Positions 1 to 64,000 of a stretch of DNA of 64,000 nucleotides are shown here, piece by piece (position 1 is the first letter of the stretch; each line of letters starts with the position of its first letter). Source of the DNA: Alloiococcus otitis ATCC 51267 (lineage in GTDB: Bacteria; Bacillota; Bacilli; Lactobacillales; Carnobacteriaceae_A); assembly GCF_000315445.1 (NCBI RefSeq), contig NZ_JH992958.1:302579-366578 (forward strand), written 5' to 3'. The notes under the pieces are model-generated. The model was not told the DNA's origin and made no database searches. It saw nothing but the letters and a program-made list of their open reading frames with translations. The position numbers were made by a program, and so were the translations under genes.

Positions 1-153
1 GATTCAGCCAAACGGATTGCGTATTCACGCAAAAAGTACTGGCGACTGTCATGCACACATGAATTTCATCGTGCAATAACAACAGAAAGACTCAGCAAGT
101 GGGGCTTAGTTCCACTAAGCACTATCGCTGAGTCTGCTTACGCAAGATATTGA
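1..153 (+). CDS. Group II intron reverse transcriptase/maturase, C-terminal end (partial)
   Basis: The reading frame is open from the first base and codes for 50 residues before a TGA stop at 151-153. The peptide contains SRKKYWRLS and ends with HRAITTERLSKWGLVPLS, which matches the C-terminal region of bacterial group II intron-encoded proteins (LtrA family), downstream of the reverse transcriptase and maturase domains. These proteins splice their host intron RNA and copy it into new DNA sites. The call rests mainly on the intron domain V structure that starts right at the stop codon, the usual arrangement for an ORF-bearing intron. The RT catalytic domain lies outside the window, so activity cannot be judged. 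Confidence 0.85.
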   Translation, partial: DSAKRIAYSRKKYWRLSCTHEFHRAITTERLSKWGLVPLSTIAESAYARY

Positions 154-232
154 ACCGCCGTGTACGGAACCGTACGCACGGTGGTGTGAGAGGTCGACTA
201 GCCAATTAATGGCTAGTCTCCTACTCGATTCA
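151..232 (+). ncRNA. Group II intron RNA 3' end (domains V and VI)
   Basis: Bases 152-190 fold as a typical domain V hairpin: ACCGCCGTG pairs with CACGGTGGT, TACG pairs with CGTA, and a two-base CG bulge and a GAAC loop separate the strands. GTGTGAGAGG follows. Bases 197-219 form a second hairpin, GACTAGCC/GGCTAGTC, in the domain VI position. The exact 3' splice site is not resolved; it should lie at an AY dinucleotide between about 220 and 232, in the TCCTACTCGATTC stretch. Domain V carries the catalytic core, so the 3' end of this intron looks intact. Confidence 0.85.
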
Positions 233-251
233 ATTTAGTGGCTTACCAGTC

Positions 252-818
252 TTATTCCAAGGGGATTTCAAAAATATCAGTCAGGGAGTGGCTGGCCAAA
301 TAAGTATAAGCATGGATGTAAAAGTCGATATCATAGTCATCGTTGAGGTTGTGGCAGTAGTGGTAGAGGACCTGGACTAGGCCATTAGTGTAGAACTTGG
401 CCACATTTTCCATGCCTAAGGTTTGGATGGCCTCCTCATCTTGGAGGGGAAGTTCTTGGAGGAGGTAAATGGCAAAGGTCTCGATCTTATCTGATAAGAT
501 GCTAATGAAGTTGGGCTGTCCTTCGATGTTGAAGGCCTTTTTGTAGAAGTCTTTGTTTTTATTGAAGTAGGCAAAGATAACCGGGATGATTTCGGTGACC
601 ATGTTAATTTCAACCAAGGAGTAGAGGGTCTTGAACAATTCCTGGTCCAAGATTTGTTCAAAGATCATAAACTTGTCGGAGAAGTAGTTGTAAAAAGTTG
701 GGCGGATGACACCAGCACCATCTGTTATTTTTTTGATGGTGATTTTTTTAAAGGGGATCTTCATCATCAGGGACTTGAAGCTAGCGACCAGTAAGTCTTG
801 GGTATTTCTCTCCTCGGC
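252..818 (-). CDS. TetR/AcrR family transcriptional regulator
   Basis: About 188 residues with an N-terminal TetR helix-turn-helix (PFKKITIKKITDGAGV followed by RPTFYNYFSDKF, the family's conserved recognition helix) and an all-helical C-terminal domain that would bind a ligand or dimerise. The frame extends to an ATG at 857, but no ribosome binding site precedes it. A TTG at 816-818 has AGGTGG six bases upstream and gives a normal TetR N-terminus, so I chose TTG. The gene ends about 20 bases from the group II intron. It has no obvious partner gene: the next genes on the same strand lie beyond a strong terminator. The ligand and target are unknown. Confidence 0.85.
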   Translation of the reverse strand, partial: AEERNTQDLLVASFKSLMMKIPFKKITIKKITDGAGVIRPTFYNYFSDKFMIFEQILDQELFKTLYSLVEINMVTEIIPVIFAYFNKNKDFYKKAFNIEGQPNFISILSDKIETFAIYLLQELPLQDEEAIQTLGMENVAKFYTNGLVQVLYHYCHNLNDDYDIDFYIHAYTYLASHSLTDIFEIPLE

Positions 819-978
819 CAAAAAAACCACCTGCCTTGTATCCGTTCTTAACCTCATTTTAACATTATGCGGCTCTTTTTAACACGAAAACCACTTGGTA
901 AATAGAAGAATATTAAGCTTAAGCAAAGTTGATCAGTCAATTGTATAATAAATAAATAAGACTAGTTTGTTTATCTGC

Positions 979-1031
979 AAAAAAACTTCAAGCCCCCAAG
1001 GGACTGAGACAGGTCCCTTGAAGGCTTGAAG
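979..1031 (-). terminator. Intrinsic terminator of the small membrane protein genes
   Basis: Two-tier hairpin: CTTCAAGCC (986-994) pairs with GGCTTGAAG (1023-1031), and CAAGGGAC pairs with GTCCCTTG inside it. A run of A on the plus strand at 979-985 gives a U tract for minus-strand transcripts leaving the genes at 1070-1591. Confidence 0.85.
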
Positions 1032-1069
1032 CCGGTTAAATATTTATAAGGAGTTAGCAAATGAGTTTA

Positions 1070-1315
1070 TCAGACCAGGCCGATTATGAGGGCGATCACA
1101 CCGATAATAATAGCGGCCCAGTTGACACCTTTTTGTGGAGAGAAGAGTCCTATGATACCAAGGACAGCAGCAATAATACCGAGCCAGATTGGTTGCCAGA
1201 AAAAGCCGATGACACCGACGATAATCCCGATCCAACCGAGCCATAAGCCTGCTGTATCACTTAGTCCACTGTTGTTATTAGGTGCTTGGTTTGTGTTTCC
1301 TGGTTCTTGTGACAT
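1070..1315 (-). CDS. Small integral membrane protein, paralogue of the gene at 1382-1591
   Basis: This 81-residue protein has a short polar Asn/Gln-rich N-terminus and then almost continuous hydrophobic sequence, with about three predicted membrane spans (GLWLGWIGIIVGVIGFFW, IWLGIIAAVLGIIGLF and a C-terminal span ending in IGLV). A loop with SPQKG separates the last two spans. The ATG is preceded by AGGAGG with good spacing. Its core repeats in the next gene upstream, so the pair arose by tandem duplication. The pattern resembles DUF4190-type small membrane proteins, but I do not recognise a specific family and assign no function. Confidence 0.75.
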   Translation of the reverse strand: MSQEPGNTNQAPNNNSGLSDTAGLWLGWIGIIVGVIGFFWQPIWLGIIAAVLGIIGLFSPQKGVNWAAIIIGVIALIIGLV

Positions 1316-1381
1316 ACAAACGCCTCCTAAAGCATTGTGGTTCGAACTTACAAAGTCATCATCTGTCTTAGCCTAAACTTG

Positions 1382-1591
1382 TCAGACCATGGCGATAATC
1401 AAGGCAATAGCCCCGATTGCGATGGCTACCCAAGCAAGGGCTTTTTGTGGGGAGAATAAATTGATAATACCTAAAACTAAAGCGATAATTCCCAACCACA
1501 CTGGTTGCCAGAAGAAGCCGATCACACCGATAATAATCCCGATCCAACCGATCCATAATCCGGCCGTATTGCTTAGTCCGCTATCTTCCAT
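1382..1591 (-). CDS. Small integral membrane protein, tandem paralogue
   Basis: This 69-residue protein is largely alignable with its neighbour at 1070-1315: both contain NTAG/DTAGLW, IGVIGFFWQP, WLGIIA and LFSPQK in the same order, and the underlying DNA is also similar. It lacks the neighbour's polar N-terminal extension. Three membrane spans are likely. AGGAGGTGG precedes the ATG. It lies about 65 bases upstream of its paralogue and just downstream of the MntP-like gene, all on the minus strand, so the three may be cotranscribed. Function unknown. Confidence 0.75.
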   Translation of the reverse strand: MEDSGLSNTAGLWIGWIGIIIGVIGFFWQPVWLGIIALVLGIINLFSPQKALAWVAIAIGAIALIIAMV

Positions 1592-1615
1592 TTATTCCAC
1601 CTCCTAATTGGTCGA

Positions 1616-2209
1616 CTAGATACTTACCAATCTGAAGAGTAGGTCGACGCTGATGACCAAGAAGATGGTCCCAGCAACATAGTGGGCGACTGGTTTTTCT
1701 TCAAAGCCAAACCAGTGGCCGACATAGATACCTAAGAAGACGGCTAGGATACTAAAGATGATAAAGGGGAGGAGAATTTCAAAAATTGAAACATCCAAGG
1801 CCCCCAGTCCCATGCCGACTAAGATGGCATCGATGCTGGTGATCACCGCCAAAGATAGGATCTTGGTCATACTAAGTTGGTCGACCCTTCGCTCAAGTAT
1901 GGTGTCCTTGTGGCGGTACTTCCAGATCATAAACAAACCCAAAATGGTAAATATTCCTATTGCAAAAATCAAGAGGATGTCTTGGACTGCCCTTTGATCA
2001 ATGGGTATACCATAGTCGATCAACCGACCAGTAATGACATTACTCAGACCAACAGTCACAGTCTGCCAAGATCCAAAGAGAATACCAACTTTAAGTAAGT
2101 TAAGGTAGTTTATGCGTGAGAGCATGGAACCTTGGATCACCATGGCAGCAAAAACATCTAGTGATATTGCAATAGCTAATAAGACAATTTCAATTGTACC
2201 TATTTGCAT
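1616..2209 (-). CDS. MntP-like (DUF204 family) membrane exporter
   Basis: A membrane protein of about 197 residues with six predicted spans in two similar halves. The first half has AIAISLDVFAAM and the second AVITSIDAILVGMGLGAL; the acidic S-L/I-D signature within a membrane helix is typical of MntP/DUF204 proteins, which export manganese. The frame is open further upstream, but the ATG at 2207-2209 (MQIGTIEIV) starts exactly at the first span and has AGGCAGG just ahead, so I chose it. No yybP-ykoY manganese riboswitch was recognised upstream. The Mn2+ substrate is inferred from the family. Confidence 0.75.
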   Translation of the reverse strand: MQIGTIEIVLLAIAISLDVFAAMVIQGSMLSRINYLNLLKVGILFGSWQTVTVGLSNVITGRLIDYGIPIDQRAVQDILLIFAIGIFTILGLFMIWKYRHKDTILERRVDQLSMTKILSLAVITSIDAILVGMGLGALDVSIFEILLPFIIFSILAVFLGIYVGHWFGFEEKPVAHYVAGTIFLVISVDLLFRLVSI

Positions 2210-2593
2210 CACCTGCCTGTTGATCAGGGGGTTTTTGAAGGAGTGATACTGCCAAGACCTCCATCTCCCTTGATTTCTAATTATAGTATAGGTAGAATGA
2301 TCCAAACATGAAAGATGCAAAAATGGCCATTTGTGGCTAAGATCATGCACTTTTACCTACTTGCATACGGGTCAGCTACAAAAAGGGGAAATTGTATTGG
2401 AAGGAAGTCAAAGCTAGGAAAGTGTCAGTTGGGATTGGGGTTTTTGGCCAGTTAAAATGGCTTGGGTAAAAGCTACTGAAGCCCCATTTTTTCATAGGGT
2501 TTTGGTTTGTTCTATGCTAAGATAGAGTAACGGTTAGAACTTGGCTTAGATATTTTGACTCAGGAAAAAATCCTAGAATGAAAGGAAGATGGT

Positions 2594-3442
2594 ATGTCCC
2601 AGCAGGCTATCTCGGTCCTGGTTTCTTTTGATGAAAATTATATCCCACCCTTTAAGACCATGTTTTACTCCCTCATCCAAAACAATCCAGACCAAGCTTT
2701 TAAACTATGGCTATTACACCAACAGGTTAGCGAGTCAGCCCTTGAAGAAATCCGATCATACTGCCAAGACCTGGGAGCTGACTTTCAGGCCATTAAGGTC
2801 AAGGACCAGGATTTTCAAAATGCGGCTGTCACCAACCGCTACCCACGTGAAATGTACTTTAGACTTCTAGCCCCCTTTATCCTGCCAGCTGATTTGGGCC
2901 GGGTCCTCTACCTGGACCCAGATATTTTGGTGATTAACCGGATTGAAGAGCTTTGGCATACCGACTTGGCGGGTAATTGCTTTGCGGCAGCCTCCCACAA
3001 GGGCTTTACAGATATGGTGGGCGGGATTAACCGGGTCCGCTTGCAGACTGAACATGATTATTTCAATACAGGGGTTATCTTGATGGACTTGGACCGGGCC
3101 CGCCAGGTAGTTGACCCGGATGAGATCTTTGCTGCCGTCAACAAGTTCGACAAGCTTCTGCTCTTGCCCGACCAAGACATCTTCAACCACCTTTACGGCA
3201 AGCACACCAAGCTATTGGCCGAAGAAAAATGGAACTACGATACCCGCAAATACACCCGCTATTACCTAAAAAGCGACCAAGAATACACCCCCGAGTGGAC
3301 GGCGCAAAACACAGCCATCCTCCACTTCTGCGGCCGGGACAAGCCTTGGGAGTCGACCAAGTTTACTGGTTTTGTCCTCTTATACCAACACTATGACCAG
3401 GCCCGGCAGCAATTTGAAAAAGAGCGAAAAATAAAAGCATAA
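2594..3442 (+). CDS. Glycosyltransferase family 8 protein
   Basis: This 282-residue soluble enzyme has the GT8 fold signatures: an N-terminal nucleotide-sugar region (ISVLVSFDENY), a DxD metal-binding motif at about residues 106-110 (YLDPDILV), FNTGVILMDL in mid-protein, DQDIFN near 195 and a C-terminal HFCGRDKPW box. GT8 enzymes transfer glucose or galactose from UDP-sugars in a retaining reaction, in Gram-positives usually onto lipooligosaccharides, teichoic acids or glycoproteins. The acceptor cannot be read from the sequence. It stands alone and is followed by a strong terminator. AAGGAA precedes the ATG. Confidence 0.88.
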   Translation: MSQQAISVLVSFDENYIPPFKTMFYSLIQNNPDQAFKLWLLHQQVSESALEEIRSYCQDLGADFQAIKVKDQDFQNAAVTNRYPREMYFRLLAPFILPADLGRVLYLDPDILVINRIEELWHTDLAGNCFAAASHKGFTDMVGGINRVRLQTEHDYFNTGVILMDLDRARQVVDPDEIFAAVNKFDKLLLLPDQDIFNHLYGKHTKLLAEEKWNYDTRKYTRYYLKSDQEYTPEWTAQNTAILHFCGRDKPWESTKFTGFVLLYQHYDQARQQFEKERKIKA

Positions 3443-3452
3443 AGACCCCAAG

Positions 3453-3490
3453 CCCACCCTCTTACTTTAGGATAAGGGTGGGTTTTGACT
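3453..3490 (+). terminator. Intrinsic terminator after the GT8 gene
   Basis: CCCACCCT (3453-3460) pairs with AGGGTGGG (3475-3482), followed by TTTTGACTTT. The remaining stretch to 3866 holds no gene that I can support, only the promoter at 3789-3817. Confidence 0.85.
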
Positions 3491-3788
3491 TTGATGGAGG
3501 TTTTTTGAGCCCAAGGTCTTCCTAGTTAAGCAGACTTGGTCTGAGAAAGGTAAGAGTTTATGGATAGTCAGCTTGGACGAGGTGAGAAAATACGACGTTT
3601 ATTCTCACTGAGTTAGGGGGTTAGTTGATAAGTAGAGTTTCTTATTCTCATTAGCGGGATAAGCATGACGATTACACTTGTGCTTAAAATGATTTGGTTA
3701 GTGGGAACTAGTCTTTTATGAGCTTTCTTCTAGGAAAAATATGGTTTTCAAAGAAGAAAAATTAATTATTAAGAATTATAATAAGCCC

Positions 3789-3817
3789 TTGATTTGCTAG
3801 ATTAGTTTCGATATAAT
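3789..3817 (+). promoter_or_regulatory. Promoter of the WxL module
   Basis: TTGATT (-35) and TATAAT (-10) are separated by exactly 17 bases, about 50 bases before the first WxL gene. This is one of the best sigma-A type matches in the window. Confidence 0.75.
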
Positions 3818-3866
3818 CGGCTTAACTATTGTTATTTAAAGAACTTGTAAAAAGGAGAGATTGTGA

Positions 3867-4574
3867 ATGAAAGTGAAACACTTTGTAAAAGGGAGTCTTT
3901 TAGCAGGCTTAGTCCTACTCCCTGTTTTAAGTAAAACTGTTGATGCAGCACCAGGAGACTACGAACCGCGTTCAGCAAATTCTGACGCTACTGTTGAATT
4001 CACCCAACCCCAGGACACTCCATCTATTATAGACCCTGAAAATCCAGGTGAAGACAATGATGAACAAGGCGGTACTGGCCAAACTGGTCCCTTGACTATA
4101 GACTGGGTGTCAAACTTGAACTTTGGTAGCCACGAATTTTCAGTCGAAAAGCAAACCTATGAGGCTACAAACCCAGCACCATTTGTCCAAGTTTCTGACC
4201 GTCGTGGTACAAGTGAAGGCTGGAACTTAACTGTCCAAGCAGCCCCATTTACTACTAGCGGACTATTGGGTGCTGAAACAAGTCTTCCAGGTGCTACGTT
4301 AACCTTTACTGGTGGGGAAGCTGTTTCAAGAATCAACCCACTTTTAGCACCTACTGTCTCTGACCCAATTGAAGTTGAGACCAATAATGAAGCGACTCAA
4401 GTTGCGACTGCTACACCAGGTCAGGGTGTTGGCTCATGGGCAATACGTTGGTTGAAAGAAGAGGGATTAACAACTGACTCTAAAGTAGAATTGACTGTTC
4501 CAGAAGCTGCTGCTTCACCAGGTGAACACACTTCAACCTTAACCTGGACCTTGACTGATGCACCAGGTCAATAA
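3867..4574 (+). CDS. Small WxL domain surface protein
   Basis: A secreted protein of 235 residues. A signal peptide (MKVKHFVKGSLLAGLVLLP, ending near VDA) is followed by an acidic Gly-rich linker and a C-terminal WxL domain, with the first motif in GWNLTVQ and the second near the end in LTWTLTDAP. WxL domains bind peptidoglycan non-covalently and keep the protein on the cell wall. AAAGGAG lies upstream of the ATG. It is the first gene of a three-gene module with a DUF916 anchor protein and a large WxL adhesin, as in the csc-type clusters of enterococci and lactobacilli. A terminator separates it from the other two genes, so it is probably made in excess over them. Confidence 0.92.
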   Translation: MKVKHFVKGSLLAGLVLLPVLSKTVDAAPGDYEPRSANSDATVEFTQPQDTPSIIDPENPGEDNDEQGGTGQTGPLTIDWVSNLNFGSHEFSVEKQTYEATNPAPFVQVSDRRGTSEGWNLTVQAAPFTTSGLLGAETSLPGATLTFTGGEAVSRINPLLAPTVSDPIEVETNNEATQVATATPGQGVGSWAIRWLKEEGLTTDSKVELTVPEAAASPGEHTSTLTWTLTDAPGQ

Positions 4575-4595
4575 GGGAGAATACATTTTAAATAA

Positions 4596-4626
4596 AAACG
4601 TCTCTATTTTAATAGAGATGTTTTTA
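4596..4626 (+). terminator. Terminator/attenuator between WxL genes
   Basis: ACGTCTCTAT pairs with ATAGAGATGT and is followed by TTTTTATTT. It sits between the first WxL gene and the DUF916 gene, so only a fraction of transcripts may continue into the rest of the module. Confidence 0.8.
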
Positions 4627-4651
4627 TTTAATCATAGGGGTTAGTGAATTT

Positions 4652-5740
4652 ATGAAGAAAAAAATATTATCGCTTTTACTTGTCTTGTCAAGCTTGTTTG
4701 CCCTTTTTGCCACTACTGTCCATGGTCAAGATGAGGGACAAGCTGTTCCTTATTCGGTCCAGGCCCTCTTGCCCGACAACCAGGTCAATGACCAGGTTTC
4801 CTATTTTGATATTGAAATGGAACCGGGTGCTTCTCAAGCCTTAGAAGTTGATGTCTTCAACTCTTCGAGTGAGGAGATAAAAGTGGCGGTAGAAACCAAC
4901 TTTGGAGCCAGTAACAGTAATGGGATTATCACCTATGACGGTACTATTGAAGAGTATGATGACAGTATGGAAGCCCCCTTTGACGAAATCAGCCGGGTCT
5001 ATGAGGAAGAAATAACCATTGCCCCGGAGGACTCCAAGCGGGCCATTATCGATGTGGACATCCCAGAAGAAGGCTTTAACGGTCAAATTCTTGGGGGAAT
5101 CTTCTTCCGTCTGATCGATGATGAAGAAAACGATGGCCAAGCTGAGGGTGAGGAAGAAGCAGGCCTCGGTTTTGAAAATGAATATGCCTATGTTGTTGGG
5201 GTCAACATTGTTCAAGCTGACCCTGAAGAAGATGGTGACCAAGACCAAGCCTGGGCGGATAAAAAATCAGTTGAGGAGATCGACCCAGAATTAGAACTGA
5301 ATTGGGTGGAAGCGGACTTGATTAACTACCAAACCGGTGTGGATGCTGAGTTTGCTAATAAAACCCCTGTCTTGGTTGAAGGGGTTAACTTCCACGCTTA
5401 TGTCACCCAGGTGGGCAGCGAGGAAGTCTTGTATGAACGGGAAGTGGATAACTTTTCTATCGGGCCCAACAATGTCTTCAAGTTCCCAGTCCTTTTCAAC
5501 CAGGAGCCCTTGGAGCCTGGGGACTACACCTACCATGCTAACTTGTCCAATGAGGAAGAAGATTGGGAATTTTCCCAAGATTTTACCATTACAGAAGTTC
5601 AATCGGAAGAATTAAACGAACAAGCAGTTGAACTTGACGATGGCTGGAACTGGACTGCTATTGCCATTGGTGCGATTGTCCTAGTCCTCATCCTCATTTT
5701 GGTCATTGTCTTCCTACTGCGTAAATTGCAAGCCAAGTAA
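4652..5740 (+). CDS. DUF916/DUF3324 WxL-interacting membrane protein
   Basis: A protein of 362 residues: an N-terminal signal peptide (MKKKILSLLLVLSSLFALFA, then VHGQ), a DUF916 region (YFDIEMEPGASQALEVDVFN, then a short acidic insert), a DUF3324 region beginning around ELNWVEADLI, and a single C-terminal membrane anchor (ILILVIVFLLRK). This is the standard architecture of the protein that partners WxL proteins at the membrane-wall interface and is thought to hold them on the surface. The large WxL adhesin follows 17 bases downstream, consistent with cotranscription. The ribosome binding site before the ATG (AGGGG) is weak. Confidence 0.9.
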   Translation: MKKKILSLLLVLSSLFALFATTVHGQDEGQAVPYSVQALLPDNQVNDQVSYFDIEMEPGASQALEVDVFNSSSEEIKVAVETNFGASNSNGIITYDGTIEEYDDSMEAPFDEISRVYEEEITIAPEDSKRAIIDVDIPEEGFNGQILGGIFFRLIDDEENDGQAEGEEEAGLGFENEYAYVVGVNIVQADPEEDGDQDQAWADKKSVEEIDPELELNWVEADLINYQTGVDAEFANKTPVLVEGVNFHAYVTQVGSEEVLYEREVDNFSIGPNNVFKFPVLFNQEPLEPGDYTYHANLSNEEEDWEFSQDFTITEVQSEELNEQAVELDDGWNWTAIAIGAIVLVLILILVIVFLLRKLQAK

Positions 5741-5757
5741 GTTGAAGGAGGGGTAAC

Positions 5758-8529
5758 GTGAAAAAACTTGTAAAAATAGGGACTAGCCTAATCTTGCTCG
5801 TCCAATCTATCCTCCTTGCTTGGCCTGTCCAGCCAGTCCAGGGGCAAGACCAGATTGGTCAAGATTTTGAATTTTTCTTAGACCCCCCTTTAGTGGGTGA
5901 CCAAAGCATCACTGGGGAAGCCTTGCCCAACCACCCTATTAGCTTAGAGGTCCAAGACCAGGAATTCGAAACCTTAGTTGAAGAAGATGGTCAATTTGAA
6001 TTTGACCCTATTCCTGGGTTAAGGGAAGAAGATGACATCTTAGTCAAGCAAGGTGAGAATGAACTTAAAAGTCCGGTCTTTACTGAAGACCAGGCCCCAG
6101 ACCGGGTGGAATTTGAGGGAGACTTCAATTTTGAAGGCCTGGTTGACTTAGATGAGGCAGAAGACCTAGACCCGGATGCTGACCAAGCTGGAGAACAAGA
6201 ATCTGATGTTGAGGAAGAAACTGAAGACGAGGCCCAAGACAAGTCTGAAGCTGGGTCTGACCCAGAAGGTTCGGACCGGTCTGTAGGAGAAGAAGGGGAG
6301 GACCCGGAAAATTCTGAGGATGAAGCAAGTGCTTCTGACGAGGAAGAGGAAGTAGAGACGGAAGACGATTCAGAAGATGCGGACGCCACAGGTGATCCTG
6401 GTGATGAGGAAGTGGACGAAGAGGCTGAGGACGAAGAGAATGCAGAAGAAGGCGACCAGCCAATTGGTCAGTCCCGAGCTGCTGCACCACCTAGCCAGGC
6501 TCCAGGCCCAACAAGTAGCTCAGCTGCGGTCGCTCAAGTGTCCAACTTAACTGAATTGATTAGGGCTATGGAAAATCCTAACATTGAAATTGTCCGTCTG
6601 ACCAGTGATATTTCAGGGTCTTCAGGAGCAAGACCTAATATGAGAGTAGACTCCAATAGTCGGCGGAAGATCTTAGATGGCCAGGGTTTTAGTTTGCATA
6701 TTAACCAAGCTGCTGGTTTTGACACTGGGACCCGGATCGATGATATGGTGGTCAAGAATTTTAGTAATATCTATACCCGTCACTCAGATAATGACGAGGG
6801 CTTCATGCGAATGCGGTCTAACCCTTACAATTTCCACCTGGAGGATGTGACCTTTAACGATGATAATTTACCTGATGGGGCCCACCTCTTTTCTGCCTGG
6901 GAGTCAACTATCCACTTCTATGGTCAAATCAATGTTAACACCCCTCCCAGTCGTGACTTTATAACCCGGACCCGGCTAGCTCATTTCCATGATGGGGCCC
7001 AAGTTGTTTTACGGTCAAATGGAATTGGACTCCAGCAACTCGACCAGGGGAATGTCCGAAACCTTCCTAAGGGGATCGTTGTCGGTGATGGGGTTAACCT
7101 AACGATTAAATCAAAGGATGCTGCCTTACACAATACCTTTGCAGGGGCAGGGCCTATCCAACTAGAGATTGGGACAAATTCCAATGTTAACCTGGAGTCG
7201 ATCGATAATGATGCCATCAATATTGAGGGGACGTCCAACTTTAACATGGAAGTCGCTCCCGGGTCACGACTTAACCTATTTTCCGAAAGATGGTCGGGCT
7301 TGTCTGGAACCAATAATAATGCGGACCAAGTCTTTAACCTGGATATCCGGGGCCATTTAGATATTGAAGCCAACCGGGGCCTCTATTTTAGACGGCAAGC
7401 CTTCAACTTCACCCTAAGAGAAGGGGCTAAAGCCACCATTCAGGGGGGAGAGAGTGCGGTTTACCAATACAATGCCATTAACCGGAACCGGCCCCAGTTT
7501 AATGTCTACCCCCAGGCTAGTTGGGAAGCAAGCAGTCAAAATGGGGATACCTTTAGGCTGCTAGGGCAGTCAGACTTTAACATACAAGCACCTGAATCAG
7601 TGGATTTCAGGGCGGAGCAACCTGACACCCTAACCATTTCCAGGGATACTAGCCACCGCTTTAGAATAAGTAACTTATTAATGCGGTCCTGGACCGAGAA
7701 TATTAATAACCTTTATGCCGGGGTCCAAACCCGACAATTTGATCAAGGGTCCTTTACTTTGACTCCCGATAGCTTTACCGATGTGAATATGACACCATCC
7801 AGTTCTGTCTTCCCTAGAGAGTTTCCCCGCACGATGCGGCGGTGGCAGTTTATAGCAGGCTTGGATGATCCGAAAGTGGATGAGCCAGTCTACGATACTT
7901 CGACAGAGATTACTGGTCAGGCCCAGGCCAATTCTGAGGTTGTTATCTTAGATGATGACTCAGAAGTTATTGCCGCCACCGATACAGATTCTAACGGACG
8001 TTTCAAGTTTGAATTGGACCAGCCCTTTCCAGTTGGGACGACTTTAACCTTCCAAGCCCGTCGGGGAAGTGTTCGGTCAGGCTGGGTAGACGTTGAAGTC
8101 CAGGGTAACCGGTTAGAACTATTCTCAGTGGATGACCTAGTCTTCCAGACTACCGAAATCAAAGACCAAGCCAACCAGGTCATTCCTAAGACCCAACCTG
8201 TCCAGGCCCAAGTCTTAGATACTCGGCCGGAAGGGTCTTGGCAGCTAACCGCACAAGCCCTAAGTCCCTTGACCAACCAGACTGGCTACCAATTGCCTAA
8301 TGCCTTGTATTATTACAGTAATTCCACCAATAACTTCCAGCTCTTGGAAGGCCAGGCCGTCCAGGTTGCCAGTGACCAGTCCCCTAACCTTGAGGGGGTT
8401 GGGGACTACCTTAGACAGGTAACCTGGGCAGAAGAAGAAGGCTTCCTTATCCGAACCAATCCAATTTATGCCCAGTCAGAAAGCCAGTATACCAGCCGGA
8501 TCCAATGGACCTTAAAAGACGCACCATAA
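5758..8529 (+). CDS. Large WxL adhesin with acidic linker and beta-helix domain
   Basis: A secreted protein of 923 residues starting at GTG (GGAGGGG upstream). Order: signal peptide (to about residue 30); Ig-like repeat (about 35-105); very acidic Asp/Glu/Ser linker (about 120-235); Pro/Ala/Ser spacer; a region of about 380 residues rich in Asn/Gly/Val with the pattern of pectate-lyase-like right-handed beta-helix adhesins; an Ig-like domain containing STEITGQAQANSEV (about 700-780); and a C-terminal WxL domain with GSWQLTAQ and a final QWTLKDAP. The fold suggests glycan or host binding rather than catalysis, but no lyase residues could be confirmed. It completes the WxL module. Confidence 0.88.
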   Translation: MKKLVKIGTSLILLVQSILLAWPVQPVQGQDQIGQDFEFFLDPPLVGDQSITGEALPNHPISLEVQDQEFETLVEEDGQFEFDPIPGLREEDDILVKQGENELKSPVFTEDQAPDRVEFEGDFNFEGLVDLDEAEDLDPDADQAGEQESDVEEETEDEAQDKSEAGSDPEGSDRSVGEEGEDPENSEDEASASDEEEEVETEDDSEDADATGDPGDEEVDEEAEDEENAEEGDQPIGQSRAAAPPSQAPGPTSSSAAVAQVSNLTELIRAMENPNIEIVRLTSDISGSSGARPNMRVDSNSRRKILDGQGFSLHINQAAGFDTGTRIDDMVVKNFSNIYTRHSDNDEGFMRMRSNPYNFHLEDVTFNDDNLPDGAHLFSAWESTIHFYGQINVNTPPSRDFITRTRLAHFHDGAQVVLRSNGIGLQQLDQGNVRNLPKGIVVGDGVNLTIKSKDAALHNTFAGAGPIQLEIGTNSNVNLESIDNDAINIEGTSNFNMEVAPGSRLNLFSERWSGLSGTNNNADQVFNLDIRGHLDIEANRGLYFRRQAFNFTLREGAKATIQGGESAVYQYNAINRNRPQFNVYPQASWEASSQNGDTFRLLGQSDFNIQAPESVDFRAEQPDTLTISRDTSHRFRISNLLMRSWTENINNLYAGVQTRQFDQGSFTLTPDSFTDVNMTPSSSVFPREFPRTMRRWQFIAGLDDPKVDEPVYDTSTEITGQAQANSEVVILDDDSEVIAATDTDSNGRFKFELDQPFPVGTTLTFQARRGSVRSGWVDVEVQGNRLELFSVDDLVFQTTEIKDQANQVIPKTQPVQAQVLDTRPEGSWQLTAQALSPLTNQTGYQLPNALYYYSNSTNNFQLLEGQAVQVASDQSPNLEGVGDYLRQVTWAEEEGFLIRTNPIYAQSESQYTSRIQWTLKDAP

Positions 8530-8538
8530 AGTAAAAAA

Positions 8539-8584
8539 GCCACGCCCTAGCGCTTTTTAGCGCTTGCAATGGGCATGGCTTTTT
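8539..8584 (+). terminator. Terminator of the WxL module
   Basis: GCCACGCCC pairs with GGGCATGGC around an inner AGCGCT/AGCGCT stem and is followed by TTTTT. A-rich bases on the 5' side mean it could also act for the converging MaoC gene. Confidence 0.85.
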
Positions 8585-8651
8585 AAGGTTGGAATGGAAT
8601 AGGTAGGAAAAATCCGGGACTCCCTTCCTCCTGGCTCCGGCAGGTTTAATA

Positions 8652-9107
8652 TTATTCTTGGCTATCCTTTTTAAGATAGGTGAAGCAAAGAGTTGATTGT
8701 TCTAAGACAACTTGGTCATCTTGGTTGAGTGCTTGGAGGTCAAAGACGACCTTGAGTCGGTTGGGGTTCTTGCTTGAAGGTTTTAATTCACTAATTTTAG
8801 ATTTGACCCGGATGGAGTCTCCAGGTTTAACCGGTTTAACCCAGGTTAATTCAGTCTTAAAGCCAACCCAGCCATTTTCGACCCGGGTGCTGTCCAACCA
8901 TAGCCGCATGCCTAGGTTGACTGTTAAGAGGCCACTGGAAATCAACTCCCCATAAGGGCCCTCCTTAGCCAATTCTTCATCCACGTGGAAAAATTGGGGG
9001 TCGTATTTTTTTGCAAATTCGATCATTTCTTCTTTAGTTACGAGGTAGCTGTCGCTTTCAAAAGTGTCACCCAAGTTGAGGTCTTTTGCCTGGCGTTTTC
9101 CTTCCAT
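8652..9107 (-). CDS. MaoC-like hotdog dehydratase
   Basis: About 151 residues with the single-hotdog MaoC pattern: DLNLGDTFESDSYLVTKEEM at the N-terminus, then the hydratase-type motif YDPQFFHVDEELAKEGPYG, and WVKPVKPGDSIRVKSKI in the C-terminal strand region. MaoC-like enzymes hydrate enoyl-CoA or related acyl thioesters; the Asp and His of the D-P-Q-F-F-H-V-D motif are the usual catalytic pair. The substrate is unknown and no fatty-acid genes adjoin. GTG at 9110 or ATG at 9107 could start translation; AAAGGA fits both. The insertion sequence lies about 50 bases upstream and may have separated the gene from regulatory DNA. Confidence 0.85.
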   Translation of the reverse strand: MEGKRQAKDLNLGDTFESDSYLVTKEEMIEFAKKYDPQFFHVDEELAKEGPYGELISSGLLTVNLGMRLWLDSTRVENGWVGFKTELTWVKPVKPGDSIRVKSKISELKPSSKNPNRLKVVFDLQALNQDDQVVLEQSTLCFTYLKKDSQE

Positions 9108-9155
9108 CACGCATCATCCTTTCCTGTCACATAAACTTAATTATAAATAAAAGCC

Positions 9156-9179
9156 CCGGGATGTCAAAAAGCTAGGGTT
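9156..9179. repeat. Left 24-bp direct repeat flanking the IS (probable target duplication)
   Basis: The 24 bases beginning CCGGGATGTC and ending GCTAGGGTT are repeated exactly at 10366-10389. Both copies abut the imperfect terminal inverted repeats of the insertion sequence, so they are read as a target-site duplication. Confidence 0.8.
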
Positions 9180-9276
9180 TGTTAGAGTATAATACTTATG
9201 TGACACTTACCATCAAAAAAAGAGGATGCTTCTGCTATACTGAAGTTAGCACCCAACAGAAAGGAAGCATCCTCGT

Positions 9277-10218
9277 ATGGCTATTATAACAGAAGAAATG
9301 CGTTATCGCGAAAAAGTTGTAAAATATGCGATCAAACAGGGCAACAATGCCCAAGCAGCCCGCCGTTACCACACCAACCGGATGCAGGTCAAACGGTGGC
9401 GTGACCGTTATGATGGCACGGTCGAAAGTCTGCGAAACCAGTCCACTCGGCCCCATAGCCATCCTCGTCAGCACCAAAAAGAGGAGCTGACCTTGATTAA
9501 AAAAGTTTATCAACGCTATGGCCATGAAGGGCTTGCCCAGGTTTACGTTGAATGTCAGAAAAGGGGCTATCGTCGGTCCTATGGCAGTATGAGTAAGCAG
9601 ATTAGAGACCGCAAATGGGGGATGTCGGAAGAAGCTGTCCCCAAACGCTATCCCAAATCAAAATGGCAACCGGACCCGGTGTCTTATCCCGGTGAAAAAG
9701 TCCAAATTGATATCAAATACGTCCCTCATGAATGCATTCAGTTTGAGAGTTATGACCGTCGTTACTACCAAATCACGGCCATTGATGAGTTCTCTCGCAA
9801 ACGACACAGTACCATCGTCGACGAAAAAAGTGTCACGCATACGGCCCAATTTCTGCTTGATTTACAAGACCAGCTGGGCTTTCAAATTCAGATGGTTCAA
9901 ACTGATAAAGGGGCTGAGTTTGTTAACGATCCCGATAAAACAACGAAAAAGACCTTGTTTGAACAACGCTTAAAAGAGCTTGGCATTCAGTACCGAACCA
10001 CCCGGCCCTACTCCCCTTGGCAAAACGGAAAGGTCGAAAGAAGCCACCGGGAAGATCAAGTTCGTTTTTATAGTAAGCGCGTTTTTACATCGGAAGCGGA
10101 TATGAAGAAGCAACACCAGCGGTATATGAGTCGCCATAATAACATTGTCCGAAAAGTCCTCAATTTTCGAAGTCCTAATCAAGTGGTCGATCAGTATAGG
10201 GCAGAAGTCGCTTCTTAG
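9277..10218 (+). CDS. DDE transposase (IS481/IS1202-like)
   Basis: A protein of 313 residues. The N-terminus carries a helix-turn-helix (NNAQAARRYHTNRMQVKRW), followed by a homeodomain-like region and an rve integrase core. The acidic triad is readable as D in VQIDIKYV (about 145), D in VQTDKGAEF (about 210) and E in NGKVERSHRED (about 254), with the typical YSPWQNGK block before the Glu. It cuts and joins the ends of the surrounding element. AGGAAGC lies upstream of the ATG, and a TATAAT hexamer inside the left end may be part of its promoter. No frameshift or stop interrupts it. Confidence 0.93.
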   Translation: MAIITEEMRYREKVVKYAIKQGNNAQAARRYHTNRMQVKRWRDRYDGTVESLRNQSTRPHSHPRQHQKEELTLIKKVYQRYGHEGLAQVYVECQKRGYRRSYGSMSKQIRDRKWGMSEEAVPKRYPKSKWQPDPVSYPGEKVQIDIKYVPHECIQFESYDRRYYQITAIDEFSRKRHSTIVDEKSVTHTAQFLLDLQDQLGFQIQMVQTDKGAEFVNDPDKTTKKTLFEQRLKELGIQYRTTRPYSPWQNGKVERSHREDQVRFYSKRVFTSEADMKKQHQRYMSRHNNIVRKVLNFRSPNQVVDQYRAEVAS

Positions 10219-10246
10219 CCTTCATCAGTTTACATTTTTTCTTCTC

Positions 10247-10282
10247 CCGGTCAAGGACCGCTACGCTTTCCTCCTTGACCGG
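10247..10282 (+). other. Stem-loop near the right end of the IS
   Basis: CCGGTCAAGGA (10247-10257) pairs perfectly with TCCTTGACCGG (10272-10282) across a 14-base loop, just after the transposase stop. There is no proper U tract, so it may be a transposition-related or insulating structure rather than a terminator. Confidence 0.6.
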
Positions 10283-10365
10283 CAGGGCGAAAAAATGAGT
10301 TGGTTGTTTAGGCTAACAAGCGTTATTCCTAGAAGCGGGTGTCACATATGTTTGATTACTCTAGA

Positions 10366-10389
10366 CCGGGATGTCAAAAAGCTAGGGTT
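10366..10389. repeat. Right 24-bp direct repeat flanking the IS
   Basis: Exact second copy of the 24 bases at 9156-9179, directly outside the right inverted repeat. Confidence 0.8.
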
Positions 10390-10525
10390 AAGCTTGTGTA
10401 AAGTTTTTTAGACTGGGCTTGGCTGGGCAAAAGTCTTGATGAGGCATATCTTTTAAAGGTCGGCCAGGCTTTTAGTATAATGAGAAAGTAAGCTATGACG
10501 ACCAGATTATTAGGAGGCTGATAAG

Positions 10526-11311
10526 ATGTCTGACTATCAAATCCCAAAAGTTTGGGAATGGAATGAAGAAAATCCTGATCTTTCCGGTAACCGCCCGACA
10601 GCCGGTCCCCGCTTTGACCAAGACTTGCCGGTCGGAGATGCTCCCTTGCAAGTTTATTCCTTGGGGACACCAAATGGGAAGAAAATTTCCATTATCTTAG
10701 AAGAGTTGAAAGAATTAGGTAAGGATATTGACTATGACTTGTATAAGATTGATATTACCAAGGGGGACCAGTTTGGGTCTGACTTTGTCAAGCTCAACCC
10801 TAACTCTAAGATACCGGCTATGGTGGATCAGAGTCTTGACCCTAACCTGAAATTATTTGAATCCGGGTCGATCCTTCAGTATTTAGCTCAGAAATATGGC
10901 CACTTCCTACCAGAGGAAATCCATCAAAAAACAGAGACACTCAACTGGCTCTACTGGCAAATCGGGGCGGCCCCTTATGTGGGTGGCGGGTTCGGCCACT
11001 TCTTTGCCCACATTTCCCAAGCCATGGAATACCCAATTGACCGCTTTACCAAGGAGACCAAACGGCAGTTAGACCTCTTGGATAAGGTCTTAGCTGACCG
11101 ACCCTTTATTGCTGGTGACCAGTACACGATAGCTGATATCGCAATTTGGCCGTGGTATGGGGAACTGGTCTTGGGCAACTTATATAAGCGGTCAGACGAA
11201 TTCCTTAACGTAACAGAGTACACTCACTTAAGAAATTGGGCAAAAAAAATTGCTGACCGGCCTGGTGTCAAAAAAGGTCTAACGGTTGACTACCAGTCCA
11301 TTAAAGAATAA
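10526..11311 (+). CDS. yghU: Glutathione S-transferase family protein, YghU-like
   Basis: A protein of 261 residues with a long N-terminal extension (VWEWNEENP...NRPTAGPRFDQDLPVG), then a thioredoxin-like GST domain (QVYSLGTPNGKKISIILEEL; the cis-Pro region NSKIPAMVD; the glutathione-binding FESGSILQYL) and a C-terminal helical domain (FIAGDQYTIADIAIWPWYG). The TPNGKK stretch and the long N-terminus are typical of YghU/YfcG-type disulfide-bond reductases, which use glutathione or similar thiols. A TATAAT hexamer at 10476-10481 and GGAGG before the ATG support expression. The IS lies just upstream, and a terminator follows. Confidence 0.88.
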   Translation: MSDYQIPKVWEWNEENPDLSGNRPTAGPRFDQDLPVGDAPLQVYSLGTPNGKKISIILEELKELGKDIDYDLYKIDITKGDQFGSDFVKLNPNSKIPAMVDQSLDPNLKLFESGSILQYLAQKYGHFLPEEIHQKTETLNWLYWQIGAAPYVGGGFGHFFAHISQAMEYPIDRFTKETKRQLDLLDKVLADRPFIAGDQYTIADIAIWPWYGELVLGNLYKRSDEFLNVTEYTHLRNWAKKIADRPGVKKGLTVDYQSIKE

Positions 11312-11316
11312 AAGTT

Positions 11317-11350
11317 AAAAAAGCTCCCAGCCTCTGGTTGGGAGCTTTTG
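11317..11350. terminator. Terminator between GST and the dehydrogenase (convergent genes)
   Basis: GCTCCCAgcc pairs with ggtTGGGAGC and is followed by TTTTG; A-rich bases precede it. Its position between convergent genes suggests bidirectional use. Confidence 0.85.
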
Positions 11351-11367
11351 ACTTTGGAGGGTCTTGG

Positions 11368-12420
11368 TTATTCTTCTCCGCTCAATTGAACGAGGATTTT
11401 AGCCTGGCTCTTGTCATTTTGTAACTGTTCAAAACCATCTTTCACAATATTGTCTAATTCGATTTGATCGGTAATTAAAGGCCATGGGTCCAGTTGACCG
11501 CTCTCAATCATATTGATGGTTAATTCAAAGATATCGTCTTCATAGCCCAAGCTAGTTGAAATGTGGACACCGGAAATGGTCAACCACATTGGGTTAAATT
11601 CGATGCCGGTTTCGTAAATAGAGACTACATTGACCATTCCTCGCGGTCGAGTAGCTCGGATGGCTTGCTTGAAGACGACATCCACCCCTGCCACTTCAAA
11701 GGTTCGGTCGACACCATAAGGATAGTATTGTTTGATGTATTCAACCGGGTCTTGGTTTCCGGAATTGATAGTGTGGGTGGCTCCGAGTTCTTTGGCTTTT
11801 TCTAAACGTTTGTCAGATAGGTCAAAGGCAAAGATTTCGCGCGCACCTGCAACCCGGGCTGCCATAATGAGGGCTAGACCGATTGGGCCGACACCAAAGA
11901 TTGCGACTGATTCCCCAAACTGCAATTCACTTTCCCGGATGGCCTGCATAGCAACTGCAATCGGCTCTACTAGGGCACCGAGTTTTAAGTTGGTATCCTT
12001 GTTTAACTTGTAAGCATGTTTGGCATCAAAGACAGCGTATTCGGCAAAGCCCCCATCTTGAGCTAGCCCAATGGTCGACCCGCCTTGGTACATGTCAATT
12101 AGGCCACCACCATGCTTACCACTTAAAATCATCGGGTTAACCGCAATCTTGTCGCCAACTTCGATATCCTGAACGTCAGGTCCCACTTCTTCGACAATAC
12201 CAGAGAACTCGTGGCCCATGGTAATGGGTTTGACTTGGCCAGTTAAAGGGTCTGGTTTGTCACCAGGGATGTTCAAGGGACCTGCATTGTACTCATGCAA
12301 GTCACTGCCACAAATACCAGCCCAGGCTACTTTCAATAAGACATCATTTGGGCCGACTGACGCCCGGTCCACCTCTTCCACCCGAATGTCTTTTGCGTTA
12401 TAGAATCTTGCTGCTTTCAT
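11368..12420 (-). CDS. Zinc-dependent 2,3-butanediol dehydrogenase family protein
   Basis: A protein of 350 residues of the medium-chain zinc dehydrogenase type. Catalytic zinc ligands are visible in GICGSDLHEY (Cys about 37) and MGHEFSG (His-Glu about 69-70), with the third ligand region in LVEPIAVAMQA. The Rossmann fold has IFGVGPIGLA and a DLSDKRLEKAKELGA block that favours NAD. The substrate loop with SGKHGGGLIDMYQGGS resembles (R,R)-butanediol dehydrogenases, which interconvert acetoin and 2,3-butanediol and recycle NADH during fermentation. Upstream, a promoter overlaps a cre-like site, so catabolite control by CcpA is likely. Other secondary alcohols remain possible substrates. Confidence 0.85.
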   Translation of the reverse strand: MKAARFYNAKDIRVEEVDRASVGPNDVLLKVAWAGICGSDLHEYNAGPLNIPGDKPDPLTGQVKPITMGHEFSGIVEEVGPDVQDIEVGDKIAVNPMILSGKHGGGLIDMYQGGSTIGLAQDGGFAEYAVFDAKHAYKLNKDTNLKLGALVEPIAVAMQAIRESELQFGESVAIFGVGPIGLALIMAARVAGAREIFAFDLSDKRLEKAKELGATHTINSGNQDPVEYIKQYYPYGVDRTFEVAGVDVVFKQAIRATRPRGMVNVVSIYETGIEFNPMWLTISGVHISTSLGYEDDIFELTINMIESGQLDPWPLITDQIELDNIVKDGFEQLQNDKSQAKILVQLSGEE

Positions 12421-12450
12421 GAAAGCCCTTCTTTCTATTAAAAAAAATTA

Positions 12451-12464
12451 TATCAACGCTTACA
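12451..12464 (-). promoter_or_regulatory. cre-like CcpA operator upstream of the dehydrogenase
   Basis: On the minus strand TGTAAGCGTTGATA matches the cre consensus (TGWNANCGNTNWCA) except at one position. It covers the expected transcription start. A weaker cre-like TGTAAGCATTTCACA overlaps the -35 at 12482-12496. Confidence 0.65.
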
Positions 12465-12468
12465 TCCT

Positions 12469-12497
12469 ATTATAGACTACTTGTAAGCATTTCACAA
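12469..12497 (-). promoter_or_regulatory. Promoter of the butanediol dehydrogenase gene
   Basis: On the minus strand TTGTGA (-35) and TATAAT (-10) are 17 bases apart, directly upstream of the cre-like site. Confidence 0.75.
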
Positions 12498-12626
12498 AAG
12501 GAAATAAGGAATGTAAAAAGAATTTACATTAATTTAAAGGGCTTGGCCTGCTTTCGTTTTGGCTAAAATAAAGAGTGGCTGAACATGACCTTTGATTTGA
12601 GAAAGACTTGACCTTGGTATAAAAAT

Positions 12627-12660
12627 AAAAAAAGACAGGTGCAACTCGCACCCGTCTTTT
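12627..12660 (-). terminator. Terminator of the YuiF-type transporter gene
   Basis: AAAAGACaGGTGC pairs with GCACCcGTCTTTT across a short loop. It lies just past the transporter stop codon, with U-rich sequence on the minus strand. Confidence 0.85.
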
Positions 12661-12674
12661 GTTTCCTTTATTGA

Positions 12675-13973
12675 TTATAAGATACTGGCACCGACCAGTC
12701 CAAAAAGAATCAAGGCGGTATTGTAGTGGAGGAAGGTTGGAATAACGGTATCTTGGATGTGGTCGTGCTGGCCGTCGACATTTAAGCCGGCAGTGGGTCC
12801 CAGGGTGGAATCAGATGCTGGGGAACCGGCATCCCCTAAAGCAGCGGCTGTCCCCACCAAGAGGATGGTAGCTGGGCCGCTGAAGCCTAGCTCTAGGGCT
12901 AGGGGGACATAGATAGCTGCAATAATGGGGATGGTCCCAAAAGAAGTCCCAATCCCTAAGGTGATAAAGAGACCAACCAAGATCATGCCCACTGCTGCCA
13001 GGAAGGGGGTGTTGCCTACCAAGTCGACAATGCTTGCCACCAGGTCTTCAATCCCCCCACTTTGCCGGATGACTTCACCGTAACCAGCTGCCACTAGCAT
13101 GACAAAGGCAATATAGCCCATCATCCCGATTCCCCGGTCTAACATCTTGTCAATACTGGACCAAGTGACCACCTTGGTCAACAGCATCAGGCCAATGCCG
13201 ACAATAGCTCCTAGGGCCAAGGACCCAATCGTGAGCTGGATGGCCAAAGCAGACACAGCAGCAATTAGAGCCATTAAGTGACTAGAGGTAAAGGATAAGT
13301 CCGCCTCATCCTGGTCCAGGTCAACTTGGTCCATGTCGTAGTCCCGATCTTTGCGGTAGGAGATAAAGACAGCGACCAAGAAGCCAACTAACATGGCCAG
13401 ACCTGGGATCCACATCACTTGCCAGATGTTATTTAAATCAACCGGTAAGCCACTAGCAGACATTTCGTCCCGCAAGATGCCGTGGAAGATGAGCCCGTAA
13501 CCAGCCGGGATGGACAAGTAAGGTGCCTTGAGGCCAAAGGTTAAGGCAGAAGCCACAGCCCGGCGGTCGATTTTAATCTTGTTCATCAAGGGGATGAGGG
13601 GCGGAATAAGGATGGGAATAAAAGCAATGTGGACGGGAATCAAGTTTTGCGAGAATATACTGACAAGGCCGATGAGGAGGACCAGGACCTTACCGTTATT
13701 CTTAATGACCTTGGCAAGCTTCTGGGCCAGGACCTTGTCTAGGCCAGTTTGGCTAATGGTGGCAGCCAGGGCACCAAGGAGGATATAGTTTAAGGCCGTC
13801 TCCGCATTTCCGCCCATGCCAGAGACTAAGACCTCCATGACTTGGCCGAGGGGGATGCCAGCCAAAAAGCCAGCCACTAAGGCCCCGATGATTAGACTAA
13901 TTAAGACGTTGAGCTTGGCCAAAGACAGGACCAAGACAACCACAACGGATAAAAAGACAGGATTTGTTAACAT
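12675..13973 (-). CDS. NhaC/YuiF-type transporter, predicted histidine permease
   Basis: A membrane protein of about 432 residues with some 12 predicted spans, belonging to the Na+/H+ antiporter family (NhaC/YuiF branch). Telling segments are SQNLIPVHIAFIPILIPPLI, TFGLKAPYLSIPAGYGLIFH and GIGTSFGTIPIIAAIY, plus a GDAGSPASDSTLGPT loop near the C-terminus. Two ATGs six bases apart are possible; AAAGGAG fits the inner one (13973) better. The leader carries a T-box whose specifier reads CAC (His). YuiF homologues have been predicted as histidine transporters on the same kind of evidence, so histidine uptake is the preferred reading over plain Na+/H+ exchange. Confidence 0.8.
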   Translation of the reverse strand: MLTNPVFLSVVVVLVLSLAKLNVLISLIIGALVAGFLAGIPLGQVMEVLVSGMGGNAETALNYILLGALAATISQTGLDKVLAQKLAKVIKNNGKVLVLLIGLVSIFSQNLIPVHIAFIPILIPPLIPLMNKIKIDRRAVASALTFGLKAPYLSIPAGYGLIFHGILRDEMSASGLPVDLNNIWQVMWIPGLAMLVGFLVAVFISYRKDRDYDMDQVDLDQDEADLSFTSSHLMALIAAVSALAIQLTIGSLALGAIVGIGLMLLTKVVTWSSIDKMLDRGIGMMGYIAFVMLVAAGYGEVIRQSGGIEDLVASIVDLVGNTPFLAAVGMILVGLFITLGIGTSFGTIPIIAAIYVPLALELGFSGPATILLVGTAAALGDAGSPASDSTLGPTAGLNVDGQHDHIQDTVIPTFLHYNTALILFGLVGASIL

Positions 13974-14110
13974 AGTCATGCTCCTTTTGTATTGAAGTTA
14001 AATGGCTAGCGACTAACTTGGTCCAATGATGGTAGATCTTTCGTCTTTCAATGAAGTAAAGCCAAATGTTTTTCACCTGTCTCATCCTTTCTATTCCTGC
14101 CTGTAAAAGT

Positions 14111-14345
14111 TGATAAAAAAGACGCCCTTTTCAGAAAAAGGACGTCTAACCGTGGTTCCACCTTTATTTCCTCTCCTTTCGCAAGGGGGAGGCTCAGTGT
14201 GTCTGAACACAGTGGTAACGTAACTAACGGTATAATTTTTTTATACAACTCATGGGTGTGTATCTATATTTATTGGTTCAGCTTCCACCACATGCTGACT
14301 CTCTAAGCCAATAAAAATAGCTTGGTCCAATCGACGCTTTGATTT
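14111..14345 (-). ncRNA. T-box leader, histidine specifier
   Basis: Read on the minus strand, the leader has a stem I hairpin with AGAGAGTCAGC...GCTGA, a specifier region GATA-CAC-ACCCAT-GAG, the T-box core GGTGGAACCACGG (about 14148-14162) and a terminator hairpin GACGTCCTTTT/AAAAGGGCGTC with a U tract. In the methionine and cysteine T-boxes of this window the specifier codon also lies six bases before GA(G/A/C), which supports reading CAC (His). Uncharged tRNA-His would allow expression of the transporter at 12675-13973. Confidence 0.85.
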
Positions 14346-14355
14346 ATTAAGTAAG

Positions 14356-14383
14356 ATTATACAGGAAAATAATATTATTGCAA
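14356..14383 (-). promoter_or_regulatory. Promoter of the histidine T-box leader
   Basis: On the minus strand TTGCAA (-35) and TATAAT (-10) are 16 bases apart, just upstream of the T-box leader. Confidence 0.7.
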
Positions 14384-14449
14384 GAATAATATGAGAGGAA
14401 TTTTACCTTGACTTGGTACAGCCATTACCAGGCCAAGAACCCGATAATC

Positions 14450-15016
14450 TTAGCGGAAGTTGGGTCGAAAGAGTCGCTGGGAAGACTTGAATAAAAAGCC
14501 GATGACGAGGATAACAGCCAAAGCGGTGGCTAGTCCACTTGCCCCGTTAAAGACAGCGGAGAAGACCACTTCATTCCAACCCTCTGGTGCAAATTCGCCC
14601 CAGTAGATAACACCGGCTACAAAGTGCCAGAAGTAGCGGAGGACCATGGCAAAGAGGGTAGCGACCGAAATAATCTGGATCCCTCTTTTATCAGAGTCTT
14701 GGGCCAAGGCCTTCTTCAATGGGCCAGCAAATACCCCAGCAAAGCCCATACAGAAGTAGGGAATGGTGTATTCGATCATGCCTTGGGTAAAGGTCAGCCA
14801 CTGGACGTCTCCGATAGCGATTTTAAAAATACCGTAGGCTAGGCTAACGATGACCCCTTTTTTCCAGCCATGGCGGAGGGCGAATAAGATGATCGGGATA
14901 GAAGAAATGTCCACAGAGAATGAGGACCCAATACCAGTTGGGATAAAAGACAGGATCTGGGCGACCGCGATCATCAAGGCCCCTTCCACAAAGGTCCGGG
15001 TAGCATTATTTTCCAC
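14450..15016 (-). CDS. thiT: ThiT, thiamine-specific S component of an ECF transporter
   Basis: A membrane protein of 188 residues with six predicted spans. It contains IPTGIGSSFSVDISSIPIIL, ALRHGWKKG, QWLTFTQGMIEYTIPYF and RYFWHFVAGVIYWGEFAPEG, all close to known ThiT proteins; the Glu of IEYT and the His and Tyr of the WHFVAGVIYW segment line the thiamine site in that family. It binds thiamine and works with the shared EcfA/A'/T module, not present here. The frame stays open into the leader, but GTG at 15014-15016 is preceded by AAAGGAG and gives the right length. A TPP riboswitch directly upstream confirms the substrate. Confidence 0.93.
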   Translation of the reverse strand: MENNATRTFVEGALMIAVAQILSFIPTGIGSSFSVDISSIPIILFALRHGWKKGVIVSLAYGIFKIAIGDVQWLTFTQGMIEYTIPYFCMGFAGVFAGPLKKALAQDSDKRGIQIISVATLFAMVLRYFWHFVAGVIYWGEFAPEGWNEVVFSAVFNGASGLATALAVILVIGFLFKSSQRLFRPNFR

Positions 15017-15044
15017 AAAAAAACTCCTTTCTTGAGCAAAGGAG
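15017..15044 (-). terminator. Terminator hairpin that contains the thiT ribosome binding site
   Basis: On the minus strand CTCCTTT (15038-15044) pairs with AAAGGAG (15024-15030) and is followed by seven U and then the GTG start of thiT. The 3' arm is the Shine-Dalgarno sequence itself, so forming the hairpin should both end transcription and hide the ribosome binding site. Confidence 0.8.
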
Positions 15045-15100
15045 CTAGTGAGATGGCCTTTCAAGATAAGGGCAGGCAAAATAAGCATGCCAAAAAGGCC

Positions 15101-15182
15101 TTGCTTTCCCTCCGCACATACGAATGTGACAGGTTCAAAGGGTCTGGTCTTAACCACTCTCAGCTCTCTAGCTCCCCTAGCA
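15101..15182 (-). ncRNA. TPP riboswitch (THI element)
   Basis: On the minus strand the conserved THI-box blocks appear in order: TAGGGGAGC, GCTGAGAGTGG, GACCCTTTGAACCTG and GCGGAGGGAAAGCAA. The outer stem pairs TTGCT with AGCAA. It controls thiT through the hairpin at 15017-15044: bound TPP should favour that hairpin. Confidence 0.95.
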
Positions 15183-15199
15183 ATATCGTTTATATGTTT

Positions 15200-15228
15200 A
15201 TCCTATCAGAAAGTCGGCCAGTAAACAA
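15200..15228 (-). promoter_or_regulatory. Promoter of the thiT riboswitch transcript
   Basis: On the minus strand TTGTTT (-35) and TAGGAT (-10) are 17 bases apart, ending about 18 bases before the riboswitch. Confidence 0.6.
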
Positions 15229-15284
15229 TAAGAATTTAAGTTTGATTTGGTCATGGTGGGGCTAGTGGCGACCAGGGCAAGACC

Positions 15285-16061
15285 TTAACCTGATTTTTGA
15301 GTAGTTTGATACAAGGTGAAAAGGATGATTGACCAGACGACGGTTGGACCTAAGATTGTGAAAAACTGTGAGCTGGTATTTGACAAATAGCTAGCCCAGG
15401 ACACTTGTCCGACGGGGTTGACCGGGTCTAAAAGGGGGCAAAAAATATGAAAAAAGATTAAGACCAAAAGCCCGGCCAGGCTGAGAAAAAGATTAACAGA
15501 ATCTTGTCCTGTTAGTAAAGACTGTAGGTTATGGAGGATGGACAAGATAGAGATTCCAAACGTTACAGATAAAAATACCAGGACCATCTCAAAAGTTTGT
15601 AATGGGCCAACCCAATGAAAGAATTGACCTGCCCTAGCCGGCGGAAAAAAGTAGCTACCCATTACTAATGCTAGTAGCAGGATGATAGCAAGCGAAATAA
15701 TAGTTGATACCACTTGGCTAAGGAGGAAAGCAGATAAACCCTTTAAGCGAGATTCTATCTTGGTTAAAAGGATGGCAGAAAGGGAAGGATCGCTTCCTGG
15801 AATTGACCAGTTAAAAGTTAGAAGCAAAAAAAGAAGGATGAAAAAGAAGAGGCCACTGGCTAGTCGGTTGTCGCCAACAGCTCCCCCTGTACTATATAAA
15901 AGCCAATCCATTAAGTTTGCTTCTCGGTCGAATAGTTGGAGATAATTTTGAAAGCTAATGAGCCGGAAAGCTAGAAATAAAAGGAGGGCTAGGCAGAACA
16001 GGGCCAGGCGTTTTAAGCTGAAAGTTATTTTTAAGTGGGCGATGACGATTCTTCCGAGCAT
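15285..16061 (-). CDS. ABC transporter membrane protein (last gene of a four-gene operon)
   Basis: About 258 residues with six predicted hydrophobic segments (for example LALFCLALLLFLAFRLI, GLFFFILLFLLLTF and IISLAIILLLALVMGSYFF) and few charged loops, in line with ABC-2 type permeases. The frame opens at 16091, but the ATG at 16061 is preceded by GAAAGGA and clears the stop of the upstream gene by 19 bases, so I chose it. It follows an ATPase and two other membrane proteins on the same strand. No substrate can be assigned. The bases are visibly AT-rich compared with the flanking housekeeping genes. Confidence 0.75.
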   Translation of the reverse strand: MLGRIVIAHLKITFSLKRLALFCLALLLFLAFRLISFQNYLQLFDREANLMDWLLYSTGGAVGDNRLASGLFFFILLFLLLTFNWSIPGSDPSLSAILLTKIESRLKGLSAFLLSQVVSTIISLAIILLLALVMGSYFFPPARAGQFFHWVGPLQTFEMVLVFLSVTFGISILSILHNLQSLLTGQDSVNLFLSLAGLLVLIFFHIFCPLLDPVNPVGQVSWASYLSNTSSQFFTILGPTVVWSIILFTLYQTTQKSG

Positions 16062-16080
16062 AGACTTGGTCCTTTCAATT

Positions 16081-16872
16081 CTATCTTTCAAAATGATTGA
16101 AGATCCGAGTGTTGGCTATAATAAGGACAAGGATCAGCAGAACTAAGTAAGTCAATTGAAAAATTGGAGTAAACCAGTCGACAGCCAGCCCAAAGGGTTG
16201 GAAAATCTGGCTGGATGCCCTGGAAAACTGGGTAAAGGGTAATAAGGCACTAATGTAATCTGGTAGATTGATAAGGTAGATGACAGCATGGCTTAAACAC
16301 AAGGCAAGGATAACTAGGCTAACGACAAAGCCATTTTGGGTTAGGAGGAAAAGAAAAAGGGTCAATAAGCCAACCATAAATAAACCCAATATGATATAAA
16401 CCATTACAACAGTAAAATCAATGAGAAGAGGTGAAGGGGTTTGGTTAATAATAAAGTGGTAATGATTGTCCTCTAGTCGGTGGCCCAGTAAAAACCAAAG
16501 GAGTAAGCATGAGGCTAGTAACAAGACCAAGTACTCCACTAGTATCTCTAGGAGTTGCTTAAATTGCTGGTATAAAAATTTTGGGCGGCTATCAAAACGC
16601 AGGACTAGGATATCAAAAAAATCATCCTCAAAAGTCTCTGAAAAGCTATTTAAGTAGTATAAGCTAAAGCTAAGGGGGAGGACCCAGTAAATACTGAGTA
16701 AGGGGAGGGTAAAAAGATTGAATACTAAGTCTACTAAACCAAGATCGGAAGGGCTGTTTAGCAAATTGGCAGCCATCATGAACTCAAGGCTCTCCATTCT
16801 GACTAGAAGGCCAATCAAGGCAAAGATTAAAAGTAGCAATGACAGTTTTTTTAGACTAGCTAGCTTGATCAT
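16081..16872 (-). CDS. ABC transporter membrane protein
   Basis: A polytopic membrane protein of 263 residues, about six spans (LSLLLLIFALIGLLV; LPLLSIYWVLPLSFSLYYL; VVMVYIILGLFMVGLLTLFL; VSLVILALCLSHAVIYLI; and a C-terminal YLVLLILVLIIANTRIF). Its ATG overlaps the TGA stop of the ATPase gene (ATGA), a sign of translational coupling. Three different membrane proteins share one ATPase here, as in some lantibiotic-immunity (LanFEG) or copper/Nos-type exporters. Sequence identity to a named family is not evident by eye, so the call stays general. Confidence 0.75.
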   Translation of the reverse strand: MIKLASLKKLSLLLLIFALIGLLVRMESLEFMMAANLLNSPSDLGLVDLVFNLFTLPLLSIYWVLPLSFSLYYLNSFSETFEDDFFDILVLRFDSRPKFLYQQFKQLLEILVEYLVLLLASCLLLWFLLGHRLEDNHYHFIINQTPSPLLIDFTVVMVYIILGLFMVGLLTLFLFLLTQNGFVVSLVILALCLSHAVIYLINLPDYISALLPFTQFSRASSQIFQPFGLAVDWFTPIFQLTYLVLLILVLIIANTRIFNHFER

Positions 16873-17510
16873 AGGCTGACTTCCTGTAAGTCAGCCTGGT
16901 TGATCTGGTAAGCTTTATCTGAAAGGTCTTGGATAAAATCCTTGTCGTGGGAGATTAAAACAATAGTGGTCCCCTTATTTTTATATTCGACCAATATATC
17001 TTTTAACAAGGATAGTCCCTCTTGGTCAAGAGCGTTAGTAGGCTCATCTAGGAGAAAGATGTCCGGGTTTTCCATTATCGCTTGGGCCAGGCTGAGTCGG
17101 CTCTTCATGCCTAAAGAATAATCTTTTACTTTGGTCTTTAAAGAGGGAATGAGTCCCACTTTTTCCATGACATTTTGGATGTCTTGGTCAGTCAATTGAT
17201 TTTTTAAGGAGGCTAAAAATTTTAGGTTATCAAAGCCAGATAGGGTCGGGATAAAGGAAGGGTTACCGAGAACCAAACCGACAGATGGGGCAAGTTTCCC
17301 TTTAGCCAGTAATTGTCCATCTAGTAATACTTGACCCTCATCAGGGTAAGACAGGCCACAAATCATTTTTAAGAGGGTCGTTTTTCCTGACCCATTTGGT
17401 CCTAGCAAGGCTGTGATTTTGGCACTAGGAAAGGAAGCGTTAATATGATGAAATAATTGACGGTTCTTAAATTGTTTGGATAATTGAACAAGTTTAATTT
17501 TTTCTGACAT
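16869..17510 (-). CDS. ABC transporter ATP-binding protein, BcrA/LanF type
   Basis: A nucleotide-binding domain of 213 residues with Walker A GPNGSGKTT, a Q-loop region, a degenerate signature DYSLGMKSRLSLAQAI (SLGMK instead of LSGGQ), Walker B IFLLDEPTNALD and switch His in ISHD. The SxGM signature is usual in BcrA-type exporters that remove peptides or antibiotics. It energises the three membrane proteins encoded around it. Short intergenic spacing (2 bases from the upstream gene, overlap with the downstream gene) shows an operon. Confidence 0.9.
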   Translation of the reverse strand: MSEKIKLVQLSKQFKNRQLFHHINASFPSAKITALLGPNGSGKTTLLKMICGLSYPDEGQVLLDGQLLAKGKLAPSVGLVLGNPSFIPTLSGFDNLKFLASLKNQLTDQDIQNVMEKVGLIPSLKTKVKDYSLGMKSRLSLAQAIMENPDIFLLDEPTNALDQEGLSLLKDILVEYKNKGTTIVLISHDKDFIQDLSDKAYQINQADLQEVSL

Positions 17511-17512
17511 GG

Positions 17513-18322
17513 CTAGCCTCCTCTTTTTGGTGATGGCAGGTATTTATAGTGGAATAGAGTAAAAATGACCAGTAAATCTAAAGCAATGTAAGCCAGCCAA
17601 TAAATGAATACTTTGAAAATGTTGTCGGGAAGTTGTAGGGTTTGCAGTAAAAAGATGATGGGTGTGTAGTTAAAAATAGGGAATTGCCGGGGATCTAAGG
17701 CATAATAGTGGGTATAAGGGATGGCAAAAATGATTAAAAACAAGGCTATATAGAGCTGGGATTTTTTAGAAACGACCATGCCGACCGCTTGCCCTGTCAA
17801 TTGGAAAGCGATGGCAGCCAATATGTTGGCCAGAATTAAGCTAAAAGCATAGAGGGGAAGGTCTGCAAATTGTCCCTCTACTAGGAAAGTATGGATAATA
17901 TTATTTTCTTGGAGTGGGAAGATAAAAAGATAGGCTATCAAAAGGACAGAATAGAGTAAGCCAATGAGGGAAGCAGTGATGAAAGAAGTGCTTAGAATAT
18001 TTACTATGAGCTGGTGGCGTCTACCAATACGTAGGGCAGATAAGGTCATCATGCCACTGCTTTTATCAGTGAAAAAATAATCCCCAGCAATCCCAAAGAC
18101 AAAGAAAGGAAGGAACAGAGGCAAAATGGAGGTTGATTCGTCGTGCCTGGTAATAAAGACCTCTAAAGCATGAGGAAAAGCATAGCCTGTTTCAGGAGTA
18201 TAGGCTAAGGTAGTCAAGTAAAGAAAACTATCCATGAGGACTAAAACAAAAAACAAGAACAGTAAAATCAAGGTTAATTTGTTAAAAAGCATCCGCTTAG
18301 CAGTTAATTTTAGTAATTCCAC
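17513..18322 (-). CDS. ABC transporter membrane protein (first gene of the operon)
   Basis: A membrane protein of 269 residues with about six spans. A first span (LTLILLFLFFVLVLMDSFLY) is followed by an outside segment (LEVFITRHDESTSILPLFLP) and FFVFGIAGDYFFTDKSSGMM, a pattern common in ABC-2 family permeases of bacteriocin or lantibiotic exporters, whose cytoplasmic loop after the second span contacts the ATPase. Upstream lie a leader hairpin and a promoter framed by inverted repeats (18346-18517), so expression is probably conditional. AAGGAG precedes the start region. The substrate is unknown. Confidence 0.75.
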   Translation of the reverse strand: MELLKLTAKRMLFNKLTLILLFLFFVLVLMDSFLYLTTLAYTPETGYAFPHALEVFITRHDESTSILPLFLPFFVFGIAGDYFFTDKSSGMMTLSALRIGRRHQLIVNILSTSFITASLIGLLYSVLLIAYLFIFPLQENNIIHTFLVEGQFADLPLYAFSLILANILAAIAFQLTGQAVGMVVSKKSQLYIALFLIIFAIPYTHYYALDPRQFPIFNYTPIIFLLQTLQLPDNIFKVFIYWLAYIALDLLVIFTLFHYKYLPSPKRGG

Positions 18323-18345
18323 TAGCCCAACTCCTTTTTATTGGC

Positions 18346-18377
18346 TTATAAAAGGGGATAGGAATAGTCCTATCCCC
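18346..18377 (-). terminator. Leader hairpin/attenuator before the ABC operon
   Basis: GGGGATAGGA (18354-18363) pairs perfectly with TCCTATCCCC (18368-18377). On the minus strand TTTTATAAGCC follows. It lies between the promoter at 18489-18517 and the first start codon, so it can act as an attenuator of the operon. Confidence 0.65.
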
Positions 18378-18477
18378 TGTACTTGTCATTGAAATCTATT
18401 CAACTAAGGCTTCCAAGTCCATGTAATAGGAGGAACTTTCCTATGGAGTAGCTAAGACAAGTGGGCCTAAAGCAAAA

Positions 18478-18517
18478 TTGTTTTCTAAAATATAGCACAT
18501 GGTGTTTAGAAAAACAA
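18478..18517 (-). promoter_or_regulatory. Promoter inside an inverted repeat, ABC operon
   Basis: On the minus strand TTGTTT (18512-18517) and TATATT (18489-18494) are 17 bases apart. The arms TTGTTTTCTAAA (18478-18489) and TTTAGAAAAACAA (18505-18517) form an inverted repeat that covers both hexamers, as expected for a repressor operator. Apart from this and the leader hairpin, the 18323-18677 gap shows nothing. Confidence 0.6.
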
Positions 18518-18677
18518 CTTTTATCAGCTAAATTGTTGATCAACTTTTTCCGTCAGATTCTGTATAAAACTCTAAAAAACACTTTCATAAGGGTCCTATA
18601 ATTAAAGGGTGAAATAGTCTTTGTAACTAGCCTGGTTACTTTATCTCAAAATGGCTTTCCCAACTCTTGTATCGGCT

Positions 18678-19067
18678 TTATGGATTATCAGCTGACTTAT
18701 AGGACCAGTAGACCCATTCGACTTGGTCGCCGTCTTTTAGCTCATACTGGTCGGGAGAAGTCCGGGCTTCCATCTGGTTCACCCGGTAAATCCAGTAGGC
18801 CCCTTCTTCATCTTCCTGGGTATCGAATTGGTCAATGGCTAGGATTTCGGTGTCTGACTCGTTGGTTTTGATGTCAAAATGGTCTTTCATCACTTCCAGT
18901 AGGGGGTCCCCCTCTTGAAAGCGGACTTCCCGTTCAATGCCGGCCTGGTCGCTGACTGTGATTTTGATTGTAGCCGAAGCTGCCCCCACTCCTCCCCCTT
19001 GGCCAAAGAGGGAACATGCTGAAAGCAAGACCAGTGAAAGTATGAAAGTCAATAGCTTTTTGGCCAT
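18678..19067 (-). CDS. DUF4430 domain lipoprotein
   Basis: About 129 residues: a lipoprotein signal peptide (KKLLTFILSLVLLSAC, lipobox LLSAC) and then a DUF4430-like domain (ATIKITVSDQAG...EVRFQEGDPLLEVMKDHF...YWIYRVNQMEARTSP...WVYWSYKSAD). DUF4430 is related to the C-terminal domain of transcobalamin/intrinsic factor; in bacteria it is found in exported proteins that may bind cobalamin or other ligands. GTG at 19076 is possible, but AGGAGGTGG fits the ATG at 19067. It stands alone and does not touch a transporter gene, so the ligand is open. Confidence 0.85.
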   Translation of the reverse strand: MAKKLLTFILSLVLLSACSLFGQGGGVGAASATIKITVSDQAGIEREVRFQEGDPLLEVMKDHFDIKTNESDTEILAIDQFDTQEDEEGAYWIYRVNQMEARTSPDQYELKDGDQVEWVYWSYKSADNP

Positions 19068-19162
19068 AAGACCCACCTCCTAGACTTATTATAAGCTTTA
19101 ATAAGAATTATTTCTATTGAATGTAGCTCGATTGCTTCGGTTATCTTTATTCAGCTGGCAAG

Positions 19163-19349
19163 CTTGGCAAATTAGGCGGATTGACCTGCAAAAACCATTG
19201 TCCAAATCCTGTCCAACTTTTTACAGTAGATAGTTGGTCTTTAGCCGTTGACCTAGGTCAGATTGGACAGATATTATCCCTAAGGTCTAAACTTGACAGC
19301 CCTTGTCAAATGTGGCAAAATAGATGTAAAATTTGACCAAAATTGACAA
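19163..19349 (+). promoter_or_regulatory. Cluster of TTG-N-C-A-A type motifs and palindromes upstream of the DUF536 gene
   Basis: Repeated short motifs occur at 19163 (TTGGCAA), 19198 (TTGTCCAA), 19210 (TGTCCAA), 19263 (TTGGACAG), 19293 (TTGACAG), 19303 (TTGTCAA), 19333 (TTGACCAA) and 19343 (TTGACAA). There is also a perfect palindrome TGACCTAGGTCA at 19249-19260 and an inverted repeat TTGACA-N5-TGTCAA at 19293-19309. The latter contains a -35-like TTGACA with CAAAAT 17 bases later. The density suggests an operator or iteron-like array. Confidence 0.5.
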
Positions 19350-19398
19350 AGGCCGACCCTAGCCTTGTGGTTATGGTCTTTAGGAAGTAGGTGAAGCC

Positions 19399-19884
19399 AT
19401 GAGTGACTACCCGACCATCCAAGAGTTTGCCGATCGTTTGGACGTAACCAAGCAAACTGTACATAATCATTTAAAGAAGGTTGCTTCAACTGACCGGACC
19501 AAAAATGCCCGGGGGATCATTGTCTTAACGGAAGAGGAACAAGCAGGCTTGATTGAATCCATTACAGGTAAACCAGCCAATGAAGAAGACTTAACCAGTG
19601 CTAGCCAGGACCTTTCCCAAAAGATTGAAGACTTGGAGGCTGAAATTGACCAGCTTAAGCTTAAAATTGACGAAAAAGAATCCCAGATCAGGGAATCCAA
19701 TAGCCGCAATGGTCGTCAGGCAGACCAAATCGATGAACTTAACCGTCTCTTGGACCAGCAGCAACAACTCCAAGCCGTAACCCAGAAGCAATTGAATGCG
19801 GCTTTGGAAGACAAGACGGAATTATTGGAGTACAAAGAAAAACAAGAGGCCAAAGGGTTTTGGGCCCGACTTTTTAACCGCTAA
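19399..19884 (+). CDS. DUF536 protein: helix-turn-helix with coiled coil
   Basis: A protein of 161 residues with an N-terminal helix-turn-helix (TIQEFADRLDVTKQTVHNHL), a Glu/Lys/Gln-rich coiled coil from about residue 70 to 120 (heptads such as IEDLEAEIDQLKLKIDEKES) and the DUF536 C-terminal box (QLNAALEDKTELLE, then EAKGFWARLF). DUF536 proteins are best known from lactococcal and staphylococcal plasmids, where they follow the replication initiator gene (RepX/OrfX), and they also occur on chromosomes. It probably binds DNA as a dimer or oligomer. The palindrome-rich stretch upstream is a candidate target. GTAGGTG precedes the ATG. Confidence 0.85.
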   Translation: MSDYPTIQEFADRLDVTKQTVHNHLKKVASTDRTKNARGIIVLTEEEQAGLIESITGKPANEEDLTSASQDLSQKIEDLEAEIDQLKLKIDEKESQIRESNSRNGRQADQIDELNRLLDQQQQLQAVTQKQLNAALEDKTELLEYKEKQEAKGFWARLFNR

Positions 19885-19886
19885 GA

Positions 19887-20330
19887 TTAAAGGGTAGTGA
19901 TTATAGAGTGGAGAGTTTGGCGAAAGGCCTTCCTGTCTGCTTCTTTCAAGGGGGCTGGTCCCTTGACCCGCTGCCTTTTTTTACGGGCTTGTTGGCTATA
20001 GTAACGACCTTGGATGAGGCCGTCCAGTAACTTATCTGTGTAGATAAAACCAGTGTGGTGGAGGACATAGCTGACCTTGTTGACCAAGATCAAGGCCAGG
20101 CCGTAGTCTTGGGTGACGACGATATCCTGGGCCTGGGCCAATTGGACAATCTTAAAGTCCACGGCATCCCGGCCCTTTTCCACATACAAGCATTGGACAT
20201 GGTCGGGATAAGGGGTTAGGCTGTAATGGTCAAAGCTAGAGACAATAAGGACAGATACCTCTTGGCCTTGGCTTTCTTCTATGATGATATCTTTAACGGG
20301 ACAAGCATCCCCATCAACGATAACTTTCAA
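19887..20330 (-). CDS. YaiI/YqxD family protein (UPF0178, DUF188)
   Basis: About 147 residues. The N-terminus KVIVDGDACPVK is the UPF0178 hallmark, followed by VTQDYGLALILV and the Arg/Lys-rich KKRQRVKGPAPL. The family has a PIN/NYN-like nuclease fold with conserved acidic residues (DGDAC, TQDYG), but its biological role is not established. The frame is open further upstream; a TTG at 20328-20330 has AAAGGA eight bases ahead and gives the family's normal N-terminus, so I chose it. It is divergent from the HD-domain gene, 37 bases apart. Confidence 0.9.
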   Translation of the reverse strand: MKVIVDGDACPVKDIIIEESQGQEVSVLIVSSFDHYSLTPYPDHVQCLYVEKGRDAVDFKIVQLAQAQDIVVTQDYGLALILVNKVSYVLHHTGFIYTDKLLDGLIQGRYYSQQARKKRQRVKGPAPLKEADRKAFRQTLHSIITTL

Positions 20331-20367
20331 GCTAGAAGTCCTTTCTAAAGAACTGTGAGGTGGAAGT

Positions 20368-21027
20368 ATGAGTTTTAGTGACCAGGCTATTGAAGAAACG
20401 GTTAATTTTGTCAAAAGTCAAACGTCCAGGGAGGGGACTGGCCATGATTGGTTCCACATCCAAAGGGTCTGGCAGATGGCTTGTTATATCCACAGCCAAG
20501 AAGGGGAAGGGGACTTGTTTATTGTCCAAATGACAGCCCTCCTTCATGACCTGGCGGATGAGAAATTAGGGGATGAGGAGGCTGGCTTGGAAAAAATTGC
20601 TTACTTTTTGGAAGGTCTGGGTCTGTCCCAAAGCAAGATGGAGCAAATTTTAGCCTGCGTCCAGTCCATTTCCTACCACAAACAGCTTGCCCAAGAAAGT
20701 TTGTCGGTCGAGGAGCAAATTGTCCAGGATGCCGACCGCTTAGATGCCATGGGAGCTATTGGCATAGCCCGGGCTTTTACTTATGGAGGGAGCCTTGGCC
20801 AAGTTATTTGGGACCCGGCTTCTGACCCGCGTTTGCAGGATGACTCAGGAGATTTGGCCAAGGCTACCATTAATCATTTCTACCAGAAGCTATTACTGCT
20901 TAAAGACCAGATGAATACCGAAACCGGTCAGGCCTTGGCCCAGGACCGCCATCAGTTTATGTTGACTTATTTAGACCAATTTTACCAGGAATTGGACAGG
21001 GTGGAAGACCCAGAAACCCCGGACTAG
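20368..21027 (+). CDS. HD domain phosphohydrolase (YedJ-like)
   Basis: A protein of 219 residues with an HD metal-dependent phosphohydrolase domain. The metal ligands are visible as His in GHDWFHIQRVW, the HD pair in ALLHDLADEK and the distal Asp in VQDADRLDAMGAIG. FAYGG-like AFTYGGSLG follows. This arrangement is typical of the YedJ/YpgQ group, which shows nucleotide or pyrophosphate hydrolysis activity in some members. GAGGTGG precedes the ATG. The substrate is not known for this protein. Confidence 0.88.
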   Translation: MSFSDQAIEETVNFVKSQTSREGTGHDWFHIQRVWQMACYIHSQEGEGDLFIVQMTALLHDLADEKLGDEEAGLEKIAYFLEGLGLSQSKMEQILACVQSISYHKQLAQESLSVEEQIVQDADRLDAMGAIGIARAFTYGGSLGQVIWDPASDPRLQDDSGDLAKATINHFYQKLLLLKDQMNTETGQALAQDRHQFMLTYLDQFYQELDRVEDPETPD

Positions 21028-21036
21028 GGTTGCTAG

Positions 21037-21676
21037 CTAGCTTGGACCATTGTCATAGAGGTAGTAATAGAGAGGCACTTGCCGGCTATCTTGGACCTGG
21101 ATGGCCTGGGCCTGTCGAAGTCCAGCCTTTTGGTAAAAGGAAATGGTGCAGTCCTCGTCAGTATGGAGGAAGTAATAGTCTACTCCCTGGTCTTTGAAGT
21201 AGGCTAAGGTAGCCTGGAAGAGCTGGCGACCAAGGCCTTGACCCCGGGCACTAGGAGCCAGGATAAAAAGGGTGATCTCCCCTTGGTAGACTAAGTCAGA
21301 AGCTTCTTCTAAGCTTCGGTAAGTCTTTTGTTCCAAGTAGTAGTCGTCGATCAATTCTTGGCGGATACTTTGATCTTTGGCCAGGAGGGTCATTAAAGCA
21401 GGTGTAGTATCGGCATTTTAAAAGTCGCAAGTTTAGTTTGTCCCTGTCAGACCTTGCCATAATGACTCCGACAACTTGACCTTGGACTAAGGCGACCAGG
21501 CCGAAGCTACTGGCATTTAGACAGGATTGGACATCGAAATGGACACAGGCTTGGCCTGCTTCCTTGTCCCTTTGTAAGATGTCTTGGTACCATTCCTGGC
21601 CCATGATGGCCTCAATGGCGGGGATGTCTTGTGCCTGGATTGGGCGAAGGTTGCTTTCTCTATTTTCTGCTTTCAT
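21037..21676 (-). pseudogene. GNAT family N-acetyltransferase, frameshifted
   Basis: Two overlapping frames together make one acetyltransferase of about 210 residues. The 5' part (from ATG at 21676, AGGAGG upstream) reads LRPIQAQDIPAIEAIM...FGLVALVQGQVVGVIMA and then loses the frame. The 3' part holds the acetyl-CoA motif LFILAPSARGQGLGRQLF and the C-terminal YFLHTDEDCTISFYQKAGL. The switch lies at the TTTTAAAA run near 21417-21424, where the frame must change by +1 (R-L-L-K continuing as N-A-D-T-T-P-A-L). This is either a real homopolymer mutation or a sequencing error. Confidence 0.8.
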
Positions 21677-21769
21677 GTCATGAGTTCCTCCTGTGAACAA
21701 TGAGATCCTTGCTCAGTTTTGAATTGACTGGTAAGCTAGGGTGGATTCTAAGAAAGGGGAGTGCAGCCA

Positions 21770-23101
21770 GTGGCAAGTCAGAAACACCCGCTCTTGGCTG
21801 AATTTTTCGAATACATATCTTCCGGTATGGTTTCGATGATTGGCGTGGCCATTTTCATCTTAGCCGATACCTTTTTTATTGCAAACGGGATTGGCCAGGA
21901 AGCGGTTGCAGCCTTAAATGTTGCCATCCCCATCGGCAACATACTCCACGGGACTGGTTGGATGATCGGGGTTGGGGGAGCCGCCCTCTACTCTATCGTC
22001 CGGGGCCAGGGAGACTTGAACCGGGCGAATGGGATCTTTACCTTTACCGTTAAGTTAGCGGCAATTGTGGCTACAATTGTCTGCCTTCTCCTTTTGGTCT
22101 TTAATGAACCCATTCTTTATTTCTTCGGGGCATCTGGTCAAACCATTGGCCTGGCCCAAGAGTACTTTATTATCCATGCCTTCTATGGTCCCTTTTTTAT
22201 TATAGCAAATACTTTCGTTTCTTTCGTCCGAAATGACAACAATCCTAGGCTAGCTACCATGGCTTTGATGTCGGGTGCCTTTAGTAATATTATACTGGAT
22301 TACATTTATATTTACTGGTTTAATTGGGGGATGGCAGGGGCCTCCTTTGCCACCATCCTCTCACCGGCTATTACCCTGGCTGTTTTGACCCTCCACCTCA
22401 ATTATACCAAGCGCAAACTCGCTTTTGCTCCTTTCCGCTTCCACCTGGACCGCTTGCGACGGATCTTTTCTATCGGTTTCTCATCCCTCCTCAACGAACT
22501 GGCTTCAGGCATGATTATTGTCTTCTTTAACCAAGCCATGCTGGTCTTAGTCGGGGATGTGGGGGTGTCAGCCTATGCAGTGGTTGCCAATATCAACCTG
22601 GTGGCCCTTTTAATCTTCCAAGGCATGGGCCAGGGAGTACAGCCCTTAATTAGCCGGTACTATGGCATGACCCGGGGCCAAACCGTTAAGCGCCTGGTTA
22701 AATTCAGCATTTTGGCCATTGCCTTGGTTGGCGGGGTATTAATGACCATCAATTTGTCCTTTACTGACCAGATCGTCTCTCTCTTTAACCGGAATGACAA
22801 TCCAGAAATGGCTATGCTGGCCAGCCAGGGGATCCGGTTCTTTAGCCTGTCCATTATCTTAGCTGGTTTAAATATCTTGGCCATTTACCTGCTCGCTGCT
22901 ATAGAGCGGGCCTTTGCCTCCATGTTGATTTCCCTCTTGCGAAGTCTGATCTTGATTCCGCCCATCATTTCCTTCCTAGCTAGTCAGTATGGTGTTGAGG
23001 GAGCTTGGGCCACCATGATTGTGGTTGAGCTTATCACCCTAGTCTTTACCATTTCCTTTACCCTCTATTACTGGCGGAAAACCCTGGCAGACCAGACCTA
23101 A
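21770..23101 (+). CDS. MATE family efflux transporter
   Basis: A membrane protein of about 443 residues with 12 predicted spans in two halves, typical of MATE (MOP superfamily) exporters. Features include GMVSMIGVAIFILADTFFIA at the N-terminus, NVAIPIGNILHGTGWMIGVG, ASGQTIGLAQEYFII and the second-half FSIGFSSLLNELASGMIIVF with GMGQGVQPLISRYYGM. Members export cationic drugs or metabolites using Na+ or H+ gradients. GTG at 21761 is possible, but AAAGGGGA suits the GTG at 21770 better. The gene stands alone and is followed by a bidirectional terminator. Confidence 0.92.
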   Translation: MASQKHPLLAEFFEYISSGMVSMIGVAIFILADTFFIANGIGQEAVAALNVAIPIGNILHGTGWMIGVGGAALYSIVRGQGDLNRANGIFTFTVKLAAIVATIVCLLLLVFNEPILYFFGASGQTIGLAQEYFIIHAFYGPFFIIANTFVSFVRNDNNPRLATMALMSGAFSNIILDYIYIYWFNWGMAGASFATILSPAITLAVLTLHLNYTKRKLAFAPFRFHLDRLRRIFSIGFSSLLNELASGMIIVFFNQAMLVLVGDVGVSAYAVVANINLVALLIFQGMGQGVQPLISRYYGMTRGQTVKRLVKFSILAIALVGGVLMTINLSFTDQIVSLFNRNDNPEMAMLASQGIRFFSLSIILAGLNILAIYLLAAIERAFASMLISLLRSLILIPPIISFLASQYGVEGAWATMIVVELITLVFTISFTLYYWRKTLADQT

Positions 23102-23141
23102 ATTGGACCTGGGCATTTAAGCATAATAGATATAGATAAAG

Positions 23142-23190
23142 AAAAACACCCTCCCAAAAGACAGCCAATGTCTATAGGAGTGGTGTTTTT
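23142..23190. terminator. Bidirectional terminator between MATE and DegV genes
   Basis: AAAAACACCcTCC pairs with GGAgTGGTGTTTTT around a long loop, with A and T runs on both sides, between convergent genes. Confidence 0.75.
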
Positions 23191-23195
23191 AGTAT

Positions 23196-24068
23196 TTAAT
23201 CCTTGCTTGCGTAGGGAATAACGCCTACCCCAATAGCTCCTTCGCCAGAGTGAGTACCTAAAATCACGGTTAAAAAGTCTGACCGGAAACTGGTGTTTGG
23301 GTATTTGACTTGGAGTTTTTCGATCTCCTTGGCAACTTTCTTTTCCCGGTTGGCATGGGCAAAGCAGATTTTAGCCTTGCCATCAAATAATTTCATTTTT
23401 TCGTCAACAATATCTTCCATCCGCTTGAGGGCCTTGTTCAGGGTTCGGACTTTTTCATAGGGTTTGACTTCACCGTTCTTGTCAATGATCAAGATGGGTT
23501 TGATCCGGAGTAGGTTCCCCATCAAAGATTCTCCTTTGGACAAGCGACCGCCCTTGACCAGGTTTTTGAGGTCTTCCACTACGACGAAAATATCGGTTTG
23601 TTCGGCCACCCAACGGAGTTTATCGCAAACTGTTTGGTGGTCTAGCCCTTCATCGAGTAGGGTCATGCCTTGTTCAACCAGGTTTTCAATTAAAAGTGAT
23701 GTGCCTTTGGAATCAATAAAATAAGTATGAAAGTCATCGGCATAATCTTCGGCCACCACTTTAGCTGATTGCAGGGCACCACTAATTTTAGAAGACAGCA
23801 GGATGAAAATGACGTGTTCATAGCCCTTAGCCTTGATGTCATCAAGGATTTCGGAGTATTGTTGGGGGCTGGGTTGCGAGGTGGTTGGCAAGTCTTTGGA
23901 AGCTGTCATGGTCTCGTAGAACTCAATAGTCTTCTTGTCATCCCGGGTGTCGGTATAAGTGGTTCCGTCAGGGAAGGTGGTACTCAAGGTTAGTTCGTAG
24001 ATATTGTCTTGGTCGAGTAAGTCTTGGGAAAGAGTCCCAGTACTGTCAACGACAAAAGCTGTGTTCAT
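23196..24068 (-). CDS. DegV family fatty-acid-binding protein
   Basis: A protein of 290 residues with the DegV fold: FVVDSTGTLSQDLL at the N-terminus, LPTTSQPSPQQYSEIL (the T-S-Q-P-S motif that holds the fatty acid carboxylate), ILLSSKISGALQSA, and in the C-terminal domain LKNLVKGGRLSKGESLMGNLLRIKPIL and a final THSGEGAIGVG. These proteins (FakB type) bind fatty acids for phosphorylation by the FakA kinase, feeding exogenous fatty acids into phospholipids. No fakA lies nearby. AAAGGAGG precedes the ATG. Confidence 0.92.
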   Translation of the reverse strand: MNTAFVVDSTGTLSQDLLDQDNIYELTLSTTFPDGTTYTDTRDDKKTIEFYETMTASKDLPTTSQPSPQQYSEILDDIKAKGYEHVIFILLSSKISGALQSAKVVAEDYADDFHTYFIDSKGTSLLIENLVEQGMTLLDEGLDHQTVCDKLRWVAEQTDIFVVVEDLKNLVKGGRLSKGESLMGNLLRIKPILIIDKNGEVKPYEKVRTLNKALKRMEDIVDEKMKLFDGKAKICFAHANREKKVAKEIEKLQVKYPNTSFRSDFLTVILGTHSGEGAIGVGVIPYASKD

Positions 24069-24144
24069 TTACTTACCTCCTTTCTAGATAAACCTATTAT
24101 AATTTAAACTGTTCAAAAAATAAAATAGTTTCCTGACTAAGTTG

Positions 24145-24657
24145 TCAGTCGGGTAAAATTTCGCTGCCAGCCTGGTAGATATCAAAGAGGGCCTGGAGGA
24201 AGGACTTTTGGTAGGGGACAAAGCGGCCCTGGTCCAAGTAGGCGAACAGGTCTGCCAAGTCTAGCCACTGGACGTTTTGGATTTCGTCTTTGGCTATTTG
24301 GAGGCCGGCCAAGTCGATTGAGTAAGGAAGCAGGTAATAGTCGGACAGGCCTTGCTGGTAGGAAGCGGTCAGGATGGGGGCTGTGGTCTTGAGGTCCAAG
24401 TCCAGGCCTAACTCCTCTTTAAACTCCCGGCTTAAAGCTTCTTGGCTGGTCTCCCCAGTCTTGACCGCCCCACTGCAGGACAAGTCCCATAAGCTTGGCC
24501 AGTTTGTTTTAGTCTCTACCCGTTTTTGGCTGAGGACCTGGCCTGAGTCATTGATTAAAAGACCATGGACCATCAAGGTATAGGTCCCTGGACCAGTTTT
24601 TTCCTGGCGGCCAATGGTCTCCCCTAGGGGTCGTTTGTTGCCGTCATATAAGTCCAT
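24145..24657 (-). CDS. NUDIX hydrolase
   Basis: About 170 residues. The NUDIX box is clear: GAVKTGETSQEALSREFKEE, then LGL, fitting Gx5Ex7REUxEExGU with the metal-binding glutamates. The flanking strands (LMVHGLLINDSGQVLSQKR and WDLSCSGAV) match the IPP isomerase/YfcD-like subgroup. Such enzymes cleave nucleoside diphosphates linked to another group; the substrate is unknown. The frame runs upstream to 24729, but the ATG at 24657 (MDLYDGNKRP) gives the usual N-terminus, although its ribosome binding site is weak. Confidence 0.88.
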   Translation of the reverse strand: MDLYDGNKRPLGETIGRQEKTGPGTYTLMVHGLLINDSGQVLSQKRVETKTNWPSLWDLSCSGAVKTGETSQEALSREFKEELGLDLDLKTTAPILTASYQQGLSDYYLLPYSIDLAGLQIAKDEIQNVQWLDLADLFAYLDQGRFVPYQKSFLQALFDIYQAGSEILPD

Positions 24658-24770
24658 TTTTTCCACAGTCTTGCCTCCCGTGTCAAGTATCTCTAAAACA
24701 ATACTAGCACTAGGGTCTAACTGAAGCAAAAACGGAGCTTTAGCTAGGCTAGTGCTAGGAGTGGATATTT

Positions 24771-25820
24771 TTAGTTGGCTTTTTTAGAGAGGAGGCCGGT
24801 CTGGCTGTCGGCCAAGTCCATGGCTTCCTGGTAGGCCAGCTTGAGCTGGTGGCCAACTTGGTCAATACTTTTGGCTGCAGCTGCCCGGTAGCCAGCCTGG
24901 GTCAGGTTGGGAATTTTGCCTTGAACCAGGTCTTGAATGAGGCTTTTAAATTCCTCAAGGTTCTGCCCCTTGTAGACGTTTTGCCCATGATGGAAGTCTT
25001 TGTCAAAAACAGGGATGTCTCGGACGATGGTGTTTGCCTTGGAAGCCAAGGCTTCAAGGAGGACGATGCCTTCAGTTTCTTCATGGGTCAAAAAGAGGTA
25101 GATGTCACAAGCAGCATAGGCCACCCGGATGTCTTTGCGGTCAATGTAGCCAGCAAATTTGAGGTTGTCTAGCTTGGTGTAGTAGGCTTGCTGGACTTCT
25201 TTCGGCAAGAAGCGGATATCGGTGTGGCCAAACCAGACAAAGTCATAGTCAGGCAGGTCTTTGGCTAATTCGACAAAGTCAATAATCCCTTTGCGTTTAA
25301 TGGGTAGGCCCACTGAAATGATGAGGGGCCTGGTGGGATCAGCTTGGTAGCGGGCTTTAAAGGCCTGTATTTCCTCTTGGCTGGCCTGCCAGTAGTCGAG
25401 GTCAATCCCGTTTGAGATGACCTGGATGGGAGCCTTGAGTTGGTATTGGTCTAGGAGGCTTTTGGAGTAGGCAGAAGGAGTGACAATCAAGTGGCCACTG
25501 TTGTAGCAAATTTTTAGCCAAAGCTTAAAGAGAGGGGCTAGGGCATTGGCGAGTTTAAAGGAGTCCCTGAAGTCTTCTTCGGTGGAGTGGGCATGGTAGA
25601 CCACGGTTTTGCCCCGGAGTCTAGCCCAGCAAGCCTTAAGGAGGGACTGGGGAAAGATGGTGTTGATATGGATGAGGTCATAGTCTTTGACGCGACCCTC
25701 CTGGCCTGTGGTATAGGGGATGTCAGCTTTCTGCAAGGCCATTTTTTGGTGGTCCAGGGCCCGGCCAACCCCGCTTTTTTCGATTGATTTGAGCATGTCA
25801 CTAAGCAAGTAAACTTTCAT
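24771..25820 (-). CDS. GT4 glycosyltransferase, BgsA/CpoA/LafB-like glycolipid synthase
   Basis: A protein of 349 residues of the GT-B fold, family GT4. The N-terminus MKVYLLSDMLKSIEKSGVGR resembles CpoA/BgsA/LafB enzymes, which add a second sugar to monoglycosyl-diacylglycerol. The donor site is readable as VISNGIDLDYW and in the C-terminal half as FLTHEETEGIVLLEALASK (the E-x7-E motif). It works at the inner membrane face to make the diglycosyl lipid anchor of lipoteichoic acid. It is the last gene of a minus-strand operon with a TVP38-type protein and another GT4 enzyme, which fits this two-step pathway. Confidence 0.85.
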   Translation of the reverse strand: MKVYLLSDMLKSIEKSGVGRALDHQKMALQKADIPYTTGQEGRVKDYDLIHINTIFPQSLLKACWARLRGKTVVYHAHSTEEDFRDSFKLANALAPLFKLWLKICYNSGHLIVTPSAYSKSLLDQYQLKAPIQVISNGIDLDYWQASQEEIQAFKARYQADPTRPLIISVGLPIKRKGIIDFVELAKDLPDYDFVWFGHTDIRFLPKEVQQAYYTKLDNLKFAGYIDRKDIRVAYAACDIYLFLTHEETEGIVLLEALASKANTIVRDIPVFDKDFHHGQNVYKGQNLEEFKSLIQDLVQGKIPNLTQAGYRAAAAKSIDQVGHQLKLAYQEAMDLADSQTGLLSKKAN

Positions 25821-25831
25821 GAAGAAACCTC

Positions 25832-26425
25832 CTAAAAAAGGTGTTCAAAGATATTTAAGACGAAGAGTAAACCATAAGAGTAGGCCAAGAGGGTAAAGGG
25901 TTTACCAAAAAAGAGGGACAAGAAGAAGTGTTTAAAAGACATATTAGATAGACCAGCTAGGTAGCAGAGGAGGTCAGCTGGACTGATGGGAAAGAACATG
26001 CCGAAGGTAAACAAGCGGTCAAAGAGCCGGCTATTTTCGATCTTGCCAATGTATTTATTGTATTGTTTTTCGTTGACCATGGTTTTGACAAAGGGTCTGC
26101 CGTACCGTTTGGCAAGGTAGTAGTTGGTAACTGACCCGATCATAATGCCAATAAAGTTGAGTAAAAAACCGTTGACATGGCCAAAGACCAAGATGCCCAC
26201 TGGGATGGTGATGGCCCCAGGAATAATGGGGAGGACAACTTGGATAAATTGGATGAAGATAAAGAGTGGGCCGGCCCAACTACCAAATTGGTCGAGATAG
26301 TGACGCATGACTTCCGGGTTGGTAAAGAGGTTGACCCGGAAGGCCCAGATAAGGAAGATGCCGGCCCCAATTGTGCCTAGGATGTTTAAACCATTGATAA
26401 CAGTTCGCGATTGCACCTTTGCCAT
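25832..26425 (-). CDS. TVP38/TMEM64 (DedA-related) family membrane protein
   Basis: About 197 residues with five to six hydrophobic segments. The family core is visible as FIQFIQVVLPIIPGAITIPVG and, later, IGSVTNYYLAKRYGRPFV, followed by FPISPADLLCYLAGLSNM. SNARE-associated/DedA-type proteins of this group act in lipid translocation. The gene lies between two glycolipid glycosyltransferases with gaps of 11 and 5 bases, so it is cotranscribed with them and may flip or position the glycolipid. That role is inferred from position only. The ATG at 26425 was preferred over an upstream start that overlaps the previous gene. Confidence 0.85.
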   Translation of the reverse strand: MAKVQSRTVINGLNILGTIGAGIFLIWAFRVNLFTNPEVMRHYLDQFGSWAGPLFIFIQFIQVVLPIIPGAITIPVGILVFGHVNGFLLNFIGIMIGSVTNYYLAKRYGRPFVKTMVNEKQYNKYIGKIENSRLFDRLFTFGMFFPISPADLLCYLAGLSNMSFKHFFLSLFFGKPFTLLAYSYGLLFVLNIFEHLF

Positions 26426-26430
26426 AAGCC

Positions 26431-27642
26431 CTACCCCCAAGTTCTGAGGGTGGAGAGGCCTTTGTGACTTTTGGCTTGGCTAGAAGCTGGCACATGGTCA
26501 TCTAAGACTTCTTCGTACAAGTCTGAGACCGCTTGACCAAAGGCTTGGGCTGAGAAGGATTGAAGGGCTTGGCTTCTTGCAAAGTCTCCCATTTGACTAA
26601 GGGTTTTAGGATCGGCCAACAAGCGGTCCAGTTTTTGGTAGAAGTCCTCCACGTCTTGGTAGGCAAAGCCGTTTAAACCAGTTTGGATAACCTCCTTCAA
26701 GCTGTCGTCTTGCCGGCAGAGGAGGGGGAGGCCACTGAAGAGGGCTTCGATGTAGGTTAAGCCCTGGGTTTCACTGGTGGAAGCAGACACAAAGAGGTCT
26801 GCCATTTGGTAGTAGTTGGCTACCTGGTTAGGATCTACCATACCGGTGAAGTGGACCCGGTCACTTAAGCCGAGTTCATTTACCTGACTTTGGAGACTGG
26901 CTTTGTAAGGACCGTCCCCACAAATCATGAGTTTTAGGCTTGAATCCTCTCTCTGGCTTAAGTAGTCAAGGATTTCAGACAGGTTTTTCTCTTTGGCTAG
27001 TCGGCCCAAGAAGACCAAGAGCCGGTCTCCTTCTTGGTAACCAGCCTGGCTTCGAAGCTCTTGTCGCTCTGCTTGGCTTAGAACGTGGCTGAATTTTTGG
27101 CTAGGGATACCAGTTGGGATGATGGCAATGGAGCTTTGGACTTGGTAGCCCATTAGCATGTCTTTGACTTTTTGGGTAGGGGCAATCACGTAGTTTACTT
27201 GGTTGAGTAAGTGTTTGGACATAAGGGAGACGATTTTTTTACCCATTTTTTTGTTGGGAGAGAAGTAGTGGGTGTAGTCTTCGTAGATGGTGTGGTAGGT
27301 GTGGACGATGGGAATAGCCAAGTCTTTGGCAATAGCTTTGGCCATTTTAAAGGTGGAAAACTCACAGTGGGTGTGGATTAATTCAGGTTGCCAGTTCAGG
27401 ATTTGGTCTTTAATCCAATCAGTGGTGGTGAAGGAGACTCGGGCTCCTGGGTAAATTTTGTTTAAGCTAATGGAGGAGACGGAATAAACCCCCTCCTTTT
27501 CGTCAAAACCTGGTTTGGGCGACAGGGTGAGGACCCGGACCTCATGGCCAGCTGCTTCCAGTGCTTGTTTTAGGGTTTGGATGGATGTCACAACACCATT
27601 GATAGCTGGAGTGTATAAATCACTTGTCATTAAAATTTTCAT
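26431..27642 (-). CDS. GT4 glycosyltransferase, diacylglycerol glucosyltransferase (BgsB/LafA-like)
   Basis: About 403 residues. MKILMTSDLYTPAINGVVTS is the typical start of GT4 diacylglycerol glucosyltransferases (Spr0982, BgsB, LafA), and the next segments IHTHCEFSTFKMAK and HTYHTIYEDYTHYF are characteristic. The donor site includes IIPTGIP, LVFLGRLAKEKNL and VSASTSETQGLTYIEALFSG. It should transfer glucose from UDP-glucose to diacylglycerol, making the first sugar of the membrane glycolipid and the LTA anchor. AGGAGGG precedes the ATG; the longer upstream frame has no support. It is the first gene of the three-gene operon. Confidence 0.88.
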   Translation of the reverse strand: MKILMTSDLYTPAINGVVTSIQTLKQALEAAGHEVRVLTLSPKPGFDEKEGVYSVSSISLNKIYPGARVSFTTTDWIKDQILNWQPELIHTHCEFSTFKMAKAIAKDLAIPIVHTYHTIYEDYTHYFSPNKKMGKKIVSLMSKHLLNQVNYVIAPTQKVKDMLMGYQVQSSIAIIPTGIPSQKFSHVLSQAERQELRSQAGYQEGDRLLVFLGRLAKEKNLSEILDYLSQREDSSLKLMICGDGPYKASLQSQVNELGLSDRVHFTGMVDPNQVANYYQMADLFVSASTSETQGLTYIEALFSGLPLLCRQDDSLKEVIQTGLNGFAYQDVEDFYQKLDRLLADPKTLSQMGDFARSQALQSFSAQAFGQAVSDLYEEVLDDHVPASSQAKSHKGLSTLRTWG

Positions 27643-27808
27643 GCTTGGCCCTCCTAGGCTAGGTTTGCACCCATTATTGTCGGTGGTCGCCCTTTCTTCA
27701 TCTTTAGTATAGCCCAGTGACAGTCTCAAACATCAGTCCATAGACTGATCTTAGCCGGATAGAAAAATGGACTTTGATGGACTTTTTTAACAAAATGAAA
27801 AATAAAGC

Positions 27809-27837
27809 TTGCAATTCTATAAAACTTATATTAATAT
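27809..27837 (+). promoter_or_regulatory. Promoter of the met operon leader
   Basis: TTGCAA (-35) and TAATAT (-10) are 17 bases apart, just ahead of the first methionine T-box. The stretch from here to 28582 contains no gene, only the two T-box leaders. Confidence 0.6.
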
Positions 27838-27844
27838 GGTTAGC

Positions 27845-28128
27845 AAGATGAAAATTGACTTCCTAGAAGAGATAAGTACAAGATTGAATCCTTTGTAAAG
27901 AGAGCTCTGCTTGGTGAGATGGAGTAAAGGATGGCCTTGGAAAATGGTCTCTGAGAAGCTAACTGATGAGCCTTGGCGAGTTGGTTACGTTTGAACAAGC
28001 GTTACTTTGTTGGCACTGATAGGTGTTGTAGAGATAGCATGAGCAATTGTGCTATAAGTCAAGGTGGTAACACGACTAAGATTTTAGCGTCCTTGTAGCT
28101 GGTTTAACCAGCTACAAGGATTTTTTTA
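27845..28128 (+). ncRNA. T-box leader 1, methionine specifier
   Basis: Stem I element AGAGAGCTCTGCTTGGTGAGA, specifier region GAAA-ATG-GTCTCT-GAG (27937-27954), T-box core AAGGTGGTAACACG at about 28060-28073 and a terminator in which TCCTTGTAGCTGG pairs with CCAGCTACAAGGA followed by seven T (28088-28128). The specifier reads AUG, for tRNA-Met. Confidence 0.88.
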
Positions 28129-28149
28129 TAGGGATAAAAACCAAAAGTG

Positions 28150-28386
28150 AGTAAGTTATTACCCGCTTGACAGAGAGCTTACACTCGGTGAAAGTAAGCA
28201 AGTAGGGTTAACTGAACATGGCTTTTGACATAGGTTTAATGGTTGAGCAAAAAGCAAGACCATTACGGGGACACCGTTATCAAGAGGAGTTCTTAACTCT
28301 AGAGGGGGAATTATATCCAAACAAGGTGGTAACGCGGCACTGTCGTCCTTAATTAAACAAGTGGTTTAATTAAGGACTTTTTTTAT
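28150..28386 (+). ncRNA. T-box leader 2, methionine specifier
   Basis: A second complete T-box follows the first: stem I AGAGAGCTTACACTCGGTGAAA, specifier GAAC-ATG-GCTTTT-GAC (28213-28228), core AAGGTGGTAACGCGGC at about 28323-28338 and a terminator GTCCTTAATTAAAC/GTTTAATTAAGGAC with a T tract (28344-28386). Two terminators in series must both be overcome by uncharged tRNA-Met before metN is transcribed. Confidence 0.88.
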
Positions 28387-28582
28387 ATTCAAAATAGTAG
28401 GCCTAAGACCTCCTAGAGGTGTAGGCTAGATATAGTGCCTGCAAGGTTAAAGCAGTGGTTAGGTTAAGAAATTTTGCTCCTCCAAGCATACAGGATGGGA
28501 GTAACTTTACCGGGGATTTGACCTAGCTAAGTGAGCAGACCCCTTGTAGGATTGATAATTTCAAATGAAGGGAGACAAGTGA

Positions 28583-29683
28583 ATGATCGAGCTGAAGGAC
28601 ATTGATGTTCATTTCCAATCAGATGAGCATGTCATCAAGGCGGTGAAAGGAGTTAGTTTAAAAGTAGATAAGGGGGACATATATGGGGTGGTTGGCTACA
28701 GCGGGGCCGGCAAGTCAACCCTGGTCCGGACTATCAATCTCTTGCAAAAGCCAACCAATGGCAGCGTCCGGGTGAATGGCCAGGACATGCTGGATTTATC
28801 AGCCAGTGAGTTGCGGGCAGCCCGCAAAAAAATTGGCATGATCTTTCAGCACTTCAACCTGATGAATGCCCGGACGGTAGCAGGCAATATCTTATATGCC
28901 TTACGGTCGTCTGACTTATCCAGGGAAGAAAAGCAAACCAAGGTCACCGACCTACTAGAATTGGTAGACTTGGCCGACAAGCATGATTCCTATCCCTCCC
29001 AGCTATCTGGTGGGCAAAAGCAGCGGGTAGGGATAGCCAGAGCCTTGGCCAATGACCCAGAAGTCCTCTTGTGTGATGAAGCAACTTCGGCTCTAGACCC
29101 CAAGACGACCACGGATATTTTAAAGCTTTTGAAACAGTTGAACCAGGAATTGGGCTTGACCATTGTCTTGATTACTCACGAGATGGACGCCATCAAGGAA
29201 ATTTGCAACAAGGTAGCCGTCATGGGAGACGGGGAAGTGGTTGAACGGGGGGACATTGTTAAGATCTTTACTGAACCGGAGAACCCCCTAACCCAGGAAT
29301 TCATCAACACAGCCCTTGGGATTGACCAGGCCTTGGAGAAATTGAGCCGGCAGGAGACCGTGATGAACCTGACCAACAAGGACCAGATTGCCCAGTTGAC
29401 CTTTAAGCAGGGGAGTGCTGGTCAGCCTTTTACCAAGGAAGTTTATGAGCGTTATGGCATTTCAACCAATATTATCTACGGGAATGTTGAGATTTTAAAT
29501 GGAGACTACATCGGGAACCTGATTGTCATCTTTACAGGGGACGATGAGAGTTTGCAGGAGTCTTACCGCTACTTAGAAGAAAACCATGTGACAGTTGGCT
29601 TGTTGGAACATGTCAAAGACGGGGAAGAATACAAGCTAATCCCTCGTAGTGACATTGGTTCAGAGGAAGGAGATACAGAATGA
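28583..29683 (+). CDS. metN: Methionine ABC transporter ATP-binding protein MetN
   Basis: A protein of 366 residues: an ABC ATPase domain with Walker [11 protein letters not shown]-loop [12 protein letters not shown], signature [15 protein letters not shown], Walker [13 protein letters not shown] and switch His in ITHEMD; then a C-terminal NIL regulatory domain (from about residue 260; [20 protein letters not shown]) that binds methionine and inhibits transport. It energises uptake of methionine, probably both L- and D-forms. GAAGGGAGA precedes the ATG. The tandem Met T-boxes upstream and metI/metQ downstream confirm the assignment. Confidence 0.96.
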
Positions 29684-30384
29684 CCCTACTTGCAATTTCT
29701 GATATTATTGAGCAGCTTTTGCCCTACTCAAGTGAAATACCAGAACGTTTTGTCGAAACCACGATCGAGACCTTGTACATGACCTTGGTGACCGCTGTGA
29801 TTGCGGGGGCCTTGGGGATTATTTTAGGGGTGACTTTGACCGTGACCCACAAGGGCAATATCTTAGACAACCGCTATGTTTACAAGATCTTGGAGAATAT
29901 TATCAATATCCTCCGGTCCATTCCTTTCATTATTATGCTGGCCTTGATCTACCCGGTCACCCGGGCCATTGTGGGGACCACCATTGGGACCACAGCGGCC
30001 ATTGTCCCCCTTGTGGTGGCCACTGTTCCTTTCTATGCCAAACAGGTGGAGTCCGCCCTCTTGGAAGTGGATGATGGGATTGTCGAAGCAGCTGAGGCTA
30101 TGGGGACCAGTCCAGTTGGCATTATCTTCTCAGTCTACCTCAAGGAAGGCCTGCCCAGTCTCTTGCGGGTATCCTCTGTTACCATTGTCAGTTTGATTGG
30201 GACCACCACTATGGCCGGTGCTGTTGGTGGGGGCGGTTTAGGGGACCTAGCCATCACCCGGGGCTATAACCGTTTCCAACACGACGTTACCCTGGTTTCG
30301 ACCTTGATTATTATGGCCTTTGTCTTTATTAGTCAAGGGATCGGCAACTATTTTGTCAACAAAACCAGTCATAAGAATAAGTAA
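29680..30384 (+). CDS. metI: Methionine ABC transporter permease MetI
   Basis: A membrane protein of 234 residues with five predicted spans and the MetI-type permease core: [40 protein letters not shown] and the ATPase-contacting [15 protein letters not shown] loop, then [18 protein letters not shown]. It forms the transmembrane channel with MetN. Its ATG overlaps the metN stop (ATGA), showing translational coupling. Confidence 0.95.
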
Positions 30385-30416
30385 ATAAAATACATTTGTA
30401 TAAAGGAGAATGAGTT

Positions 30417-31244
30417 ATGTCATATAAAAAACTACTATTAACCCTTGTCAGTGCAGGAAGTTTATTTGCCCTATCCGGCTGTGGCAGCCAAGCAGATGAA
30501 GTGGTCCGTGTGGGCGTGATTGGAGAAGACCACGAGGACTGGGAATTCGTCCAAGACAAGGTGGCTGACCAGGGAATAGACTTGGAATTAGTAACATTTT
30601 CGGATTACTCCCAGCCCAACCGTGCCTTAGACGACGGGGATATCGACCTCAATGCCTTCCAGCACCGGATTTTCTTGGATAACTTTAATGAAGAATTCGG
30701 AACCAATATCGTCCCTATTGCCGATACAGCTATTGCCCCTTTAGGGATTTACTCGGAAGAAGTTCAAGATGTTTCAGAGATTGGTGAAGGGGCCGAAATT
30801 GCCATCCCTAACGATGTCACCAATGGGGGCCGGGCCTTGGTCTTGCTCCAGTCAGCCGGCCTTATCGAAGTGGATCCAGATGCGGGGATCCTGCCTTCAA
30901 CAGATGATATCACAGACAACCCCTTGAACCTGGAAATCACCGAACTGGATGCCTCCCAAACAGCTCGTTCCATTGGGGATGTGACCGCAGCTGTTATCAA
31001 CTCTGGTATTGCCGTGGATGCCGGTTACATCCCAGATGAAGATGCTGTTTTCTTAGAGCCCGTTGACGAAAATTCAGAACCTTATATCAACGTTATTGCA
31101 GCTAATGAAGGCGATGAAAGAGAATCCTTCGACATCATTGTGGATGCTTACCAGTCTGAAGATACCCTGGAAGTCATCAATGAGGCCAGTGAAGATTCCG
31201 TAATTGTCGTCTGGGCTGAAGATGGCTATGAATTTTCTGAATAA
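30417..31244 (+). CDS. metQ: Methionine-binding lipoprotein MetQ, copy 1
   Basis: A protein of 275 residues with a lipoprotein signal (KKLLLTLVSAGSLFALSGC, lipobox LSGC) and the NlpA/MetQ substrate-binding fold: VVRVGVIGEDHEDW, VADQGIDLELVTFSDYSQPN, DIDLNAFQHRIFLD, AEIAIPNDVTNGGRALVLLQ and a C-terminal YQSEDTLEVIN. It captures methionine outside the membrane and delivers it to MetNI. AAAGGAG precedes the ATG. It is the first of three metQ-like genes in a row; its C-terminal three quarters are nearly identical to copy 2 at both DNA and protein level. Confidence 0.95.
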   Translation: MSYKKLLLTLVSAGSLFALSGCGSQADEVVRVGVIGEDHEDWEFVQDKVADQGIDLELVTFSDYSQPNRALDDGDIDLNAFQHRIFLDNFNEEFGTNIVPIADTAIAPLGIYSEEVQDVSEIGEGAEIAIPNDVTNGGRALVLLQSAGLIEVDPDAGILPSTDDITDNPLNLEITELDASQTARSIGDVTAAVINSGIAVDAGYIPDEDAVFLEPVDENSEPYINVIAANEGDERESFDIIVDAYQSEDTLEVINEASEDSVIVVWAEDGYEFSE

Positions 31245-31275
31245 GTCCTGTTTGTCAGGCAGGAGAGATAATGGG

Positions 31276-32013
31276 ATGAAAAAGAGTGTTAGGAGCTCTA
31301 CTGATATCTGGGAGGAAGTCGCCGACAAGGTAGCGGACCAGGGAGTGGATTTGGGAGTTGTGACCTTTTCCGACTATGTCCAGCCCAACCGTGCCTTAGA
31401 TGAGGGGGATATTGATCTCAATGCCTTCCAAACCCGAATTTTCTTGGATAGCTTCAATGAAGAATTTGGATCCAATATTGTCCCTATTGCCGACACCGTC
31501 ATTGCCCCCTTAGGGATTTACTCAGAAGAAGTCCAAGATGTTTCAGAGATTAGTGAGGGCGCTGAAATTGCCATTCCTAACGAGGTCTCCAATGAAGGCC
31601 GGGCCTTGGTCTTGCTCCAGTCAGCCGGCCTTATCGAAGTAGACCCGGATGCGGGGATCTTGCCTACAACAGATGATATCACAGACAACCCCTTGAACCT
31701 GGAAATCACTCAACTGGATGCCTCCCAAACAGCTCGTTCCGTTGGGGACGTCACAGCTGCTGTTATCAATTCTGGCATGGTAGTGGATGCTGGCTATAAA
31801 CCAAACGAAGATGCCATATTTTTAGAGCCCGTTGACGAAAATTCAGAACCCTATATCAACGTTATTGCAGCCGATGAAGGCGATGAAAGAGAATCCTTCG
31901 ACATCATTGTGGATGCCTACCAGTCCGAAGATACCTTGGAAGTCATCAATGAGGTCAGTGAGAACTCCGAAATTGTCGTCTGGGCTGAAGAAGGTTACGA
32001 GTTTTCTGAATAA
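31276..32013 (+). CDS. MetQ-like protein, copy 2, without signal peptide (probably degenerate)
   Basis: About 245 residues. The protein starts MKKSVRSSTDIWEEVADKV and lacks the hydrophobic signal, the lipobox Cys and the first strand (the GVVGDAS region) present in copies 1 and 3. From there to VTFSDYVQPNRAL it matches copy 3; from DIDLNAFQTRIFLD to the end it matches copy 1. It is thus a mosaic with a deletion of about 85 bases inside the signal-coding part, compared with copy 3. An RBS-like AGGAGA and an ATG remain, so a cytoplasmic product is possible, but it cannot be a normal lipoprotein. No internal stop interrupts it. Confidence 0.8.
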   Translation: MKKSVRSSTDIWEEVADKVADQGVDLGVVTFSDYVQPNRALDEGDIDLNAFQTRIFLDSFNEEFGSNIVPIADTVIAPLGIYSEEVQDVSEISEGAEIAIPNEVSNEGRALVLLQSAGLIEVDPDAGILPTTDDITDNPLNLEITQLDASQTARSVGDVTAAVINSGMVVDAGYKPNEDAIFLEPVDENSEPYINVIAADEGDERESFDIIVDAYQSEDTLEVINEVSENSEIVVWAEEGYEFSE

Positions 32014-32044
32014 GTTAGGTTTGTTAGTAAAGGGAGATGGTGGA

Positions 32045-32905
32045 ATGAAAAAGAAAATATTGGGAGCTCTAGCAGCCTTGTCCTTGTTTTCGCTAGCGGG
32101 CTGCCAAAGTAGCCAGGCGGAAGAGCACTTGAAAATTGGTGTAGTGGGCGATGCCTCAGCTGACATCTGGGAGGAAGTCGCCGACAAGGTAGCGGACCAG
32201 GGGGTGGACTTGGAAGTTGTCACCTTTTCCGACTATGTCCAGCCTAACCGGGCCTTAGCTGATGGGGACATAGATTTAAATGCCTTCCAACATTTGGCCT
32301 TCTTGAAGGAATACGTGGAAGATTCGGGAGATGACTTTGTCCCGGTGGGATATACCGCTATTTCGCCTACCTTTGTCTTTGCCGTCGAGGGCATTGATAG
32401 TCCCGAAGACATTCCTGAGGGGGCTTCTGTTGCCATTCCCAACACGGTGACCAATGCTGAGCGGTCTTTCCTAGCCTTACAAGACCTGGGCCTCTTGGAA
32501 TTGGACCCAGAGGCGGGGTCTGCCCCGACCGTCGATGATATTGAAGAGGTCAAGCATGGCCTGGAAATTGTGGAGTTAGACCCCCAACAAGTGGCCCGGG
32601 CCTTGGGAGATACAGACCTAGCCATTATCGGGTCCCAGCAGACTGTGGATGCCGATTATGACCCCCAAGACGCCATCTATAATGATGTAGAAGACAGCGA
32701 CCGGGAAGTTGACCCGCTAAAGAAAAATGCCATTGTCACCCTAAGAGACCGGCAAGACGACCCAGCCATCTTAAAGGTGGTAGACGCCTACCAGAGTGAT
32801 GACATTAGCCAACTAGTCGTTGATGTGACGGCCGATCTAGTAGCCTGGGAAGAAGGCGATGACCCCATTGGTGACTTTGACCGTGCCTTAGAGGAAGATC
32901 GGTAA
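32045..32905 (+). CDS. Methionine-binding lipoprotein MetQ, copy 3
   Basis: A protein of 286 residues. Lipoprotein signal MKKKILGALAALSLFSLAGC (lipobox LAGC), then the MetQ fold: LKIGVVGDASADIWEEVA, DIDLNAFQHLAFLKEYVED, VAIPNTVTNAERSFLALQDL and LAIIGSQQTVDADYDP. The C-terminal half diverges clearly from copies 1 and 2, so its ligand preference may differ (for example methionine sulfoxide or a methionine-containing peptide; this is a guess from the divergence). AAAGGGAGATGG precedes the ATG. A terminator closes the operon after it. Confidence 0.92.
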   Translation: MKKKILGALAALSLFSLAGCQSSQAEEHLKIGVVGDASADIWEEVADKVADQGVDLEVVTFSDYVQPNRALADGDIDLNAFQHLAFLKEYVEDSGDDFVPVGYTAISPTFVFAVEGIDSPEDIPEGASVAIPNTVTNAERSFLALQDLGLLELDPEAGSAPTVDDIEEVKHGLEIVELDPQQVARALGDTDLAIIGSQQTVDADYDPQDAIYNDVEDSDREVDPLKKNAIVTLRDRQDDPAILKVVDAYQSDDISQLVVDVTADLVAWEEGDDPIGDFDRALEEDR

Positions 32906-32925
32906 ATTAAAATTATTCCTTAAAG

Positions 32926-32965
32926 CAAAACCTTCACCTGAAAAGGGTGGGGGTTTTGTTTTTTC
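32926..32965 (+). terminator. Terminator of the met operon
   Basis: AAAACCttCACC pairs with GGGTGgggGTTTTG, followed by TTTTTTC. Confidence 0.75.
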
Positions 32966-33136
32966 AATGTTTATAGGTAAAGTAAGTTTCAGCTTATGAA
33001 AATGAGAAATGTTAATAAAATTAGTTAAATATTAATTAAATAAAAAAAACAATTAGATAACATTTTTGCTTAGTTCTTGTTTTATCTTTTCGTTGGTGGA
33101 ATCATTATTATTGTGTAAAAAGGAGTGTATTAATCG

Positions 33137-34027
33137 ATGGCATTAAAAGTAGAAGGATTAAGCAAGCAATACCCTAAAAGTGACCATTTTGCCTTACAAG
33201 ATGTGTCTTTTTCTATTGAGGACGGTGAAATAGTCGGTCTAGTTGGTCGCAACGGGTCAGGTAAAACGACCCTACTAAAAATTTTAACCAAGGCATTGCG
33301 ACCAAGCCAAGGTAAAATTTATTATCAGGGGCAAGACTTATGGTCGCATGCCAACCAATTAAAAGATTTAGGAGTTTTGATCCGACCGGTTTTTTATGAC
33401 CATCTTACCGTCCTAGAAAATTTAAAATTTTATTTGACCATTCACCAAGCAGAGGCCTACCAAGATAACATTGAACCAGTTCTTAAATTAGTGGACCTGT
33501 GGGATAACCGCCAAGATAAGCCTTCTACCTTTTCTTTTGGGATGGAGCAACGTCTTTCTTTAGCCATTTCACTCCTAACCGAGCCGAACTTTCTAGTTCT
33601 AGATGAACCTTTTGTTGGATTGGATCCGGATGGGGTTAGGCTCTTGATTCAGATCCTAAAAAAGGCTAGCCAAGTTAGGCAAACAACTATGATTATTTCC
33701 AGCCACCAGCTAGCTGAACTAGAAGCCATTTGCCAACGCTTCTTGTTTATTGAACAGGGGCGTTTGGACGAAAAAGCAGCTAAAATTCAAGGAACTTATA
33801 TCGTATTCCTCAACCATTCCATAAAGTTAACCGATCTTTTTGATAGTCAGCTTTTAGACTACCTCACCTATACAGAAGAAGGTAAAATCTTGCGGATTAA
33901 CCAGACTATTGACCTGGGGGACTTAAATAAGGTGCTATTCGTTTTAGCTAAAAACAACCTGATCCAGTCCTTTAGCAGAGGCAGTAGTCTCAACCAATAT
34001 TTTGAAAGAGGGGAAGACCATGACTAA
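33137..34027 (+). CDS. ABC transporter ATP-binding protein
   Basis: A protein of 296 residues. ATPase domain with Walker A GRNGSGKTT, signature region FSFGMEQRLSLAISLL (SFGME in place of LSGGQ), Walker B FLVLDEPFVGLDPDG and switch SSHQ in place of a plain H-loop. A C-terminal extension of about 80 residues (from about 215) is typical of BcrA/CcmA-type exporters for antibiotics or peptides. It overlaps the following permease gene by 8 bases, so the pair forms one exporter. AAAAGGAGTG precedes the start. The DNA is visibly AT-rich relative to neighbours; horizontal origin is possible. Confidence 0.88.
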   Translation: MALKVEGLSKQYPKSDHFALQDVSFSIEDGEIVGLVGRNGSGKTTLLKILTKALRPSQGKIYYQGQDLWSHANQLKDLGVLIRPVFYDHLTVLENLKFYLTIHQAEAYQDNIEPVLKLVDLWDNRQDKPSTFSFGMEQRLSLAISLLTEPNFLVLDEPFVGLDPDGVRLLIQILKKASQVRQTTMIISSHQLAELEAICQRFLFIEQGRLDEKAAKIQGTYIVFLNHSIKLTDLFDSQLLDYLTYTEEGKILRINQTIDLGDLNKVLFVLAKNNLIQSFSRGSSLNQYFERGEDHD

Positions 34028-34778
34028 TTTATACCGGGCCAATTTAAAACTAAGCTTGAAAAGAAAAGAGTCCTTTATTTTATGGGTTTTTGCCTTGCTA
34101 CCCTTTATTCTTATCATTGTTGACTTATTTGACACTCAATTTATGCAACTTTCGGCACCTGCTAACTCACTGAGTTTCACAACCTTCTTGGAAGCTGTTA
34201 TCAACGTTCAATACGAGACCTTTTTGCCTTTAGTAGCTCTTATTTACTTGGTTATTGTTACAGTTGGGGATGAAGTTAGGTCGGGCAAGCTTCTCTTATA
34301 TAAAGATATCAACCGGGCGGAGATTATCTTTGCTAAGTTATTTTCCCTCTTAACAGTTTACGGTATTTACTTTGGTCTAACTGTTGTGACGAGCTTGTTG
34401 ACTTATTACACTCACTTGGTCAACCAGCCATATACTTCTGGTCAATTTTTTCCAAGTGAAGGCCAGGAGTTCAAAAATAGTATTTTGATTGTTTTAGCAA
34501 CCATAGCTATGTCTGTTATTTGTATCTTTTTGACAGCATTTTTATCCTTAAAATTTAATAAAGGACTCACCCTCTTGTTGGTCTCTATTGTTATGTTATT
34601 TTCATTTGTTAGTTCAAAATTAACCTTAACGTCCTATATATTCCCTAATGCCTATCCGGAATTTTTCACCGGGTCTAATTTTTGGTTGGTCTTACTAGCC
34701 ATTCTAGGCAACTTGGTAGGAATAAGTTTCATTCTGTCCTGGTGCAACCAGGCAAGTTTTAAGAAGATTGAATATTAA
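34020..34778 (+). CDS. ABC transporter permease (partner of the gene at 33137)
   Basis: About 252 residues with six predicted spans (ESFILWVFALLPFILIIVDL; ETFLPLVALIYLVIVTVGDE; LTVYGIYFGLTVVTSLLTYY; NSILIVLATIAMSVICIFLT; LTLLLVSIVMLFSFVSSKL; a last span near LVLLAILGNLVGISFI). The DEVRSGKLLLYKDI loop after span two is the usual ATPase-contact position in ABC-2 permeases. The ATG at 34020 (RBS GAGGGGA within the ATPase gene) was preferred over one 18 bases upstream. Substrate unknown. Confidence 0.8.
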   Translation: MTNLYRANLKLSLKRKESFILWVFALLPFILIIVDLFDTQFMQLSAPANSLSFTTFLEAVINVQYETFLPLVALIYLVIVTVGDEVRSGKLLLYKDINRAEIIFAKLFSLLTVYGIYFGLTVVTSLLTYYTHLVNQPYTSGQFFPSEGQEFKNSILIVLATIAMSVICIFLTAFLSLKFNKGLTLLLVSIVMLFSFVSSKLTLTSYIFPNAYPEFFTGSNFWLVLLAILGNLVGISFILSWCNQASFKKIEY

Positions 34779-34786
34779 GTGTCAAC

Positions 34787-34819
34787 AAGCCCTTCCGCTG
34801 TAGGCGGGGCTTTTTCTTT
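34787..34819 (+). terminator. Terminator of the two-gene ABC exporter
   Basis: AGCCCttCCGC pairs with GCGGgGCT, followed by TTTTTCTTTT. Confidence 0.8.
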
Positions 34820-34882
34820 TGCAGTAATGCTTACTGGTAGCTTCTAGTCTAGGGCCAGCTTTATTCGCCCGGGGATCTTGTG

Positions 34883-34888
34883 TATAAT
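34883..34888 (+). promoter_or_regulatory. Extended -10 promoter element of trpS
   Basis: TGTGTATAAT gives an extended -10 with TG two bases ahead; the -35 is poor. It lies about 30 bases before the trpS start. No T-box precedes trpS. Confidence 0.5.
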
Positions 34889-34920
34889 GGAAGGGACTTT
34901 AAATAGCAAGGAGACTTGTC

Positions 34921-35931
34921 ATGACTAATGTAATATTAACCGGAGACCGGCCAACAGGGAAACTTCACCTGGGCCACTTTGTAGGGTCCTTGCGTAATCG
35001 GGTCCGGATGCAGGCTGATCCAGACAATGACCTCTACATTATGGTGGCTGACCAGCAGGCCTTGACTGACAATGCCAGAAATCCCAAGAAAGTTCAGGAT
35101 TCTATCTTGCAGGTGGCCTTGGATTATTTGGCAGTGGGGATTGACCCGGCCAAAACCACCCTCTTTATCCAGTCCCAAATCCCCCAATTGCCGGAATTAA
35201 CCCTCTACTTCCTCAACTTGGTGACTACTTCAAGACTTAAGCGGAACCCGACAGTGAAGTCTGAAATCCAGCAGAAAGATTTTAAAAGCTCGATTCCAGC
35301 CGGCTTTTTCATCTATCCGGTTAGCCAGGCTGCTGATATCGCTGCCTTCAAGGCCAGCCATGTTCCGGTTGGCGACGACCAAAAACCCATGATCGAACAA
35401 ACCCGAGAAATTGTCCGCGACTTTAATAGCACTTACCAAACAGATGTTTTGGTCGAACCCGATATTGTCCTTCCCCCTAAAGGCCAGGGTCGTTTGGTAG
35501 GGATTGACGGGTCAGGCAAGATGAGTAAGTCTTTGGGGAACGGGATTTACCTGTCTGATTCTGAAGATGAAATCCAAAAGAAAGTCATGTCCATGTATAC
35601 TGACCCAGACCACATCCATGTGGAAGACCCGGGCAAGGTTGAAGGCAATGTCGTTTTTACCTACCTGGATGTTTTTGCCCAAGACAAGGACAAAGTTCAA
35701 GACTTAAAAGACCACTACCGGGCTGGAGGTTTAGGGGATGTCAAGCTCAAACGATACCTTAATGAAGTCCTTCAAGCCCAGCTCAAACCCATCCGGGACC
35801 GCCGGCAAGAATTGGAAGCTAACCTAGATTATGTCTACTCCATCCTCAAAGATGGGAGCCAGGCTGCAGAAAAAATTGCCAGCCAGACCCTAGACCAGGT
35901 TAAAGAGGCCATGGGGATTAATTATTTCTAA
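34921..35931 (+). CDS. trpS: Tryptophanyl-tRNA synthetase
   Basis: A class I aminoacyl-tRNA synthetase of 336 residues, normal for TrpRS. The ATP-binding HIGH-type motif is HLGH at residues 16-19 ([14 protein letters not shown]), and KMSKSLGN occurs at about 200. TrpRS signatures [16 protein letters not shown] and [10 protein letters not shown] are present. It charges tRNA-Trp with tryptophan in the cytoplasm. Many Lactobacillales regulate trpS by a T-box, but here I see only a short leader and an extended -10. AAGGAGA precedes the ATG and a terminator follows. Confidence 0.96.
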
Positions 35932-35993
35932 ATTATACCAAATCTGCTATCCAATAAAATAACTTCTATATTTATACTTTTATTGAAAACACT

Positions 35994-36020
35994 CCCATGG
36001 TTGTTATCATGGGCTTTTTT
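35994..36020 (+). terminator. Terminator of trpS
   Basis: CCCATG pairs with CATGGG across GTTGTTAT, followed by CTTTTTT. Confidence 0.85.
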
Positions 36021-36083
36021 CTTAAACAGACCCAAGATGTAGTGTTATATAATAATGATATATCCATATTTTGTGTTTTTCAC

Positions 36084-36112
36084 TTGTTTTCTTTTAAGCC
36101 TTTCGCTAAAAT
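36084..36112 (+). promoter_or_regulatory. Promoter of the nrdHIEF operon
   Basis: TTGTTT (-35) and TAAAAT (-10) are 17 bases apart, about 105 bases before nrdH. AT-rich NrdR-box-like sequences lie just upstream (36041-36077), but their match and spacing are too weak to call. Confidence 0.65.
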
Positions 36113-36218
36113 AGAGGATGTAAATAAAGACATCTCGACATCAAGTATGGCCAATTGCTTGGACTGACTGCCAATTGGTCCAACTTGAAAGAAGAGATTT
36201 AGCCTGGAGGAAATGAAG

Positions 36219-36446
36219 ATGAAAAAAATTGTTGTATACTCAAAACCCAATTGCATGCAATGCCAGTTTACCAAAAAATTCTTAGAAGACCGGGGCATTC
36301 CCTATGAAAGCAAGGATGTCCAGTCTAGCGACCAAGCCTTAAATGAAGTGAAAAATATGGGCTACACCTCTCTACCAGTGGTCTTGGCAGATGGCTTGGG
36401 TTCTTTCAACGGCTTTAGACCCGACATGCTTAGCAAGTTGGCCTAA
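36219..36446 (+). CDS. nrdH: NrdH glutaredoxin-like protein
   Basis: A thioredoxin-fold protein of 75 residues. MKKIVVYSKPNCMQCQFTKK holds the redox motif CMQC (Cys 12 and 15), followed by the NrdH-type TSLPVVLADG and FNGFRPDML. It reduces the class Ib ribonucleotide reductase NrdEF, taking electrons from thioredoxin reductase. Two in-frame ATGs lie six bases apart; GGAGG is eight bases from the second, so I chose it. It is the first gene of nrdHIEF and overlaps none, ending one base before nrdI. Confidence 0.94.
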   Translation: MKKIVVYSKPNCMQCQFTKKFLEDRGIPYESKDVQSSDQALNEVKNMGYTSLPVVLADGLGSFNGFRPDMLSKLA

Positions 36447-36447
36447 G

Positions 36448-36828
36448 ATGAAAGTTGTTTATTTCAGCATAACAGGTCAAACCCGTAAATTTGTCAACAA
36501 GCTGGACATGGATTTGCTGGAGGTGTCTCCGGCCGATCCTTTTATTTACCTAGATGAAGACTTTATTATCGTCACCCCCACCTACGATGCCCAGGTGACC
36601 GACTTCTGGTACGATTTTTTGGAAACAGGGGACAACAAGGCCCACTTCAAAGGAGTTGCTGGTGGCGGCAACCGGAATTTTAATGACTTGTTTATTTTTA
36701 CTGCCAAGGACCTGGCTCGTGACTATGGGGTCCCCTTGATCCATGCCTTTGAATTCCAAGGCAGTGATTATGACGTTGAGACTTTAAAGAAAGAGGTGGA
36801 AGCACTTGACCACGTTAAAGACCGCTGA
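36448..36828 (+). CDS. nrdI: NrdI flavodoxin-like protein
   Basis: A protein of 126 residues with a flavodoxin fold: MKVVYFSITGQTRKFVNKL (FMN phosphate loop), FIIVTPTYDAQVTDFW and GVAGGGNRNF, all NrdI hallmarks. It supplies the oxidant (superoxide or peroxide) that activates the dimanganese-tyrosyl cofactor of NrdF. Its ATG lies one base after the nrdH stop and has no clear ribosome binding site, so it is probably translated by coupling. The 3' end overlaps the nrdE start. Confidence 0.93.
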   Translation: MKVVYFSITGQTRKFVNKLDMDLLEVSPADPFIYLDEDFIIVTPTYDAQVTDFWYDFLETGDNKAHFKGVAGGGNRNFNDLFIFTAKDLARDYGVPLIHAFEFQGSDYDVETLKKEVEALDHVKDR

Positions 36829-38977
36829 AACAACTTACTTTCAGCTCAATAATGAAATTAACCGACCTGTTAATAACCAAATCCCTCTCCATAAGGACAA
36901 GGAAGCCTTAGACGCTTATTTTAGAGAGGAAATCAACCCGAAGACCCTGGAATTTGACAGCCTTAGGAAGAAGATTGACTACTTAATTGATGAAGACTTT
37001 ATCGAAGAAGGCTTTATCAAGAAATACCCTTTTGACTTTATCAAGGACCTCTTTGACCAAGTCTATGCCAAAGATTTCCGCTTCCGGTCCTTTATGGGGG
37101 CTTACAAGTTTTACACCCAGTATGCCTTGAAGACGGACGACAAGTCTCACTACTTAGAGCGGTATGAAGACCGGGTTGCTTTTAACGCCCTCTTCTTGGC
37201 AGACGGGGACCAAGACTTGGCTCAAAATATTGCCCAAGAGATGATCAGCCAGCGCTACCAACCAGCTACCCCAACCTTTTCCAATGCGGGTCGCAAGCGG
37301 CGGGGTGAATTTGTCTCTTGCTTCTTGATCCAGATGACCGATGACATGAACTCCATCGGCCGGGGGATAAATTCTGCCTTGCAACTGTCTCGGATTGGGG
37401 GCGGGGTCGGTGTCAACCTGTCCAACCTTCGGGCAGCTGGTGACCCCATCAAGAAAATCCAAAATGCTTCTTCCGGTGTCTTGCCGGTTATGAAACTCTT
37501 GGAAGACTCTTTCTCCTACTCCAACCAACTTGGTCAGAGAAATGGGGCGGGGGCGGTTTACCTTAGTGTCTTCCACCCAGATATTATCTCCTTCCTGTCC
37601 ACCAAGAAGGAGAATGCGGATGAGAAGGTCCGGGTCAAGACTCTTTCTCTTGGCCTAGTCGTCCCAGACAAGTTCTATGAACTGACCCGAAAAAATGAAG
37701 ATATGTACCTCTTCAGTCCCTATGATGTGGAGCGGATTTACGGCACACCATTTTCATACGTTGACATCACCGCTAAATATGACGAGATGGTGGCCAACCC
37801 TGACATTAAGAAAACCAAGATCAAGGCCCGGGAATTGGAGACGGAAATTTCCAAGCTCCAACAAGAGTCTGGTTACCCATATGTTATTAATATTGATACA
37901 GCCAACCGGGCCAATCCCATTGACGGTAAGATTGTCATGAGTAACTTGTGCAGTGAAATCTTACAAATCCAGGAGCCTTCCCTCATTAAGGGCAACCAGG
38001 ACTATGAAAAATTAGGAACGGACATTTCTTGTAACTTGGGGTCGACCAACATTGTCAACCTGATGGAGACTGACGATTTTGAGCGGTCGGTCGAGACCAT
38101 GGTTCGGGCTTTGACCCACATTACTGACACATCTGATATTGATGTGGTCCCATCGATCAAAAATGGGAACGACAAGTACCACACCATTGGTTTAGGGGCT
38201 ATGGGCCTCCACACCTTCTTTGCCCTCAACCAAATGCACTATGGGTCGCCTGAGTCGATTGAGTTTACCGATGCTTACTTCTTGCTCTTGAATTATTACA
38301 GCCTCAAGGCTTCCAACAAAATTGCCAAGGAGCGCGGTCAGACCTTTGCTAATTTCGAAAATTCTGACTATGCTTCCGGCCGGTATTTTGACTCTTATAC
38401 TGCTAGCGACTTTCACTTTGACTCTGACAAGGTCCGCCAAATATTTGCAGACCGGGGGATTGACCTGCCAACCGCCCAAGACTGGCAAGACTTGAAAGAA
38501 GCCGTTATGGAAGACGGGCTTTACCACCAAAACCGCTTGGCAGTTGCCCCAACTGGGTCCATTTCCTATGTCAATGAGACCAGTGCCAGCATCCACCCTA
38601 TCACCCGCTTGATCGAAGAACGGCAGGAAAAATTGACCGGTAAGACTTACTACCCTGCCCCTTACCTGTCCAACGAAACCATTGACTACTATACTTCAGC
38701 CTATGATACCGACATGCGGAAGGTGATTGATGTTTATGCTGCAGCCCAAAAACACGTGGACCAAGGCATGAGCTTGACCCTCTTCTTGCGGTCCGTCTTG
38801 TCTGAGGAATTGTATGAATGGAAGCAGGGCCACTCCGACAAGCAGACCACCAGGGACTTAAACATCCTCCGGCACTATGCCTTTGACAAGGGGATTAAGT
38901 CCATCTACTATGTTCGAACCTTTACCGATGATGAAGAAGAAGTCGGCGCAAATGCCTGCGAATCTTGCACTATTTAG
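36806..38977 (+). CDS. nrdE: Class Ib ribonucleoside-diphosphate reductase alpha subunit NrdE
   Basis: A protein of 723 residues, normal for NrdE. N-terminal YFQLNNEINRPVNNQIPLHK, substrate-site Cys in GEFVSCFLIQM, the active-site loop NLCSEILQ, cross-strand Cys, PTGSISYVNETSASIHP, and the C-terminal redox pair ACESCTI. It converts ribonucleoside diphosphates to deoxy forms with NrdF. The start is a TTG with AGAGGTGG six bases ahead, inside the 3' end of nrdI (23-base overlap), which suggests tight coupling. Confidence 0.96.
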   Translation: MTTLKTAETTYFQLNNEINRPVNNQIPLHKDKEALDAYFREEINPKTLEFDSLRKKIDYLIDEDFIEEGFIKKYPFDFIKDLFDQVYAKDFRFRSFMGAYKFYTQYALKTDDKSHYLERYEDRVAFNALFLADGDQDLAQNIAQEMISQRYQPATPTFSNAGRKRRGEFVSCFLIQMTDDMNSIGRGINSALQLSRIGGGVGVNLSNLRAAGDPIKKIQNASSGVLPVMKLLEDSFSYSNQLGQRNGAGAVYLSVFHPDIISFLSTKKENADEKVRVKTLSLGLVVPDKFYELTRKNEDMYLFSPYDVERIYGTPFSYVDITAKYDEMVANPDIKKTKIKARELETEISKLQQESGYPYVINIDTANRANPIDGKIVMSNLCSEILQIQEPSLIKGNQDYEKLGTDISCNLGSTNIVNLMETDDFERSVETMVRALTHITDTSDIDVVPSIKNGNDKYHTIGLGAMGLHTFFALNQMHYGSPESIEFTDAYFLLLNYYSLKASNKIAKERGQTFANFENSDYASGRYFDSYTASDFHFDSDKVRQIFADRGIDLPTAQDWQDLKEAVMEDGLYHQNRLAVAPTGSISYVNETSASIHPITRLIEERQEKLTGKTYYPAPYLSNETIDYYTSAYDTDMRKVIDVYAAAQKHVDQGMSLTLFLRSVLSEELYEWKQGHSDKQTTRDLNILRHYAFDKGIKSIYYVRTFTDDEEEVGANACESCTI

Positions 38978-38991
38978 GAAGGAGGGCTAGG

Positions 38992-39951
38992 ATGAGTGAT
39001 TTTTATCAAGCCATTAACTGGAACAACCTAGAAGATTTGATTGACAAGTTGACCTGGGAAAAGTTGGTGGAACAGTTTTGGACCGATACCCGGATCCCGG
39101 TTTCCAATGACCTGAATGACTGGCGGGAGCTTTCCCCAGAAGAAAAAGATATGATTGCCAAGGTCTTTGCCGGATTGACCCTCCTGGACACCCTCCAGTC
39201 CCAGGACGGTATGTCTGTGATGAAAGACAGTGTCCGGACCCAGCACGAAGAAGCGGTCTTCAACAATATTGAATTTATGGAGTCCATGCATGCTAAGAGC
39301 TACAGCTCCATCTTCTCCACCTTAAACACCAAGGAAGAGATTGAAGCCATCTTTGACTGGGCTCACTCCAATGACCTCCTCCAGAACAAGGCCTTGAAGA
39401 TCAATGAAATCTACCAGAGTCGCCATCCTCTTAAAATCAAGGTAGCCAGTGTTTTTTTGGAATCCTTCTTGTTTTATTCCGGCTTTTTTGCTCCCCTATA
39501 TTACCTGGGCAACAGTAAAATGACTAATACAGCTGAAATTATCAAGTTGATCTTAAGAGATGAGTCGGTCCACGGCACCTATATCGGCTACAAGTTCCAA
39601 CTAGGCTACAATGAACTAGATGAAGCGGACCAGGAGGACTTGAAGAACTGGGCCTACCAGCTTCTTTACGACCTTTATGAAAACGAGATGGAATATGCCA
39701 GCACGATCTATGACCAGCTGGGCTGGACCGACAAGGTGGGGACCTTTATGCGGTACAACGCCAACAAGGCCTTGCAAAACCTGGGCTTTGACCCCTTCTT
39801 CCCTGATACAGCAGAAGACGTGGACCCCCTCGTGATGAACGGGATCTCAACGGGAACTTCCAACCATGACTTCTTCTCCCAAGTCGGTAACGGCTACCGC
39901 TTGGGTATGGTGGAGGCCATGAGTGATGACGACTATACCCAGTGGTTATAA
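38992..39951 (+). CDS. nrdF: Class Ib ribonucleotide reductase beta subunit NrdF
   Basis: A protein of 319 residues with the metal-radical fold of class Ib beta subunits: NNLEDLIDKLTWEKLVEQFW, the first ligand region GLTLLDTLQSQDG, HEEAVFNNIEFMESMHAKSY with Glu and His ligands and, later, LRDESVHGTYIGY. The radical Tyr lies in the MHAKSYSSIF segment. It forms the Mn- or Fe-tyrosyl radical that starts catalysis in NrdE. AAGGAGG precedes the ATG. A terminator follows and closes nrdHIEF. Confidence 0.95.
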   Translation: MSDFYQAINWNNLEDLIDKLTWEKLVEQFWTDTRIPVSNDLNDWRELSPEEKDMIAKVFAGLTLLDTLQSQDGMSVMKDSVRTQHEEAVFNNIEFMESMHAKSYSSIFSTLNTKEEIEAIFDWAHSNDLLQNKALKINEIYQSRHPLKIKVASVFLESFLFYSGFFAPLYYLGNSKMTNTAEIIKLILRDESVHGTYIGYKFQLGYNELDEADQEDLKNWAYQLLYDLYENEMEYASTIYDQLGWTDKVGTFMRYNANKALQNLGFDPFFPDTAEDVDPLVMNGISTGTSNHDFFSQVGNGYRLGMVEAMSDDDYTQWL

Positions 39952-39984
39952 GGGTCTTGCTGGTCATTAACGACTTAAAAATAA

Positions 39985-40031
39985 AGACTTGGCTTGCACC
40001 TTAGCGAGGGTGGAAGCCAGGGCTTGTTTTT
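39985..40031 (+). terminator. Terminator of nrdHIEF
   Basis: An imperfect stem: GGCTTgCACC pairs with GGTGgAAGCC, extended by the flanking AAG/CTT, followed by TTTTTA. Confidence 0.65.
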
Positions 40032-40077
40032 ACCAGCGTATGTGAAAGAAATCACTAGAAAGAAAGGATGTTGACTG

Positions 40078-42255
40078 ATGGTACGGACCCAACAATTGCA
40101 GTTAAATGTTTTAGTCCAACCGACCTATGTAAACAAGCGGGATGGTCGCCAGCAAGCCTTTGACTTTGACAAATTTTACCACTCCTACAGCCAGGCCTAC
40201 CAGGCTAGCCAGGAGTCTGGGGACCAGGTCAGCTCTGCCGACTTCCAAGACTACTTCCTCCAACTTTTTAAAGACTTACCAGGCGACCAGATCCAAGCAG
40301 CTAAACTTTACCAACTGATGGAAGACTACCTAGAAGACAGCCAGCAGACTGACTGCTTGGAGGCCTTCCAGTCTATCCGGCGCAAGAAGGTAGACCATTT
40401 TAAGAAACAAAGGGATATCAACCAAAGGATTAACACCCTCTTGGACCGGGACCAGGATGTCGTCCATGAAAACGCCAACAAGGATAGCAATGTCTTCAAC
40501 ACCCAACGTGATTTGACAGCTGGCATTGTGGCCAAGGCCACAGGCTTGAAGATGCTGCCGGATCATGTGGCCAATGCCCATGAAAAGGGAGAGATCCACT
40601 ACCATGACCTGGACTACTCGCCCTACTCTTCTATGAGCAACTGCTGCTTGATTGACTTCAAGTCTATGTTTGAAGAAGGCTTTTACATCGGCAATGCCGA
40701 AGTAGAAACACCTAAATCTATCCAGACTGCCACTGCTCAAACAGCTCAAATCATCGCCAATGTGGCTTCTAGCCAGTATGGGGGTTGTACCTTCGACCGG
40801 GCAGACCAAGTTTTAGCCCCTTACGCTGAGAAAAACTACCAAAAACACCTGGCTGTGGCCCAAAAATGGATTGAGGACCCTGACAAGCAGAAGGCCTTTG
40901 CCAAGGAAAGAACCAAAAAAGATATTTACGATGCCATGCAAAGCCTGGAATATGAGATCAACACCCTCTACACCTCCCAAGGACAAACCCCTTTTACCAC
41001 AGTAGGCTTTGGCCTGGGTCAGTCTTGGTTTGAGCGGGAAATCCAAAAGGCCATCCTCCAGGTCCGGATTAAGGGCTTGGGCAGGGAAGAGCGGACTGCT
41101 ATTTTCCCTAAATTGATTTTTACTATTAAGGAAGGGCTCAACCGCAAACCAGATGACCCTAACTATGACGTGAAGGAACTGGCCTTGGAATGCTCAACCA
41201 AGCGCATGTACCCGGACATCATAAACTATGATAAAATTATCGAATTAACCGGTAGCTTCAAAGCTCCAATGGGTTGCCGGTCCTTCCTCCAAGGCTGGCG
41301 GGATGAAAAGGGTCAAGAAGTTAATGCCGGTCGGATGAACTTGGGGGTCGTTACCCTTAACCTGCCCCGGATCGCCATGGAATCAGGCGGGGACTTTAAC
41401 CGTTTCAAAGAGATTTTAGACGACCGCCTAGACATTGCCCACGATGCCTTGGTCTTTAAGGCCAATCGGGTTATGGACACCAAGCCAGAGAATGCTCCAA
41501 TCCTCTACATTCACGGGGCCTTTGGCAAGCGGACCAAGCCAGGCGGGGATATCAAGTCCTACTTCAAGAATCGCCGGGCCACCGTTTCCCTAGGTTATAT
41601 CGGCCTTTACGAAGTGGCTACCGTCTTTTACGGTGGTCAGTGGGAGGACAATTCCGAGGCCAAGGCCTTTACCCTAGACATTGTCCGCTATCTTAAGGAA
41701 AAAACTGGAGAGTGGTCCGACCAAGAAGACCTCCACTTCAGCCTCTATGCCACCCCTAGTGAAAGCTTGACAGACCGTTTTAATCGCCTAGACAAGGATA
41801 AGTTTGGTCTTGTGGAAAATATTACCGACAAGGAGTACTACACCAATAGCTTCCACTATGATGTCCGCAAAGATCCGACCCCTTTTGAAAAGCTGGACTT
41901 TGAAAAAGACTACCCTAAATATTCTAGCGGTGGTTTTATCCACTACTGTGAGTACCCTAAACTCCAAACCAACCCCAAAGCCCTAGAAGCTGTCTGGGAC
42001 TATGCTTACGACAAGGTGGGCTATTTGGGGACAAACACCCCGATTGACCACTGCTATGAGTGTGGCTATGACGGCGACTTTAAGCCAACTGACCGGGGCT
42101 TTGAGTGCCCAAGTTGTGGCAATACCAACCCGGACACCTGCGATGTGGTTAAACGAACCTGTGGCTATTTGGGCAATCCCCAAAAACGCCCCATGGTCCA
42201 CGGCCGCCACAAGGAAATTCAGTCCCGGGTTAAACACGTCAAGGGTGAGTCCTAA
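40078..42255 (+). CDS. nrdD: Anaerobic ribonucleoside-triphosphate reductase NrdD
   Basis: A protein of 725 residues: an N-terminal ATP-cone (VNKRDGRQQAFDFDKFYHSY), the glycyl-radical domain (HYHDLDYSPYSSMSNCCLID; SSQYGGCTFDRADQVL), a C-terminal zinc site with paired Cys (HCYECGYDG and CPSCGNTNPDTC), and the radical loop RTCGYLGNPQKRP with the glycine at about residue 696. It reduces nucleotides in the absence of oxygen using formate or thiol reductants and is activated by NrdG. AAAGGATG lies ten bases ahead of the ATG. Standing right behind the aerobic operon, it allows growth in both conditions. Confidence 0.96.
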   Translation: MVRTQQLQLNVLVQPTYVNKRDGRQQAFDFDKFYHSYSQAYQASQESGDQVSSADFQDYFLQLFKDLPGDQIQAAKLYQLMEDYLEDSQQTDCLEAFQSIRRKKVDHFKKQRDINQRINTLLDRDQDVVHENANKDSNVFNTQRDLTAGIVAKATGLKMLPDHVANAHEKGEIHYHDLDYSPYSSMSNCCLIDFKSMFEEGFYIGNAEVETPKSIQTATAQTAQIIANVASSQYGGCTFDRADQVLAPYAEKNYQKHLAVAQKWIEDPDKQKAFAKERTKKDIYDAMQSLEYEINTLYTSQGQTPFTTVGFGLGQSWFEREIQKAILQVRIKGLGREERTAIFPKLIFTIKEGLNRKPDDPNYDVKELALECSTKRMYPDIINYDKIIELTGSFKAPMGCRSFLQGWRDEKGQEVNAGRMNLGVVTLNLPRIAMESGGDFNRFKEILDDRLDIAHDALVFKANRVMDTKPENAPILYIHGAFGKRTKPGGDIKSYFKNRRATVSLGYIGLYEVATVFYGGQWEDNSEAKAFTLDIVRYLKEKTGEWSDQEDLHFSLYATPSESLTDRFNRLDKDKFGLVENITDKEYYTNSFHYDVRKDPTPFEKLDFEKDYPKYSSGGFIHYCEYPKLQTNPKALEAVWDYAYDKVGYLGTNTPIDHCYECGYDGDFKPTDRGFECPSCGNTNPDTCDVVKRTCGYLGNPQKRPMVHGRHKEIQSRVKHVKGES

Positions 42256-42818
42256 TGGCTAAGGATCCGACCCAATGGACGTCTGACCAATTTTCCAAGG
42301 GCTACATTGCTGACTACAAGCCCTATAACTTTGTTGACGGGGAAGGAGTCCGGTGCAGCCTCTATGTGTCTGGTTGTCCCTTTGCCTGCCCGGGCTGCTA
42401 TAACAAGATTGCTCAGAACTTCTCTTACGGCAATCCTTATACTAAAGACTTAGAAGACCAAATTATAGAAGATCTAGCGGCCGATTACTGTCAGGGTTTG
42501 ACCCTCTTGGGCGGGGAGCCTTTCTTAAACACCGGAGTCACCCTGTCCTTGGCCAAACGGGTCCGGCAAACATACGGCCAGGCCAAGGATATCTGGTCCT
42601 GGTCTGGCTATACTTGGGAAGAAATTGTCGACAAGGGAACAGAGGATAAAAAAGAACTCTTGTCTTACCTGGACATTTTGGTGGATGGCCGTTTTAAACA
42701 AGACCAATTTGCCCCAGACCTCCATTTTCGGGGCAGTGCCAACCAACGGATTATCGATGTTCCCCAGTCTCTGGACCAAGGGGAGATTGTCCTCTGGCAC
42801 AATGGAGACTACAAATAA
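42255..42818 (+). CDS. nrdG: NrdG, activating enzyme of NrdD
   Basis: A radical SAM protein of 187 residues with the 4Fe-4S motif CPFACPGC (CxxxCxxC) at about residues 37-44 in YVSGCPFACPGCYNKIAQNF, LTLLGGEPFLN (the SAM-binding GGE) and IWSWSGYTWEE. It generates the glycyl radical on NrdD. The start codon shares bases with the nrdD stop (TAATG), so the two are translationally coupled. A strong terminator follows. Confidence 0.95.
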   Translation: MAKDPTQWTSDQFSKGYIADYKPYNFVDGEGVRCSLYVSGCPFACPGCYNKIAQNFSYGNPYTKDLEDQIIEDLAADYCQGLTLLGGEPFLNTGVTLSLAKRVRQTYGQAKDIWSWSGYTWEEIVDKGTEDKKELLSYLDILVDGRFKQDQFAPDLHFRGSANQRIIDVPQSLDQGEIVLWHNGDYK

Positions 42819-42821
42819 AAA

Positions 42822-42858
42822 GAGGCTAGGACTGCTTGATTGAGTCCTAGCTTCTTTT
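42822..42858 (+). terminator. Terminator of nrdDG
   Basis: GAGGCTAGGACT pairs with AGTCCTAGCTTC around GCTTGATTG, followed by TTTTAC. Confidence 0.85.
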
Positions 42859-42936
42859 ACTTGAAAACTGGTTGGTGGGGTAAGTTGAAGTCTTAGCTTG
42901 GTCCGGGGATTGGCCATTATTGGCTTTTTAGAGGCG

Positions 42937-43374
42937 TCAATTTTCTTTTTGGTCTTGCTTGGTATAGGAGACAACTTGACTCCTCTTGTTGCTAGCGATT
43001 TCGTTGGCCCGGCCTAGCGCTTCCTTCTTGCTAGCATAGGAATGACTGGCTTGGTCAGCTCCTTCCGTTCTGACCTGCCACTGGTTTTTGTCGGCATCGA
43101 AGGAGACCAGGACGTCCTGGTCTAACAAGTCTGGATCAGCTGCTTCTTCATGGGAGTCGGATTTTTTAGGCCGGCTACCGTACTTGGCCGCCTGAATCTC
43201 TTTTGGACTAGCCCCTTCTGCCCAGTTCTTGGCCTGCTGGATGGCAATCGGAATGGCCTGGCCTTCTGGATAATCGCTATCTAGGAGACTGTTAGCTATC
43301 TCGATGGCTTTTTTGCGGACCGGAAGGGCTAGGTTTTTAAAACGATCGGGGTAATTTTTTAAGTTCCAGGGCAT
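42937..43374 (-). CDS. DUF2188 domain protein
   Basis: A protein of 145 residues with two parts. The N-terminal part (MPWNLKNYPDRFKNLALPVR, then KAIEIANSLLDSDYPEG and AIPIAIQQAKNWA) resembles a short conserved helical domain of Gram-positive and proteobacterial proteins. The C-terminal part (VSFDADKNQWQVRTEGADQA, SHSYASKKEALGRANEIAS) is a DUF2188 repeat, a small alpha-beta unit of unknown function. It is soluble and charged. AGGAGG precedes the ATG. It is convergent with nrdG, and no partner gene is visible. Confidence 0.8.
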   Translation of the reverse strand: MPWNLKNYPDRFKNLALPVRKKAIEIANSLLDSDYPEGQAIPIAIQQAKNWAEGASPKEIQAAKYGSRPKKSDSHEEAADPDLLDQDVLVSFDADKNQWQVRTEGADQASHSYASKKEALGRANEIASNKRSQVVSYTKQDQKEN

Positions 43375-43528
43375 AGTGGACCTCCTTTTTAAAATGGTTT
43401 GCTTAGTTTACCATGAAGGCTAGGTCAAAGCTTATCTAAGCTTTTGGCTTAAAAGCAGGTGTGGGTGTCTTTCTGGCTAGGAGGGGTTTTTAGCTTTTCC
43501 TAAAAATGGACTCAGTTTTAGGATCTCT

Positions 43529-43558
43529 TTGTTCATTTTGCTAGACTATTGGTATAAT
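43529..43558 (+). promoter_or_regulatory. Promoter of the phosphatase-kinase pair
   Basis: TTGTTC (-35) and TATAAT (-10) are 18 bases apart, and TG in TTGGTATAAT adds an extended -10, about 32 bases before the gene. Confidence 0.65.
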
Positions 43559-43590
43559 ACTTGTAAAGAAATTAACGGGGAGGAATCTTT

Positions 43591-44052
43591 ATGATCAAGG
43601 TAGTCTTTGTTTGTTTAGGAAATATTTGCCGGTCTCCCATGGCCGAAGTTGTTTTTAAAGACTTATTAGAAAAAGAAGGCATAGCCGACCAAGTCCAGGT
43701 GGATTCAGCTGGAACTTCTAGCTTGGAAGAAGGCAATCCGGCCCACCAAGGCACCCAGGACCGACTTGCCCAGGAAGGTTTATCAGCGGAGGGTTTACAC
43801 TCCCGCCCCATCGATCAAGAAGACCTAGAAGCTGATTACATTGTAGCCATGGACCAGAGTAATGTGAACGATATTTTGGCCTATATCTCAGGTCGACCAG
43901 CTGGCCAGGTGAAAAAATTACTCGCCTATGCTGGTAGCCAGAAAGATATTGCTGACCCTTGGTACACCGGCGATTTTGATGCCACTTACGCGGATGTGAT
44001 AAAGGGCTGCCAGGGGCTTTTAGACGAAATAAAGGCCAAGCATTTTGACTAA
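43591..44052 (+). CDS. Low molecular weight protein tyrosine phosphatase
   Basis: A protein of 153 residues, standard length. The P-loop CLGNICRS occupies residues 8-15 (nucleophile Cys 8, Arg 14), and the general acid is Asp in DPWYTGDF near residue 127. GTSSLEEGNPAHQGTQDRL and a HSRPID segment are typical of the bacterial enzymes. It removes phosphate from phosphotyrosine or, in some family members, phosphoarginine or small phosphates. AGGAATC precedes the ATG. The fructosamine kinase gene follows 23 bases later, so the two are likely cotranscribed; low-Mr phosphatases are also found beside such kinases elsewhere. Confidence 0.93.
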   Translation: MIKVVFVCLGNICRSPMAEVVFKDLLEKEGIADQVQVDSAGTSSLEEGNPAHQGTQDRLAQEGLSAEGLHSRPIDQEDLEADYIVAMDQSNVNDILAYISGRPAGQVKKLLAYAGSQKDIADPWYTGDFDATYADVIKGCQGLLDEIKAKHFD

Positions 44053-44075
44053 GACAAACTAGGAGCAGGGTAGAC

Positions 44076-44945
44076 ATGTTGAATTTAAAGCAATGGAAGG
44101 AAAAATTGCCAGTTGAGAACTTACAGACTTTACAGCCAGTAGCAGGTGGGTCTATCAATGAGGCTTATGAAGTCCAAACGTCATCAGGCAAGTATTTTCT
44201 CCTGGTCCAACCCGGAGCCAAAACAGATTTTTATGCAGCTGAAATTGCTGGCTTAAAGCTTTTTGAAGACCACCAGGTCACCGCCCCCAAAGTTGTGGAT
44301 GCCGGCCAGTTAAATGGGGATGCCTACCTCCTCTTGTCTTACTTGGATGAAGGAGGGTCTGGCAGCCAGTCTCAATTAGGCCAGCTGGTTGCCAAGCTCC
44401 ACCAGGTGGAGTCTGATTCAGGCCAGTTTGGTTTTGACTACCCAACTGATATGGCGGATATTGCCTTTGACAACCATTGGACAGAGACCTGGCTTGACCT
44501 CTTTATCAAGGGCCGGATTGACCCCATGTATGACCGGATCAAAAGCCAAGGCTACTGGGATCAGGGGCAAGCAGCCAAGGCTGACCAAGTGTATGACATC
44601 ATGGTGACCAGCCTCAAAGACCATGATTCGAGGCCCTCTCTTTTGCATGGAGACTTATGGTCAGGCAATGTAATGTTCCTTGAAGACGGGTTTCCCGCCA
44701 TCTTTGACCCGGCCCCATTTTACGGCGACCGAGAATTCGACTTGGGAGCCACCTTAACCTTTGGGGGCTTTGGCCCAGACTTTTACCAGGCCTATGAAGA
44801 AGCCTACCCCTTAGAACCAGGAGCCTGGGACCGGATCGAATTCTATAACTTATACCTGCTCTTGCTTCACTTGATAAAATTTGGGTCTAGCTACCAAGGA
44901 GGCGTAGCCCGGAGCATGGATAAGATTATTCAAAATGTTGAATAG
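44076..44945 (+). CDS. Fructosamine kinase family protein
   Basis: A kinase-like protein of 289 residues (APH/FN3K fold). The N-terminal VAGGSINEAYEVQTSSGKYF holds the nucleotide loop and its lysine, and LLHGDLWSGNVMF is the catalytic loop with Asp and Asn; IFDPAPFYGDREFDLGAT carries the metal-binding Asp. FN3K enzymes phosphorylate sugar adducts on amines, which then break down, so they repair glycated proteins. AGGAGCAGGG precedes the ATG. It shares an operon with the low-Mr phosphatase and is followed by a terminator. Confidence 0.93.
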   Translation: MLNLKQWKEKLPVENLQTLQPVAGGSINEAYEVQTSSGKYFLLVQPGAKTDFYAAEIAGLKLFEDHQVTAPKVVDAGQLNGDAYLLLSYLDEGGSGSQSQLGQLVAKLHQVESDSGQFGFDYPTDMADIAFDNHWTETWLDLFIKGRIDPMYDRIKSQGYWDQGQAAKADQVYDIMVTSLKDHDSRPSLLHGDLWSGNVMFLEDGFPAIFDPAPFYGDREFDLGATLTFGGFGPDFYQAYEEAYPLEPGAWDRIEFYNLYLLLLHLIKFGSSYQGGVARSMDKIIQNVE

Positions 44946-44954
44946 AAGGTGAAA

Positions 44955-44988
44955 CAAGCCAGCCCCTTAGCTAGGGCTGGCTTGTTTG
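44955..44988 (+). terminator. Terminator after the fructosamine kinase gene
   Basis: CAAGCCAGCCC pairs with GGGCTGGCTTG, followed by TTTGCTT. Confidence 0.85.
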
Positions 44989-45017
44989 CTTATTAATGAC
45001 AAGAGTTTTGCGGGTGG

Positions 45018-45148
45018 GCTTTCTCGAATAAACCGTGTTATTCGAGAATTTATGGTCATTTTTCTCAAACAACTAATGTTATTCGAGAATTTCCCCCAAT
45101 TTTTCTCGAACAAGGGCCATGGTTTGAGAAACACAACCGCTCTTAAAT
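45018..45148. repeat. Palindromic repeat array A (41-bp units)
   Basis: Units begin TTATTCGAGAAT and end TTTTTCTCAAACAAC plus about five bases; one full 41-bp unit is present, with further partial ones either side. Each junction is an inverted repeat of the type TTCTCRAAYAAC/GTTATTCGAGAA, and 45021-45048 contains a perfect 11-bp stem. The array lies directly downstream of the cystine ATPase gene. It ends with TTCTCGAAC...GTTTGAGAA around 45112-45139. Confidence 0.8.
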
Positions 45149-45232
45149 CTAGCCTAGTAATAGCTAGTGTCTAAAAATTTGCGAAGATCAGTATCAGTAG
45201 GGTTATCCAAGGTGTCTTCTGGACTTCCATCC
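45037..45232. repeat. 196-bp direct duplication, copy A
   Basis: Aligns without gaps to 48057-48252 with about 21 mismatches (roughly 89% identity by eye). It covers the repeat array and the last 26 or so codons of the ATPase gene. Copy B holds only a gene remnant. Confidence 0.88.
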
Positions 45233-45903
45233 GCTGCAATCTGACCCTGGTTCATAAAAAGGACTCGGTTGGCTACTTTTCTTGCAAAAGAGATTTCATG
45301 GGTAACCAGGAGCATGGTGGTGTTGCCTTCTTCCACCAAGCCTTGGATAGTGGCTAAAACCTCTGACACCAACATGGGGTCTAGGGCTGAAGTGGGTTCG
45401 TCAAAGAGGAAGACCTTGGGATTGACGGCTAAAGACCGGGCAATCCCCACCCTTTGTTGCTGGCCTCCTGATAGCTCTGAAGGGTAGGCATCTTGACGGT
45501 TGGCCATACCGACTTTTTCTAATTGTTCTAAGGCAATGGACCCAGCCTGGTCTTTGTCCACATTCCGGACGGTGACTAAAGATTCCATCACATTTTCTAG
45601 GGCGGTCATGTTTTTGAATAAGTTGTAGTGTTGAAAGACCATGGAGGATTGGAGGCGGAGTCTTTGCACGTCTTTCTTAGAGTGAGACTTAGCATCCACT
45701 GTAACGTCTCCGATGGTAATTTTTCCGCTAGTGGGTTCATTTAAATAATTTAAGGTTCGCAGGAAAGTTGACTTACCGGTTCCAGAGGGGCCAATAATGG
45801 CGACGATTTCCTTGTCTTTGACTTCTAAGTTGATGTCTTTGAGGACGGTATGGTCGCCAAAACTTTTAGACAGATTCTCGATCGTCACTACATTTTCCGT
45901 CAT
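45154..45903 (-). CDS. Amino acid (probably cystine) ABC transporter ATP-binding protein
   Basis: A polar-amino-acid ABC ATPase of 249 residues: Walker A GPSGTGKST, Q-loop VFQHYNLFKNMTALEN, signature LSGGQQQRVGIARSL, Walker B VFLFDEPTSALDP and switch His in VTHEIS. It drives uptake with the permease and binding protein encoded upstream. The cysteine T-box in front of the operon makes cystine or cysteine the likely substrate (TcyC/TcyN-like). AAAGGAG precedes the ATG at 45903. The C-terminus lies inside the 196-bp segment that is duplicated at 48057. Confidence 0.92.
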   Translation of the reverse strand: MTENVVTIENLSKSFGDHTVLKDINLEVKDKEIVAIIGPSGTGKSTFLRTLNYLNEPTSGKITIGDVTVDAKSHSKKDVQRLRLQSSMVFQHYNLFKNMTALENVMESLVTVRNVDKDQAGSIALEQLEKVGMANRQDAYPSELSGGQQQRVGIARSLAVNPKVFLFDEPTSALDPMLVSEVLATIQGLVEEGNTTMLLVTHEISFARKVANRVLFMNQGQIAADGSPEDTLDNPTDTDLRKFLDTSYY

Positions 45904-45931
45904 AAAAAACAACTCCTTTCACGAAACTAGC

Positions 45932-46597
45932 TTAATAAGCCTGGGATGATTTTTTAGCGATATAGCGTTGGAAAAGGCTGAGGAGGCCAACAATGACCAG
46001 GTAGACAATGATTACGCCTGCATAGATTTCAAAGTAAGCAAAGGTCCGTGACCCTTCAACCCGGGCAGCCCCCATGACATCAACGACCCCTAAGACAAAG
46101 GAAAGAGAGGTCATTTTGGTAATGCTGATTACATTGTTAAAGAGGCTGGGGAGGGCTATCCGGGTTGCTTGAGGAATAATGACCCGGCGCATGAGCTGGC
46201 TGTCGGTCATCCCCAAGGAGTAGGCGGCGTCCTTTTGCCCTTCTTCAACAGATAAGAGGGCTCCCCGGATGCTTTCAGCCATAAAACCACCTGCTGTCAT
46301 GCTGATAACGATGGAGACAGCGTTGAGGGGGTTCATATTCTGTACAAAGTCACTGTACATGGCAATCCCATAGTAAAAGAAGTACAAGAGGGCAATCAAA
46401 GGAGCACTCCGGATGACGAAGAGGTAGACCTTGGCTAGGGGGTCGAGGATTTTAATTTCATAATAGTTGATCACGGCTAGAATAAGGCCAATGATCAAGC
46501 CAAATAAGGTGGCCACAAGGGTTAAATACAGAGTAAAGCGGGCAGAGTAAAAGAGCTGGGGCAGGACTTCAAGCAAGTAGGAAAAATCAAATCCCAT
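45932..46597 (-). CDS. Amino acid (probably cystine) ABC transporter permease
   Basis: A permease of 221 residues of the HisMQ type with about five spans. The core AESIRGALLSVEEGQKDAAY and SLGMTDSQLMRRVIIPQATR is the EAA loop that meets the ATPase; VIRSAPLIALLYFFYYGIAM and NVISITKMTSLSFVLGVVDV complete the family pattern. It forms the membrane channel, probably as a homodimer. AGGAGGGAATAA precedes the ATG. It lies between the ATPase and binding-protein genes with short spacers. Confidence 0.92.
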   Translation of the reverse strand: MGFDFSYLLEVLPQLFYSARFTLYLTLVATLFGLIIGLILAVINYYEIKILDPLAKVYLFVIRSAPLIALLYFFYYGIAMYSDFVQNMNPLNAVSIVISMTAGGFMAESIRGALLSVEEGQKDAAYSLGMTDSQLMRRVIIPQATRIALPSLFNNVISITKMTSLSFVLGVVDVMGAARVEGSRTFAYFEIYAGVIIVYLVIVGLLSLFQRYIAKKSSQAY

Positions 46598-46621
46598 ATT
46601 GGTTATTCCCTCCTAATGAAC

Positions 46622-47470
46622 TTAGTCAAAGTCGTATTCATCTAAATCGATATCTTCTAAGTTTTTGGTCATATCCGAAAAGAGCCATTTTTCCGTAATT
46701 TCACCCATTGTGCCGTCTTCCACCATGTCTTCGATGACCACATTTAATTCATCTCTGAGCTGGGCATGTTCAGGAGTGTCTGGCAAGAAGTAAACAACGG
46801 GTGCGGCGGTAAGGTTTTCTTCTAGGATTCGGAAGTCGGCATCTCTCGTTTCAATGTATTCGTTCAGCAAGGATCTTGGGGCTCCCACAGCATCAACACT
46901 GTCAATTTCCAGCTGCAAGAAGGCATCAGTGGTGGAGTCGTAACGAACGACTTCAAAGTCCATTTCTTCAGCCATTTCCGTCAAGGGAATATCAGCTGCT
47001 TGACCAGCTTGGACTCCGACAGTCTTACCTGACAGGTCCTCTAGGCTTTGGATGTCTTCATTGTCAGACTTAACCCCGATGGTATTAGCGTCGGCATAGG
47101 CTGGGACGGTGTAGATATATTTTTCGGCCCGCTCTTCGGTCAAGCCATAATTGTTGGCAGCGACATCGCTTCGGTCCGTATCTAATTGACCAAAGGTAGC
47201 ACTAGACCCGACTCGTTGGACTTGGACATCCCAGCCGGTTCTCTCTTCAATCTCTTCCCAGATCTCAGCTTCTGTCCCGGTCCAGGTCCCATCTTCTTCA
47301 ACCAAGCTGTAGGGGTGGCCGGTACCGACAGTAGCTACCCGGACGGGGCCTTCCCATTGGTCCATTTCTGCGCTTTCTTGGTCTTCTTCTGACCCACAAG
47401 CAAGTAAGACCAGGGCAAGGGCAGCAAGAAAAGCTAAGAGAGAGGTTTTTTTAGAGAAAAGTTTTTTCAC
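46622..47470 (-). CDS. Cystine-type substrate-binding lipoprotein
   Basis: About 282 residues. Lipoprotein signal (KKTSLLAFLAALALVLLAC, lipobox LLAC), an acidic linker, then an SBP_bac_3 fold: VRVATVGTGHPYSLVEEDGT, LDTDRSDVAANNYGLTEERA, SGKTVGVQAGQAADIPL and MGEITEKWLFSDMT. Proteins of this type bind polar amino acids; the cysteine T-box points to cystine. Start: a GTG at 47470 with AAGGA nine bases ahead is preferred to a TTG nine bases upstream. It is the first gene of the operon and the only one with a secretion signal. Confidence 0.9.
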   Translation of the reverse strand: MKKLFSKKTSLLAFLAALALVLLACGSEEDQESAEMDQWEGPVRVATVGTGHPYSLVEEDGTWTGTEAEIWEEIEERTGWDVQVQRVGSSATFGQLDTDRSDVAANNYGLTEERAEKYIYTVPAYADANTIGVKSDNEDIQSLEDLSGKTVGVQAGQAADIPLTEMAEEMDFEVVRYDSTTDAFLQLEIDSVDAVGAPRSLLNEYIETRDADFRILEENLTAAPVVYFLPDTPEHAQLRDELNVVIEDMVEDGTMGEITEKWLFSDMTKNLEDIDLDEYDFD

Positions 47471-47495
47471 TTCTATCAATCCTTCCTATTTTGTT

Positions 47496-47790
47496 TGTAA
47501 AAAAGCCCCTACGCACTGGTTCCAGTACATAAGGGCAAAGTTATCTTTACGGTTCCACCTTATCATTGCAGTTAGACCGACCAACTGCATCACTCATCCT
47601 GTTAGTCTATAAAGACTAGCACTTAGCGGTAACGGGCTAGACCGGCACCAGCTCAAGTGAACCACAGCTTTAGGTTCAGTTTCACTGATACGATTCAAAG
47701 ATGCACTTCCAAGCAAGGACTGGTCCGCTTGCACCAACCGGACTCGCTAGTCAGTTTACTTACTTGTACTTTTCTTATCCTCATCATTTC
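47496..47790 (-). ncRNA. T-box leader, cysteine specifier
   Basis: On the minus strand: stem I AGCGAGTCCGGTTGGTGCAA, specifier region GAAG-TGC-ATCTTT-GAA, the T-box core AAGGTGGAACCGTAAAG (about 47546-47562) and a terminator in which GCCCTTATGTACTGG pairs with CCAGTGCGTAGGGGC followed by six U. The specifier UGC codes for cysteine, so uncharged tRNA-Cys should turn on the transporter operon at 45154-47470. Confidence 0.87.
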
Positions 47791-47806
47791 TCTCTTGCTT
47801 AGTTAA

Positions 47807-47835
47807 AAGGTAGCAAAAATATGATTAGCTGTCAA
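47807..47835 (-). promoter_or_regulatory. Promoter of the cysteine T-box leader
   Basis: On the minus strand a perfect TTGACA (-35) and a weak TACCTT (-10) are 17 bases apart, just upstream of the leader. Confidence 0.55.
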
Positions 47836-47967
47836 AAAGTAAGTATTTAAATATGCAATTATTTGGAAATAAATTCATATTGGCAAAGATTGCTAGCTGA
47901 GGTGCATGAAAAAAGCTGAGTCTTGATCTTGAGGACCAAATACCTATGACGCATTTTATTCTTAATC

Positions 47968-48150
47968 TCGACCCACAGTTCGAGAATTTTCGGCTATTAT
48001 TCTTAAACAACCTTTGTTATTCGAGAATTTTTTCTCGTTTTTCTCAAACAACGTCAGTTATTCGAGAATTAATGGCCATTTTTCTCAAACAACGCAAGTT
48101 ATTCGAGAATTTCCCTCCATTTTTCTCGAACAAGGGCCATGGTTTGAGAA
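47968..48150. repeat. Palindromic repeat array B (41-bp units)
   Basis: About four units of the same family as array A, two of them exact 41-mers in length (48017-48057 and 48058-48098). Unit borders form inverted repeats such as TTCTCAAACAAC-N5-GTTATTCGAGAA. The variable core of each unit is 8-10 bases. The array overlaps copy B of the 196-bp duplication and lies upstream of the cysteine T-box. Confidence 0.8.
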
Positions 48151-48252
48151 AAACCACCGTTCTTAAATTTGCCTTAGTAATAACTAGTGTCTAAAAATTT
48201 GCGAAGGTCAGTATCGGTGGGGTTATCCAAGATTTCTTCTGGACTTCGATCC
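48057..48252. repeat. 196-bp direct duplication, copy B
   Basis: Gap-free counterpart of 45037-45232. It contains two repeat units plus the 3' end of an ATPase gene that has no remaining body. Confidence 0.88.
48174..48252 (-). pseudogene. Remnant of an amino-acid ABC transporter ATPase gene (3' end)
   Basis: Read on the minus strand, this codes for SPEEILDNPTDTDLRKFL and then DTSYY followed by a stop. It matches the last 25 residues of the ATPase at 45154 with only a few substitutions and with the frame and stop kept. Upstream (beyond 48255) the similarity ends, so it is the tail of a lost paralogue rather than a gene. Confidence 0.85.
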
Positions 48253-48397
48253 ACAGTTTGAGAATGACATTTGTTTTTTAAATCTGAACTACAGTTGAGA
48301 CATAACTAGCTAAGCTAGTGCTAATGGTTAGCGGGTAGTTTTCTTATTTTTTAACTAGGGTAAAAACAATATATCAGCGGGTCTTCAGTCAAACTTA

Positions 48398-48414
48398 ATT
48401 GACGTCAGGTCAAT
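48398..48414. promoter_or_regulatory. Inverted repeat near the S9 peptidase promoter region
   Basis: ATTGAC-GTCAG-GTCAAT is a perfect 6-bp inverted repeat that includes a -35-like TTGACG, about 50 bases before the peptidase gene. It could be an operator, but no specific regulator is recognised. Confidence 0.4.
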
Positions 48415-48463
48415 AAAGTGAGAAAATATTGATAATATTTTAATTACTAAGGGAGCCGATTGT

Positions 48464-50416
48464 GTGAGTAAAATAACGAGCCAAAGTTTATATGAATTAA
48501 AAAATGTGTCCCAGCCCCTTGCCGTGGATGAGGCAGTTTTTTACCTGGAGACAAGGATTGATAAGGAAAGCAATAGCTACAAGACTTCCTTGTGGCGATT
48601 GGATTTGAAGAATCAGGACCGGACCCTCTGGCTAAGTGAGGACTACAATCCCACTGCCATTGAAGTTTCGCCTAATCAGAAGTACCTGTCCTTCCTCTCT
48701 AGCTTTAAAGGGGAAAAGGCCCAGCTATACCTCATTCCACTTACAGGTGGGGGAGCTTTTGCCTTAACGGATGAAAAACAGGGTGTCACTAGCTACCTCT
48801 GGACTGCCAATTCCGCCTCCCTCTACTACCAAACCAGCCATAAGGAAGAGGAAGATCAAAAGGCAGGTTCAACATGGCCCCAGCCAACTAAGATTAACCG
48901 CCTGCAACACAAGGCAGACGGGGTGGGCCTCTTGCCGGAAGACTTGACCTATCAAGTGAAGCAGGTAGCTGTGGCTAGCCAAGAAGTCAGCACCGTTTTG
49001 GAAAAAGACCAGGCTTTTAACCTCCAATATGTGGCTCAAGATGAAAGCTATCTCCTTTATGTGGACCGGCTAGACCCGGATGATGAGTGGGTCTACGGGG
49101 CCAGTGTATACGAGTATAATATCGCCCAAAAAAAGGCCCGCTTGGTAACGGGCGACTATCCAAAGGGGAGCTTTTACTTTGAGGCTGTCAATAGTGACGA
49201 AACGGCCTTCCTCTTATCCGGGAATGACTTTAGCCATGCCTTTGTCAGCCTGGAAAACCTTTACCTGTGGGACCGAGAAAGCCAAGAAGTAACTAATGTG
49301 TCAGTTGAAGACAAGATGGTAGGCGATACTATTGTGGGCGACTTCCAGCAAAAGATTAGCGGCTTTCCAGTTAAATGGGTGTCAGACCAAGACTTCATTT
49401 ATCCAGTCACCGATCATGGGAAAACAGTCCTCTACCAGGGAAATGTCCAGGGGCAGAACGAAAAAGTTTTGGATGAAAAAATCCACCTCACTGGCGGTGA
49501 CCCAGTCAAAGCGAACCAATTAGTGGTGACCTATTCGACTTTAAACCAACCCAGCCGGCTCGCCTTGGTCGACCTTAACAGCCGGGAAATCACAGACTTG
49601 TACAATCCCAACCAAGCCTTTGAAGCGGACCACACTTTTGCAGACATCGACAGCTTCTACTACACAGGGGCGGATAATGACCAAGTCCAGGGCTGGTATG
49701 TCAAGCCGCTAGAGTCAAGCGACAACCACCCTGCTGTGGTTTATATCCACGGTGGACCTCAAGTCAACTATGGGGAAAGCTTCTTCCACGAAGTTCAATA
49801 CTTGGCTGGAGCAGGATATGGAGTGGTTATGCTCAACCCTCATGGGGGAAACAGTTACGGTCAAGAATTTGTGGCTACCATCTTGGGTGATTACGGCAAC
49901 AAGGATTATGAAGATGTCATGCTAGGGACGGATTATGTCCTGGACCAGTACCCAAATATTGACCCTGACCGCTTATTTGTGGCTGGGGGCAGTTACGGTG
50001 GCTTTATGACCAACTGGGTTGTCGGCCACACCCACCGCTTCAAAGCAGCTGTTACCCAGCGGTCGATTTCCAACTGGATCAGTTTCTACGGGACCAGTGA
50101 TGTGGGAGCCTTCTTTGTCGAGTTCCAACTGCAAGCTGACCTCAGCCGGCCAGAAGACTTGTGGCGGATGTCTCCGCTCGCTTATGCCAGCCAGTCCACC
50201 ACCCCGCTTTTAGTCCTCCACGGTCAGGAAGACTTGCGTTGCCCTCAAGAGCAAGGTGAACAGATGTATATCGCCATGAAAAAAGCTGGAGTCGACACCA
50301 AGCTGGTCTTGTACCCTGACTCTAGCCACGGTCTGTCCCGGCAAGGCCTTCCGAATTTGCGAATCGAACGCTTGGAAGAAATCAAGGCCTGGTTTGACCA
50401 CTATGCTGGTTTATAG
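48464..50416 (+). CDS. S9 family peptidase (prolyl oligopeptidase/acylaminoacyl type)
   Basis: A cytoplasmic protein of 650 residues. The N-terminal two thirds are a beta-propeller (repeats such as YLSFLSSFKGEKAQLYLIPL). The C-terminal alpha/beta hydrolase domain starts near QGWYVKPLESSDNHPAVVYI, with oxyanion region HGGPQVNYGESF, nucleophile Ser at about residue 510 in GGSYGGFMTNW, Asp in HGQEDLRCP and His in SSHGLSRQG. Such enzymes release residues from acylated or short peptides (YuxL-like). It starts at GTG with GGGAG upstream. No signal peptide is visible. It stands alone, with a terminator behind. Confidence 0.93.
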   Translation: MSKITSQSLYELKNVSQPLAVDEAVFYLETRIDKESNSYKTSLWRLDLKNQDRTLWLSEDYNPTAIEVSPNQKYLSFLSSFKGEKAQLYLIPLTGGGAFALTDEKQGVTSYLWTANSASLYYQTSHKEEEDQKAGSTWPQPTKINRLQHKADGVGLLPEDLTYQVKQVAVASQEVSTVLEKDQAFNLQYVAQDESYLLYVDRLDPDDEWVYGASVYEYNIAQKKARLVTGDYPKGSFYFEAVNSDETAFLLSGNDFSHAFVSLENLYLWDRESQEVTNVSVEDKMVGDTIVGDFQQKISGFPVKWVSDQDFIYPVTDHGKTVLYQGNVQGQNEKVLDEKIHLTGGDPVKANQLVVTYSTLNQPSRLALVDLNSREITDLYNPNQAFEADHTFADIDSFYYTGADNDQVQGWYVKPLESSDNHPAVVYIHGGPQVNYGESFFHEVQYLAGAGYGVVMLNPHGGNSYGQEFVATILGDYGNKDYEDVMLGTDYVLDQYPNIDPDRLFVAGGSYGGFMTNWVVGHTHRFKAAVTQRSISNWISFYGTSDVGAFFVEFQLQADLSRPEDLWRMSPLAYASQSTTPLLVLHGQEDLRCPQEQGEQMYIAMKKAGVDTKLVLYPDSSHGLSRQGLPNLRIERLEEIKAWFDHYAGL

Positions 50417-50460
50417 TGGTGAAACAAAGTCGGACTTATAAAAAGCCAATCAGTGAAAAA

Positions 50461-50497
50461 CAGCCAAGAGTCACGGTTACTCTTGGCTGGTTTTGAT
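50461..50497. terminator. Terminator between the peptidase and PTS genes
   Basis: CAGCCAAGAGT pairs with ACTCTTGGCTG, followed by GTTTTGATTTC. It lies between convergent genes. Confidence 0.8.
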
Positions 50498-50523
50498 TTC
50501 TTTTGGAGAATAATACATTAATT

Positions 50524-52464
50524 CTATTGAATCTCTGATAATATTTGTTCTAATTGTTCTTTATCGGAAACTTGAAGCAATTTTTGTCTAAATTCTGAAT
50601 CAGTTAACTTACGAGCTAGGATTTGTAGAATCTTCAAATGGAGGTCATTTTGGTTTTCTTCTGGGACTAAGATTAGGAAGATTAGATTAACTGGTTCTCC
50701 GTCCATACTGTTCCAGTCAATAGCTTGTGATGGACGAGCAAATAAGACTCTAGCCTGTTTTATAGCTTCCGATTTAGCATGAGGGATTGCAATGCCATCA
50801 CCTACCCCCGTACTACTTTCTTCCTCCCGCTTCCAAATAGCTTGTAAAACTTGATTTTTATTAGTAATTAAATTTTCAAGTTCTGGTAAACTGATTAGCT
50901 TGTCCAAAAGATCTTGTTGGTTGTCTTCCGGAGTATCTAATAACCACAAATTTTGATTGGTTAAATCTAATAAGTTCAGTTGATTGGAGCTAAATGATGG
51001 CTGAGGGTTTTTGGTTTGTGTAGGTGGATTGGAATCTAATGGCTGGGCACTACCTTGAACAGCAAGCTCCTTCTTAGGCATGAGAAGACCAATTAAAATA
51101 GTTGCAACAACCACACCAGCTAAAACTGCTACAAAAAACATTAAGACATTATCAACAGCTCCAAGGACCGCTACAATCGGCCCACCGTGGGCAACATGGT
51201 CTGTTACACCAGTTAAAGATGCTACAATTGCCCCTACAGAAGAACCTACCACAATAGAAGGAATAACTCTAAAGGGTGCTTTGGCAGCAAATGGAATAGC
51301 CCCTTCTGTTATTCCGAAAAAGCCCATAAAGAGAGATGCTATTCCTGTAGTCTGGTCGGCTTTAGTAAATTTGTGTCTATAAATCAATGAAGCTAAACCA
51401 GTAGCTAATGGTGGGATACAAATAGCAACTGCTATTGCTCCCATTACACTTACTTCACCGTCTGCAATCAAACCCACACCAAATAAAAAAGCAGTTTTAT
51501 TGAAAGGTCCCCCCATATCAACAGCTATCATAGCTCCAAGGATAGCAGCTAAAATGGCCATGTTGGGACCTTGAAGATTAGCTAGCCAGTTTGTCAGACT
51601 GGTAAATAGCGAGGCGACTGGAGCCCCAATAAGGAAGATAAATAGTAAACCGACTACTAAAGATGAAATAATGGGTATAAAAATAATAGGCATGACGGAG
51701 TTCATCGCTTTGGGTACTGGTATTTTTTTAATAAGTAATGCTACATAACCAGCTATGAAACCAGTTATAATTGCTCCAATAAAACCTGTGTTTGTATCGG
51801 CAGCATAAAAGGATTCATTGACAGCAATAAAACCACCAACCATACCCGGAACTAAGCCTGGTCTGTCTGCAATAGCATAGGCGATATAGGCTGATAGTAC
51901 TGGGCCCATAAAACTCATAGCTACTTCACCGATACCATTAATGCTCTGCCATATGGAATCTTCAGGTATTACAAAGCCAGCTTCGGTTGGTTGGCCACCG
52001 AGTGTAAGCGAAAGAGCAATTAAAAGTCCACCAGTTACAACAAAGGGGATCATGTGGGAGACACCATTCATTAATGCCCGGTAGACAATGTTTTCATTTC
52101 CACCGTTAGATGCCTGGTCTTTAACGGATTGAGCTTTACCTGATGAGTAAATTTTTCCTTTTTGATCCAAGGTATCCTGAATTAATTTTTGGGGCTTGTT
52201 AATGCCCTCTCTCACTGAAACCTCTATTATAGGTAAGCCTTCAAACCTAGATTTATCGATATTAGTATCTGCTGCAATAATTAAACCGATTGCTTGATCA
52301 ATTTCTTCCTGGCTAAATTTATTTTCTACCCCCACTGAGCCATGTGTTTCTACCCTAACTTGGACTCCTAAATCTGCCCCGGCTTTTTCTAGGTTTTCAG
52401 CTGCCATATAAGTGTGAGCCACTCCTGTTGGGCAGGAAGTAATTGCAATTATTTGTTTGTCCAT
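50524..52464 (-). CDS. manP: PTS fructose-family EIIBCA, probable mannose transporter ManP
   Basis: A protein of 646 residues with fused domains in the order IIB-IIC-IIA. IIB has the phospho-Cys in ITSCPTGVAHTY (Cys 11); IIC (about 130-450) is the membrane channel with NGVSHMIPFVVTGGLLIALS and FFGITEGAIPFAAKAPFRV; IIA has the phospho-His near residue 558 in IAIPHAKSEA. It takes up and phosphorylates a hexose. The B-C-A order and the manA gene on the same strand upstream match B. subtilis manPA, so mannose is likely; fructose is the alternative. The DNA is clearly richer in A+T than the neighbours. A cre-like site lies upstream. Confidence 0.85.
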   Translation of the reverse strand: MDKQIIAITSCPTGVAHTYMAAENLEKAGADLGVQVRVETHGSVGVENKFSQEEIDQAIGLIIAADTNIDKSRFEGLPIIEVSVREGINKPQKLIQDTLDQKGKIYSSGKAQSVKDQASNGGNENIVYRALMNGVSHMIPFVVTGGLLIALSLTLGGQPTEAGFVIPEDSIWQSINGIGEVAMSFMGPVLSAYIAYAIADRPGLVPGMVGGFIAVNESFYAADTNTGFIGAIITGFIAGYVALLIKKIPVPKAMNSVMPIIFIPIISSLVVGLLFIFLIGAPVASLFTSLTNWLANLQGPNMAILAAILGAMIAVDMGGPFNKTAFLFGVGLIADGEVSVMGAIAVAICIPPLATGLASLIYRHKFTKADQTTGIASLFMGFFGITEGAIPFAAKAPFRVIPSIVVGSSVGAIVASLTGVTDHVAHGGPIVAVLGAVDNVLMFFVAVLAGVVVATILIGLLMPKKELAVQGSAQPLDSNPPTQTKNPQPSFSSNQLNLLDLTNQNLWLLDTPEDNQQDLLDKLISLPELENLITNKNQVLQAIWKREEESSTGVGDGIAIPHAKSEAIKQARVLFARPSQAIDWNSMDGEPVNLIFLILVPEENQNDLHLKILQILARKLTDSEFRQKLLQVSDKEQLEQILSEIQ

Positions 52465-52503
52465 TTGTACTCCTCCTCCAAATGATCAAGATAATCATAT
52501 CAC

Positions 52504-52517
52504 GATAAGCGCTTACA
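52504..52517 (-). promoter_or_regulatory. cre-like CcpA operator upstream of manP
   Basis: On the minus strand TGTAAGCGCTTATC contains the symmetrical AAGCGCTT core of cre sites and matches the consensus at 12 of 14 positions. It lies 40 bases before the gene, consistent with glucose repression of the PTS. Confidence 0.6.
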
Positions 52518-52704
52518 CACAATAGCTTATAATCTGACTATTTTAGCAAAAAGGAAGTAATATTAATCAATAAAGTTTAAATTATAAGTAAAAGAGTAGC
52601 TTGTAAACCATTTTGGAGGAATGGAGGCGAATTTATTTGACAAGGTAGCCGCCGCAAGTAAATAGTCTGGTTATATCGTAGTCATGTTGTATTTATATAA
52701 TTTA

Positions 52705-53655
52705 CTAGTTTGGACGTGAGGCGATCAGGTCTAAATTCCCTTTTAAGCTTACTTCAGAAATTTTGTAAGGTAAGATAAACGAAGATCCTTTAGAAATCTT
52801 GTAAGTTTGGTCTTGATAAATAATTTGACCTTGCCCCTCTATAACAGTTACTAGGGTATAAGGATCATCCAGTTTTATATTAACTTGATTCCTAACTTCA
52901 AGTTTATAGACACTAAAATAGTTGTGACTGATGAAATGAGTGAGATAGGACTGGCCTAATTGCTTGATGTCAGGTTCATTTTTTGGATCACGATGGGGAA
53001 TCATGGCTACTTCTATTGATTGATCAATGTGCAGTTGACGTTTCTTCCCTAGACTGTCAGTACGGTCATAATCATAAACACGGTAAGTCGTATCTGAACT
53101 TTGTTGAGTTTCTAAAATCGTAACACCGGCCCCGATAGCATGAATGGTACCGTGGGGGACATCATAAAATTCTCCAGCTTTTACTGGTATCTCTCGCAAA
53201 AGATCATTCCAATTCCCTTCCTTAACCATTTGTCGAAATTCCGCCTTACTTTTGGCATTGTGTCCATATATTATTTTGGCACTAGGCTCAGCTGATAGGA
53301 TATACCAACACTCTCGCTTACCTAGATCATTTTCGTGGATCTTGGCATAGCTATCATCTGGGTGGACTTGGACAGATAAATCACCTTGAGCATCTAAAAT
53401 TTTAACCAACAGAGGGAAATCTTCTTTATTCTCGTAACCGAATAAGTCTGGTCGTTCTTTGTATAGGTCGCCAAGTCTTTGACCATTCATTTTTGGGGGA
53501 TAGGATATAATTGATTGCCCGTGAGGATGGCCACTGATGATCCAGGCTTCTCCAGTGTGATCACTAGGAATATCAAAATTGAAGTCTTCCCTCAATTTTT
53601 CACCACCCCAAATTTTTTCTCTAAAATATGGTTGTAGAAATATAGGTTCTAACAT
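52705..53655 (-). CDS. manA: Mannose-6-phosphate isomerase, class I
   Basis: A cupin-fold enzyme of 316 residues. Zinc ligands are visible in LSVQVHPDDSYAK (Gln and His) and GTIHAIGAGV (His); KIWGGEKLREDFNF and GEAWIISGHPHGQS are typical of Firmicutes ManA. It converts mannose 6-phosphate to fructose 6-phosphate. AAAGGAGG precedes the ATG. The PTS gene follows on the same strand after about 240 bases, and together they take mannose into glycolysis. Like manP it is AT-rich, which suggests that the two genes travelled together. Confidence 0.95.
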   Translation of the reverse strand: MLEPIFLQPYFREKIWGGEKLREDFNFDIPSDHTGEAWIISGHPHGQSIISYPPKMNGQRLGDLYKERPDLFGYENKEDFPLLVKILDAQGDLSVQVHPDDSYAKIHENDLGKRECWYILSAEPSAKIIYGHNAKSKAEFRQMVKEGNWNDLLREIPVKAGEFYDVPHGTIHAIGAGVTILETQQSSDTTYRVYDYDRTDSLGKKRQLHIDQSIEVAMIPHRDPKNEPDIKQLGQSYLTHFISHNYFSVYKLEVRNQVNIKLDDPYTLVTVIEGQGQIIYQDQTYKISKGSSFILPYKISEVSLKGNLDLIASRPN

Positions 53656-53693
53656 GACAATTCCTCCTTTATGGTTTGATTATTGACGGAAAA

Positions 53694-54245
53694 CTAACCC
53701 AACCGTCTTCTATTTTCATTTTCGTAATCTTGGCGGAACTTTCGCATGACGTTGACATATTCAAGGAGGTAGTTGCCGGCGATTCCGATGGCGACACCCG
53801 CTAAGATGCCGACAAAGGAAAGGACAGGGAGGTAGAGGAGGACGGTCCAGGTTTGGGCAATGATGCTGGCCATAAAGAGTTGGCCGACATTATGGAGGAT
53901 GCCCCCGGTGGCGCTGACCCCGATGACACTGACCTTGCTTTGGCCTAAAAATTTGACCAGGAGCATGCCTAGGTAGGAAAACATGGCCCCCATAAAGCTA
54001 TACAGAAAAGTTGACAGGGTCCCGCCTAGGAGGCTGGTCATGACTAGGCGGATCATGACCACCTTGAAACTATCTTTGATGGGCAGGGTGTAGATAGCAA
54101 TCAGGGTAATGAGGTTGGCAATTCCCAGCTTGGCACCTGGGGCAAGGGCAAAGGGGAAGGGAATCGCATTTTCTGCCAGGCCTAAAACGACAGCCTGGGC
54201 CGATAAAAGGGCAATGTAGATCATTTTTTGCGTCCGGGTCATCAT
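53694..54245 (-). CDS. Gx transporter family protein (HepS/ECF S-component-like)
   Basis: About 183 residues with five to six spans: KMIYIALLSAQAVVLGLAEN, the PFPFALAPGAKLGIANLITL signature, DSFKVVMIRLVMTSLLGGTL and FVGILAGVAIGIAGNYLLE. These are the hallmarks of the family annotated as Gx transporters or heptaprenyl diphosphate synthase component I; some relatives work near ApbE-type flavin transferases and quinone or electron-transport genes. An ApbE gene lies divergently next to it here. The substrate is unknown. AAAGGATGG precedes the ATG at 54245; an upstream start has no support. Confidence 0.82.
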   Translation of the reverse strand: MMTRTQKMIYIALLSAQAVVLGLAENAIPFPFALAPGAKLGIANLITLIAIYTLPIKDSFKVVMIRLVMTSLLGGTLSTFLYSFMGAMFSYLGMLLVKFLGQSKVSVIGVSATGGILHNVGQLFMASIIAQTWTVLLYLPVLSFVGILAGVAIGIAGNYLLEYVNVMRKFRQDYENENRRRLG

Positions 54246-54568
54246 AACCATCCTTTGTATTAGTTTATTTTGCCACATCTGGGCTTAGACTTCTAGAAGA
54301 AATTAAGATTTGACAAGTTATACTTGGCTAGGTGTCAGGGCAAATCATCAAGAAGACCGAGAATAACTTGCTTCACCAACTTCTAAGCTATCCTGTAAAA
54401 ATCCTCATGATTCCGGGTATAATAGAAAAGAGTCTTAGGACTAAGTATCAATGGCTAGCAGGGGTAGGCATTTTTGAGCCTTACCCAGCTAAATTCGTCC
54501 GATTGCATGGACAGGGCCTTAACTTTTCGGTAAAATGGTAGCGATTTAAAATGTGAGGAGTATGTCAA

Positions 54569-55642
54569 GTGCTGAAGGACAAAAAAATCCTAGTCCTCTT
54601 AATATCTTTCTTGTTGGTCTTAACTGCTTGTTCTCAGGCGGGAGAAGATGATCCGAGAGACCTAGCAGACCAACCCTATGAACGCCAAGAATTTCTACTG
54701 GGGACCCTGGTGGATATCTCGGTTTATGACCAAGGCCAGGAAGAGGCCTTAGACAAGGCGGTTGACCGGATAGAAGAATTGGATGGTATTTTTTCCATGA
54801 CCAATCCAGATTCAGAGGTTTATGCTATCAATGAAGCTTCTGGCAAAGAACCGGTCCAAGTTTCGGATGAGGTTTATTATGTGATTGAAAATGCCCTGGA
54901 CTATGCCGCAATCTCTGACGGGCGGATGGACCCCACCATTGGAGCCTTGACCGATATCTGGGGAATTGGCCAAGAGGATGCCCAGGTCCCTAGCCAGGAG
55001 GAGATCGACCAGGCTTTGCCCCTGGTTAATTATGAGAATGTAGAGCTTGATGAGGAAGCCAAGACAGTCTACTTGACTCAAGAAGGGATGAAGCTAGACT
55101 TGGGGGCTATCGCCAAGGGTTACATTACCGACCAAGCCAAGGATGTTTTAGTTGAGGAGGGGGTCACCACGGCTATTGTCGACCTAGGTGGGGACATCTT
55201 TCTCTTGGGGTCATCCAGCCGTGGCCCTCAGGACAACTGGCGGATAGGCATCCAAAACCCCTTTGATGAAAGAGGGGAAATTGTTGGCTTGTTGCCGGTC
55301 ATGGATGAAGCTGTGGTTACCTCCGGTATTTATGAGCGGCTGATTACCGGTGAGAACGGCCAGGAATACCACCACATCTTAGACCCAGAGACTGGCTACC
55401 CTTTTGACAATGAGCTAGCTGGTTTGAGTGTGGCGGCTGCAACCACCATGGATGCTGATGCCCTAGCCACTGTCTTGTTTTCTATGGGTTTGGACCAGGG
55501 CATGGAGTATGCTTCCAGCTTAGAAGATGTAACAGCCGTCTTTATCACCCATGACCAGGAGATTTATGTGTCGGAAGGGGATGCATCTGAGTTTGAACTC
55601 TTGGATGAATCCTTTGACTTCAAGGGGGATTCCTTGGATTAA
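54569..55642 (+). CDS. apbE: FAD:protein FMN transferase (ApbE)
   Basis: A lipoprotein of 357 residues (signal KKILVLLISFLLVLTAC, lipobox LTAC). ApbE motifs: LLGTLVDISVYD, GRMDPTIGALTDIWGIG, KLDLGAIAKGYITDQAKDVL, VDLGGDIFLLG, and HHILDPETGYPFDNELAGLS with AATTMDADALATVLF, where the Asp and Thr bind the metal and FAD. It attaches FMN to threonines of exported or membrane flavoproteins. It starts at GTG with GAGGAG upstream. The Gx transporter gene is divergent from it; the pair may serve a flavin-based redox system, but no target flavoprotein is in the window. The upstream gap 54246-54568 shows only a TATAAT hexamer. Confidence 0.93.
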   Translation: MLKDKKILVLLISFLLVLTACSQAGEDDPRDLADQPYERQEFLLGTLVDISVYDQGQEEALDKAVDRIEELDGIFSMTNPDSEVYAINEASGKEPVQVSDEVYYVIENALDYAAISDGRMDPTIGALTDIWGIGQEDAQVPSQEEIDQALPLVNYENVELDEEAKTVYLTQEGMKLDLGAIAKGYITDQAKDVLVEEGVTTAIVDLGGDIFLLGSSSRGPQDNWRIGIQNPFDERGEIVGLLPVMDEAVVTSGIYERLITGENGQEYHHILDPETGYPFDNELAGLSVAAATTMDADALATVLFSMGLDQGMEYASSLEDVTAVFITHDQEIYVSEGDASEFELLDESFDFKGDSLD

Positions 55643-55807
55643 AGATTCATTTTTTGCTCAACTCTCTTAGGCCAGCCTAGACCTTGTCTCATGGTCAAGG
55701 ACCTAGTCTAGGTCTAAGCTAGCACCCCCATGCTTACCCCACTATGAAGGTAGACCTTCCAGTTAGCAAACTAGAGAGACAGGCAGGGCAAGCTCTTCTG
55801 AAAATCA

Positions 55808-55836
55808 TTGACAGCAAGGCCCGGTCATGATAAAGT
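55808..55836 (+). promoter_or_regulatory. Promoter of rpmG-secE
   Basis: A perfect TTGACA (-35) and TAAAGT (-10) are 17 bases apart, about 36 bases before rpmG. Confidence 0.7.
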
Positions 55837-55871
55837 CATTTTGCAGATACATGCAAGGGGAGGTGGCTGAC

Positions 55872-56024
55872 TTGGCTCAAAAGAAAATAGGACTAGCCTG
55901 CACCATTTGTGGCTCGCGCAACTATACCAAGCCGGCGGGGTCTAAGAACCGGACAGACCGCTTGGAAGTGAAGAAGTTTTGCAAGTATTGTGGCAAGCAC
56001 ACCACCCACAAGGAAACACGGTAA
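55872..56024 (+). CDS. rpmG: 50S ribosomal protein L33
   Basis: A protein of 50 residues of the zinc-binding L33 type: [15 protein letters not shown] and [20 protein letters not shown] hold two CxxC pairs. A TTG at 55872-55874 with GGGGAGGTGG five bases ahead gives the normal length; the frame runs further upstream without support. It belongs to the large ribosomal subunit. It is followed by secE, the usual partner in Firmicutes. Confidence 0.92.
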
Positions 56025-56059
56025 GTAACAATGGAGTTTAAAAAGAACGGAGGGGTGAA

Positions 56060-56227
56060 GTGAAGAAGGTAACCACCTTTTTTAGAGAAGTCAAAGAAGA
56101 AATGCAAAAAACGGATTGGCCAAGTGGTAAGGAATTGCGGAAAGATTCGGCGACAATTTTCGGCGTCTTGATCTTTTTCTCAGCTTTCTTCTACCTGTCA
56201 GACTGGATTTTAACCACACTATTATAA
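56060..56227 (+). CDS. secE: Protein translocase subunit SecE
   Basis: This 55-residue gene is too short for many gene finders. It starts at GTG (GGAGGGG upstream) and reads VKKVTTFFREVKEEMQKTDW, PSGKELRKDS and then one membrane span (TIFGVLIFFSAFFYLSDWIL). This is the minimal SecE form, which clamps SecY in the membrane. The EEMQKTDWPSGKEL stretch is the conserved cytoplasmic amphipathic helix of the family. It lies 35 bases after rpmG. Normally nusG would follow directly, but a terminator and a PTS gene intervene here. Confidence 0.92.
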   Translation: MKKVTTFFREVKEEMQKTDWPSGKELRKDSATIFGVLIFFSAFFYLSDWILTTLL

Positions 56228-56253
56228 GAAGCAACTTTTAATACTTAGTTAAA

Positions 56254-56284
56254 ACAGCTCCTGGCCAAGGGGCTGTCCTTTTTG
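56254..56284 (+). terminator. Terminator after secE
   Basis: ACAGCtCC pairs with GGgGCTGT across TGGCCAA, followed by CCTTTTTG. It isolates rpmG-secE from the following PTS gene. Confidence 0.75.
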
Positions 56285-56349
56285 TTTGGGCCAGAAAGCC
56301 TGGCTCACAGCAAGTCACAAATCAATCAATTAAAAAGGAGAATTAAAGA

Positions 56350-57999
56350 ATGAACGGGAAATTTTTTAACCTGATGCAAAAATTGGGCAAGACCTTTATG
56401 CTACCCATCGCCCTCTTGCCTATTGCCGGGCTCTTCTTAGGGATTGGGGCCTCTATTACCGGCCAAGCCTTTGTCGAACAGTGGGGTTTGGAAGCAGTCC
56501 TGGGTGAAGGGACTCTTTTAAATGGGATTTTGACCATTTTAACGGATGTTGGGGACGTGATCTTCTCCAACCTGGCCCTTTTGTTTGCCATCTCAGTGCC
56601 TATGGGTTTGGCCAAGGCCAAAAAGGAAGTGGCCGCCTTGTCTGGGGCAGTTGGCTACTTTGTGATGTATGCCAGTATGACCTCTACCATCCAAGTCTTT
56701 GGCAATATTGAACGCTTGCGGGAGATTGAAGGCTTGGTGGATTCTGTCTTAGGTTTTGAAGAAACCTTGAATACTGGGGTTTTTGGTGGGATCATTATCG
56801 GACTTCTAGTCACCTACCTACATAATAAATACTACAAGGTTAAGTTCCCTGATGCCCTCTCCTTCTTTGCCGGGACCCACTTTATTCCGATTGTGTCCAC
56901 CTTGGCAGGGACTCTTTTAGGGATTCTTTTAGCCTTTGTTTGGCCTTATGTTGGGGCTGGTATTGCCTGGGTCGGCCAGGCCATTGCTTCAGCTGGGGTC
57001 ATCGGGACCTTCTTCTATGGCTATGTCTACCGAGCCTTGATTCCCTTTGGTCTCCACCACGTTTTTTACCTGCCATTTTGGCAAACTGCCCTAGGTGGGA
57101 CAGCCACAGTAGCGGGTGAAACCGTCCAAGGGGCTCAAAACATTGTCTTTGCCCAACTTCAAGCTGGGGAAGCCATTTCACCTGCGGCAGCGTCATACTT
57201 TTCCTTTGCCTTTCCTATGATGCTGGCTGGTTTCCCTGCAGCAGCCTTGGCTATGTACCACACTGCCCGCAAGGACCGGAAAGAAGATGTCAAGGGTCTC
57301 CTCCTATCTTCTTCTATCACTTCCTTCTTGACCGGGATTACCGAGCCGATTGAGTTTTCTATTTTGTTCGCTTCTCCCTTCTTGTACTTTGGGGTCAATG
57401 CGGTCTTGGCTGGTTTGTCTACCATTATCGTCCAGCTCTTAAACATTGGAGTCGGCTACACCTTCTCAGCTGGTTTTATCGACTTTGTCCTCTACGGAGT
57501 CTTGCCGGGAAATGGCCGGACCAACTGGATTGCCCTAGCCATCTTTACAGTGGTCTGGGGGGTTCTTTACTACATCCTCTTCCGCTTCAGTATTGAAAAA
57601 TTCGACCTGAAAACACCAGGCCGGGAAGCAGATGATGAAGCAAGTCGCCTCCACACCAAGGATGAATACCGAGAAAGTAAAGGAATCGACAAGGTTAGTT
57701 TGGAAGAAGAAGACAGCCAAGCGCCTGCTCGTAAAGAAGACCAGCAATCAGCCCAAATCACCCAGGGCTTGGGTGGCCAAGACAACATTAGTGACTTTAC
57801 CAACTGTGCTACCAGACTCCGGGTAACTGTGGCAGATGGGTCCAAGGTCCAAAAAAGCCTCTTGCAAAAAACGGGTGCAGCTGGTGTTGTTGTTAGTGGC
57901 AATTCTGTCCAAGTCATCTACGGAACCAAGGTTACCGGGGTGGCATCGGATTTAGAAGACTACTTGAATGACCAAGGCTGGTCCAGTGAAGACGAATAA
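56350..57999 (+). CDS. PTS EIICB, glucose/maltose family
   Basis: A protein of 549 residues. The IIC domain (to about residue 430) has the glucose-family features FNLMQKLGKTFMLPIALLPI, FIPIVSTLAGTLLGILLAFV, PFGLHHVFYLPFW and FLTGITEPIEFSILF. The IIB domain at the C-terminus carries the phospho-Cys at 486 in DFTNCATRLRVTV. There is no IIA domain, so a IIA from elsewhere must supply phosphate. The sequence is closest in style to MalX/GlvC-type maltose or alpha-glucoside permeases, but glucose is possible. AAAAAGGAG precedes the ATG. It is an unusual guest between secE and nusG, with its own terminator. Confidence 0.88.
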   Translation: MNGKFFNLMQKLGKTFMLPIALLPIAGLFLGIGASITGQAFVEQWGLEAVLGEGTLLNGILTILTDVGDVIFSNLALLFAISVPMGLAKAKKEVAALSGAVGYFVMYASMTSTIQVFGNIERLREIEGLVDSVLGFEETLNTGVFGGIIIGLLVTYLHNKYYKVKFPDALSFFAGTHFIPIVSTLAGTLLGILLAFVWPYVGAGIAWVGQAIASAGVIGTFFYGYVYRALIPFGLHHVFYLPFWQTALGGTATVAGETVQGAQNIVFAQLQAGEAISPAAASYFSFAFPMMLAGFPAAALAMYHTARKDRKEDVKGLLLSSSITSFLTGITEPIEFSILFASPFLYFGVNAVLAGLSTIIVQLLNIGVGYTFSAGFIDFVLYGVLPGNGRTNWIALAIFTVVWGVLYYILFRFSIEKFDLKTPGREADDEASRLHTKDEYRESKGIDKVSLEEEDSQAPARKEDQQSAQITQGLGGQDNISDFTNCATRLRVTVADGSKVQKSLLQKTGAAGVVVSGNSVQVIYGTKVTGVASDLEDYLNDQGWSSEDE

Positions 58000-58011
58000 A
58001 AACGATCATAA

Positions 58012-58053
58012 CCAGGAGGGTAGGCCCAGTGTCGCCCCTCCTGGATTTTATTT
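58012..58053 (+). terminator. Terminator of the PTS gene
   Basis: CCAGGAGGG pairs with CCCCTCCTGG, followed by ATTTTATTT. Confidence 0.8.
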
Positions 58054-58093
58054 GGCCAGGGTCAGGTAAATCGTCTGGTTTTTTCCTGAAGCC

Positions 58094-58104
58094 TGTGGTA
58101 TGAT
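58094..58104 (+). promoter_or_regulatory. Extended -10 promoter element of nusG
   Basis: TGTGGTATGAT contains a TG two bases ahead of TATGAT, about 117 bases before nusG; the -35 region is poor. nusG therefore seems to have its own promoter after the PTS terminator. Confidence 0.45.
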
Positions 58105-58221
58105 GGTTGGTGAAATCAGTGGGTGAGTCCCAAAACTGGTTGAAAACTTTGCTGGAGAGGCAAGGTTTTTTATTTAGCCTTTTTTATAAAACTGTTAAAA
58201 AAACGATACGGAGGGAATAAA

Positions 58222-58776
58222 ATGGCTGAAGAGTTGGAAAGTCAAAAAGCTTGGTACGTTTTGCACACCTATTCGGGTTATGAGAACAAGGTCAAGCAGA
58301 ACTTAGAATCCCGGACTGAATCCATGGGAATGGAAGATAATATCTTACAGGTCCTGGTACCGGAGCAAGAAGTTTACGAAAACACAGAAGAGGGAGTGGA
58401 AAGAAAGACCGAAAAAACCTTCCCCGGTTATGTCTTAGTGGAGATGGTTATGTCTGATGAGGCCTGGTATGTGGTCCGGAACACCCCCAATGTGACCGGC
58501 TTTGTGGGGTCACACGGGGCCGGCAGTAAGCCGTCCCCTCTTTACCCAGAAGAAGTGGACAACTTGCTCCGCAGCATGGGCATGAACCCCCGTAAGGTTG
58601 ACATTGAAGTGGAAATTGGCGAAAATATCCAGATTATTTCCGGTGCCTTTGCTGGTATGGAAGGGACCATCACCGAAGTGGAACCGGAAAAAGGCAAGGT
58701 CAAAGCCTCTGTCCAGATGTTTGGCCGGGAAACCACCACTGAGTTGGACTACCACCAAATTGCCAAAATGGATTAG
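58222..58776 (+). CDS. nusG: Transcription termination/antitermination protein NusG
   Basis: A protein of 184 residues: an NGN domain (WYVLHTYSGYENKVKQNLES, FPGYVLVEMVMSDEAWYVVR, NTPNVTGFVG) and a C-terminal KOW domain (EIGENIQIISGAFAGMEGTI). It binds RNA polymerase, modulates pausing and links it to ribosomes. ACGGAGGG precedes the ATG. It is separated from secE by the PTS gene but precedes rplK as usual. Confidence 0.97.
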   Translation: MAEELESQKAWYVLHTYSGYENKVKQNLESRTESMGMEDNILQVLVPEQEVYENTEEGVERKTEKTFPGYVLVEMVMSDEAWYVVRNTPNVTGFVGSHGAGSKPSPLYPEEVDNLLRSMGMNPRKVDIEVEIGENIQIISGAFAGMEGTITEVEPEKGKVKASVQMFGRETTTELDYHQIAKMD

Positions 58777-58780
58777 GCAC

Positions 58781-58809
58781 TTGATTGTCAAGTGATATTT
58801 GTGTATAAT
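58781..58809 (+). promoter_or_regulatory. Promoter of rplK-rplA
   Basis: TTGATT (-35) and an extended TGTGTATAAT (-10 at 58804) are 17 bases apart. CACTTGA-TTG-TCAAGTG, a perfect 7-bp inverted repeat, covers the -35. Confidence 0.7.
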
Positions 58810-58854
58810 GATTGAGTGCTCTAAATAGGGATATTTGGGGTGCTGGAATAAAAA

Positions 58855-58890
58855 GTGGGAGAGGAAAAACACGATCCTCATTTTAACCAC
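58855..58890 (+). promoter_or_regulatory. Possible L1-binding leader element before rplK
   Basis: GTGGGAGAGGA...TCCTC...TTTTAACCAC forms a hairpin (AGAGGA/TCCTC inside GTGG/CCAC). A shorter GTGGGAGG...ATTACCAC element stands before rplA at 59398-59423. In Firmicutes such paired elements may be sites where L1 represses translation. Confidence 0.4.
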
Positions 58891-58918
58891 TCACGGACAA
58901 AACAAGGAGGTATGTCAC

Positions 58919-59344
58919 GTGGCTAAAAAAGTTGTTGATGTAGTGAAATTGCAGATTCCTGCCGGTAAAGCAAGTCCTGCTCCACCAGTTGGGCCAGCTT
59001 TAGGTCAAGCAGGGATTAACATCATGGGTTTCACTAAAGAATTTAATGCTCGAACAGCTGAACAAGCTGGTATGATTATCCCAGTCGTGATTACAGTTTA
59101 CGAAGACCGTTCCTTTACATTCATTACCAAGACTCCACCGGCTGCTGTTTTGCTTAAAAAAGCTGCTGGAATTGAGTCTGCTTCAGGAGAACCGAATAAA
59201 AACAAGGTTGCCAATGTAACCAGCGACCAAGTTCGCGAGATCGCTGAAACCAAAATGCAAGACTTAAACGCAGCTGACGTTGAAGCTGCCATGCGGATGG
59301 TCGAAGGGACTGCCCGCAGTATGGGGATCACAGTAGATAAATAA
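58919..59344 (+). CDS. rplK: 50S ribosomal protein L11
   Basis: A protein of 141 residues, the standard length. [37 protein letters not shown] and the C-terminal RNA-binding SMGITVDK are family hallmarks. It starts at GTG with AAGGAGG eight bases ahead; an upstream in-frame start has no support. It binds 23S rRNA at the GTPase-associated centre. It is followed by rplA. Confidence 0.97.
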
Positions 59345-59397
59345 GCCTACTGAAAGATAGGTCCCTACTTAACTTGGCTTAACTTAGCCAGGAATCA

Positions 59398-59423
59398 GTG
59401 GGAGGTCAAACCGTTATTACCAC
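59398..59423 (+). promoter_or_regulatory. Possible L1-binding element before rplA
   Basis: GTGGGAGG...CCGTTATTACCAC repeats the motif seen before rplK at 58855-58890 and ends just upstream of the rplA ribosome binding site. Confidence 0.4.
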
Positions 59424-59441
59424 AAAAGGAGGAATTATTTA

Positions 59442-60140
59442 ATGGCTAAAGGAAGTAAAAAATACCTAGCTGCATTAGAAAAAGTTGACCGTGATAAATT
59501 TTACGACGCAGCTGAGGGAATTGAACTTGTAAAAGAAATTGACTATGCAAACTTTGACGCTAGTGTGGAAGTTGCCTACAAACTAGGGGTCGACCCTAAA
59601 CAAGCTGACCAGCAATTGCGTGGGGCAACCGTTTTGCCACACGGGTCCGGTAAAACCCAAACCGTTCTTGTCTTTGCCAAAGGTGACGCTGCTAAAGCGG
59701 CTGAAGATGCAGGTGCTGACTATGTCGGCGACACTGGTTTGGTTGAACGGGTTCAAGCAGGCTGGCTAGACTTTGATATTGTCGTAGCTGCTCCTGATAT
59801 GATGGCAGAAGTTGGGAAATTGGGCCGGATCTTAGGACCCAAAGGCTTGATGCCAAACCCTAAGACTGGAACTGTTACCCCAGATGTTGCCAAAGCTGTT
59901 AAAGATATCAAGGCTGGACAGGTCACCTACCGCTTAGACCGTCAGTCTAATGTCCACGTGACAATCGGTAAAGTTTCCTTTACCCCAGATGAGCTCCAAG
60001 ACAACCTAGCAGCCATCCACGACATTATTTTGAAAAACAGACCAGCTGCTATTTCTCGATTGGCTTACCTGAAAAATGTAACCATTGCTAGTACATTTGG
60101 TCCAGGTGTCAAACTAGACCCAAGTACCATTATTAAATAA
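59442..60140 (+). CDS. rplA: 50S ribosomal protein L1
   Basis: A protein of 232 residues with typical L1 sequence: [80 protein letters not shown] and [12 protein letters not shown]. It binds the L1 stalk of 23S rRNA and often controls its own operon. AAAGGAGG precedes the ATG. Confidence 0.97.
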
Positions 60141-60152
60141 GTTAAAAAGAGT

Positions 60153-60195
60153 CTTGACCTGGTAGGGAAGTCTTGCTATACTTTACCAGGTCAAG
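60153..60195 (+). promoter_or_regulatory. Promoter of rplJL within a 12-bp inverted repeat
   Basis: TTGACC (60154-60159) and TATACT (60177-60182) are 17 bases apart. The 12 bases CTTGACCTGGTA (60153-60164) are perfectly inverted at 60184-60195, so the whole promoter is framed by the arms. Confidence 0.7.
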
Positions 60196-60210
60196 ATAAT
60201 ATTAAATATT

Positions 60211-60319
60211 AAGCCGAAGACAGTATGTGGGGCAACCCTTAATTTCATACCGAGGATTGAAATGTATACTAGACTATACACACTCCCTCTATGTCTGCGG
60301 TGACATTGAGGTTTTTTTA
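60211..60319 (+). ncRNA. L10 leader (rplJ leader RNA) with terminator
   Basis: The leader contains AAGCCGAAGACAG, GGGGCAACCC, ATACCGAGGATTGAAATG and a final hairpin CCTCtATGTC/GACATtGAGG with seven T (60286-60318). This is the known pattern of the L10(L12)4-responsive leader, in which excess L10 complex ends transcription early. Confidence 0.85.
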
Positions 60320-60355
60320 TTGAAAACTTCAAAATTTCATAGGAGGTGTAGATGA

Positions 60356-60865
60356 ATGCCAAAAGAAGAGGTTATCGCTCAGAAGCAAGCCCAGGTGGAT
60401 GAGTTGAAAGACAAGTTCGAATCGTCTGTTTCAACCATTATCTTTGACTACCGGGGTTTGACTGTTGCGGAAGTCACTGAATTGCGTAAACAATTGCGTG
60501 AATCTGGTGTCGACATGCAAGTAGTTAAAAACACCTTGCTCCGCCGGTCAGCTAGCGATGCTGGTTTTGAAGACTTGGAAGATATCTTCAAAGGCCCAAC
60601 TGCTATTGCCTTTAGTGAGGAAGAAGTTGTGGCACCAGCTAAAATTATCTCAGAATTTGCTGATGACCATGAAGCCATTGAGCTTAAAGGTGGCGTGATT
60701 GAAGGTAAAATTGCAACGCTTGAAACAATTGGCAAAATTGCTAAATTGCCAAGCCGGGAAGGTCTACTTTCTATGCTACTATCCGTCCTACAAGCGCCAG
60801 TCCGCAATACTGCACTTGTGGTCAAAGCCCTTGCCGAGAAGAAAGAAGAGGAAGACGCTGCCTAG
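60356..60865 (+). CDS. rplJ: 50S ribosomal protein L10
   Basis: A protein of 169 residues. [58 protein letters not shown] and a final [11 protein letters not shown] are typical. It forms the base of the L7/L12 stalk. AGGAGGTG lies ahead of the ATG at 60356; another ATG four bases upstream is out of frame. It is controlled by the L10 leader and cotranscribed with rplL. Confidence 0.97.
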
Positions 60866-60928
60866 TTTTGATCCAAACCAGGCTTTTCCTTAAAGCTAAT
60901 AATCTTAATGAAAATGGAGGAATAAGAT

Positions 60929-61297
60929 ATGGCCTTAGATATTGATAAAATCATTGAAGACTTGAAAGACTCTACCGTTATTGAATTAAACGACCTTGTA
61001 TCAGCTATCGAAGAAGAATTCGGCGTCGAAGCTGCTGCTCCAGTTGCTGCTGCAGGTGGCGAAGCTGGCGGCCAAGCTGAAGAACAAACTGAATTCACAG
61101 TTGAATTGGTTGACGCAGGTGCTGCTAAAATTAAAGTTATTAAAGCGGTTCGTGAAGCAACTGGTTTAGGCCTTAAAGATGCCAAAGCTTTAGTAGATGA
61201 CGCACCATCAGCTATTAAAGAAAACATCGAAAAAGACGAAGCTGAAGAATTGAAAGAAAAAATCGAAGAAGCTGGCGGTAAAGTAGAATTGAAATAA
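60929..61297 (+). CDS. rplL: 50S ribosomal protein L7/L12
   Basis: A protein of 122 residues: N-terminal dimerisation helices ([20 protein letters not shown]), an Ala/Gly/Glu hinge and the C-terminal factor-binding domain ([34 protein letters not shown]). Multiple copies sit on L10 and recruit elongation factors. AATGGAGG precedes the ATG. A terminator follows. Confidence 0.97.
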
Positions 61298-61314
61298 GGT
61301 CTACTTGAAGCTTG

Positions 61315-61341
61315 AAGCCTGGGGAAATCCCGGGCTTTTTC
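61315..61341 (+). terminator. Terminator of rplJL
   Basis: AAGCCtGGG pairs with CCCgGGCTT across GAAAT, followed by TTTTC. Confidence 0.85.
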
Positions 61342-61480
61342 TATTGCCTGTAATTTTCAGCCAGCCCAAGCTAAAAAAGCCAGATGGGGCAAGCTACCCG
61401 CAATCTCGGCTAGGATGCTCAAGCAAAAAGAGAATGGACTTGCATGATCTTTTAAACATAACTGGCATTTGCTTTATTTT

Positions 61481-61524
61481 TGAAAGTACTAACATTTTGC
61501 TTAGAGTTATTGATTATACTTTCA
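61481..61524 (+). promoter_or_regulatory. Inverted repeat in the nan operon promoter region
   Basis: TGAAAGTA (61481-61488) and TACTTTCA (61517-61524) form a perfect 8-bp inverted repeat. A -10-like TATACT (61515-61520) lies in the second arm. It may be an operator for a sialic-acid regulator, but none is encoded here. Confidence 0.4.
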
Positions 61525-61579
61525 GAATTTGATAAGCTTGAAAATGAAAAAAGGGCTTTCATATACAAGGAGGAATTTG

Positions 61580-62278
61580 ATGACGACCAAAGACCAATTC
61601 GACCATCAGGTAAAAGGGGGCTTAATTGTGTCCTGCCAAGCCTTGCCTGAAGAACCCCTCCACTCGTCCTTTATCATGGGACGGATGGCTTTAGCGGCCA
61701 AGCAAGGAGGAGCAGTTGGGATCCGGGCCAATTCCAGCCAGGACATCAAGGAAATTAAGGGCCAAGTTGACCTACCTGTTATTGGGATTGTCAAAAGCGA
61801 CTATCCGGATGCCGATGCCTTTATCACCCCAACCATCAAGGAAGTGGATGACTTGATGGCTGTCAAGCCTGATGTCATTGCCCTGGATGCAACCGCCAGC
61901 AAGCGACCGGGAGGGCAGACCCTGATGGACTTTTTGAAAGAAGTGAAGGACAAGTATCCTAACCAACTTCTGATGGCCGATTGTTCAACTTATGAGGAAG
62001 CCTTGCAGGCCGACCAGCTTGGTTTTGACTATATTGGGACCACCCTGGTAGGCTACACTGACCAGAGCCGGGGGACCAAGATTGAGGCGGGGGACTTTGA
62101 ACTCATCCGCCGGATTCTCAAGTCTGTCTCGACCCCTGTAGTGGCAGAAGGCAATATTGATAGCCCCGAAAAAGCCAAACGGGTCCTAGACTTAGGAGTT
62201 CACACAGTGGTGGTTGGGTCTAGCATTACCCGGCCCCAAGTCCTTACCCAACGTTTTGTCGATAAAATTAAAGAATAA
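61580..62278 (+). CDS. nanE: N-acetylmannosamine-6-phosphate 2-epimerase
   Basis: A TIM-barrel enzyme of 232 residues. GGLIVSCQALPEEPLHSSFI, GGAVGIRANSSQDIKEIK, VIGIVKSDYPDADAFITPT, ALDATASKRPGGQ, and GTTLVGYT with VVAEGNIDSPEKA are NanE signatures; the Lys in GIVK is catalytic. It converts ManNAc-6-P to GlcNAc-6-P in sialic acid catabolism. AAGGAGG precedes the ATG at 61580; an upstream start has none. It opens the nan operon. Confidence 0.95.
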   Translation: MTTKDQFDHQVKGGLIVSCQALPEEPLHSSFIMGRMALAAKQGGAVGIRANSSQDIKEIKGQVDLPVIGIVKSDYPDADAFITPTIKEVDDLMAVKPDVIALDATASKRPGGQTLMDFLKEVKDKYPNQLLMADCSTYEEALQADQLGFDYIGTTLVGYTDQSRGTKIEAGDFELIRRILKSVSTPVVAEGNIDSPEKAKRVLDLGVHTVVVGSSITRPQVLTQRFVDKIKE

Positions 62279-62296
62279 AATAGAAAGGAAGAGACC

Positions 62297-63178
62297 ATGC
62301 ACGACGACTTAAAAGGCTTGCACACAGCCTTAATGATTTCAGTTAACAAAGATGGCAGTTTAAATGAAGAAGGAACGCGGCAAATTGTTCGCCACAATAT
62401 CGACCGGATGAAGGTGGACGGCCTTTATGTTGGTGGGTCTACTGGGGAAAACTTCCTCTTAGATACTGACATGAAGAAAAGAGTTTTCGAAGTGGTCAAA
62501 GACGAAGCAGGCAGTGAAGTGACCTTAATTGGCCAAATTGGGGGGACCAATGTTTATGAAGCGATTGATTTGGCCCACTTTGTGACTGACCTAGGCTATG
62601 ATGCCATTTCGGCGGTCACCCCCTTTTACTACAAGTATAACTTTGAAGAAATCAGAGACTACTACAAGATGATTGCCCAAGCCGTTGACAACCGGCTCCT
62701 GATTTACTCTATTCCTGACTTGACTGGGGTAGAGATATCGGTGGAAAACTTTAAAGCCCTCTTTGAAATTGACAATATTGTGGGCGTGAAATTTACCGCA
62801 GCTGACTTCTTCTTGTTGGAGAGACTCCGCAAGGCTTGCCCAGATGAGTTGATCCTCTCCGGCTTTGACGAAATGCTCCTACCAGCAGTGGTCAACGGGG
62901 TGGATGGCGCTATTGGGTCAACCTACAATGTCAATGGGGTCAAGGCTCGAGAAATTTTTGACCTAGCCCGGCAAAATAAAATCGACCAAGCCCTAGAAGT
63001 TCAACACCAAACTAATGATTTAATTGAAGCTATTTTAGATAATGGTCTCTACCCAACCATCAAGGAAATCTTAAAACTGATGGGGGTTGACGCTGGCTAC
63101 AATAGACGGCCAATGGCTAGTGCAAGTGATAGCCAGATTGCTCAAGCTAAGGCCATTTATGACCAATATTTAAGCTAA
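62297..63178 (+). CDS. nanA: N-acetylneuraminate lyase
   Basis: A protein of 293 residues of the DapA/NanA aldolase superfamily. GLYVGGSTGENFLL holds the carboxylate-binding GSTGE, LLIYSIPDLTGVE the Tyr, and VGVKFTAADFFLLERL the Schiff-base Lys. FDEMLLPAVVNGVDGAIGSTYN is the NanA-type substrate loop. It cleaves sialic acid to N-acetylmannosamine and pyruvate. AAGGAAGAG precedes the ATG. It lies between nanE and an SSS symporter. The ManNAc kinase expected between NanA and NanE chemistry is not seen in the window. Confidence 0.95.
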   Translation: MHDDLKGLHTALMISVNKDGSLNEEGTRQIVRHNIDRMKVDGLYVGGSTGENFLLDTDMKKRVFEVVKDEAGSEVTLIGQIGGTNVYEAIDLAHFVTDLGYDAISAVTPFYYKYNFEEIRDYYKMIAQAVDNRLLIYSIPDLTGVEISVENFKALFEIDNIVGVKFTAADFFLLERLRKACPDELILSGFDEMLLPAVVNGVDGAIGSTYNVNGVKAREIFDLARQNKIDQALEVQHQTNDLIEAILDNGLYPTIKEILKLMGVDAGYNRRPMASASDSQIAQAKAIYDQYLS

Positions 63179-63196
63179 TAGAAAGGGGTTTTGGCC

Positions 63197-64000
63197 ATGT
63201 CAGGACAAGGCTTTACTTGGATCGATTTGGTAATTTTAATTGTCTACCTAATCTTCGTCCTATTTTTCGGTAATTACTTTGCTAAGAAAGAAATGATTGG
63301 GAAGGAATTCTTCAAAAGCGATGGGACGGTACCCTGGTATGTAACCTCCGTTTCCATCTTTGCAACCTTGCTCAGTCCGATTTCCTTCCTGTCTTTACCG
63401 GGTAACTCCTTCGGGGGAACATGGATCTTGTGGTTCGCCCAATTAGGGATGATTATTGCTATCCCAATTGCCATAGCCTTCTTCCTCCCAGTCTTTGCCA
63501 AGTTGGATATTGACACGGCTTATGACTACTTGGAGCGACGGTTTGACAATAGAGGCCTCCGGGTGGTTTCGGCTATTATCTTTATCATCTACCAAATCGG
63601 TCGGATGTCCATCATTATCTACCTACCTTCTATTACCTTGGCGGAATTAACCGGTTTGAATGTCAACATTTTGATCATTGCCATGGGTGCCATTGCCATC
63701 TTCTACTCTTACACCGGCGGGCTTAAGTCAGTCCTCTTCTCCGACTTTGTCCAAGGGATTATCGTCTTGGTTGGGGTCACCCTCTCTTTAATCATCTTGA
63801 TTAACGGGATTGACGGCGGTGTGGGCACCATTGCCGAAACCTTGGCCGACGGGAAATTTATTGCGCCTGATGAACAATGGTTTTCACCAACCATCTTTGA
63901 AGATACTGTCTTCCTCGTCTTCGTCGGAGCTGGGATGAATACCTTGACCCAATACATATCCAGTCAAGATATTGTCCAACGTTTTACCACCACCACTAAT
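63197..64000 (+). CDS. Sodium:solute symporter (SSS), probable sialic acid transporter; 3' end outside the window
   Basis: An ORF open to the end of the window (268 codons). About seven predicted spans are present, with SSS features: WIDLVILIVYLIFVLFFGNY, the SVSIFATLLSPISFLSLPGN core, YDYLERRFDNRGLRVVSAII, FYSYTGGLKSVLFSDFVQGI and a GAGMNTLTQYISSQD segment. The family imports solutes with Na+. Its position right behind nanE-nanA suggests sialic acid as substrate, as for known SiaT/NanT-type SSS proteins. GAAAGGGG precedes the ATG. The C-terminal part lies outside the window. Confidence 0.9.
   Translation, partial: MSGQGFTWIDLVILIVYLIFVLFFGNYFAKKEMIGKEFFKSDGTVPWYVTSVSIFATLLSPISFLSLPGNSFGGTWILWFAQLGMIIAIPIAIAFFLPVFAKLDIDTAYDYLERRFDNRGLRVVSAIIFIIYQIGRMSIIIYLPSITLAELTGLNVNILIIAMGAIAIFYSYTGGLKSVLFSDFVQGIIVLVGVTLSLIILINGIDGGVGTIAETLADGKFIAPDEQWFSPTIFEDTVFLVFVGAGMNTLTQYISSQDIVQRFTTTTN

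Follow-up and report, generated by a model that had tools for sequence, protein, structure and literature searches.

The middle metQ of a methionine operon in Alloiococcus otitis: evidence for a crossover origin, a convergent pocket switch and a recent loss of the export signal in a probable early pseudogene

Copy 2, the middle one of three adjacent metQ genes in Alloiococcus otitis ATCC 51267, is likely to be an early pseudogene, born by a crossover between its neighbours, kept for long under constraint while its binding pocket underwent a convergent switch, and only recently deprived of its 5' end. All positions refer to the window, which is the whole stretch of 64,000 nucleotides that was analysed. 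The gene order is methionine T-box, metN, metI, metQ1, metQ2 and metQ3, and in profile searches the three copies belong to the Lipoprotein_9/NlpA family (PF03180). The best matches of metN (ABC_MetN, TIGR02314, 375 bits) and metI (NF008049, 180 bits) fall below the respective cut-offs of 499.7 (curated) and 212. The features considered are the following:

28134..28353, + strand: T-box leader 5' of metN, with AUG (Met) at the specifier as reported from the alignment (Rfam RF00230, 99.5 bits)
28345-28377: terminator-like stem after the T-box
28583..29683, + strand: metN, methionine ABC transporter ATPase with a NIL domain (TIGR02314, PF00005 and PF09383)
29680..30384, + strand: metI, methionine ABC permease (NF008049, PF00528)
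30417..31244, + strand: metQ copy 1, intact lipoprotein of 275 aa (PF03180, 260 bits; AF2 pLDDT 89)
31245..31275, + strand: spacer 1-2, with a Shine-Dalgarno-like AGGAGAG (pairwise alignments)
31276..32013, + strand: metQ copy 2, leaderless chimera of 245 aa with an ATG start (PF03180, 249 bits, profile match starting at position 10)
31276..31300, + strand: leftover in copy 2 of a copy-3-like signal sequence (ATGAAAAAGAGTGTTAGGAGCTCTA; alignment with 32045-32071)
about 31300/31301: deletion junction in copy 2
31301..31420, + strand: 5' coding part of copy 2, from copy 3 (DNA identity, dS, site labels)
31432..32013, + strand: remainder of copy 2, from copy 1 (dS 0.44 and dN/dS 0.12 to copy 1)
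31432..31434, + strand: T53 codon in copy 2, where copy 1 has His; first residue of the pocket switch
31588..31596, + strand: S105-N106-E107 codons in copy 2, where copy 1 has TNG; second and third residues of the pocket switch
32045..32905, + strand: metQ copy 3, intact older paralogue of 286 aa with lipobox LAGC (PF03180, 192 bits)

A strong terminator-like hairpin (28089-28121) lies immediately 5' of the T-box leader. The same genome holds three more MetQ-like genes (G000:C1:334995-335723, G000:C2:252375-253100 and G000:C2:454046-454696), the first and the last of which each adjoin their own metN/metI-like genes.

The sequence-only reading, which preceded this analysis, held that copy 2 lacks the signal peptide, the lipobox and the first β-strand, and on this the start of the profile match, the gap at the lipobox column and the structural model all agree. 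Indeed, copy 2 aligns to positions 10–235 of the 236 of PF03180 (cut-off 27 bits), the alignments of copies 1 and 3 beginning at position 1. Of 53 aligned MetQs, 49 have the lipobox cysteine and three others, which keep a hydrophobic leader, have serine or threonine in its place; a gap at this column together with the lowest N-terminal hydrophobicity is found in copy 2 only, for which this hydrophobicity comparison revealed no hydrophobic leader. The ribosome-binding-like site (AGGAGAG, 31261-31267) and the open frame that had been pointed out are also present, with the ATG at 31276 being followed by 245 codons in which no stops or frameshifts were found. Two other readings of this region were discarded: an upstream TTG start at 31204 would add 24 residues that are another frame of copy 1 and form no hydrophobic leader, and a frameshift fusion of copies 1 and 2 was considered and dropped, as no positive sign of it was seen.

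The 5' deletion that had been proposed stands, but its size is not the suggested 85 bases or so, since the net loss in respect to copy 3 amounts to 90 nt (30 codons): the distance from the ATG to the common motif CTGA(C/T)ATCTGG is 115 nt in copy 3 and 25 nt in copy 2. In the best alignment copy 2 retains GGAGCTCTA of the former signal sequence and has deletions of 2 nt and 88 nt, either of which alone would break the frame, which both together keep; an alternative in which both losses are in frame (84 and 6) is possible but aligns less well, the choice between the two having been made by eye. A loss of this kind could also be created in the assembly, if repeated spacer and leader sequences had collapsed in the draft, which comprises 1.8 Mb in 8 contigs, and the adjoining copies do resemble each other in their spacer and start sequences. 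However, beside the site about 11% of the DNA positions differ between copies 2 and 3, which makes a collapse unexpected, and what is left of the leader in copy 2 does not have the sequence of copy 3; we thus regard an assembly or sequencing error as improbable.

The consequences for the fold were evaluated in AF2 models. The model of copy 1 contains strands at residues 28–35 (strand 1) and 54–61, and that of copy 2 has lost strand 1 through the deletion and leaves the second strand (its residues 24–31) unformed, so that the complete two-lobe fold including strand 1 seen in copy 1 is not attained. In type II binding proteins, strand 1 occupies the centre of its sheet. The overall fold match remains, with a comparison to 6cva yielding Z 26.4 and an rmsd of 1.9 over 232 aligned residues, and the Z scores against MetQ structures drop modestly (for 4ntl, from 28.8 to 26.4).

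The mosaic composition that had been noticed, with an N-terminal part resembling copy 3 and a remainder resembling copy 1, is evident both from the identities and from the informative sites. From the W codon to the DLNAFQ codons the protein of copy 2 is 93% identical to copy 3 and 83% to copy 1, and past DLNAFQ it is 89% identical to copy 1 and 39% to copy 3, the informative sites resembling copy 3 at first and copy 1 thereafter, with the change lying between about 31410 and 31434. Over 31296-31431 the DNA identity to copy 3 is 89%, and the 5' coding part has a dS of 0.39 and a dN/dS of 0.11 to that copy; given the dS values of 0.39 and 0.44 to the respective donors, the two halves of copy 2 appear to be of the same age. 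The spacer that separates copies 1 and 2 is homologous, in pairwise alignments, to that between copies 2 and 3 (32014-32044) and not to the metI-metQ1 spacer.

What has to be abandoned is the notion of a fresh triplication, as copy 3 is a long-diverged paralogue (48% identity) which in the protein tree forms a clade of its own with the second copy of a related genome, G006 (support 100/99), copy 2 being sister to copy 1 (100/100). This relative has the arrangement metN-metI-Q1-Q3, devoid of the middle copy, and since in the tree its Q1 falls with copy 1 and its Q3 with copy 3, copy 3 falls outside any recent triplication. By sequence, then, the paralogy of copies 1 and 3 is old, and the two are adjacent in a related genome too. 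The wider search for related loci returned only two genome contigs, both distant, and no viral contigs; Fundicoccus was the nearest named relative found, which points to the Lactobacillales and probably to the Aerococcaceae. Copy 3 and its G006 relative (L067:7556-8320) make up a long-branched MetQ clade with an HTA pocket and an extended C-terminal tail, which was seen in no other genome read.

Recombination between neighbours, as had been put forward, can be refined to one unequal crossover of copies 1 and 3 followed by the 5' deletion. A single event of this type fits copy 2 because dS is equal in both halves and the spacer is also duplicated, and we infer that an unequal crossover of Q1 and Q3 inside the conserved GATCTCAATGCCTTCCAA stretch would yield exactly the observed arrangement. 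The old neighbours metQ1 and metQ3 would in this way have given rise to a third lipoprotein gene, endowed with the leader and N-terminus of copy 3 and the body of copy 1. The mosaic could instead have been produced by gene conversion of an older Q2 with both its neighbours, an alternative which concerns the origin only and which we judge possible but doubtful. The sites at which copies 1 and 2 differ are spaced unevenly by the sum of squared gaps (P 0.009), although not by the longest identical run (P 0.21), and with one of two measures being positive some, possibly later, conversion tracts may exist; old neighbouring pairs of the two pocket subtypes described below are also found elsewhere (G003, G151). 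One crossover, on the other hand, already accounts for both halves, the equal dS and the duplicated spacer, and copies 1 and 2 are placed together with full support in the protein tree.

After the crossover, the new copy would have evolved under purifying selection. The dN/dS between copies 1 and 2 past the breakpoint, a comparison which the sequence-only reading had proposed, is 0.118. Polarisation with outgroups assigns 6 replacements after the breakpoint to copy 1, 10 to copy 2 and leaves 5 ambiguous, and the excess in copy 2 is not significant (P 0.45); had copy 2 been neutral throughout, about 74 replacements would be expected instead of the 10 observed. Assuming an even split of synonymous changes between the two copies, the unconstrained fraction of the life of copy 2 is estimated at about 0–13% (point estimate), with an upper bound of about 25%. 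Judged from its sequence, copy 2 is a protein that spent most of its existence under constraint (dN/dS about 0.12), and this signal is equally consistent with a recent deletion and with continued selection after an old one.

Among the replacements in copy 2 are H83T, T135S and G137E (copy-1 numbering), by which three pocket residues became those of the other MetQ subtype. In NmMetQ, H100 packs around the methionine thioether within a set of aromatic and histidine residues (Y81, F98, H100, Y103), and R156, N213 and N238 are ligand residues (PMC6739813). According to the reported alignment, H83 of copy 1 corresponds to NmMetQ H100, positions 135 and 137 precede the ligand-binding arginine (R156), and the equivalents of R156, N213 and N238 are kept in copy 2 as R109, N165 and N195. 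Around the thioether, copy 2 retains Y34 and F51, has Thr in place of His, and has Phe at the Y103 position, as does copy 1. Across the 53 aligned MetQs the three positions read HTG in 35, TSE in 13 (copy 2 among them), HTA in 2 and a mixture in 3, copy 1 having an H-type pocket (H83, T135, G137). We have designated as T-subtype, a class defined in this analysis, those proteins with Thr/Ser/Glu at copy-1 positions 83/135/137, a signature which copy 2 carries. With 4 diagnostic columns usable, 3 of 10 replacements would fall on them by chance with a probability of 0.0004, even before the right amino acids are required, but this is a rough guide, as copy 2 had already been seen when the columns were chosen.

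Three changes or more are needed to place the T label on the tree, and copy 2 does not share ancestry with the main T clade; since it is sister to an H-type copy (100/100), its pocket signature is convergent. The T state represents a working subtype and not damage, because tandem pairs of a Thr and a His copy exist (G003, G151, G190, G372) and because in G008, G011, G014, G017 and G019 the only close MetQ beside metNI is of the T-subtype. The loss of the histidine was therefore no longer read as evidence of decay, given that intact MetQs have this Thr too, along with Ser and Glu. This pocket switch, which the sequence-only reading had overlooked, suggests that copy 2 was once a functional, diversified protein, probably an exported binding protein for the shared MetNI with an altered ligand preference. 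The coupled His/Thr, Thr/Ser and Gly/Glu switch splits the MetQs of the order into two subtypes, with Thr having arisen more than once, and no account of this triad was found in the open literature searched, which does not prove its absence. The most useful by-product of the analysis is that the subtype signature makes MetQ ligand specificity directly testable; family models would name all such paralogues methionine-binding.

The later loss of 90 nt, net in frame, removed the signal peptide, the lipobox and the first β-strand, and is presumably recent. The body of copy 2 bears none of the stops, frameshifts or relaxed selection that betray a pseudogene; what is found is the loss of an indispensable part, as leader, lipobox and strand 1 are in this family. 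The sequence-only reading had left the choice between decay and a cytoplasmic methionine-binding protein: decay is favoured by the loss of the leader and of strands 1 and 2 and by the fact that no other leaderless MetQ was seen in the relatives examined, and little positive was found for the cytoplasmic binder. Arguing against decay are the intact start and ribosome-binding site, the uninterrupted frame, the deletions of 88 and 2 nt that jointly restore it, possibly a sign that selection preserved the protein, and the high confidence of the modelled body (pLDDT 90), although AF2-type models are biased towards the family fold. The same open frame, ribosome-binding site, net in-frame deletion and low dN/dS, together with the retained polar ligand residues and the two retained aromatic ones, could be taken to indicate a functional cytoplasmic protein, a buffer or sensor of the methionine family kept after leader loss. 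We hold this to be highly improbable: a working cytoplasmic methionine-binding protein is unlikely because the predicted structure loses strand 1 and leaves strand 2 unformed, the selection signal is not assignable to the time after the deletion, and no leaderless relative was seen among the genomes examined. NmMetQ is reported to need lipidation for its interaction with MetNI (PMC8416018), so that a transport role of copy 2 is also unlikely. Very little credence is given to the idea that a MetNI binding protein, its pocket switched and its export signal lost, took on a new role as a cytoplasmic binder translated from the T-box operon that also encodes its exported sisters. In the preferred account of an early-stage pseudogene still free of stops, the present product, if made, would be cytoplasmic, poorly folded and probably non-functional. 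For one bacterial gene copy this would place events in order, from birth by unequal crossover through pocket change under constraint to loss of export.

Other leaderless MetQs were found neither among the relatives read in detail nor, clearly so, in longer homologue lists, and none was found in the open literature searched, which does not prove absence. Two candidates were set aside, a short-looking copy in G026 which lies at a contig end and a leaderless-looking one in G093 which has its leader and is frameshifted instead. In respect to the MetQ/NlpA (PF03180) lipoproteins of MetNI importers, copy 2 has in common the domain body, the ligand-contact residues, the metN/metI operon and the methionine T-box, but lacks the signal peptide, the lipobox and strand 1 and has Thr for the pocket His. 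With the T-subtype MetQs of the Lactobacillales (the first copy of G003, L068; G011, L086; G062, L088) it shares FQT ... SNEGR at the same three positions, whereas these proteins have leaders and form a separate clade. Disabled Thr copies were observed in three tandem arrays, G093, G273 and the window, and no broken H copy was noticed in this small, similarity-chosen sample. In G093 (L100:2982-3818) a pocket-Thr metQ with an intact leader is frameshifted near 3160 next to an H-type copy that is intact, and both metQs of the pair are intact in the related G190 (L103); in G273 (L111:4273-5121) the third metQ of the array, of the T-subtype (FQT, SNEG), carries a single in-frame stop, and is intact in its relative G364 (L112). 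The arrays of G093 and G273 thus resemble the window in that one pocket-Thr copy is disabled, but there a frameshift or a single stop is responsible, whereas copy 2 has lost its leader.
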